A stretch of 37,791 nucleotides of DNA, taken from an uncultured bacterium. Lineage in GTDB: Bacteria; Bacteroidota; Bacteroidia; Sphingobacteriales; Sphingobacteriaceae. Made by a program: the position numbers and the translations under genes. This document shows, piece after piece, positions 1 through 37,791 of the stretch (positions are counted from its first letter, which is position 1; the number at the start of each line of letters is the position of its first letter). The stretch lies in assembly GCA_903951325.1 (NCBI GenBank), contig CAJBBN010000138.1, positions 1 through 37,791 of the forward strand. Direction: 5' to 3'. The notes under the pieces are model-generated. The model made no database searches. It was not told the origin of the DNA and saw nothing but the letters and a program-made list of their open reading frames with translations.

Positions 1-40
1 ATGGTATCTTTGTGACATTAAATTTTTATTAAAAAATATC

Positions 41-232
41 ATGAATAACGGAACAGTAAAATTCTTCAACGACTCAAAAGGGTTCGGATTTATTAAAGAA
101 GAAGGAACAGGAAAAGAGTACTTTGTACACGTTTCTGGTTTGATCGATGAGATCAGAGAAAATGACGAAGTAACTTTCGAACTGAAAGAAGGAAAAAAAG
201 GTTTAAATGCAGTAGACGTTAAGTTAGCTTAA
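41..232 (+). CDS. cspA: Cold-shock domain protein (CspA family)
   Basis: 63 aa, GTVKFFNDSKGFGFI and YFVHVSGL match RNP1/RNP2 motifs of cold-shock domains. Confidence 0.93.
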   Translation: MNNGTVKFFNDSKGFGFIKEEGTGKEYFVHVSGLIDEIRENDEVTFELKEGKKGLNAVDVKLA

Positions 233-253
233 TATACTTAAAGACTTTATTCC

Positions 254-281
254 AGCCCTGCTTTATGCGGGGCTTTTTTTT
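254..281 (+). terminator. Rho-independent terminator downstream of the csp gene
   Basis: AGCCCTGC-TTTAT-GCGGGGCT stem (one G-T wobble) followed by a T-run. Confidence 0.85.
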
Positions 282-290
282 GCTCAAAAA

Positions 291-1304
291 TTAATGAATG
301 TTCACTTCTCGAGCCAATTCAACCCCAAATTTGGCTTTTACCGATTGAATGATGAGTTCCGAAAAGTCATAGATCTCCTTGCCACTGGCTCCCCCACAAT
401 TAACTAATACCAATGCTTGGTTTTTCCAGGTGCCTGCATTACCAATCTGTTTGCCTTTCCAACCGCATTGTTCTATTAACCAACCTGCCGCCAATTTTTC
501 TTGTCCATCTGCTAATGGAAAATGAACTATGGCAGGAAATTGTAATAGAAGTTGTTGAAAAACAGCAGCACTCACTACTGGATTTTTAAAGAAAGAACCT
601 GAATTACCAATTGTACTTGGATCTGGCAATTTGGCCACGCGAATTGCGGCTACTACATCGCTTACATCTTTGATGCTTGGATTAATAATGCCGCGATTTT
701 TTAACTCTTCTTGAATAGCACCGTAACTTAATTTTAATGCTGCATTTTTTTGCAACTTAAAAACAACGGATGCGATGATGTATTTATTTTTTAATTCAGA
801 TTTAAAAACACTTTCGCGGTAATCAAATTTACAAGCTTCTTTATCGAAAACTTTTACCTCTCCTGTTGCAATTTCAATGGCTAATAAAGAATGAAAAGTA
901 TCTTTAATTTCTACCCCATAAGCACCAATGTTTTGGACTGGCGATGCGCCAACAGTGCCAGGAATTAAAGTTAAATTTTCTAAACCTGCAAAATTTTGTG
1001 CAACACAATATAATACAAAATCGTTCCAAACCTCTGCTGCGCCTGCTTCTACAAACACTTCGCCGTCTTGCTCACATACGGTAATTCCTTTAATACCTAG
1101 ACGAATCACTAGGCCATCAAAATCTTTAGTCAACAATAAATTACTACCACCACCTAAAACTAATAATTCATTTTGTTTGCAAATATCGGATGCTAAAACA
1201 GATTGTAGCTCTACTATATTTTTTACCTCCACAAAATATTTCGCGTTTACCGCAATTCTAAAAGTATTGAAAGGAAGTAAAGAAATATTTTCTTGAATTT
1301 GCAT
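291..1304 (-). CDS. murB: UDP-N-acetylmuramate dehydrogenase
   Basis: NTFRI, LGGGSNLLL, GLENLTLIPGTVGASPVQNIGAYG, GNSGSFFKNP motifs. Confidence 0.95.
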   Translation of the reverse strand: MQIQENISLLPFNTFRIAVNAKYFVEVKNIVELQSVLASDICKQNELLVLGGGSNLLLTKDFDGLVIRLGIKGITVCEQDGEVFVEAGAAEVWNDFVLYCVAQNFAGLENLTLIPGTVGASPVQNIGAYGVEIKDTFHSLLAIEIATGEVKVFDKEACKFDYRESVFKSELKNKYIIASVVFKLQKNAALKLSYGAIQEELKNRGIINPSIKDVSDVVAAIRVAKLPDPSTIGNSGSFFKNPVVSAAVFQQLLLQFPAIVHFPLADGQEKLAAGWLIEQCGWKGKQIGNAGTWKNQALVLVNCGGASGKEIYDFSELIIQSVKAKFGVELAREVNIH

Positions 1305-1313
1305 ATTGAAAAA

Positions 1314-2711
1314 TTAAATATGGATTGCGCGATTTCCTGTTGCAGCTAAACAAGCTTCTTTGAATACTTCGGTATACGTTGGATGCGCATGACTCATGCG
1401 CGCAATATCTTCTGCACTAGCCCTAAATTCCATTGCCACAACTGCTTCTGCAATCATGTCTGCCACTCGTGGGCCAATCATATGTACGCCTAAAATTTCA
1501 TCCGACTTCGCATCTACTAATACTTTCACAAAACCGTCTATATCCATACTGGCGCGGGCCCTACCGCTTGCAAGAAATGGAAAAGAACCCATTCTATAAT
1601 TAACACCTGCGGTTTTTAATTCTTCTTCTGTTTGACCAACAGCAGCAACTTCGGGCCAGGTATACACTACGCCCGGAATTAAATTATAATTGATGTGTGG
1701 TTTTTGACCTGCAATATATTCGGCAACATACACGCCTTCTTCTTCGGCTTTATGCGCAAGCATGGCTCCTTTTACTACATCGCCAATGGCAAATACGCCT
1801 GCCACTTTGGTTTCTAAATGTTGGTTCACTGGGATTTTTTTACCACGATCATCTAAGCTGATACCAATTTTTTCTAAACCTAATCCCTCGGTATAAGCTG
1901 TTCTTCCAACCGCTACTATACAATAATCTCCTTTAATGGAAATCATTTTTCCAGAAGCATCGCTAGCCTCAACGGTAACTTCTTTAGCATTGCTCGATAC
2001 TTTTTTAACTTGATGACTCAGTAAAAATTCAAAGCCAATTTTCTTCAATGATTTTTGTAATTCTTTACCTAAAGATTTATCCATTGTTGGGATAATACCC
2101 TCTGCAAACTCAACAACAGTAACCTTTGTGCCAAGTCTTGCATATACAGAACCTAACTCTAAACCAATTACACCACCACCAATTAAAACTAATTGCTTTG
2201 GAATTTCTTTTAAATTTAATGCTTCGGTAGAAGTTAAAATTCTTTTTTTATCTACCGCTATAAAAGGCAATGTACTCGGTTTAGAACCGGTAGCAATAAT
2301 TACTTTATCGGCTTCGATAGTACTCTTTTTTGCGCCGTCAATTTGAATCGTATTTTTATTAATGAAACTTGCTAAGCCTTGAAAAGTGTCAATCTTATTT
2401 TTTTTCATCAAATAATTAATGCCGTCGGTATTTTGTTTGACTACTTCGTTCTTACGATTAATCATTTGCGTCAAATTTGGTTTTAAATTTGACAATTCAA
2501 TTCCATGCGTTTTAAAAGTATGCGCTGCATTATGATAATGCTCCGAAGAATCTAATAATGCCTTAGATGGAATGCAACCAACATTCAAACAAGTACCACC
2601 TAATGTTGCATACTTTTCTATAATTGCGGTTTTTAAGCCCAATTGTGCTGCACGAATTGCCGCCACATATCCACCTGGACCAGAACCAATCACCACTACA
2701 TCGTATTTCAT
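1314..2711 (-). CDS. lpdA: Dihydrolipoyl dehydrogenase
   Basis: GSGPGGYVAAIRAAQLG, GGTCLNVGCIPSKALL redox disulfide, HAHPTYTE C-terminus. Confidence 0.96.
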   Translation of the reverse strand: MKYDVVVIGSGPGGYVAAIRAAQLGLKTAIIEKYATLGGTCLNVGCIPSKALLDSSEHYHNAAHTFKTHGIELSNLKPNLTQMINRKNEVVKQNTDGINYLMKKNKIDTFQGLASFINKNTIQIDGAKKSTIEADKVIIATGSKPSTLPFIAVDKKRILTSTEALNLKEIPKQLVLIGGGVIGLELGSVYARLGTKVTVVEFAEGIIPTMDKSLGKELQKSLKKIGFEFLLSHQVKKVSSNAKEVTVEASDASGKMISIKGDYCIVAVGRTAYTEGLGLEKIGISLDDRGKKIPVNQHLETKVAGVFAIGDVVKGAMLAHKAEEEGVYVAEYIAGQKPHINYNLIPGVVYTWPEVAAVGQTEEELKTAGVNYRMGSFPFLASGRARASMDIDGFVKVLVDAKSDEILGVHMIGPRVADMIAEAVVAMEFRASAEDIARMSHAHPTYTEVFKEACLAATGNRAIHI

Positions 2712-2772
2712 ATTCTTAAAATTTAGGCCAAATTAAGAAAGAAATACGGAAAAAAAGGAAAAAAGCTAGATT

Positions 2773-3480
2773 TTAAGGGCGCTGACAACAGTTTAAGCTT
2801 GGCGCCGAATGCTGCATGTTTATTTTAGGGCTAAGCATTGGAATGCCTAGGTTTAAACCCCTTAATATTAAAAGCAAGGCAACAATGATGGTAACGATCG
2901 GCAAAGTCTTACGCAGCTTGTTTCTGACAGAAACTTGTATAACCGCGCCAAGCATAGTAAGTATAATTAAGGCAGGAGCAGTTCCTAATCCAAAGAAAGC
3001 CATAAATCCAGCTGCATTTAATGGGCTAGCGGTTATTACTGCTGCTGCTAATGCAACATATACAAATCCGCATGGCAATAATCCGTTTAAAAACCCTAAA
3101 AAATAAATGGAACTAATTTTTTTACTATTAACGAGTTTGGTAAATATTTTTTTAAACCAATGAAATTTTAAAAAAGAAAATGAACTTAATTTATTTGGAA
3201 GTAAAATAGGGAATAAAGTAAACATCAATAAAATTAATCCGAACGCAATAGATACTGTTTGTTGTATTTGAATGATGAACAAGCCCTTCCCAATAAGTCC
3301 AACTAATAATCCAAAAATAAAATAAACTGAAATTCGTCCGCTATGGTATAATAACTGTTTCCAAAATCTGGTACTATTTTTTTCTTGCGATTGTGGCAAA
3401 GCCATTAAAATTGGCCCACACATGCCCACGCAATGAAAACTCCCTAAAAATCCTAATAAAAAAGCGGCGCTTAGTTGCAT
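2773..3480 (-). CDS. Sulfite exporter TauE/SafE-family membrane protein at the end of the cbb3 operon
   Basis: Multi-TM, GSFHCVGMCGP N-terminal motif, GFLNGLLPCGFVY; same direction directly after fixH. Confidence 0.8.
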   Translation of the reverse strand: MQLSAAFLLGFLGSFHCVGMCGPILMALPQSQEKNSTRFWKQLLYHSGRISVYFIFGLLVGLIGKGLFIIQIQQTVSIAFGLILLMFTLFPILLPNKLSSFSFLKFHWFKKIFTKLVNSKKISSIYFLGFLNGLLPCGFVYVALAAAVITASPLNAAGFMAFFGLGTAPALIILTMLGAVIQVSVRNKLRKTLPIVTIIVALLLILRGLNLGIPMLSPKINMQHSAPSLNCCQRP

Positions 3481-3486
3481 AGTAAA

Positions 3487-3921
3487 CTAGGGGATTACAA
3501 TTACCGATTCGGTTAAATAATACAGACTATCTACTTTCCAATCAATTTTTACTTTGCGCATGCCAGCACTAAAATTTTGCGTTGCAATGTTTACTTCGCC
3601 TTTTATAGCATCAATGGCTTGCGTATAATCTGCATTCGCATCGGAAGGCTTGTACACCAAAACAGATCCAGTAATTTTTTTGTCTTTAAAAGCAGCTGGA
3701 AAGCTGATTAGTAATTGATCATTCCTTAAAAATACTTTAGGTTTTTCAACTAAAGCACCTTCATTTTTCATTTTGACAATTTCGGATTCGAAATTTAATT
3801 CTCTAGCATAATAATCCGGTGCAACCAAATCTACTTTTTGGCTAAAACTAACCACCACCAGTGTAATGATGAGGGCTACAAAACCCAAATACAAAAACAA
3901 AATACGATTTCCCCAATTCAT
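3487..3921 (-). CDS. ccoH: FixH/CcoH family protein
   Basis: Small protein with one N-terminal TM, PDYYARELNFESEI motif; position after ccoG. Confidence 0.85.
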   Translation of the reverse strand: MNWGNRILFLYLGFVALIITLVVVSFSQKVDLVAPDYYARELNFESEIVKMKNEGALVEKPKVFLRNDQLLISFPAAFKDKKITGSVLVYKPSDANADYTQAIDAIKGEVNIATQNFSAGMRKVKIDWKVDSLYYLTESVIVIP

Positions 3922-3926
3922 AAAAA

Positions 3927-5339
3927 TTAATTTAAAGGTGCTAAAAATGTAGTTTTAGTGGTTTCTAATAATTTACCGTCGTCGTAAATCCCGATTTTTA
4001 ATTTTGTACTCCGCTTTTGAATATCCTTTTGGTAAACATAAATAAACAGCGTACCAACAGCTGCACTTTCTTTTTCACAAAAAACTTTACCATCGCCAAT
4101 TAATTTAATTGTTGCATTACTTTCTAAAACTTTAAATTGAACATGGAGTTCGCGATGGGTCTTATTGGTTACTTTGAAATTATATAAATTACTAATTGTA
4201 CCATCTTGATTAACTTGATATAACATGCCGGGCGTTCTTAGCATTGTTGTTTCGGTATCTTTTCTACTAATGAGGGTGAATGCCAATGCCGAAACTAATA
4301 TTAGCAATACTGCAGAATACCCTATAATCCTAGCGTTGATCCTTAACTTGGTGCCTTCTGCAATGCCTGTTTCAGAAGAATATTTTATTAAATTTTTAGG
4401 CAATTGTACACGGCCCATAATATCATTACAGACATCAATACATGCTGTACAGTTTACACATTCTAATTGTGTGCCATTTCTAATATCTATACCTGTTGGG
4501 CAAACCGCAACACATTGATGACAATCAATACAATCGCCAATACTGCGTGATTCTCCTTTTCTTATTTTACCTCTTGGTTCGCCACGCTTATAATCGTAAG
4601 CCACTACAATAGATTTTTTATCGAGCAATACCCCTTGCAATCTGCCGTATGGGCAAACAACTGTACAAACTTGTTCTCTAAAAAATGCAAAGACCCAATA
4701 AAAAACATAGGTAAAAATAATAATAGCTGCTAAATCGCCTTTATGCATGGCAATAGGTTCTTCAATTAATCGAACCAATTCGTCTGTACTGATGATATAC
4801 GATAAAAATAAATTGGCGATTAAAAAAGATAAAACATAAAAGATGAAATGTTTGATTGACTTTTTAAAGATTTTTTCGACCGTCCAAGGTGCCCTGTTTA
4901 ATGCAATTTGCTTGTTAGCATCTCCTTCAATAAAATATTCTATTTTTCTGAAAACCATTTCCATGAAAATGGTTTGTGGGCAAGCCCATCCGCAAAACAA
5001 TCGACCAAATATGACCGTAAATAAAATAATGAACACCATAAAAGTGATCATCGTTAATCCCAATAAGAAAAAATCTTGAGGCCCAAATACAACACTAAAT
5101 AAAATGAATTTGCGTGTGATAATGTTGAGCATAAAAAAAGGCAAACCATTTACCCTGATAAATGGCATGCCTACTAAAATTATTAAGAAAAAGACAGCAA
5201 CAATGGTTCTGTAATTGGTGAGCTTTCCCTTAGGTTTTTTTGCAAAAATCCAAAGACGTTTACCTTTATCATCTATAGTAGCTACCTTATCTCTAAAGTG
5301 TTGATCTAATTCTTCTTCGTAATGATAATCTTCGTTCAT
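3927..5339 (-). CDS. ccoG: Cytochrome c oxidase accessory protein CcoG (4Fe-4S polyferredoxin)
   Basis: CGWACPQTIFMEMVFRKIE, CIDCHQCVAVCPTGIDIRNGTQLECVNCTACIDVC. Confidence 0.95.
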   Translation of the reverse strand: MNEDYHYEEELDQHFRDKVATIDDKGKRLWIFAKKPKGKLTNYRTIVAVFFLIILVGMPFIRVNGLPFFMLNIITRKFILFSVVFGPQDFFLLGLTMITFMVFIILFTVIFGRLFCGWACPQTIFMEMVFRKIEYFIEGDANKQIALNRAPWTVEKIFKKSIKHFIFYVLSFLIANLFLSYIISTDELVRLIEEPIAMHKGDLAAIIIFTYVFYWVFAFFREQVCTVVCPYGRLQGVLLDKKSIVVAYDYKRGEPRGKIRKGESRSIGDCIDCHQCVAVCPTGIDIRNGTQLECVNCTACIDVCNDIMGRVQLPKNLIKYSSETGIAEGTKLRINARIIGYSAVLLILVSALAFTLISRKDTETTMLRTPGMLYQVNQDGTISNLYNFKVTNKTHRELHVQFKVLESNATIKLIGDGKVFCEKESAAVGTLFIYVYQKDIQKRSTKLKIGIYDDGKLLETTKTTFLAPLN

Positions 5340-5345
5340 TTTATA

Positions 5346-6497
5346 TTATAACACTTTCAGCGTGTCGCTAGCAAGCGCTTTTGCTGTGGTATCGACCGTT
5401 GCTGCTTCAACATAGATGGTGCCTTGTGGCGCTTTTGGATTTGCAGGCTTTGTTCCTTTGAGTGTAATAATATAACTGGAAATTTGTTGCATTTCCATTG
5501 GCGTAATTTGACTCTCCCAAGAAATCATTCCTTTTTCTGGCCAACCATATTTTATCGTTTTAAAAATGTCTTTGATGCCGCCTCCATGAATCCAATAATC
5601 GTCGGTTAAGTTAGGACCCACTAAACCTTCTCCATTCATACCATGACATGCGGCACATTTAGTAATGTAACCACTTTTACCTTTTGCTAAGGCTGTTGCA
5701 TCTGTCAATATCAGCACAGATGTTTCATCGACTAAAGCAGCAGTTTTTTTCAAAAATTCATTTTTCTTTTGAATAGCCTGCGCAACTTCTGTATCGTATT
5801 CCATTTGCTGGGTTGGCCCATCGAAATAAGTAAAATAAATCATGTAAGTAATGGCAAAAATAATGGTGCCATAGAACATATATACCCACCAAGGTGGTAA
5901 GCTATTGTCTAACTCTATAATGCCATCGTAGTTATGATCTGTAGCCACCTCTGCTTCTCTATCTAAAGGAATAGCTTTAGTCATGCGTCTCATGATGGCT
6001 GCATAGGTCCATTTAGATTCTGCTTTTGTTTTATAACCTAATGCAATCAGCATCTTTTGTAAAATAGCAAACAAATAAAGGATTACGAAAAGTTCGATAG
6101 CCACTACCAATATTAAAATCATAATGGTATTGGGATCTAATGCGCCAGCTATTTGTGTAATAGGATTAGGCGCAACAGTTGAACTGACTGTTTGCGCCTG
6201 TGCTGATCCTATTCCTAAAATAAAAAATAAAAAAATAACTGGAATTGTTTTTTGAAATTGTTTTGAAATTTTATTATTTACTAAACCTACTAATACCCCA
6301 CCGATTGCTATAATAACTAATAATAAACCTAGAATTGCGAATGCAAAAACCCAAAACAACGGACTGTCCCAAATGCTTGGAGTTACACTAATAGCTGCAT
6401 TCTGTGCTATAGCTTGAGCATTTACATTGGTTATGATAAAAGCAAATAGCAGTAGCAGTAACCACTTTTTAATTTTTAATTTTTTTAGACTATTCAT
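5346..6497 (-). CDS. ccoP: cbb3-type cytochrome c oxidase subunit III; only one CxxCH seen
   Basis: Central LPPWWVYMFYGTIIFA CcoP TM region; CAACHGMNGEGLVGPNLTDDYWIHGG haem c domain. Confidence 0.92.
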   Translation of the reverse strand: MNSLKKLKIKKWLLLLLFAFIITNVNAQAIAQNAAISVTPSIWDSPLFWVFAFAILGLLLVIIAIGGVLVGLVNNKISKQFQKTIPVIFLFFILGIGSAQAQTVSSTVAPNPITQIAGALDPNTIMILILVVAIELFVILYLFAILQKMLIALGYKTKAESKWTYAAIMRRMTKAIPLDREAEVATDHNYDGIIELDNSLPPWWVYMFYGTIIFAITYMIYFTYFDGPTQQMEYDTEVAQAIQKKNEFLKKTAALVDETSVLILTDATALAKGKSGYITKCAACHGMNGEGLVGPNLTDDYWIHGGGIKDIFKTIKYGWPEKGMISWESQITPMEMQQISSYIITLKGTKPANPKAPQGTIYVEAATVDTTAKALASDTLKVL

Positions 6498-6684
6498 GTT
6501 TGCTAAAATTTAAATGATCATCATTTTTTGCTAAAGGAATATTTCCTAATTCGTTCATTCTTGCGGAATCTGATTTAATTAAATAAATAATAAGTACCGT
6601 AAAAAAAATCACGAAAATAAGGAGAGAAAATAATGGGAATATGGATACGCCCGAAATAGAAGATAAATAATTAATGAATTTCAT
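6490..6684 (-). CDS. ccoQ: cbb3-type oxidase subunit CcoQ-like small membrane protein
   Basis: 64 aa single-TM protein between ccoNO and ccoP, 8-bp overlap with ccoP. Confidence 0.7.
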   Translation of the reverse strand: MKFINYLSSISGVSIFPLFSLLIFVIFFTVLIIYLIKSDSARMNELGNIPLAKNDDHLNFSKHE

Positions 6685-6695
6685 GTTTACCTATT

Positions 6696-8813
6696 TTATT
6701 TTGTTGTTAATTTGATATCCTTGCCAAGTCTTTGCAAATAAGCAATCAAGGCTACAATCTCTTTATCAGAAGCCGTTTTAATTCCAGACTGCGCTAATGT
6801 ATTTTTGATAGAATCTGCTTGATGCATTAAATCTTTGTTCGCGATTAAATCGTAACCCATAGGATAGGGTACCCCAACTGTTTGCATCGCCCTGATTTTT
6901 GCAGCAGTTGAGCTCGTATCTAAATTGTCGTCTAGTAACCAAGCGTAAACTGGCATGATGGATCCCGGTGACATTGAAGTAGGCTCTAGCATATGATTGT
7001 AATGCCAAGCGTCCGGGTATTTTCCACCTTCTCTTTGCAAATCGGGCCCAGTTCTTTTGGAGCCCCATAAGAATGGATGATCGTACACAAATTCGCCAGC
7101 TTTAGAATATTCGCCATAGCGTTCGGTTTCTGATCTAAATGGACGGATCATTTGTGAATGACAAGTATTACATCCTTCTCTAATATAAATATCACGCCCT
7201 TGTAATTCTAATGGAGTATATGGTTTTACACTCGCAATAGTTGGTATGTTATTTTTAATTAAAAATGTTGGGATAATTTCTGCAGCGCCTCCAATTAAAA
7301 TAACTACTAAACTAAATACCATAAACTGAACTGGACGTCTTTCGATCCAACGATGCCAATGTTCGTTTTTAGCTACGCCATAAACCTTAGTTAATGCAGG
7401 TGCTTCGGCCATTTCGTTCGCAATTAATTTGCCCGACGAAGCGGTCTTTATTAAATTGTAAGTCATCACAATTACACCTATTAAATATAATGACCCACCT
7501 ATACTTCTCAATGCATACATTGGAATAATTTGAGTAACCGTTTCTAAAAAGTTTGGATATTTTAAATAGCCCTCTACGGTAAACTCTTTCCACATTAAAC
7601 TTTGGGTAATTCCTGCCCAGTATAAAGGAACTGCGTAAAATAAAATGCCTAAAGTGCCAATCCAGAAATGGAAATTGGCTAATTTTTTGGAGTATAATTC
7701 TTTTCCATAAATACGAGGAAACAACCAATACAACATTCCAAAGGTTAAGAAGCCGTTCCAACCTAAAGTGCCAATGTGTACGTGCGCAACAATCCAATCT
7801 GTAAAATGTGCAATGGCATTCACATTTTTCAACGACAACATGGGGCCTTCGAAAGTAGACATACCATAAGCTGTAATGGCTACCACAAAGAATTTCAGCA
7901 CCACATCTTCTCTCACTTTATCCCAAGCGCCACGCAAGGTTAATAATCCATTGATCATACCACCCCACGATGGTGCAATTAACATAACCGAAAATACCAC
8001 TCCTAATGATTGTGCCCAATCTGGCAAAGAGGTATATAATAAATGATGCGGTCCTGCCCAGATATATAAAAAGATTAAAGCCCAAAAATGAATAATAGAA
8101 AGTCTATAAGAATAAACGGGTCTGTTAGCTGCTTTAGGTAAAAAATAATACATTAAACCTAAATAGGGTGTTGTCAAGAAAAAGGCAACTGCATTATGAC
8201 CGTACCACCATTGAACTAATGCATCTTGTACGCCTGCATACCACGAATAACTTTTAAAAAGGGAAACTGGTATTTCAAAAGAGTTGACAATATGTAATAC
8301 TGCAATTGTTATAAATGTGGCAATGTAAAACCAAATGGCTACGTATAAATGACGCTCTCTTCTTTTTAATATAGTAGCGAACATATTCCAACCAAAAACT
8401 ACCCAAATTAATGCAATGGCAATGTCTATAGGCCACTCAAGCTCTGCGTATTCTTTACCAGAAGTATATCCCAAAGGTAAAGTTATTGCGGCTGCTAAAA
8501 TAATAATTTGCCATCCCCAAAAATTTATCTTACTAAGTACATCGCTATACATTCTGGCTTTACACAATCTTTGTAATGAATAGTAAATACCAGCAAACAA
8601 ACCATTTCCAACAAATGCAAAAATTACCGCATTGGTATGTAATGGCCTAAGTCTTCCATATGTTGTATAAGGAATGCCGAAGTTTAAATTTGGAAAAACC
8701 AACTGAAGCGCAATGTGCAATCCAACGGTCATTCCTATTAAACCAAAAATAATTGATGCGTAAGCAAAGTTGCGCACAATTTTGTTGTCATAATAAAATT
8801 GTTCTTGTTGCAT
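6696..8813 (-). CDS. ccoNO: Fused cbb3-type cytochrome c oxidase subunits I and II (CcoNO)
   Basis: Haem-copper oxidase subunit I core (WWYGHNAVAFFLT, HIGTLGWNGFL) continuing in frame into a CcoO domain (GCNTCHSQMIRPFRSETERYG). Confidence 0.95.
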   Translation of the reverse strand: MQQEQFYYDNKIVRNFAYASIIFGLIGMTVGLHIALQLVFPNLNFGIPYTTYGRLRPLHTNAVIFAFVGNGLFAGIYYSLQRLCKARMYSDVLSKINFWGWQIIILAAAITLPLGYTSGKEYAELEWPIDIAIALIWVVFGWNMFATILKRRERHLYVAIWFYIATFITIAVLHIVNSFEIPVSLFKSYSWYAGVQDALVQWWYGHNAVAFFLTTPYLGLMYYFLPKAANRPVYSYRLSIIHFWALIFLYIWAGPHHLLYTSLPDWAQSLGVVFSVMLIAPSWGGMINGLLTLRGAWDKVREDVVLKFFVVAITAYGMSTFEGPMLSLKNVNAIAHFTDWIVAHVHIGTLGWNGFLTFGMLYWLFPRIYGKELYSKKLANFHFWIGTLGILFYAVPLYWAGITQSLMWKEFTVEGYLKYPNFLETVTQIIPMYALRSIGGSLYLIGVIVMTYNLIKTASSGKLIANEMAEAPALTKVYGVAKNEHWHRWIERRPVQFMVFSLVVILIGGAAEIIPTFLIKNNIPTIASVKPYTPLELQGRDIYIREGCNTCHSQMIRPFRSETERYGEYSKAGEFVYDHPFLWGSKRTGPDLQREGGKYPDAWHYNHMLEPTSMSPGSIMPVYAWLLDDNLDTSSTAAKIRAMQTVGVPYPMGYDLIANKDLMHQADSIKNTLAQSGIKTASDKEIVALIAYLQRLGKDIKLTTK

Positions 8814-8821
8814 AGAAATTT

Positions 8822-8986
8822 TTATTTTTTTGATTTTTGTTCTACTAATTCATCGTCAAATAGCATTCTTACAGAAGGAGTATAATCGTCGTCATATTGT
8901 CCGTCATTAACGGACCAGAAAAAGAAAATCAAAAAGCCGATTGCGACTAATAAACTGATACCAATTAAGAGAACTAATACTGCCAT
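8822..8986 (-). CDS. ccoS: cbb3-type cytochrome oxidase assembly protein CcoS (54 aa, absent from the ORF track)
   Basis: Hand-translated: MAVLVLLIGISLLVAIGFLIFFFWSVNDGQYDDDYTPSVRMLFDDELVEQKSKK*; N-terminal TM plus WSVNDGQYDD motif; first gene of the operon. Confidence 0.92.
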   Translation of the reverse strand: MAVLVLLIGISLLVAIGFLIFFFWSVNDGQYDDDYTPSVRMLFDDELVEQKSKK

Positions 8987-9030
8987 ATGCTATTCTTCAG
9001 CTGTAAAGAAACGCGATATATTTTCCAAAA

Positions 9031-9050
9031 AATATGACATAAATCATATT
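9031..9050. promoter_or_regulatory. Fnr/Crp-like operator in the intergenic region between ccoS and the truncated haemoglobin
   Basis: AATATGA-CATAAA-TCATATT: perfect 7-bp inverted repeat, 6-bp spacer. Confidence 0.75.
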
Positions 9051-9070
9051 ATAAATTAGATTTTATGTAT

Positions 9071-9078
9071 GATATTTG
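9071..9078 (+). promoter_or_regulatory. Candidate Bacteroidota -7 element for the truncated haemoglobin gene
   Basis: GATATTTG versus TAnnTTTG (one mismatch), begins 30.5 nt from the palindrome centre. Confidence 0.5.
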
Positions 9079-9114
9079 TAGGTAGATAAAAACTATCTAT
9101 TTGAAAATCAGCTG

Positions 9115-9525
9115 ATGAAAAAGGAAATTGAGGATATAGGGGATATTGAGCGATTGGTAAGCCTCTTCTACGACAAGGTAAATCAAGACGATTTATTGAG
9201 TGAGGTTTTTAATGTTCATGCAAAAACAGATTGGGAAAGCCATTTGCCAAAAATGGTACGGTTTTGGTCTGGAATACTATTAGACACTAGCGATTATAGA
9301 GGCCGACCTTTTGAAGCACACGCCAAACAATCTGAACATATTACTCCCGAACATTTTAAAAGTTGGATAGCTTTATTTAAAGAAACTATTTCCGAAAATT
9401 TTGAAGGCGAAAAAGCTGCTTTAGCTATTCAGCGTGCAGAAAGTATTGGTGATATTTTTCAATACAAATTAGACTTTATGAGATTAAACAAAGAGGCTAC
9501 AGACCCAAGTTTAGATAAATTATAA
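9115..9525 (+). CDS. Group III truncated haemoglobin
   Basis: FYDKV..DDLL, HLPKMVRFWSGILL, PFEAHAKQSEHITPEHFKSWIALF. Confidence 0.85.
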   Translation: MKKEIEDIGDIERLVSLFYDKVNQDDLLSEVFNVHAKTDWESHLPKMVRFWSGILLDTSDYRGRPFEAHAKQSEHITPEHFKSWIALFKETISENFEGEKAALAIQRAESIGDIFQYKLDFMRLNKEATDPSLDKL

Positions 9526-11925
9526 ATTTATTTTTGCAGAAATAGCAGTTGCAATTGTAGTAAATAATACAATGGAGATAGAACTGATGGGCATTAATAT
9601 AGCTGCAATTACCGGCGATAGATTTCCTTGCACTGCATAAAATAATCCAACAGTATTATACAATAAAGAAATCACAAAACTTATCACTATAATTTTTTTA
9701 CTCGTTTTAGCAAATTGGATAAATCGATCTAAATTACCAAATGATTTTCCATCCATGATGATGTCACTCGCTGGAGAGAAATAATTAGCTTGGTCGGTAA
9801 TGGCAATGCCGACATCGCTCTGCCTCAATGCTCCTGCATCATTTAAGCCATCACCTACCATCATTACTACCTTTCCTTTTGCTTGGAGCGTTTCTATTTT
9901 ATGTAATTTATCTGATGGGCTTTGTTTGAAATATAAAGGAGTAGTATCTCCTAACATAAATTGTAAGGTGTTACGCTCCGCATCATGATCGCCAGATAAA
10001 ACCATTAACTCAAATTTATTTTTTAGCCGCGCTATTAAACTTGCAAAACCATTTCGATAAACATGCTTTATAGAAAAATAACCTTTAATAGTATTATTTA
10101 ATTCAATATAAACGATACTTTCTTTTAATATTCCATCTTGAATTGCCCCTAAAATGAATTGTTCGGAACCCACTCTAATTTTAAAATGCGGATAACTTGC
10201 TATCATTCCCTTGCCTGGTATTTCTTCAAAAGTAGTTAGTTCAATACTTGAATCATTTTTAATAAAATCATAAATTCTTTTGCTTAATGGATGTGCAGAA
10301 TTCTTAAATAACACTTTTAGTAATTCATTTTCTTGAGCAGAAAGCGGCGCTCCTTTATACACTACATCAGCAAATTTAGCTTCTGTAATGGTGCCTGTTT
10401 TATCAAAAACAATGACATTTATTTTAGCTAGTTTTTCTAAAATACTCGCATTTTTAAGATAAAAAGCTTTTTTCCCTAATTGTCTAATACTGTTACCGTG
10501 GGTAAAAGTTGCAGCCAAAAGCAATGCACATGGGCATGCAATAATGAGCGTTGTTGTTAAAGCATTGATGGCGCGGGATAAGTCTTGTGGTAACCAATAA
10601 AAAAATGCGGCAGCTGTGATGGCAAATAAAACTAGGGTAAAATATTTACTAATGGTTTGCACAAAGGTATATTGTTGCGTTTCTCTTTCTTGAAAAACTT
10701 CTTTATTCCATAATTTAGTTAAATAACTTTGCGAAACTGTTTTTAAAACTTCTAAAGACAAAGATCCGCCAACTTGTTTTCCACCTGCATATAACAATTC
10801 ACCTCTATTCTTTTCGACAGGCTCTGCTTCACCAGTTACAAAACTATAATCAATTTTTCCGGCACCCTTTAGGAGCATGGCATCTACAGGAATTAATTCG
10901 TTATTCCTAACCAGAATATGATCTCCTTTTTTTAATTTATTAACAGGAATTGTTTCTTCGATTCCTTTATTAATTTTAATGATGGACAAAGGGAAAAAAG
11001 ATTTATAATCTCTATCAAAAGAAAGTGTTTCGTATGTTCTATCTTGAAAATAACGACCAATGAGCATAAAAAATACAATACCGGTCATGGAGTCGAAATA
11101 GCCAGCCCCATTGCCATAGAACAATTCATAGACACTTCGACCAAATGTTATTAGAATAGCCAATGCAATTGGCAAATCGATATTTAAATAGCCTTTTAAC
11201 AAACCCTTAATGCCTGTAATAAAAAATTCTGATGCGGCATAAAATAAAACTGGCAAAGAAAGCGCCATAGAGATATAGCCAAAATAAAACTTTAGATTTT
11301 CTTGATCGAAATAGTTTCCTAAAGAAAAATATTCTGGAAAGCTAAGCATCATAATATTGCCAAAAGCAAAACCCGCTAAACCAATTTTAAATAATCTTTT
11401 CCGATTAATAAGATTAGGCTTATTACCTTCTGCGCTTGCTAAACTAATGTGTGGTTCATAACCTATTTCGGCCATTAAAGAAGCGATTGCGGCTAAAGAT
11501 GTTTCCGATTCTTTAAATGAGATAGCTACTTCTTTTCGGGGAAAATTAACAACAGATTGTATTACGCCAGCATTTAGGCGATGCATATTTTCTAATAAAT
11601 AAACGCATGAGCTACAGTGCATGGTAGGCACATGAAAGGTAATGTGCGTTTCTATACCATTACTAAAAGTAATGAGCGATGCTTTTAAATCTGCATCTTC
11701 TAGGTATTGATAGCCATCATGTTTTTTTTGAAACCTACTGATGCCTGGATTTTGATCTAAAGTATAATAGCTGCATAAATTATTTTCAGATAATAATTCA
11801 TATACCAAACTACAGCCTTCGCAGCAAAATGGTTTTTCATCAAAAGTCACTAAATGAGATTCGCAATCCTCTCCGCAATGATAACAGATTTGATTGGCAG
11901 TGATTTCGGCACTATTTTTTTGCAT
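9520..11925 (-). CDS. ccoI: Cu-translocating P-type ATPase, CcoI/FixI type; start set to ATG 11925 rather than the track's TTG 11931
   Basis: N-terminal CYHCGEDC...FCCEGC, HMA domain MHCSSC, CPC motif, DKTGT, GDGLNDAGAL; TTG 11931 lies inside a TAAATTTG promoter element. Confidence 0.92.
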   Translation of the reverse strand: MQKNSAEITANQICYHCGEDCESHLVTFDEKPFCCEGCSLVYELLSENNLCSYYTLDQNPGISRFQKKHDGYQYLEDADLKASLITFSNGIETHITFHVPTMHCSSCVYLLENMHRLNAGVIQSVVNFPRKEVAISFKESETSLAAIASLMAEIGYEPHISLASAEGNKPNLINRKRLFKIGLAGFAFGNIMMLSFPEYFSLGNYFDQENLKFYFGYISMALSLPVLFYAASEFFITGIKGLLKGYLNIDLPIALAILITFGRSVYELFYGNGAGYFDSMTGIVFFMLIGRYFQDRTYETLSFDRDYKSFFPLSIIKINKGIEETIPVNKLKKGDHILVRNNELIPVDAMLLKGAGKIDYSFVTGEAEPVEKNRGELLYAGGKQVGGSLSLEVLKTVSQSYLTKLWNKEVFQERETQQYTFVQTISKYFTLVLFAITAAAFFYWLPQDLSRAINALTTTLIIACPCALLLAATFTHGNSIRQLGKKAFYLKNASILEKLAKINVIVFDKTGTITEAKFADVVYKGAPLSAQENELLKVLFKNSAHPLSKRIYDFIKNDSSIELTTFEEIPGKGMIASYPHFKIRVGSEQFILGAIQDGILKESIVYIELNNTIKGYFSIKHVYRNGFASLIARLKNKFELMVLSGDHDAERNTLQFMLGDTTPLYFKQSPSDKLHKIETLQAKGKVVMMVGDGLNDAGALRQSDVGIAITDQANYFSPASDIIMDGKSFGNLDRFIQFAKTSKKIIVISFVISLLYNTVGLFYAVQGNLSPVIAAILMPISSISIVLFTTIATAISAKINL

Positions 11926-11928
11926 ATG

Positions 11929-11936
11929 CAAATTTA
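11929..11936 (-). promoter_or_regulatory. Candidate -7 element TAAATTTG for ccoI
   Basis: Exact TAnnTTTG match, starts 29.5 nt from the palindrome centre. Confidence 0.65.
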
Positions 11937-11953
11937 ATTAGTCACCGTAATTG

Positions 11954-11977
11954 AAAATATGACAAATGTCATATTTT
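11954..11977. promoter_or_regulatory. Fnr/Crp-like operator upstream of ccoI
   Basis: AAAATATGACA-AA-TGTCATATTTT, 11-bp perfect arms, TGA-N6-TCA core. Confidence 0.8.
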
Positions 11978-11986
11978 GAAGCATAG

Positions 11987-12700
11987 TTAATCGTGAATAT
12001 TTGCTACTTTTAACAAGCCTGGAATATCAATGATTTGAATTTTTCTGCCCTCGAAAGATACTAGCTTCTTTGATTTAAATTCGGACAGTAAACGGATTGC
12101 AGTTTCTGTTGCAGTTCCAACTAAAGTAGCAATCTCTTCTCTAGAAAGGCTTACAGACATAGTAATCCCGTCTGGTTCTAGACCATACATTTCTTTTAAG
12201 AAAAGTAAAGATTCTGCCATTCGCTCTCTTACCGGTTTTTGTGCTAGGTGTAAAATAGACTCTTCTGCATGCTTTAAATTACTTGACAATAATTTAATGA
12301 GTTGAATAGAAAAATTTGAATCTTTTTCTATGAGGGATAAAATTACATTTTTAGGAATAAAACAAATAGAAGTGGTATCTATTGCGGTTGCCGAACTCGA
12401 ATATTTTTCGCCGGCAAGCATGGCCCTGTAACCAACTATATCACCTTCTTTTGCAAATCGAACAATTTGCTCTCTACCTTCATCTCCCATTTGGTGAATT
12501 TTTATTTTGCCAGTATTTACACAAAATATACCATGAGGATAGGCGCCTTCTGCAAATAATTGTTGCCCTTTTTCTAATGATTGGCACCATTTATTTTCAT
12601 TAATTATCTTTACTTCATCTGGTGCAATTTGACAGAAAATAGACTTATAACGAGCATGGCAATGTTCGCAATCGTGTTGTATATCTTCTTTTTTAGACAT
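11987..12700 (-). CDS. Crp/Fnr family regulator, likely Fe-S O2-sensing Fnr type; start revised from 12787 to ATG 12700
   Basis: cNMP-binding fold, C-terminal HTH LSREEIATLVGTATETAIRLLSEF; N-terminal C-x2-C-x8-C plus internal TTSICFIP Cys aligning with FNR Cys122; the track's N-terminal 29 aa are a non-homologous hydrophobic stretch. Confidence 0.88.
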   Translation of the reverse strand: MSKKEDIQHDCEHCHARYKSIFCQIAPDEVKIINENKWCQSLEKGQQLFAEGAYPHGIFCVNTGKIKIHQMGDEGREQIVRFAKEGDIVGYRAMLAGEKYSSSATAIDTTSICFIPKNVILSLIEKDSNFSIQLIKLLSSNLKHAEESILHLAQKPVRERMAESLLFLKEMYGLEPDGITMSVSLSREEIATLVGTATETAIRLLSEFKSKKLVSFEGRKIQIIDIPGLLKVANIHD

Positions 12701-12825
12701 GGTTTTTTGGAATAAAACTAAATTTAACAAAAAAAATAAGGTTATCAGATAAAAAAAAGGCTGAAAATTGATAAATGCCCCTAACAACCTTTTAAGGGTA
12801 ACAAATAATATTTGATTCTTTGATA

Positions 12826-14424
12826 TTAATTGATGATTATTTTTTTATGATACATTTCGTTACCAGATTTAACTTTTACAATATAGGTTCCTTTACCCAA
12901 TTCGCCCAAGGCTAGCGAACCTTGTGATGCCTTATCTTGATAAAGTAATTTACCAAGCATATCGTAAATATATACTTCGTATAAATTTACATTTCCTTGT
13001 TTTCCGGTAAATAAAATTTCAAAATTACCCTTACTAGGATTTGGGAAAATCACTAATTCTTTATTTTCAATTGTATTATTTTCGACTGAAGTTGAAATGG
13101 TACATTGCTTGAAACCATTATAAGTATTGGTGGTTACCCCACCAGTTGGGGAAGTGTATTTAAAAGTATATACACCATTGGTACTCCATTCGTATTCAAC
13201 CAAATAAGTTAAGCCCGCTAAAGTATAAGTTAAAGCATATCCATTTTGATTGGCATTAGCTACCAAGTTTGTAATCACCGCGCCTTTTAAAGGCGCGCCA
13301 GCTGGTCTAATAGAAGAAGCTTTTGATTGAGGAACAATTTGCAAATCTGCATCTTCTGTTACACTACCAACCATATTACCAATCATGTATGGCGCGGTTG
13401 CAGTTCCATGATAATGATAAACTCCATTGCTTGCATAATGACCATGATTTGCATCTAAGCTTTTCATATTTGATCCATCTGGTTCTAAGGTACCGTATAC
13501 CGCAAAACCATCAAGTGCATAAGCTATTGGATATGTTAAAGGAGAAGTGCTATATAAATGTAGTGGCGCAGTATGGTAATGGTAATCGTCTGCTCTGCCG
13601 CAATGACCGCCCCAATAATCTAATTGCCCATCTAAAAATGCATCGACACCAGTATTAGTATAAGGGTTAAATATAGCAACTCCATTTACGGCAATAGCTA
13701 CTGCACCTTTTAAAAAATGAAACTGGTTTACTGGAACTGGGTTTGCTGCAATTGATGGGTTCAAAGGTATACTCCAGGCATTAGTGCCAATATAACATTG
13801 AGGAATTGGAAATTGTTGCTGCCAACCTGTAATGCCTGTCATCATTCCATGTGATGGAATTCCTTTAGACTCCACCCTAAAATAAGTTGAATCCCAAAAT
13901 GTATTGACTGCTGGTTTGTAAAAAGTAAAAGCAGAATCTATGGTAAGCGGATTGGTTATTGTTTGAAAAGTTCTGATGGCCTTAGCCGTAAATCCTAAAA
14001 AGGAAACAATCATTAGGCAAACTAAAACTGGAATTATTTTGCTGTATTTATGCTTCTGTTGTAAATATATAAGCAAGAAGGTTAAGCTTAAAAAAAGAAT
14101 TAAAAATGGGTAAAAATTTGACTTTTCTTCATTAGCATTAGCGCTGTAGCTCCTTCTAGTATTCAGTTTCAATATATTGCTTGTTTTTTGTGCAATAAAC
14201 TGTTGGTTAGCAATCGAGAAGCTTTTTAAAGGGAAATGGGAGATTGTTCCATTTGAGTTTTCTAAGTAAACTTGCGTTCCTTTCAACATTAAAAATGAAC
14301 CTTGCACGCTTTCTCCTGAAACAGTCCAATGCTGATCAGGTCTATGTGGAAGATTTAAATCGTGCGCAGTTAAATTGTTTTGAAAACTTAACAAAAGGCA
14401 AAAGATGAATACAATTTTTCTCAT
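12826..14424 (-). CDS. YHYH domain protein with T9SS type A sorting domain and two internal TM segments
   Basis: DDYHYHTAPLHLY and GVYHYHGT motifs; C-terminal VIFPNPSKGNFEI...GTYIVKVKSGNEMYHKKIIIN. Confidence 0.85.
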   Translation of the reverse strand: MRKIVFIFCLLLSFQNNLTAHDLNLPHRPDQHWTVSGESVQGSFLMLKGTQVYLENSNGTISHFPLKSFSIANQQFIAQKTSNILKLNTRRSYSANANEEKSNFYPFLILFLSLTFLLIYLQQKHKYSKIIPVLVCLMIVSFLGFTAKAIRTFQTITNPLTIDSAFTFYKPAVNTFWDSTYFRVESKGIPSHGMMTGITGWQQQFPIPQCYIGTNAWSIPLNPSIAANPVPVNQFHFLKGAVAIAVNGVAIFNPYTNTGVDAFLDGQLDYWGGHCGRADDYHYHTAPLHLYSTSPLTYPIAYALDGFAVYGTLEPDGSNMKSLDANHGHYASNGVYHYHGTATAPYMIGNMVGSVTEDADLQIVPQSKASSIRPAGAPLKGAVITNLVANANQNGYALTYTLAGLTYLVEYEWSTNGVYTFKYTSPTGGVTTNTYNGFKQCTISTSVENNTIENKELVIFPNPSKGNFEILFTGKQGNVNLYEVYIYDMLGKLLYQDKASQGSLALGELGKGTYIVKVKSGNEMYHKKIIIN

Positions 14425-15770
14425 TAATGGCTTATTTTAATTTTTTCGATTTTACTGAAATTTTTACCCATCACTTTTATAAAATAAAAACCATCGTATA
14501 ATTTTCTGACATCAAAATAAGTAATCGTACTACCTTGTACTATTTTATCTGATTGAATAATTTTACCTTGAAGGTCTATTAATTCCAATTGCACGTCTTC
14601 GTTTTGTAAACCACCTAATTGAATGGCTACAAATTCTGTTGCAGGATTGGGCGATACAATGATGCTAGTTTTGATAGTATTGGCTATACCGGTGCTTGGC
14701 GAATAAGTAGTAACGGGCTCTGCAATGGTCGTTACTTTAGCCACTACCCTGCTTCCATAAAACGTAGGGCCAACTATATACGGATAAGCGGAGTTCCAAT
14801 TTTGATCTACTGTTGCGAAATAACAATAAGTGCCATTTGGGAATTCGGGGGTAATACAAAAACGGCCATTGTGTATATCTAAATAATCCGAATTGCTATC
14901 TAAAACAAATTCATAATCTTCTTTGAAATAACCTAATGGATAAGTTGTACTTACCGGAGGTCCAGCTGTAACAGTTGTTCCGTTTGCATATTGCGTACGC
15001 GTACTTATATTTCTGTATTGATAACTTGATTTCATCCTAACAATTCCACCAGTGCCATCCAAATTTTTATATCCATAAGCTCCATAAATTGGAAAGCCAT
15101 CGTAGGCAAAACCAATAAGTGGAGCATGCACATTGCTATCAATTAAATATAATCCATCGGCAACATATAAATTGCAAATGGTAGAAATTACAGAAAGGTC
15201 TAGGCTAAATGCACTCGGATTTTGATGGTGATGATAATTACCCATTGCTGGATGGCCTTTCGCACAATCAAAACCTATGCGCTCTGCAACAACAGCATCT
15301 CTATTCCAAACATTATCGCCCATGCCCCCAAGTGGCCCGCCTGCAAGTGCTCCAGTCGAAGATTTCCAAGATACACCATCTCTATAATCAAACAAAGCAA
15401 CTCCGTTAATAAATAAACCAATATTATTCGGAGTTGTGTTTACCGGATTTCCTGTATTTTTTACTGGATTCAATGGGAGTTTGAAAATAGCATTTTGACT
15501 GGTTGCAAGCGATGGATTACCATCTAAAAAAGGACCAGTTATATAAGATGGAATACCATTCGTTGCCACATAAACATTGGCAGTCGAATACTTTACACTC
15601 AATACATTTGCTAAGGTATTGTCGTTAATAGGTATGTAATTATTTTTCACATAATGTCTGCCCATAATACCAGTTGTATTTTGCAACCAGTTTAAAATTA
15701 CAGGATTAGTTTGGGCAAATGCACTGTGCAAGCCAACTATTAAAATTGATGTTAATACTATTTTTTTCAT
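14424..15770 (-). CDS. YHYH-family protein (YHHH variant) with T9SS sorting domain
   Basis: Signal peptide, GNYHHHQNP, GFAYDGFPIYGAYGY, C-terminal VSPNPATEFVAIQL...FYFIKVMGKNFSKIEKIKISH; TAATG coupling to the next gene. Confidence 0.8.
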   Translation of the reverse strand: MKKIVLTSILIVGLHSAFAQTNPVILNWLQNTTGIMGRHYVKNNYIPINDNTLANVLSVKYSTANVYVATNGIPSYITGPFLDGNPSLATSQNAIFKLPLNPVKNTGNPVNTTPNNIGLFINGVALFDYRDGVSWKSSTGALAGGPLGGMGDNVWNRDAVVAERIGFDCAKGHPAMGNYHHHQNPSAFSLDLSVISTICNLYVADGLYLIDSNVHAPLIGFAYDGFPIYGAYGYKNLDGTGGIVRMKSSYQYRNISTRTQYANGTTVTAGPPVSTTYPLGYFKEDYEFVLDSNSDYLDIHNGRFCITPEFPNGTYCYFATVDQNWNSAYPYIVGPTFYGSRVVAKVTTIAEPVTTYSPSTGIANTIKTSIIVSPNPATEFVAIQLGGLQNEDVQLELIDLQGKIIQSDKIVQGSTITYFDVRKLYDGFYFIKVMGKNFSKIEKIKISH

Positions 15771-15786
15771 GCTATTTAGACGCGGT

Positions 15787-16818
15787 TTATTCGTTTTTCC
15801 TTCGATTCAATAACAATAATTCTTTCGGAAAAGCCAATGCAGGATTAAACAAGAATTTTTGATCGGTAAGGGTAAGCAAAAAAGCCGTTAAATCTACCTT
15901 TTCCGCTTTATTTAACTTAATCTTAATACGCGTATGATTGCTTGTAAGAAGTTCAATATTTTCGTAATGATGAAGCACCTCCTGCAATTTACGCACACGG
16001 CCATCGTGCATATAAGGAAATGTAAAGGCAATATTTCTAAGGGTAGGTACTTTAAAACAGATGGAATCTTTTGCACTTTGCGTAATGCGCATGCGCCCCA
16101 TGTCTTTTAAATTTGAATCGATAGGTAAATTATTTTGCTCAAATTTTAAATTGGTAAATAGCGGCTCAGTATGACATGTTGCGCAATTTTTTTTAAAAAT
16201 ATGGTAGCCTTTTTTTTCTTGTGCAGTAAAAGTAGCACTCCCGTTTTTCACACTATCATATTTAGCGCTTGCAGAAACCATTTGCAATAAAAACTGTGTG
16301 ATTGATTTTAAAAAACGATCTGTAGAAATTATCTCATCGCCATAGGCTTGTTTAAATAAATTTTTATAAAAAACGCTGCGATTTAACTTTTCTAAAACAT
16401 GATTTAAATTCTCATCCATTTCTAGGTGATTGGTAAGGGGAGCTAAGGCTTGCATCTCTAAATTATTAATTGCTCCATCCCACATAAAATTTTCGTGCCA
16501 TGCTAAATTCATAAGCCCAGGTGCATTCCGAAAGCCAATACGATCGGCTATTCCATGGCTTAAGGCATGGTCGACATGCGTAAATGCGGTATAATTACTA
16601 TGACAACTTGCGCAAGAAATACTACTGTCTTTAGATAATATGGGATCGTAAAATAAAGCGCGACCAATATTTATTTTATTTGAATCAAAAGGGTTATTTT
16701 TAAAATTATATTTTGGTTTTGGGAAATTTTCTGGTTTTTTAAACTCAGTTTCGGAAGGCGAAATAAATGCAATAGAAAAAACCGATAATAAAATAAAAAA
16801 AACAACGCCCTTATTCAT
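15787..16818 (-). CDS. Di-haem cytochrome c peroxidase family protein (MbnH/MauG-like)
   Basis: Two CxxCH motifs (CASCHS, CATCHT), RNAPGLMNLAWHENFMWDG, PTLRNIAFTFPYMHDGR. Confidence 0.9.
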   Translation of the reverse strand: MNKGVVFFILLSVFSIAFISPSETEFKKPENFPKPKYNFKNNPFDSNKINIGRALFYDPILSKDSSISCASCHSNYTAFTHVDHALSHGIADRIGFRNAPGLMNLAWHENFMWDGAINNLEMQALAPLTNHLEMDENLNHVLEKLNRSVFYKNLFKQAYGDEIISTDRFLKSITQFLLQMVSASAKYDSVKNGSATFTAQEKKGYHIFKKNCATCHTEPLFTNLKFEQNNLPIDSNLKDMGRMRITQSAKDSICFKVPTLRNIAFTFPYMHDGRVRKLQEVLHHYENIELLTSNHTRIKIKLNKAEKVDLTAFLLTLTDQKFLFNPALAFPKELLLLNRRKNE

Positions 16819-17485
16819 TTGATAAATTTTGAACTTTAGAGCAAGTCGCGTTTTCTGAAAGTAATTTTGCTAATTGCACTGCTTTAAGCTGTGGAGACAT
16901 TATTTCAAATTGTTTTTGCGCTAAACAATATTGTAACATGGGCAAAAAATTAAAACTCAAAATATATTTATTATTCGGAAAAACTTCGAAGGAATTAGTT
17001 TGAATAGCATTTAACTTTCCAGCATAGCCACCAACATGATATTGAAATGGCTGTTGAACTTTAGTATTTAAAACCCCTTCTAATTTAAAATTGATATATC
17101 CACTCTGCCAAGCCCAATACATTCCTTTTCGTGGGTCTAAGTCGCCGGTTAAAATTCCTGCAACATTGGTGTTACTATCCACCCCAATATTAAAAGATAC
17201 ACGATTATAAACTTGATTTTTAGGTATATTAAATTGGATTGGATTGGGGTCGAGCAGATCAATCAAATGCGCTTGGTTAGTGTCTACAAATACCAATTGC
17301 GCTTGATTATAAAATTTAAAATTAGTTAAATAGATGGCGCATTTAGAGATTTTAAGGGAATCATTGAGGTATAGCTGATCAAAATCCGTTTGCAAAAAGA
17401 AAGTTGTTTTTTGTGATTGTGCAGGAGCCTCTTTATATATAGCAGCACAGCATAAAAAAAGTAAAATTAGTTTCTTAAAGTACAT
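16811..17485 (-). CDS. MbnP-family protein
   Basis: Signal peptide; IGVDSNTNVAGILTGDLDPRKGMYWAWQSGYINFKLEG signature; overlaps the MbnH-like gene by 8 bp. Confidence 0.85.
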   Translation of the reverse strand: MYFKKLILLFLCCAAIYKEAPAQSQKTTFFLQTDFDQLYLNDSLKISKCAIYLTNFKFYNQAQLVFVDTNQAHLIDLLDPNPIQFNIPKNQVYNRVSFNIGVDSNTNVAGILTGDLDPRKGMYWAWQSGYINFKLEGVLNTKVQQPFQYHVGGYAGKLNAIQTNSFEVFPNNKYILSFNFLPMLQYCLAQKQFEIMSPQLKAVQLAKLLSENATCSKVQNLSNE

Positions 17486-17612
17486 CCTAATATTATTTTA
17501 GAAAAAACACCATCAATACAACACATTTAATCTAATTTTAATTGATTATGCCTCGATTATAAAATAAAATTATGCATTTTTAACTTTTAAAACTACAAAA
17601 CTAATTGAATAT

Positions 17613-19766
17613 ATGTTTGCTAAATTAAAATTTGATTTACCATCCAGTGTGGTGGTGTTTTTAGTGGCCTTGCCATTGTGCTTAGGTGTTGCGCTAGCAA
17701 GTGGTGCCCCAATGCTTTCTGGTGTAATTGCGGGTGTAATTGGTGGTGTAATTGTGGGTTTATTAAGCGAATCCCATACCAGTGTAAGTGGACCAGCGGC
17801 CGGTTTGGCAGCAGTAATACTAACAGCCATTGGCACACTCGGTAGTTTTGATTTACTGTTAATGGCCGGTGTAATAGCAGGTTCTATTCAGCTTCTCAGT
17901 GGAATTTTCAAGCTTGGTTTTATTGCAGACTATATACCTTCAAATGTAATCAAAGGATTGCTAGCCGCAATCGGTATCATTTTAATTTTAAAACAAATTC
18001 CACATAGTTTTGGCTATGATGCAGATGTGGAGAACGACTTCAGTTTTATTCAACAAGATGGAGAAAATACATTTTCAGAACTCATCAATGTCGTAAATCA
18101 TTTTTCAGGTGGTGCAATTATTGTATCCCTTATTTCATTACTTGTTTTAATTTACTGGGATAAAACGCCCTTAAAAAAATATAATTTTTTACCTGCATCT
18201 TTATTTGTAGTAATTAGCGGAATATTAATAAATTTAGTTTTTCAGCGATTTATTCCGAATCTTTATATTGAACAATCACACCTAGTTAATATTCCTAAAA
18301 TCAATGGTATTTTATCTTTAGTTACCACTCCAAATTTTGCTGGCATTAGCAATCCTCAAGTTTGGATAGTTGGTTTCACCATTGCCATTGTTGCTTCACT
18401 AGAAACCTTACTTAACCTCGAAGCAGTTGAAAACATTGACCCTCACAAGCGAAAAGCATCACCAAATAAAGAATTAGTAGCGCAAGGAATAGGCAATATT
18501 TTTTCAGGTTTAGTTGGCGGAATACCCATCACATCAGTTATTGTAAGAAGCTCGGTTAATATCAATGCCGGTGCTGCAACAAAAATGTCAGCTATATTAC
18601 ACGGTTTACTTTTATTCGTCAGTGTATTATTTATTAGCCCTTATTTAAATTTAATTCCTATCGCTTCTTTAGCTGCTATACTATTGGTAACAGGTTATAA
18701 ATTAGCAAAAGTTTCTTTGTTCAAAGAAATGTATAGAAAAGGATTGAATCAGTTTATTCCTTTTATTGCTACAATTTTAGCCATCGTTTTTACAGATTTA
18801 TTGATTGGTATTTTAATTGGTTTGGCAGTTAGTATATTCTATTTAATGAAAAGTAATTTTAAAAATCCTTTTAAAATAGAGAAAGAAGCACTTGCTTTTG
18901 GTGAAACTATTAGAATGGAATTGCCCAATCAAGTTTCTTTTTTAAATAAAGCAAGCATTAAAGACACGCTTTGGTCTATTCCGGAGGGATCTAAACTCAT
19001 CATAGACGCCAACTATTCCGATTATATTGATAATGATGTATTAGAAATTATTGAAGATTTTAAGTCTACTGTTTCTAAAGAAAAAAATATCAAACTAAAT
19101 ATTGTAGGTTTAAAAACGATGTATCAGCTCGATGATCATATTCAGTTTGTCAATGTTTTAGACAAAGAAAGTCAAGGAAAATTAAAGCCCGAAGAAGTGC
19201 TAGGTTTATTAAAATTGGGTAATGAAAGATTCCTAAAAGGCAAATGGTCGCAAAAGAATTTAAAGCACCAAGTTAATGCAACTTCATTAGGTCAGAATCC
19301 AATGGCAACAATTGTAAGTTGTATCGACTCTAGAACCAATCCAGATTTAATATTTAACGCAAGTATAGGCGATCTTGTTTCTATTAGAATTGCAGGTAAT
19401 ATTATCAACGATGATATTTTAGGCAGCATAGAATTAGCCTGCAAAGACTTAGGAACCAAGCTAGTGGTGGTTTTAGGGCACAGCAATTGTGGTGCTATTG
19501 CCAAAGCAATTCAAGGCAATAGTGCTGGTCATATATCCAATATTACCAATAAAATAGAAAAATCTATTCAAGCTTGTAATTGCGAAAGACATTTAATAGC
19601 GGGTGATGAAAAAGTTATCGAGCGAATCACTCAATTAAATGTCGACAATTCTATTGCTGAAATTCTTGACCAAAGTGAATACTTAAAGAATAAAGCGACA
19701 AACGGTGAAATTAAAATTGTATCGGGAATTTACGATACGCAAACTGGCGCTGTCTTGTTTAACTAA
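17613..19766 (+). CDS. SulP-family anion transporter with STAS region fused to beta-carbonic anhydrase
   Basis: SulP core (SGPAAGLAAV, NIFSGLVGGIPITSVIVRSSVNINAGA), then CIDSRTNPDLIF and GHSNCGAI carbonic anhydrase motifs. Confidence 0.93.
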   Translation: MFAKLKFDLPSSVVVFLVALPLCLGVALASGAPMLSGVIAGVIGGVIVGLLSESHTSVSGPAAGLAAVILTAIGTLGSFDLLLMAGVIAGSIQLLSGIFKLGFIADYIPSNVIKGLLAAIGIILILKQIPHSFGYDADVENDFSFIQQDGENTFSELINVVNHFSGGAIIVSLISLLVLIYWDKTPLKKYNFLPASLFVVISGILINLVFQRFIPNLYIEQSHLVNIPKINGILSLVTTPNFAGISNPQVWIVGFTIAIVASLETLLNLEAVENIDPHKRKASPNKELVAQGIGNIFSGLVGGIPITSVIVRSSVNINAGAATKMSAILHGLLLFVSVLFISPYLNLIPIASLAAILLVTGYKLAKVSLFKEMYRKGLNQFIPFIATILAIVFTDLLIGILIGLAVSIFYLMKSNFKNPFKIEKEALAFGETIRMELPNQVSFLNKASIKDTLWSIPEGSKLIIDANYSDYIDNDVLEIIEDFKSTVSKEKNIKLNIVGLKTMYQLDDHIQFVNVLDKESQGKLKPEEVLGLLKLGNERFLKGKWSQKNLKHQVNATSLGQNPMATIVSCIDSRTNPDLIFNASIGDLVSIRIAGNIINDDILGSIELACKDLGTKLVVVLGHSNCGAIAKAIQGNSAGHISNITNKIEKSIQACNCERHLIAGDEKVIERITQLNVDNSIAEILDQSEYLKNKATNGEIKIVSGIYDTQTGAVLFN

Positions 19767-20257
19767 TCCTCATCAGATTCATTGCTAGGCTGCTCATTAT
19801 TTGGAAGAGCAGCCGAAGCATTTGTGATTTCAGTATGTCTAATTTTTCCTCCTAAATTACCTGTGTAGGCAATACTTGCCATGCTAAACAAGGAAAGAAA
19901 TACGATTAATGAATGTATAAAATTTAATTTACTGCTATTCCAACGAATTTGAATGATGCCAATAATTGACATCACACCCAAGGCAATCATCGAAATCAAA
20001 CTATACATCGCCGCATCTTCATGCGTCTCTATAGCAGCTTCTACAACTCCTGGTAAATTCTCCACTACTTCTTCCGCGCCTTCTCCTGTAGCATAAGCAA
20101 TACAGGCACCAATGGCACATACAACAAAAACTAAATAAGCAGCCGTTTTTACATTTGCATCTTTTTTTAGGTAAGCAAATAATAATATTAACAAACCAAT
20201 AAATGCGCCTATTATTGGCAAGTGTGTAATCAATAAGTGAATATGTGCCGTGTTCAT
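19763..20257 (-). CDS. DUF2231-like integral membrane protein
   Basis: MNTAHIHLLITHLPIIGAFIGLL, four predicted TM segments, His-rich N-terminus. Confidence 0.6.
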   Translation of the reverse strand: MNTAHIHLLITHLPIIGAFIGLLILLFAYLKKDANVKTAAYLVFVVCAIGACIAYATGEGAEEVVENLPGVVEAAIETHEDAAMYSLISMIALGVMSIIGIIQIRWNSSKLNFIHSLIVFLSLFSMASIAYTGNLGGKIRHTEITNASAALPNNEQPSNESDED

Positions 20258-20283
20258 AGTAAAGGGTTTTAGGTTTAACTAGG

Positions 20284-20291
20284 TAAAAATA
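20284..20291 (-). promoter_or_regulatory. Candidate -7 element TATTTTTA for the DUF2231-like gene
   Basis: One mismatch to TAnnTTTG, starts 29.5 nt from the palindrome centre. Confidence 0.45.
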
Positions 20292-20313
20292 TCTTTTAAC
20301 TTGACATTTAAAT

Positions 20314-20327
20314 ATGACAAATGTCAT
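20314..20327. promoter_or_regulatory. Fnr/Crp-like operator upstream of the DUF2231-like gene
   Basis: ATGACA-AA-TGTCAT, same core as the ccoI site. Confidence 0.7.
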
Positions 20328-20331
20328 GAAT

Positions 20332-20366
20332 AAAAAAAGCCTGAAACTATTAAGGCTTCAGGCTTT
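20332..20366 (-). terminator. Rho-independent terminator of the sucA-sucB transcription unit
   Basis: AAAGCCTGAA...TTCAGGCTTT stem, T-run on the minus strand. Confidence 0.85.
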
Positions 20367-20385
20367 CCATATCAATTGAGATAGA

Positions 20386-21600
20386 TTAAACTCCTAACAA
20401 CATGCGTTCTGGATCTTCTAATAACTGTTTTACACGCACTAAAAATCCTACCGATTCGCGACCGTCAATGATTCTGTGATCGTAAGAAAGTGCGACATAC
20501 ATCATGGGTCTAATAACCACTTGGCCGTTTACGGCAACTGGTCTCTCGACAATATTATGCATACCTAAAATAGCAGATTGCGGCGCATTGATAATTGGAG
20601 TTGACATCATGGAACCAAATACGCCACCATTAGTGATGGTAAAAGTACCCCCAGTCATTTCTTCTAATGTTAATTTATTTTCTCTTGCTTTTGTTGCCAA
20701 TTCAGCAACTGCTTTTTCTATTCCTGCTAATGTTAGCGACTCTGCATTTTTTATGATAGGCACTACTAATCCTTTTGGTGCAGAGACTGCAATAGAAATA
20801 TCAGCATAGTTATGATAAATAATTTCTTCGCCATTGATTTGTGCATTGACTGCAGGAAAGGCCTGAAGCGCTTCACATACAGCCTTTGTAAAGAAAGACA
20901 TAAATCCTAAGCCAACACCGTATTTTTCTTTAAACTTATCTTTGTACTTGGCACGAATATCCATAATTGCTTGCATGTCTACTTCGTTAAAAGTAGTCAG
21001 CATAGCTGTTTCGTTTTTTACGGCTACTAATCTTTTGGCTACTGTTTTTCTTAAAGAAGACATTTTTTCTGCTCGCATTGCTCTTGTGCCCACAGGCGTT
21101 ACAGTATTTGTAACACTAGATTTTGGCGCAGCTGTATTTGCAGCTTGTGCATCTTCTTTTGTAATTCGACCGTCTATTCCCGAACCTTTTACCGCTTGAG
21201 CATCAATTCCTTTTTCTGATAAAATTTTAGCAGCCGCAGGAGAAGGATGACCACTCGCATAAGTTGCCTCATTATTTGATTTTTTTGTTTCTGAAACAGG
21301 AGTCGAAGTTATTACTGCTTTTTCTACTGCTGGCGTTGATTTAGCTGCACTTACAGGTGCTGCCGCTTTATCATCTATTGCACAAACAACAGATCCTATT
21401 GCAATGGTATCGCCTTCTAATGCTTTAGTAATCAACACCCCAGCCTTTTCGGCGGTTAACTCAAAGGTAGCTTTGTCAGATTCTAACTCCGCAATAATTT
21501 CATCCATCTGCACATAATCACCATTATTTTTAATCCATTTTGATAGGGTCACTTCGGTAATTGATTCCCCTACTGCAGGTATTTTCATTTCTATACTCAT
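20386..21600 (-). CDS. sucB: 2-oxoglutarate dehydrogenase E2 (dihydrolipoamide succinyltransferase)
   Basis: Lipoyl domain [15 protein letters not shown] domain, [16 protein letters not shown]. Confidence 0.95.
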
Positions 21601-21607
21601 GGTTGAT

Positions 21608-24600
21608 TTATTTTTTCTTCGTTAATTTTTTAACTGCTTTTTTTATTGCTGCTTTTGGCGCCGCTTTAACTTTTGCCTTTGTCAATTTTTTTATTGCCGG
21701 CTTTTTTGCTACACCTTTTTTAGCGGGTGATTTTTTTACTGCCGGTTTTACAGTTTTAGACACCGGTGTTTTTTTAGTAGGTGATTTTTTAATTGCAAGC
21801 TTTTTAACTTCTGCCTTTTTTGTGGTAACTTTTTTCGAAGCAGCTTTTGGAGCGACAGTAGCTTTTTTAGTTGCAGCTTTTGAAACGCTTACGGTTTTTG
21901 AAGCGCCAGTAGCCTTTGGCGCCACAACCGTTTTCGAAGTTTCAAATGCGGTATTGACAATATATTCTTGTTGTCTTAAATGTTGTTTATTATAGCCCGT
22001 TGCGGTACTGCTGCTTTCTTTTCTAGCAATTACTTCGATTGGCTCTCTGCGCATTTTAGCAACTAAATACGGCCAAACACCCATATTCATTGGTTCTTCT
22101 TGTACCCAAAAAATATCAGCGGCTTGATCGTATTTGGCAATAATTTGTTGAATTTGCGCAATAGGCAATGGGAAGATTTGTTCTAATCTAATAACGGCAA
22201 CATCTCTTCTGTTTTCTTTTTGCTGCTTTGCCAATAAATCATAATATATTTTACCTGAACAAAACAATACGCGCTTCACCTCTTTTGCTTTTACATTCGT
22301 ATCGTCAATTATTTCTTGAAAAAATCCTTTGGTAAAATCTGCTAAAGGACTCACACAAGCTGGATTTCTTAATAAACTTTTTGGACTAAATACCATTAAA
22401 GGTTTACGGAATGGGCGGTGTATTTGTCTTCTTAGTAAATGAAAATAATTTGCAGGAGTGGTGCAATTCGCTAATTGAATATTATCATTTGCACAAGCTT
22501 CTAAAAATCTTTCAATTCTTGCCGATGAATGTTCTGGACCTTGCCCTTCATAACCATGCGGCAATAACATGACTAGGCCGTTCGATCTTCTCCATTTATA
22601 TTCTGCACTAGTAATAAATTGATCGACAATAATTTGTGCCCCGTTAATAAAATCGCCAAACTGTGCTTCCCAAATGGTGAGTGTATTTGGAGAAGCCATT
22701 GCATAACCATATTCAAAACCCAATACACCGTATTCAGATAAATGTGAATTATAAATAGCAAAGTCGGCTTGATTTTTAGCGATTGATTGTAATGGAATAA
22801 CTTCTTCTTCTGAATCTTCAATTTTAACAACTGCATGTCGGTGAGAAAAAGTACCGCGCTCTACATCTTGTCCACTTAATCTAACCGGAAAACCTTCTTG
22901 CATCAAAGTACCATAAGCCATGAGTTCGCCCATAGCCCAATCAAATACTTTGGTTTCTTTGCTCATCTTTTTACGATCTGCAAATAAGCGTTGAATTTTT
23001 GCAATGAATTTTTTATCGGAAGGAAGTGAAGTTACTTTATCTGCAATTGATAAAAATAATTTTTCGTCGACTTTTGTTGGCCATTTTGTAATAAAATCTT
23101 TTGGCGTAGAAAATCTAAAATCTTTCCAAGCACCCTGAAACAGTGGCTCTACAGCTGTGTTTTCTTCTTGTTTTGCTTCGTTTAATCGTGCTTGTAAATG
23201 CGTTCTAAATTCTGTGTCTATTGCTTTAGCTTCTTGCTCATTAATAGACCCATCATTAATTAATTTTTGAACGTAAATTTCTCGAGGATTCGGATGACTC
23301 TCTATTGCTTTGTATAATAAAGGTTGCGTAAACCTTGGCTCATCAGATTCGTTGTGGCCGTATCGACGATAACACAAAATATCTATGAAAACATCTGTTG
23401 AATATTTTTGTCGGTATGCTAAAGCGTGTTGAATAGCTAAAACTAAGGCTTCTACATCGTCTCCATTTACATGAAAGACTGGTGATAACGTAGTTTTTGC
23501 TATATCTGTGCAATAGGTACTCGAGCGAGCATCTTTATAATTAGTAGTAAATCCGATTTGGTTATTAATGACTAAATGAATAGTACCACCTGTTTTGTAG
23601 CCATCTAACTTAGACATTTGTAATACCTCGTAAATAATTCCTTGGCCTGCAATAGAAGCATCACCATGAATTAATATAGGCGCAATTTTTGTTAAATCAT
23701 TTTGATATTTATGGTCAATTTTTGCTCTAACCATTCCCTCTACCACCGGATTAACCGCTTCGAGATGAGATGGATTTGGTGATAAACTTAAATGAACTTT
23801 TTTACCACTTGCTGTTTTAACATCGGTTGAATAACCTAAATGATATTTCACGTCGCCACCGAAAGGGTCGTTAGGATTAAACTTTCCTTCAAATTCTTTA
23901 AAAATTTCTTTGTAGGTTTTGTTCATAATATTGGCAAGCACATTGAGTCTGCCTCTATGGGCCATGCCTATTACAAATTCTTCTAGTCCTAATTCCGCAC
24001 CATTTTCGATTACCGCATCTAAAGCAGGAATAAGCGTTTCAGCGCCTTCTAAAGAAAATCTTTTTTGTCCTAAAAATTTTGTTCCTAAAAAGTTTTCAAA
24101 AATTACTGCTTGATTTAATTTTTCTAAAATTCTTTTCTTAACCGTTAAATTAAAAGCTGGTTGATTTTTAATTTTTTCAAATCGATCGATAAACCATTTA
24201 ATTCTTTCGGGATGACGAATAAACATAAATTCACATCCGATCGATTCGCAATAAGTAGTATCTAACAGTTGAACGATGTCTTTTAGTTTAGCAGGCCCTA
24301 TTCCAAGTTCTATACCCGAGTTGAATACGGTTTCTAAATCTGCATCTGTTAAACCGAATTGGGTGATTTCTTTTCCAGGAAAATATTTTCTTCTTTCGCG
24401 AACAGGATTTGTTTTGGTAAATAAATGTCCGCGGGTACGATAGCCATTAATTAAATTAAGTACTGCAATTTCTTTTAAAAAATGAGCAGGTGTTTCCGTC
24501 GATACGGTAATGGCATCAGCGCTTCTGCCTAGGTCATAGCCTTCGAAAAACTTTTGCCAGCCAAAATCAACCGACTCCGGATCTTCTTGATATGCCTGAT

Positions 24601-24664
24601 AAAGATTTTCAATGTATTCGGAAGAATTATTACTGAGGTATGTTAAATTATCCATTTCGTTCAA
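21608..24664 (-). CDS. sucA: 2-oxoglutarate dehydrogenase E1 with C-terminal Lys/Ala/Pro-rich tail
   Basis: [49 protein letters not shown]; tail [10 protein letters not shown]...[11 protein letters not shown]. Confidence 0.95.
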
Positions 24665-24750
24665 TCAAACTGTGCCGCAAAATTACAAATTTATACGCTT
24701 TTTAAAGGATTTTTGACATTAAAATTGGATGGAAATTGATCGATTATTGA

Positions 24751-25650
24751 TTAATTCTTGATATTTTCAGCGATAAATGCATGGAGATCGTCAATAGCGC
24801 AAAGAGGTACGCAATTCTTCATAGGCTTAGGACTGTGAGTCGTAACAGCAGATCCCGCTAATAATATAGTTGCAGCAGGGAATCTACTAGACATATCCTG
24901 CATCAAATTGGTTATGAACTCCGTTCCCAAATCATTAGTTAAAATGGTAATGATATAATTAGCATCATAGGACGCCACCACTTCCTGAACATATGGAATG
25001 GGTAGATTTTGGCCTAAATATAAACTCTGAAATCCATTAGCGCGTACCATAAATTGCGCCAACAATAAGGCAATTTCATGAAATTCCCCTTCGGGTAAAA
25101 ACAAAATAAATTTATTTTTAATAGAAGAATCTGGAATCGGCAATTCATCAATAGCCACAATTAAACGTTGCTTAATTAAACTAGTAGCAAAGTGTTCTTG
25201 AGCAGGGGCAATTAAACCTGTTTGCCAAAGAAGGCCAACTCTACTTAAAAATGGATAGACGCATTGTAACATCGTTTCCATTAAACCTAATTCCTTGATA
25301 CAAGTTTGTATAGTTGTTTTAAATGATTGCTCATTCAAGCTCAGTGTTTGTTCAATTAATTCTTGAATAACAGTTGGTGCATTTAGTTGATGTAAAGATA
25401 ATGTTTGAATTATTTCTACTCTTTGCGCATCAGACATTTCCGCAATTTTAGAAATCTTGAATCCGTTCTCAATTAAACAAGAAATATTTAAGAAAATGCG
25501 TAAATCAAAGTCGTCGTAATACCTAATATTACTAGCGCTGCGCTTGGCATGAATAATTTGATAACGTTGTTCCCAAATTCTTAAAGTAGCAGATTTGATG
25601 CCAGTAATGTCTGCAATATCTGATATAGAAAATCGGTTTACTTCTTTCAT
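24751..25650 (-). CDS. MerR-family regulator with B12-binding domain (CarH/LitR-like)
   Basis: MerR HTH ISDIADITGIKSATLRIWEQRY; W-x9-EH (WQTGLIAPAQEH) and E-x-H (GEFHE) cobalamin motifs. Confidence 0.88.
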   Translation of the reverse strand: MKEVNRFSISDIADITGIKSATLRIWEQRYQIIHAKRSASNIRYYDDFDLRIFLNISCLIENGFKISKIAEMSDAQRVEIIQTLSLHQLNAPTVIQELIEQTLSLNEQSFKTTIQTCIKELGLMETMLQCVYPFLSRVGLLWQTGLIAPAQEHFATSLIKQRLIVAIDELPIPDSSIKNKFILFLPEGEFHEIALLLAQFMVRANGFQSLYLGQNLPIPYVQEVVASYDANYIITILTNDLGTEFITNLMQDMSSRFPAATILLAGSAVTTHSPKPMKNCVPLCAIDDLHAFIAENIKN

Positions 25651-25652
25651 TT

Positions 25653-28112
25653 TTAGAAACTCATATCATCCATTCCGCTCGGAGCGCCGTCTTCTCTGCC
25701 GTTACGTTTATTTTTTGGAAAGTCTGTTTTTCCAAACTTATATATTAAAGAACATATTAAAAACTGAGAGTCTCTTTTGAATTGAGTATACTGCATAAAG
25801 TTTGTTCCATAAGAATCGAAACGCATATATCTTGTATTAAATAAGTCGGATATACTTAAAGAAAATACCGCTTTATTTTTGAATAAATCTTTTTTCAAGC
25901 CAATATCGAAAGAATACATTTCTTTAAACTCGCCTTGAGCTGTTACTCCAGCTGAAGTATAATTTCCTGAGATTTGAATATCTAAAATATTAGGCAGTTT
26001 AGTTGTAGACATTATTTTAACAGAACCGTTTGAACCTGTTTTAAGTTCGGCATTCGTGCTACTTACGGCAATCTCGTTTCTAAATAAATTTAAATTTGTG
26101 GTCAAGGTCCAAAATTTCATTAATTCGGTAACAGCAATAAATTCAAATCCGAAATTCCTAGAAAAACTTAAATTCTGAAAAGTTACTGTTGAAATTCCAG
26201 CCGTATCAACTAATCTGTAACGTTGAATTTGATCATTCGTTTGTCTAAAATACAGGGTAGAGGTTAACGTATTTTTTTTCCAATATTTTATATAACTCAA
26301 CTCATAGGCATCAACATACTCAGGCTTTAAATTAGGGTTACCTGTTCGCAAATTTCTTGGATCAGAAAAATCGGTAAATGGATTTAAATTATTTACTTGT
26401 GGTCTGTTAATTCTTCTCGAATAATTTAATTGAATTTCTTGATCAGCTCCTAATTTTCTGGCAAAATAAAGACTTGGGAAAAAACTTAAATAAGGTTTTA
26501 TATTTTTTATTCCTGCCGTTACTTGATCTGTTATAATATTTGCATGCTCCACTCTTAATCCGCCTTGAACACCCCATCCACCAATGGTTCTGCCATAATT
26601 GGCATAAGCTGCGTTAATTATTTCGGTATAAATAAAGTGATTGGATTGTAAGGCATTTGGCAATAAAGTATCTAGATTTTGTGAATTATCTGCTACACGA
26701 TAATCGGCATCATTTGATCTAAAGCCAAGCTTGTATCCTGTTTCAAATTTAGCTTGTTCACTTATTGGGTTAACGTAATCTAATTTGAATGAAGCTAAAT
26801 TAACGCTAGATTTACTGATGGCATTTTGAATAAATAGATTTGAATTAAAAGTATTACTTGTTTCGTAATCGGTAACCCCATCCGAAGCATTATTTGAATA
26901 AGATAAATCTGCCGTTAATTCTTGCTTAGGTTTTAAAAAAGATTTTCGATAGTTTAATCCTAAATCTATATTTAAACTATTATCTGCTCCTGTATTCAGT
27001 CTTTTCAGGGCATCTGTTTGTAAATGAACTTCATTAAAATTTACATTGGCACTACTCCCGTCAGTAGATTTATCTGTTTTACTAAAAGTAGAGGTTAATC
27101 CTATTGTTGAACGACTATTGATATAATGATCGAGCGAAAGTCTAAATACGTTGGTGGTATTTTGATTATGGTTAAAACCATCTTGATTGGTAAATGTAGT
27201 ATCCGTATTGTAGTTTTTTCTAGTATTATAAGAACGCATATTCATTTGATTTGCTCTTATACTATATCCAGTTGAAATATTCCACTTATTATTTTTATAA
27301 TTTAAGTTATACCCCAAACTATATCTGCCTGCACCATACGTTACAGAAGAATTTATACTTCCATTTAAACTCGTTTGCTTATTTTTTTTAAGTATAATAT
27401 TAATGATTCCCGAAGTGCCGTCTGGATCGTATTTCGCGCTTGGATTGGTAATCAACTCCACACTTTCAATAGCCGATGAAGGTATTTGTTCTAACACCGC
27501 ATTGCGATCTGTACCGGTAAGTGTAGAGGGTCTTCCATCTATTAATACCGTTATGTTTCCGCTGCCTCTTAAACTTAAATTGCCTTCTAAATCAACATTA
27601 ATAGATGGGATAGTTTGCAATACATCGTTTGCAGAACCTCCGGTAGAAAGTACATTTTTCTCGACATTAAAAACTTTTTTATCTATAGCCATTTGCAACA
27701 TGCCACGATCTGCATTTACAGTTGCTTGCGCCAATTGCTTGACTGAAGAATATAATTTTACTACCCCTAAAACTACTTCGGGTTTTGCAGGATTTAAAAA
27801 CAGGGTATCACTAGTCAAAGAAACATAGCCAATAAAGCTGTAGATTACTTTAACTCTTCCAACTTTAAGTTCTGTAATTTTAAAATATCCTTTTTCATCG
27901 GCAACATTTCCAGCAATTATTTTATTGTCTCTGATATTTAAAATAGAAATAGTGGCAAAGGGAATGCCTTTTTTAGAATTTCCGTCTATCACTTGCCCTG
28001 CAACAGAAATATTTGCAGTTAAATTGCCTTGCATTCTATTGCCCAAAACTTGTGCAAACAAGAATGATTGGTAAAAGAAAAAAGTGATAATGAATAAAAG
28101 GCTTTGTTTCAT
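25653..28112 (-). CDS. Outer membrane beta-barrel / TonB-receptor-like protein with N-terminal carboxypeptidase-regulatory domain
   Basis: Signal peptide, VDGNSKKGIPFATISILN, plug-like VLIDGRPSTLTGTDRNAVLEQIPSSAIESVELITNPSAKYDPDGTSGIINIILKK. Confidence 0.88.
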   Translation of the reverse strand: MKQSLLFIITFFFYQSFLFAQVLGNRMQGNLTANISVAGQVIDGNSKKGIPFATISILNIRDNKIIAGNVADEKGYFKITELKVGRVKVIYSFIGYVSLTSDTLFLNPAKPEVVLGVVKLYSSVKQLAQATVNADRGMLQMAIDKKVFNVEKNVLSTGGSANDVLQTIPSINVDLEGNLSLRGSGNITVLIDGRPSTLTGTDRNAVLEQIPSSAIESVELITNPSAKYDPDGTSGIINIILKKNKQTSLNGSINSSVTYGAGRYSLGYNLNYKNNKWNISTGYSIRANQMNMRSYNTRKNYNTDTTFTNQDGFNHNQNTTNVFRLSLDHYINSRSTIGLTSTFSKTDKSTDGSSANVNFNEVHLQTDALKRLNTGADNSLNIDLGLNYRKSFLKPKQELTADLSYSNNASDGVTDYETSNTFNSNLFIQNAISKSSVNLASFKLDYVNPISEQAKFETGYKLGFRSNDADYRVADNSQNLDTLLPNALQSNHFIYTEIINAAYANYGRTIGGWGVQGGLRVEHANIITDQVTAGIKNIKPYLSFFPSLYFARKLGADQEIQLNYSRRINRPQVNNLNPFTDFSDPRNLRTGNPNLKPEYVDAYELSYIKYWKKNTLTSTLYFRQTNDQIQRYRLVDTAGISTVTFQNLSFSRNFGFEFIAVTELMKFWTLTTNLNLFRNEIAVSSTNAELKTGSNGSVKIMSTTKLPNILDIQISGNYTSAGVTAQGEFKEMYSFDIGLKKDLFKNKAVFSLSISDLFNTRYMRFDSYGTNFMQYTQFKRDSQFLICSLIYKFGKTDFPKNKRNGREDGAPSGMDDMSF

Positions 28113-28127
28113 AATTCAAATAAAAGG

Positions 28128-28135
28128 CAAATATA
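28128..28135 (-). promoter_or_regulatory. Candidate -7 element TATATTTG for the beta-barrel/MerR unit
   Basis: Exact TAnnTTTG on the minus strand just upstream of the start. Confidence 0.5.
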
Positions 28136-28234
28136 CGAAAAGCTTAAAGGAATAGCCTTAAATGCTTCATTTTGCCTTTTTAATCAATATTTATTAAAAC
28201 TAGAACAACTTTAAGGTCATTTTGTTATAGGAAT

Positions 28235-28915
28235 ATGAAAATTGAGAATAATACACAAAGTAACCCATTCATTGACCTTATTGGCGACGATCACATTTCG
28301 AGTGCTGCAGCAACACCCATTAGAGCAGATGCCTTCGAAATGGATGATGAGCTTAAAGTTGAATTAATTGAAAAACACTTTACAGAAATTATGCAAATCC
28401 TTGGTTTGGATTTAACAGACGATAGTTTAAGCGGCACCCCTCATAGAGTGGCGAAAATGTATGTGAAAGAGATTTTCAGTGGCCTAAATCCTGCCAATAA
28501 ACCAAAAATTTCGATGTTCGAAAATAAATACAAGTACAATCAAATGTTGGTTGAAAAGAACGTCACCATTTATAGTAATTGCGAACACCATTTTGTACCA
28601 ATCATTGGCAAAGCCCATGTAGCATACATTTCAAATGGTCAAGTAATTGGTTTATCTAAAATAAATCGAATTGTTCAATACTTTTCGCAAAGACCACAAG
28701 TGCAAGAAAGATTGACCATTCAAATTGCAAATGAATTAAAAAATATTTTAAATACTGAAGATGTGGCCGTGGTAATTGATGCACATCATTTATGTGTTTC
28801 TTCTAGAGGAGTAAGTGATGTAAATAGCAGCACTATAACTGCGGAATACGGTGGAGCGTTTTTAAATCCCGAAAAAAGAGAAGAATTTTTAAAATATATT
28901 TCTTTATCAATCTAA
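28235..28915 (+). CDS. folE: GTP cyclohydrolase I
   Basis: TPHRVAKMY, NCEHHFVPIIGKAHVAYI, ERLTIQIA, HLCVSSRGV. Confidence 0.95.
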   Translation: MKIENNTQSNPFIDLIGDDHISSAAATPIRADAFEMDDELKVELIEKHFTEIMQILGLDLTDDSLSGTPHRVAKMYVKEIFSGLNPANKPKISMFENKYKYNQMLVEKNVTIYSNCEHHFVPIIGKAHVAYISNGQVIGLSKINRIVQYFSQRPQVQERLTIQIANELKNILNTEDVAVVIDAHHLCVSSRGVSDVNSSTITAEYGGAFLNPEKREEFLKYISLSI

Positions 28916-28918
28916 AAA

Positions 28919-29635
28919 ATGGAAATCATAAAAGATAAAAACATCCTAATTGTAGGAGCTACAGGATGCATAGGCAAAGCAACAGCGCTATTATTGAAAC
29001 AATCTGGCGCAAACTTATTTGTCACTAGCAGCAACAAAAGTAAGTTAGCGGAATTAAGTGCGGAATTAGATTTACCCAGTAATCAAACTTTCCTATTAGA
29101 TATTACAGATGCAAATGCAGTAAAGAATGTTGCAGAAAATATTCATCAGCAAATTCCGGCTATCGATATACTCATTAACGCAGCTGGTATTGGCATTATT
29201 AAGCCCATCGAAAATTTAACCGAGCAAGATTTTATGCAAACCGTTCAAGTAAATTTGGCCGGTGCATTTTATGTAGTTAAAAATTTTATTGAGCCGATGA
29301 AAATTGCTAAAAAAGGTTTGATTATTAATATCCCTGGTGTTTTAGGAAAAACCCCAATGGCAGGTGCAGCAGCCTATTCGGCCTCTAAGTACGGATTAAA
29401 CGGCATGATGAAATCGATTAGAGAGGAGTTAAAGAGAACAGACATTCGTATTACTAATATATTTTTAGGCGGTACCGATTCTCCATTTTGGGATCATATT
29501 GATTTAAGAGTGCAACGCGATAAATTTGTACAAGCTTCGGAAGTGGCAAAATCTATTTGGTTTTTATGCCAACAACCTAGCTCGGGCGTGGTATCCGAAT
29601 TAGTATTACAACCATTTAATCACCAAGCAATTTAA
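28919..29635 (+). CDS. Short-chain dehydrogenase/reductase
   Basis: GATGCIGKATA, NAAGIG, YSASKYGLNG. Confidence 0.9.
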   Translation: MEIIKDKNILIVGATGCIGKATALLLKQSGANLFVTSSNKSKLAELSAELDLPSNQTFLLDITDANAVKNVAENIHQQIPAIDILINAAGIGIIKPIENLTEQDFMQTVQVNLAGAFYVVKNFIEPMKIAKKGLIINIPGVLGKTPMAGAAAYSASKYGLNGMMKSIREELKRTDIRITNIFLGGTDSPFWDHIDLRVQRDKFVQASEVAKSIWFLCQQPSSGVVSELVLQPFNHQAI

Positions 29636-30246
29636 TGAGACATTTGTTGTTAAGTGATATCGAACAAATGAGCAGCCGATATAGAGCAAGCTTTATTAAT
29701 TCGATTAGCGGTTTTAAAAGCTTAAACTTAGTAGGCAGCATTGCAAAAGATGGGCAACACAATTTGGCGCCATTCAACTCCATTGTACACATAGGCTCCA
29801 ACCCTCCATACCTTGGAATGATTGCTAGGCCTGCAACAGAAAGCCACCAAACACTGAGCAATATTATTGCAAGCGGCTACTATACCTTAAATTCGGTAAG
29901 CGAATCAATCATGGAACAAGCACATCAATGCAGTGCCAAATACGATGCAAATACCTCTGAATTTGAACAAACAGGGCTCGAAGTTTTTTTATCTGAAAAA
30001 AATATTGCGCCTTATGTTTTGGTATCTTCCATAAAAATAGGATTAGAACTGGTAGAAATTATTCCCATTCAATTAAATCAAACCTCTTTAGTGATTGGTA
30101 AAATAATCGAAATTATTTTACCCGAAAGTATTATTTCAGAAGATGGTTTTGTAGATATTGCTAGCGCTGGAAGTATTACCTGTAATGGCTTAGATAGTTA
30201 CTATAGCGTAAAAGCATTGAAAAGAATTCCATATGCTAAGCCATAA
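29635..30246 (+). CDS. Flavin reductase-like (FMN-binding split barrel) protein
   Basis: NLAPFNSIVHIGSNPPYLGMIARP; TAATG overlap with the SDR gene. Confidence 0.8.
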   Translation: MRHLLLSDIEQMSSRYRASFINSISGFKSLNLVGSIAKDGQHNLAPFNSIVHIGSNPPYLGMIARPATESHQTLSNIIASGYYTLNSVSESIMEQAHQCSAKYDANTSEFEQTGLEVFLSEKNIAPYVLVSSIKIGLELVEIIPIQLNQTSLVIGKIIEIILPESIISEDGFVDIASAGSITCNGLDSYYSVKALKRIPYAKP

Positions 30247-30252
30247 AATTAT

Positions 30253-30867
30253 TTAAAATTTTATTTCGATAGGGTTTTCTTCGGCAGCATTTATAATAAT
30301 AATACCGTAGCGCGTTTCTTGTGGTTTAACGGTACTGCCTAATAAAGTGTTGCTCTCTAATTCAGAACGAAATTGTTTATTTGCATTGATTGCAACAAAA
30401 ATGTTTCCGGCTGCTAACATAGGGCCAGCAACCATTCCAAGAGGAAAGTCGGCTACACTTGCACCATTCGTTGTTTGCACAGGCGGGGTTAAAGCCAATA
30501 ATAAAAATCCCAATGCTGGCCAATTTTTTTGCTTCAGTTTTTGATAGGCTGCTGCTGAATTTATAAATTCAATGGCTTGTCCATTACTGATTAAATTAAA
30601 ATCTTTGCCTATTACTAGCGTTTGATTACTAGTGTTTTCAATTTTAACGACAACTAATTTAATTTTCTGTTTGTTTTCTTTTCTGGCATAACGCTTATTG
30701 TTGAGTTCCGCTAAAATGCCATAGCGATAAGACAATTTCAAACCATTATAATTGCCCGCAAGTTCGTAGCTTAAATAAGCAGGTTCTATCGGATTATAAA
30801 TAGCCGCGCAACTACTCATTAAAAGAGTACATAATAACAGTATATAAATCCTATTTTTCATCCGCAT
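30253..30867 (-). CDS. Hypothetical lipoprotein
   Basis: Signal peptide with lipobox LMSSCAA. Confidence 0.65.
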   Translation of the reverse strand: MRMKNRIYILLLCTLLMSSCAAIYNPIEPAYLSYELAGNYNGLKLSYRYGILAELNNKRYARKENKQKIKLVVVKIENTSNQTLVIGKDFNLISNGQAIEFINSAAAYQKLKQKNWPALGFLLLALTPPVQTTNGASVADFPLGMVAGPMLAAGNIFVAINANKQFRSELESNTLLGSTVKPQETRYGIIIINAAEENPIEIKF

Positions 30868-30891
30868 GCAATTTATTTATTTTTTTTCAAA

Positions 30892-30923
30892 AAAAATGGC
30901 CAATCGTTCGATTGGCCATTTTT
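30892..30923 (-). terminator. Rho-independent terminator for the Omp28-like gene
   Basis: Near-perfect hairpin AAAAATGGCCAATCG-TT-CGATTGGCCATTTTT between 30941 (stop) and the next gene. Confidence 0.85.
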
Positions 30924-30940
30924 AAATATTGTTATTGAAA

Positions 30941-32974
30941 TTATTCTTTAATTAATCTAAGTGTGCTTGAAGCATCTTTTGTAGTTAATCTTACAAAATA
31001 AACACCATTAGCAAATCCCGAAATATCCATTGGGATTGCATTTGCACCCGAAAGGTTTTCATATACTCTATTCGCAATTAACTTGCCATCTAGGGCATAA
31101 ACAGCCAGTGTTACCGCCGAATTCGATTTTAAATCGAAAGTAATAGTTGCTGTATTGCCTGCCGGATTTGGATAAATTTGAATCGCATCTGGACCAGCTA
31201 ATGTTTGGATTCCAGTTACATTTGTGCCAATTTCCATACCTGAAGTATAGCCTTTTGCAACCGCTTCGGCTATGGTAGAATTAGATGCATTTTCAATGCC
31301 GCCATTTGGATTAATCAACATATTAATAATATGCATTTTGTTTGTTCTCCAAGTGGTAGGTAATACATAAGTATAAGTATGTGTTACGCTTGCACCACTA
31401 GCTACACTCGCACCAAAAGCATTTGCATAGCCTTCGAATGAAGGGCAAATAATTCTTGCTACGTGATCGTATTGCATTTTTGTAAAAGGAACTGGATTTG
31501 ATAATAATTCATATCCACCCATTACACCATTTGCACCACCTGCATAAGCATTCGCTTGACTCCAAGTTGAGCCTGTTCCCTTAACACTATCTTCTGTTAG
31601 CACACAAGCCATTTTATAATCGCCTGCAATTGCACTATTAAAGGTAGAAGTTACCGAAACTTTTAATTCACGCGTAGTAGCATTATAAGTTGCACCATTT
31701 TCTAATATTGCAATTGGCGCAGCTGTTACTTTATTTAAGAAATTGGCTTCTAATTGACTTGGATCAAAGGCAATACCTCTATCTACAATTACCTGAGGAT
31801 AGCCAGCTAAATAGGCGCCCATTCCTGCATCGTACATAGTGTAAGTCATTGGATCTGCATTGTGAACGGCAATAGGAGCAACATAACCTTCGTAATTTGT
31901 TTCCATTAAATCCATAAACACCGCACCTCTTGGACACCACTGACACCAAGTACCAGTGCCTTCTTCTGCTACTACTATTTTGCCTGCTGCAGGATTTACA
32001 GGAGTAATGGTAATTGATTTTACATTGTCTGTACTATCTCCATCAGAAGCATTTCCATTTACATTTGAAATAGTTGCAACTGCATTATTAGTGCCATTTG
32101 CTAATGTGATATTTTGATCTAAGGTAATTTCATAAACTGCTAAAGATGCAATATTTACACCTGTTACATTTTTTGTTTGCGAATTACCATTGTAATTTAA
32201 ATTGATATCGAAAGAAGTAATGGCGGTGTTACCTAAATTTCTAATTTGTGCAGTAGCCGTTTTTGTTTGGCCTGTTAAACCATTGGCAATTTCCAAACTA
32301 GTTAATGCCGCATTAAAAGTAGGCAACACATATGGAGTGTAGGTGTAAGCTACATCATCTACCCAAAAAGATGCAGCAGCATTTGTAGGGTAAATATCTA
32401 AGGATGCAATTTGATTAACAGTATTACTGAACGAACCTTGCAAGGTGTCATTTAAATACACTTTCCATTGGTTGGTATTTAAGTTGATGTTAAATTTTAA
32501 TTCAAACCAATTGCCTTGAGGATAATTACCAGAGAATAATTGACCTCCAGTATTACCCATAGTTAAGGTTTGATCTGCATTCATAAAACAATCTAAAGCC
32601 CATACTTGACCAATTGTTGCATTAGCTTGAAAATTAAAATACCCAGTTTTGGCACTTGGTACTTTAAACTTTGCTTTAAATTCAAACGTTCCAGAATTAT
32701 ATACTCCACCAAAAGGCAAAACCACATCTGCTGGTCCACCCGTTGCAGAAGTAGAAGAGAAATAAATTGATTTTGTTCCGCTGTAGGAATCAGAAGCTAC
32801 CACGGCAACATCTTCGGTACCGCCATCTGCGTTACTCCAGGTTGTCCAGTTTGGTGATTGAGGACCTAATTTTGAACCTACTGTATAAGATTCAAAATCG
32901 TCGCTAAAAGTTTGTGCATTTGCCGAGAAACCTAATAAGGCAATGGCTGCAATTAAAGTAAATTTCATTTTCAT
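30941..32974 (-). CDS. T9SS sorting-domain protein with Omp28-like thioredoxin-fold domain
   Basis: Signal peptide, EEGTGTWCQWCPRGAVFMD, C-terminal IYPNPAGNTATITF...GVYFVRLTTKDASSTLRLIKE. Confidence 0.85.
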   Translation of the reverse strand: MKMKFTLIAAIALLGFSANAQTFSDDFESYTVGSKLGPQSPNWTTWSNADGGTEDVAVVASDSYSGTKSIYFSSTSATGGPADVVLPFGGVYNSGTFEFKAKFKVPSAKTGYFNFQANATIGQVWALDCFMNADQTLTMGNTGGQLFSGNYPQGNWFELKFNINLNTNQWKVYLNDTLQGSFSNTVNQIASLDIYPTNAAASFWVDDVAYTYTPYVLPTFNAALTSLEIANGLTGQTKTATAQIRNLGNTAITSFDINLNYNGNSQTKNVTGVNIASLAVYEITLDQNITLANGTNNAVATISNVNGNASDGDSTDNVKSITITPVNPAAGKIVVAEEGTGTWCQWCPRGAVFMDLMETNYEGYVAPIAVHNADPMTYTMYDAGMGAYLAGYPQVIVDRGIAFDPSQLEANFLNKVTAAPIAILENGATYNATTRELKVSVTSTFNSAIAGDYKMACVLTEDSVKGTGSTWSQANAYAGGANGVMGGYELLSNPVPFTKMQYDHVARIICPSFEGYANAFGASVASGASVTHTYTYVLPTTWRTNKMHIINMLINPNGGIENASNSTIAEAVAKGYTSGMEIGTNVTGIQTLAGPDAIQIYPNPAGNTATITFDLKSNSAVTLAVYALDGKLIANRVYENLSGANAIPMDISGFANGVYFVRLTTKDASSTLRLIKE

Positions 32975-33044
32975 AGTTTATTTTTTGATTTCCAATTGAT
33001 TAATAAAAATAATGAAATAAAATGGAATGACAAATTGATTTGAT

Positions 33045-33167
33045 TTATTTGTTTTGCAGCCCTGTTAAAGGCATATTTTTAATAAAATGGCTTTAAACGA
33101 TGTCTTTTATAGATACATTTCCATATAACACCTGATCGGGATAAACGACCATAGCTAAGTTTCCTGT
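33045..33167 (-). pseudogene. Remnant C-terminus of a thioredoxin-fold [2Fe-2S] ferredoxin
   Basis: Minus-strand translation TGNLAMVVYPDQVLYGNVSIKDIV*SHFIKNMPLTGLQNK*; VVYPDxVxYGxVxxxDI(V) pattern typical of the family; similarity continues past an internal TAA. Confidence 0.6.
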
Positions 33168-33219
33168 TTGAAAAAGAAGTAATTTAAAACTAAAAACTAA
33201 TTTAGCCGTTGATATAATA

Positions 33220-34125
33220 ATGAAAACCATCTTAATTACCGGCGGAACTGGATTAATTGGCAGCAAATTAAGTCTGGCTTTAATAGCAAAAGGCTACCAA
33301 GTAAGGCATTTAAGTAGGCAGCCGATTAGTACTGCAGTGATAAAATCCTACAGCTGGGATATCGAAAAAAATAGCATAGATGAAAATGCATTCGTTGGGG
33401 TGGATGCGATTATACATTTGGCTGGCGCAGGTATTGCCGAAAAAAAATGGTCCAATAAAAGAAAAGAAGAGATTGTCAATAGTCGCGTGAATAGTACGCA
33501 GCTGCTTTTTGATTATGTACAGAAAATGGCATCGCCAATTGAAACTTTTATTGCAGCATCGGCAACTGGCATTTATCCTACCAATCCTCATAAAATTTAC
33601 AACGAAAATGCAAAACCTGCTACAGATTTTTTAGGCGACAGCTGCGAAAAATGGGAAAATAAAATAGATCAATTTAATACGCTAGGTATTCGTACCATCA
33701 AACTGAGAACTGGTATTGTATTGGCTAAAGAAGGAGGTGCTTTACCAAAAATGGCTAAACCGATTATAGCTGGAGTGGGCGCTCCAATTGGCGATGGAAA
33801 ACAATGGATGAGTTGGATTGATGAAGATGATTTAGTAAATATGTATATATATGCATTAGAAAATAATTCGATAAATGGTGCCTATAATGCGGTAAGTCCT
33901 TATCCTTGCAGCAACCAAAACTTTACACAGGTTTTAGCTAAAGTTTTAAATAGGTTTATTTTTTTACCAAAAATCCCTTCCTTTGTAATTCGATTATTGC
34001 TAGGTGAAATGTCTATTATTGTTTTAGGTAGCACCAAGGTCTCAGCTGAAAAAATAATTGCAACTGGATTTAAATTTAATTTTGAAAAGCTTAGCGAAAG
34101 CTTAACTAAAATATACCATGAATAA
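33220..34125 (+). CDS. TIGR01777-family NAD-dependent epimerase
   Basis: ITGGTGLIGSKL, HLAGAGIAEKKWSNKRKEEIVNSRV, SATGIYP, PIGDGKQWMSWI. Confidence 0.92.
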   Translation: MKTILITGGTGLIGSKLSLALIAKGYQVRHLSRQPISTAVIKSYSWDIEKNSIDENAFVGVDAIIHLAGAGIAEKKWSNKRKEEIVNSRVNSTQLLFDYVQKMASPIETFIAASATGIYPTNPHKIYNENAKPATDFLGDSCEKWENKIDQFNTLGIRTIKLRTGIVLAKEGGALPKMAKPIIAGVGAPIGDGKQWMSWIDEDDLVNMYIYALENNSINGAYNAVSPYPCSNQNFTQVLAKVLNRFIFLPKIPSFVIRLLLGEMSIIVLGSTKVSAEKIIATGFKFNFEKLSESLTKIYHE

Positions 34126-35437
34126 AAAAATGACGATTTTTTGGTTTAGAAGAGACCTAAGACTGGCCGATAACCATGGATTATATGCCGCATTAAGCAA
34201 AGGCGAACCAGTTCAAGCTATTTTTATTTTTGATAAAAACATCCTTTCTAAATTAGCAGATAAAAATGATGCAAGAATTAGTTTTATTCATCAACAACTT
34301 TTAAAGTTAAATGCTGAATTAGCAAAATTAGGCAGTAGTTTGTGGGTTTTCTATGGCGATCCCCTATCCGTATTTAAAAATGAGCTACAAGCCAAAATGC
34401 CTGTTAATACAAGCATTGGCAATGTTTATGCCAACCACGATTACGAACCGAATGCGATTCAAAGAGATACTGCCATCAACGATTGGCTCTTAATTAACAA
34501 TAATGCGCTGTTAACTTTTAAAGACCAATGTATTTTTGAAAAAAAGGAGGTAGTAAAAGACGATGGCTTGCCATATACCGTTTTTACTGCCTACAAAAAC
34601 AAATACTACAAAACTTTAACCGCAGAAAGTTTTAAGTCATTCGATACCCAAAAATATTTTACTAATTTTTATGCAAATAAGGGATTCCCAATTCCAAGTT
34701 TGGAAGAAATTGGTTTTGAACCAAGCGAAATTGAATTTCCGGTAATCGAATTTGAATCTATTTTAAAAGAATACGCCAATACCCGCAACTTTCCTAGTGT
34801 TAAGGGAACCAGCAGAATTAGCGTACACCTTAGGTTTGGGACCGTTAGTATTCGCGCATTAGCAAAAGCTTCGTTCGGTAAAAGCGAAACTTGGTTTAAC
34901 GAATTGGTTTGGAGAGATTTTTATTTTCAAATTCTTTGGCATTTTCCATATGTAGTTGATTCGGCATTTAAACCAAATTACAACCATATTGATTGGAGAA
35001 ATAATGAAGATGAATTCGAAAAATGGTGTAATGGTCAAACCGGTTATCCAATTGTAGATGCAGGCATGCGAGAATTAAACGCTACCGGTTTTATGCATAA
35101 TAGAGTTCGCATGATTGTTGCGAGCTTTTTAACCAAACATTTATTAATTAGTTGGCAATGGGGCGAAGCTTATTTTGCTAAAAAATTACTCGACTTTGAG
35201 TTGTCTTCAAATAATGGTGGCTGGCAATGGGCTGCAGGCTGTGGCTGTGATGCAGCTCCTTATTTTCGAATCTTTAACCCAGCAGAACAAACCAAAAAGT
35301 TCGATCCTAAATTTAGCTACATTAAAAAATGGGTGCCAGAATTTCAAGAATTCAATTATCCAGCACCTATTGTCGATCATAAATTTGCAAGAGAAAGATG
35401 CTTGCAAACCTATAAAGTTGGCTTACAAAAATTATAG
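34118..35437 (+). CDS. phr: Cryptochrome/deoxyribodipyrimidine photolyase family protein
   Basis: FWFRRDLRLADNHGL, TSRISVHLRFGTVSIR, ELVWRDFYFQILWHFP, MHNRVRMIVASFLTKHLLISWQWGEAYFAKKLLDFELSSNNGGWQWAAGCGCDAAPYFRIFNP. Confidence 0.94.
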   Translation: MNKKMTIFWFRRDLRLADNHGLYAALSKGEPVQAIFIFDKNILSKLADKNDARISFIHQQLLKLNAELAKLGSSLWVFYGDPLSVFKNELQAKMPVNTSIGNVYANHDYEPNAIQRDTAINDWLLINNNALLTFKDQCIFEKKEVVKDDGLPYTVFTAYKNKYYKTLTAESFKSFDTQKYFTNFYANKGFPIPSLEEIGFEPSEIEFPVIEFESILKEYANTRNFPSVKGTSRISVHLRFGTVSIRALAKASFGKSETWFNELVWRDFYFQILWHFPYVVDSAFKPNYNHIDWRNNEDEFEKWCNGQTGYPIVDAGMRELNATGFMHNRVRMIVASFLTKHLLISWQWGEAYFAKKLLDFELSSNNGGWQWAAGCGCDAAPYFRIFNPAEQTKKFDPKFSYIKKWVPEFQEFNYPAPIVDHKFARERCLQTYKVGLQKL

Positions 35438-37210
35438 ACTCGTATTTTTGTAGTCGTAAATTTTTAAGATTAATGGCTCGTATTTTTGTAAAATCACTTT
35501 TCTTTTCAAGCTTAACTTCGGTGTCATTTCACCTGCATCTATAGCAAATTCTTTAGGTAGTAATTCGAATTTTTTAATTTGCTCCCAATTACCAAAACCT
35601 GAATTATATTTATCTACTTCTTTTTGAATTCTGCCCACTATAACAGGATGCGCAACCATCTCTTGATCACTAGTGTAATTAAGCTTTTTAAGCTTACACC
35701 AATCTTTTAAAAACGAAAAACTCGGAACAATAAGTGCAGCAGGGAATCGCTCATTTTCTCCAATCACCACTATTTGTTCGATAAATTTTGATTCTTTGAA
35801 TTTATTTTCCATCACCCCAGGTGCAATGTATTTTCCACCAGCAGTTTTAAAAATTTCTTTTTTACGATCGGTGATTTTTAAATATTTATTCTGTACTAAT
35901 ACGCCAATGTCTCCCGTATGAAACCATCCATCTGCATCAATCACCTCCGCAGTTGCAACAGGATTTTTATAATATCCTTGCATTATGTTAGGTCCTTTTA
36001 CTAAAATTTCACCGTCGGCGGCTAATTTCATTTCTACTCCTGGAATAACAGGACCACAAGTGCCAAAAAAATGTTTATCAGAATCTATGCCTGTCATGGT
36101 TACAACCGGTGAGGTTTCGGTTAAACCATAGCCTTGTAAAATCGGTATTTTAGCCGCCCAAAATACCCGAGCCAATCGATCTTGCAAGGCTGCTCCACCT
36201 GAAGCTGCAGCCACTACATTGCCTCCAAAAGCATCGCGCCACTTATTGAATATAATTTTATTCGCAATTTTTAATTGGAATTCGTACCACCAACCATTTG
36301 CCCCATCATATTCATATTTCAATCCTAAGTTTAATGCCCAAAAGAACAATAACCTTTTGATACCTTTTAATTGATTTCCTTTTTCTACAATTCGATCGTA
36401 CACTTTTTCTAATAACCTTGGAACAGTGGTAAACATATTTGGCTTGACTTCCAAAAAATTTGCCGCAATTTTATCTAATGATTCGGCATAATAAATATTA
36501 GTTCCTTTACTTAAATACATGTATACAATAATTCGTTCGTATATATGTGATAAGGGTAAAAAGCTTAATGAACGATAGGCCCCAGGAGGAATTAAAGGGC
36601 TTGCTGCAAATAAATTACTCAATAAATTTTGATGCGTGAGCATGACTCCTTTTGGATTACCAGTTGTGCCAGAAGTATAAATTAAAGTGAATAGATCGGT
36701 AGGTAAAACCGCAGATTGAAATTTTTCTATTAAAAATTTGTCTGAGCTATCTCCTAATAATGCAATGCTTTGCCAATGTTTGTATGCTGGCGTTAATTCA
36801 AAAGTATAGATGGCCTGCACACTTGGTGATTGCAGCATGATGGCATTAATTTTTTCTGCCAAGGCTTCGTTTTCTGCAAATACAATTTTAATTTCTGCAT
36901 CATTTAAAATGTATGTAATGTCTGCGGCCGAAAGCGTTGGGTAGAGTGGCACATGTATGCCGCCAATTTGCATAACAGCGAAATCAACAATATTCCATTG
37001 AGGTCTATTCGAGGAAATGGTAGCAACCGTATCTCCTTTTTTTATTCCTAATTTCAATAAGCCTAAGCTTAATTCATTTACCGCATTTGCAAATGCTTCG
37101 GTGGAGGTATGCGTCCACTCATTATTAACCTTGTAAGAAAAAATAGTTTTACCTACATGTTCTTCTTGAATAAAGGTAAGTAAATCAAAAACCCTTGTTA
37201 CTTTTTGCAT
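35432..37210 (-). CDS. AMP-dependent long-chain acyl-CoA synthetase
   Basis: TLIYTSGTTGNPKGVMLTH, GYGLTETSPVV, GWFHTGDIG, TDRKKEIFKTAGGKYIAP. Confidence 0.93.
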   Translation of the reverse strand: MQKVTRVFDLLTFIQEEHVGKTIFSYKVNNEWTHTSTEAFANAVNELSLGLLKLGIKKGDTVATISSNRPQWNIVDFAVMQIGGIHVPLYPTLSAADITYILNDAEIKIVFAENEALAEKINAIMLQSPSVQAIYTFELTPAYKHWQSIALLGDSSDKFLIEKFQSAVLPTDLFTLIYTSGTTGNPKGVMLTHQNLLSNLFAASPLIPPGAYRSLSFLPLSHIYERIIVYMYLSKGTNIYYAESLDKIAANFLEVKPNMFTTVPRLLEKVYDRIVEKGNQLKGIKRLLFFWALNLGLKYEYDGANGWWYEFQLKIANKIIFNKWRDAFGGNVVAAASGGAALQDRLARVFWAAKIPILQGYGLTETSPVVTMTGIDSDKHFFGTCGPVIPGVEMKLAADGEILVKGPNIMQGYYKNPVATAEVIDADGWFHTGDIGVLVQNKYLKITDRKKEIFKTAGGKYIAPGVMENKFKESKFIEQIVVIGENERFPAALIVPSFSFLKDWCKLKKLNYTSDQEMVAHPVIVGRIQKEVDKYNSGFGNWEQIKKFELLPKEFAIDAGEMTPKLSLKRKVILQKYEPLILKIYDYKNTSL

Positions 37211-37215
37211 AGTCG

Positions 37216-37791
37216 TTATTTAATCCAAGCCTTAAATATTATTTCTTGTGCCGGCGTTTGTTCTGTTAGTTTTTCTAATTTATATTTTACGTTGGCATTT
37301 TTTGTTAATACGAAACTAACTTTTTTAATCAGACCATCTCTTGCAACTAATAGCTCTACTGACTCTCCGGGCTTTTTGTTTGCTGTTGCCTTTATCATGT
37401 CGTCGGTTCGGTAATTATCCATAGCAATAATTTCGTCGTTTACATTTAAGCCCGCAGCATATGCAGCACTCACATTTGAAATAGCGGTAACTACTAACTT
37501 TCCAGAAACATTACTTGTATTGATTCCTAAATAAATTTCATTTTTACCCGCATTTAAATCCGTTATTTTTAAGCCTGCAGTGGCAGCAATAGCAGTAAAG
37601 TCGATTGGTGTTAAGCCATCAATATAATTTACATAAAAAGAATCCAGATTTTGTCCGGCGTATTTCTCTAACGCTGATTTAAATTCTTCGTCTGTATAAC
37701 CAGCCGCTTTCCCATCTTCACATTTAGCATACATGTATTTCATTACATCATCTATACTCTGGGTGCCATTGCTATTTTTAATGATTGCTAA
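37216..37791 (-). CDS. C-terminal part of M61 glycyl-aminopeptidase-like PDZ protease, truncated by the window edge
   Basis: Frame stays open past the track's Met (LAIIKNSNGTQSIDDV-MKYMYAK); PDZ-like VVTAISNVSAAYAAGLNVNDEIIAMD. Confidence 0.75.
   Translation of the reverse strand, partial: LAIIKNSNGTQSIDDVMKYMYAKCEDGKAAGYTDEEFKSALEKYAGQNLDSFYVNYIDGLTPIDFTAIAATAGLKITDLNAGKNEIYLGINTSNVSGKLVVTAISNVSAAYAAGLNVNDEIIAMDNYRTDDMIKATANKKPGESVELLVARDGLIKKVSFVLTKNANVKYKLEKLTEQTPAQEIIFKAWIK

Follow-up and report, generated by a model that had tools for sequence, protein, structure and literature searches.

MbnP/MbnH pairs, the YHYH domain as a named family, and cargo proteins of type IX secretion (T9SS) are all already known. 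The locus described here brings the three together in one tightly packed gene cluster, which raises the question of whether these genes form a conserved metal-handling unit, and what part the YHYH proteins might play in it. The cluster lies in the window, meaning the whole stretch of 37,791 nucleotides that was analysed, from an uncultured member of the Sphingobacteriaceae. In the initial annotation it was read as an MbnP/MbnH-like pair with two YHYH-family T9SS cargo proteins that may feed copper to an adjacent cbb3 oxidase and CcoI pump. The MbnP/MbnH identity, the T9SS cargo assignment and the link to YHYH genes have held up; the supply of copper to cbb3 and CcoI has not.

Organization of the locus

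The four genes of the cassette and two context genes are as follows.

16811..17485, minus strand: MbnP-like protein, 224 aa; signal peptide by eye; W124-A-W126, M122, H150, M196
15787..16818, minus strand: MbnH/MauG-like di-haem enzyme, 343 aa; C69-C72H73, C212-C215H216, Tyr285 at the axial-ligand position
14424..15770, minus strand: YHYH1, a YHHH-type YHYH protein, 448 aa; T9SS tail; H173, H180, H182
12826..14424, minus strand: YHYH2, 532 aa; H274/Y281HYH and H329/Y336HYH; two N-terminal hydrophobic stretches; T9SS tail
11987..12787, minus strand: Crp/Fnr-type regulator (PF00027 and PF13545), context; downstream of YHYH2, same strand
9520..11931, minus strand: CcoI-type copper P-type ATPase (PF00122, PF12156, PF00403), context; outside the conserved cassette

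The close packing of the four co-directional genes is confirmed by the ORF coordinates, with an 8-bp overlap between MbnP and MbnH, a 16-bp gap between MbnH and YHYH1, and a 1-bp overlap of the TAATG type between YHYH1 and YHYH2. The family assignments first given to all four are likewise upheld by Pfam, above every curated cut-off: MbnP matches PF20243 with 114 bits (cut-off 27), MbnH matches CCP_MauG PF03150 with 169 bits (cut-off 25.6), and YHYH1 and YHYH2 match YHYH PF14240 with 196 and 51 bits (cut-off 25). The YHHH variant in YHYH1 and the YHYH motif in YHYH2 are present as described. Both proteins also carry T9SS sorting domains, scoring 45 and 50 bits with PF18962 (cut-off 27) and above cut-off with the C-terminal sorting domain model TIGR04183, and they are accordingly assigned as T9SS cargo, export itself being predicted. 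Under the NCBIfam models, the window MbnH reaches 193 bits with TIGR04039, under the cut-off of 363, and the window MbnP reaches 30 bits with TIGR04052, under the cut-off of 140, and is no equivalog by that model; the two proteins are therefore divergent members of their families.

YHYH1 and YHYH2 are the only YHYH proteins found in the source genome. The same genome contains four MbnP matches besides the window MbnP. It has two further CCP_MauG genes, both of which share their contig with an MbnP, and further matches to the T9SS tail region occur elsewhere in it.

Co-occurrence of YHYH1 with MbnP and MbnH

A sample of 295 genomes, evenly drawn from the class, provided 133 YHYH loci, in which all ORFs were scanned with profiles built from the window proteins. 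YHYH was detected in 113 of the 295 genomes and MbnP in 218, and MbnH adjoins YHYH in 60 of the 133 loci, many of which are cut by contig ends. A scan of GTDB genomes added 80 further named loci, treated in the same manner, in a set biased to close relatives of YHYH1. With duplicates removed, there were 123 long YHYH1 loci, including 72 with at least 4 kb of flanking sequence on each side.

These fully flanked loci reveal a strong association. MbnH is present on the same strand within 4 kb in 63 of the 72, and MbnP in 61; the chance expectation for MbnH near YHYH1 is about 0.3 loci, given about 3.05 CCP_MauG genes per genome and genomes of about 3.4 Mb. Upstream gaps are mostly below 100 bp. 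The co-occurrence of YHYH with MbnP/MbnH, first noted on a single contig, thus extends beyond the lineage to many families of the class. MbnP, MbnH and YHYH are found on one strand in 104 distinct loci, 88 with the MbnP-MbnH-YHYH order of the window and 16 with the order YHYH-MbnP-MbnH, and from the existence of two gene orders it follows that the association has outlived rearrangement. The nine long YHYH1 loci without a nearby MbnH include five that are also devoid of the sensor, the sigma factor and the multicopper oxidase (described below) within 4 kb.

A comparison of pairwise distances yields a co-variation of r 0.83 for MbnP with MbnH, but only 0.55 and 0.41 for YHYH1 with either, falling to 0.28 and 0.18 inside one gene order. 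This lower co-variation speaks against a tight and constant physical association of YHYH1 with MbnP/MbnH, and the sequence comparisons suggest a functional partner rather than a tight physical one. The linkage of YHYH2 to the cassette is lineage-dependent, and most YHYH2 relatives are located elsewhere.

Neighbouring genes and regulation

Clustering of the neighbouring ORFs, followed by Pfam scanning, identified a recurring upstream set: an ECF sigma factor, a small membrane protein and a periplasmic CnrX-like protein of the Metal_resist/LTXXQ type. The small membrane protein has no confident Pfam match and is a putative anti-sigma factor by position. An ECF sigma gene lies within 4 kb in 35 of the 72 flanked loci, as does a Metal_resist-type sensor (35 of 72). 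The best Metal_resist match among the sensors is strong (E 6e-12), and others in the cluster are weak. Upstream of many relatives' cassettes the sigma factor, small transmembrane protein and Metal_resist-like sensor stand in the same order as in a CnrYXH-type module, and cassette expression in many relatives is probably set by an ECF sigma/anti-sigma/CnrX-type metal-sensor module of this kind. No such module is present in the window. CnrX itself is a Co/Ni sensor, and membership of the sensor family does not identify the metal that is sensed, which is counted against a copper reading. The N-terminal region of the sensors shows no Met/His enrichment that might hint at copper (7.4% vs 6.8%).

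Genes for multicopper oxidases occur within 4 kb in nine of the 72 flanked loci, compared with about 0.06 expected (0.73 domains per genome). They are of a secreted type; one of them was scanned and proved to have a T9SS tail. Short relatives of YHYH2 occur in a different gene set, built around YHYH2 itself, SCO1/SenC and a MORN-repeat protein, and in several cases the sigma and sensor genes lie upstream. Long relatives have Lcl_C, metallophosphoesterase and sometimes HupE/UreJ genes as neighbours, with a minority near YHYH1; the metallophosphoesterase adjoining YHYH2 relatives is T9SS-tailed. Within the window, three FNR boxes (TTGAN6TCAA) were detected, a number that does not exceed chance expectation, with none of them close to MbnP, and a scan for Bacteroidetes-type promoters gave no clear excess over shuffled sequences.

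The YHYH proteins

The structural model of YHYH1 (pLDDT 88.7, pTM 0.90) has no fold match in the PDB better than E 1.7. A viral library gave significant matches, many of them annotated as YHYH or phage structural proteins, and phage tail proteins share the PF14240 domain with YHYH1, whose significant structural matches are viral proteins. YHYH1 and YHYH2 differ from the phage tail YHYH proteins in being T9SS cargo. A further difference concerns the histidines: H173, H180 and H182 show 100% conservation across 39 bacterial rows but only 7-10% across 40 phage rows, which were drawn via two other peptide patterns, may be unrepresentative and may be locally misaligned. The remaining core is retained in the sampled phage homologues, with D168, Y179, H215, D224, D285 and D298 present in 97-100% of bacterial and phage rows alike. 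YHYH1 also has many invariant Tyr and Trp residues, although W135 is not conserved in phage homologues. YHYH2 and its relatives have two H-x-YHYH motifs, the residues of which are 97-100% conserved in 36 proteins.

A Zn-dependent tail hydrolase function has been predicted for phage YHYH domains on the strength of a His triad plus Asp (PMC7824862). The bacterial YHYH proteins could be metal-dependent, probably zinc-dependent, extracellular hydrolases, or adhesins, acting on polymers together with sulfatases and phosphoesterases, with MbnP/MbnH linked to them in some other way such as co-regulation. Extracellular hydrolysis would suit the T9SS-tailed sulfatase and Lcl_C protein found inside the operon of congeners and the T9SS-tailed metallophosphoesterase beside YHYH2 relatives. 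However, hydrolases form a minority of the neighbours, which are dominated by MbnP/MbnH and metal-sensor modules and also include multicopper oxidase and SCO1, and the hydrolase role in phages is itself a prediction. This explanation is unlikely, if far from negligible.

YHYH1 might alternatively be a second substrate of MbnH, with an aromatic residue oxidised into a cofactor or metal site prior to secretion. MauG-type enzymes do modify partner proteins, the MbnH and YHYH1 genes are directly adjacent, and the invariant Tyr and Trp residues would offer candidate positions. The co-variation of YHYH1 with MbnH is nevertheless weak compared with that of MbnP and MbnH, YHYH1 is intact at loci without a nearby MbnH, and W135 is lost in phage homologues; a second substrate is accordingly considered improbable.

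Genus-level comparison

The four cassette genes are retained in congeners with 78-98% protein identity, and the arrangement is therefore no accident of assembly. YHYH1 and the MbnP-MbnH pair are present in all five congeners (5/5), and YHYH2 is the next gene in all four where the contig permits. Two congeners (loci L376 and L378) have a longer overlapping operon encoding MbnP, MbnH, YHYH1, a T9SS-tailed sulfatase, YHYH2 and Lcl_C, with one more T9SS protein between YHYH2 and Lcl_C in L376. The sulfatase and Lcl_C genes appear to have been lost from the window version. The Crp/Fnr gene adjoins the cassette throughout the genus except in one congener, and in a sister genome of that containing locus L195, YHYH2 and CcoI are found together on another contig in unchanged order.

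In the source genus the fnr-ccoI-ccoNO block usually abuts the cassette on the same strand, as would be expected if the cassette delivered copper to the neighbouring cbb3 oxidase via CcoI, the role first proposed for it. This adjacency is confined to one genus. CcoNO was not found near any other screened locus, and the sole match to CcoI near other loci is weak and at a YHYH2-only locus (L189). Furthermore, congener G299 (L378) has no CcoI/CcoNO/Fnr block at this locus, yet it retains MbnP-MbnH-YHYH1-sulfatase-YHYH2-Lcl_C intact; the best this genome offers, at 83% completeness, is a CcoNO match of only 24% identity. The restriction to one genus and the cassette of G299 speak largely against copper supply to cbb3 as a general role, and the proposal as a whole is now very unlikely.

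The MbnP and MbnH homologues

In MbnP, Cu(I) is held by His, Met, solvent and a kynurenine derived from the first Trp of a WxW motif. The corresponding residues of the window protein, M122, W124, W126 and H150, do not vary among 28 and among 49 homologues, and the same set is invariant across a long MbnP type. The window type has an extra Met, likewise invariant, within an MSP motif near the C-terminus, which the long type lacks. The AlphaFold model (pLDDT 91) has chains of 7l6g as its top six Foldseek matches, with E about 1e-6, probability 1.00 and query-normalised TM of 0.55-0.64. Sequence identity to 7l6g is 13-15%, and profiles made from MbnP alignments had no matches in the PDB, 7l6g being found by fold search only. 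The window MbnP is likely to be a copper-binding protein.

Both CxxCH motifs of MbnH, and Y285, are conserved without exception across 22 homologues. The best PDB match of the MbnH profile is 6e1c, with the Tyr in register, a position occupied by Met in the peroxidase 1iqc; judged by sequence position, Tyr replaces Met as the predicted axial haem ligand. MbnH is probably the haem enzyme that builds the copper site of MbnP. That it should be an ordinary periplasmic di-haem peroxidase in an oxidative-stress operon without copper, as cytochrome c peroxidases heading its single-sequence PDB matches might imply, is the least probable reading given the Tyr instead of Met in 22 of 22 members, the profile match to 6e1c, and the adjoining gene, whose MbnP product has its Met/WxW/His set intact.

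A proposed copper-handling cassette

The reading held here, with moderate confidence, is of a conserved Bacteroidota copper-handling cassette in which an MbnH-matured MbnP is accompanied by T9SS-exported YHYH metalloproteins, the metal most likely being copper. In this scheme, periplasmic MbnH would oxidise W124, the first Trp of the MbnP WxW motif, to kynurenine, which together with Met122 and/or His150 would form a Cu(I) site, and MbnP may then act as a carrier or buffer of copper within the envelope. YHYH1 and, in the window, YHYH2 would be exported by type IX secretion to become surface or secreted metalloproteins, whose invariant His triads may bind metal, most likely copper obtained from outside or from MbnP. 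In many relatives, periplasmic metal would govern expression of the cassette.

This reading is favoured by the gene linkage, by the many metal sensors and copper proteins (multicopper oxidase, SCO1) among the neighbours, and by the MbnP fold and motif, the MbnH Tyr ligand and the conserved YHYH His triads. It is also favoured because there is a precedent for kynurenine-copper sites in CorA and MopE, which bind copper at Trp-derived kynurenine sites, are copper-repressed and have an adjoining MauG-like gene (PMC3912023), and because MbnPH-like genes sit in copper-homeostasis operons (PMC9426467). The recurrence of its first three genes across numerous Bacteroidota, often behind a metal-sensing regulator, suggests an undescribed form of copper handling at the cell surface. 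A bolder version, in which the YHYH proteins would represent a structurally new class of secreted copper proteins, with MbnP/MbnH as their kynurenine-copper carrier in an outer-surface T9SS copper relay, is offered tentatively and is rather unlikely.

Neither a link between YHYH and MbnP nor the combination, breadth and metal-sensor context reported here was found in the open literature searched, which is no proof of absence. The association ties a widespread uncharacterised domain, found here in bacteria and phages and also described from diatoms (PMC11992049), to a definite gene partner and to a metal that can be tested for. YHYH1, whose fold matches no solved structure, is a candidate for structure determination. 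Should YHYH prove to be a copper protein, the phage-tail and diatom YHYH proteins would be easier to understand; otherwise its strong link to MbnP/MbnH would call for a different explanation.

Comparison with known systems

For the MbnP/MbnH pair, the nearest parallels are in methanotrophs. CorA/CorB and MopE/SACCP resemble the window pair in having a c-type di-haem partner gene beside the gene for a kynurenine copper protein, and in the handling of copper that is proposed for the window pair. However, the CorA/MopE site consists of two His and kynurenine, unlike the Met/WxW/His set of the window MbnP, and CorA and MopE are absent among its Pfam, PDB-sequence and significant Foldseek matches. 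With the MbnP/MbnH of Methylosinus trichosporium and its relatives (7l6g; 6e1c) the window shares the adjacent gene pair, the fold, the WxW, Met and His residues, and a di-haem enzyme with a Tyr ligand. It differs in its low sequence identity, in scores under the NCBIfam cut-offs, and in the linkage to YHYH T9SS cargo; if the proposed reading is true, kynurenine-type copper sites would extend from methanotrophs to a secretion-linked system of the Bacteroidota.

Genes flanking the cassette

The MbnP gene is bordered by a divergent gene, which was compared in five relatives of the same genus.

17613-19766, divergent from MbnP: SulP transporter-carbonic anhydrase fusion

This gene is found in three of the congeners (L375, L377 and L378) and was not found adjoining MbnP in the other two (L376 and L379), and it is therefore a variable neighbor. 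The L378 locus, from congener G299, lacks the CcoI/CcoNO/Fnr block, and the G299 genome contains only a distant match to CcoNO. A small globin gene in the window is conserved in congeners, including the one without the CcoI/CcoNO block.

9115-9525, opposite the ccoI gene: small bacterial-type globin (PF01152)

Arylsulfotransferase-like (ASST) genes form a cluster with members at three loci (L118, L158 and L162); in L118 and L162, YHYH1 and MbnP flank the gene on either side. A Pfam scan of the L162 member detected a T9SS tail.

YHYH homologues and the YHYH2 N-terminus

In the sampled phage YHYH homologues (viral contigs L275-L354), core residues are retained and the three YHYH-motif histidines are mostly gone, a pattern that points to non-metal binding, or a structural role, in these proteins. 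Short YHYH2 relatives are found in a second conserved gene set with a YHYH2-MORN-SCO1/SenC core (L070, L166-L178, L185, L187 and L193), several examples of which are preceded by a sigma factor/small protein/sensor module.

12826-14424, residues about 25-155 of the product: YHYH2 N-terminal region

This region comprises, in order, a signal-like stretch, an SHD1-like region and two hydrophobic segments. The SHD1-like region had no match in a Pfam scan; by eye, it resembles an SHD1-type W...G..V.L...G motif. The second hydrophobic segment ends in AKA, which resembles an internal signal-peptidase site, and cleavage there could release the YHYH and T9SS portion into the periplasm.
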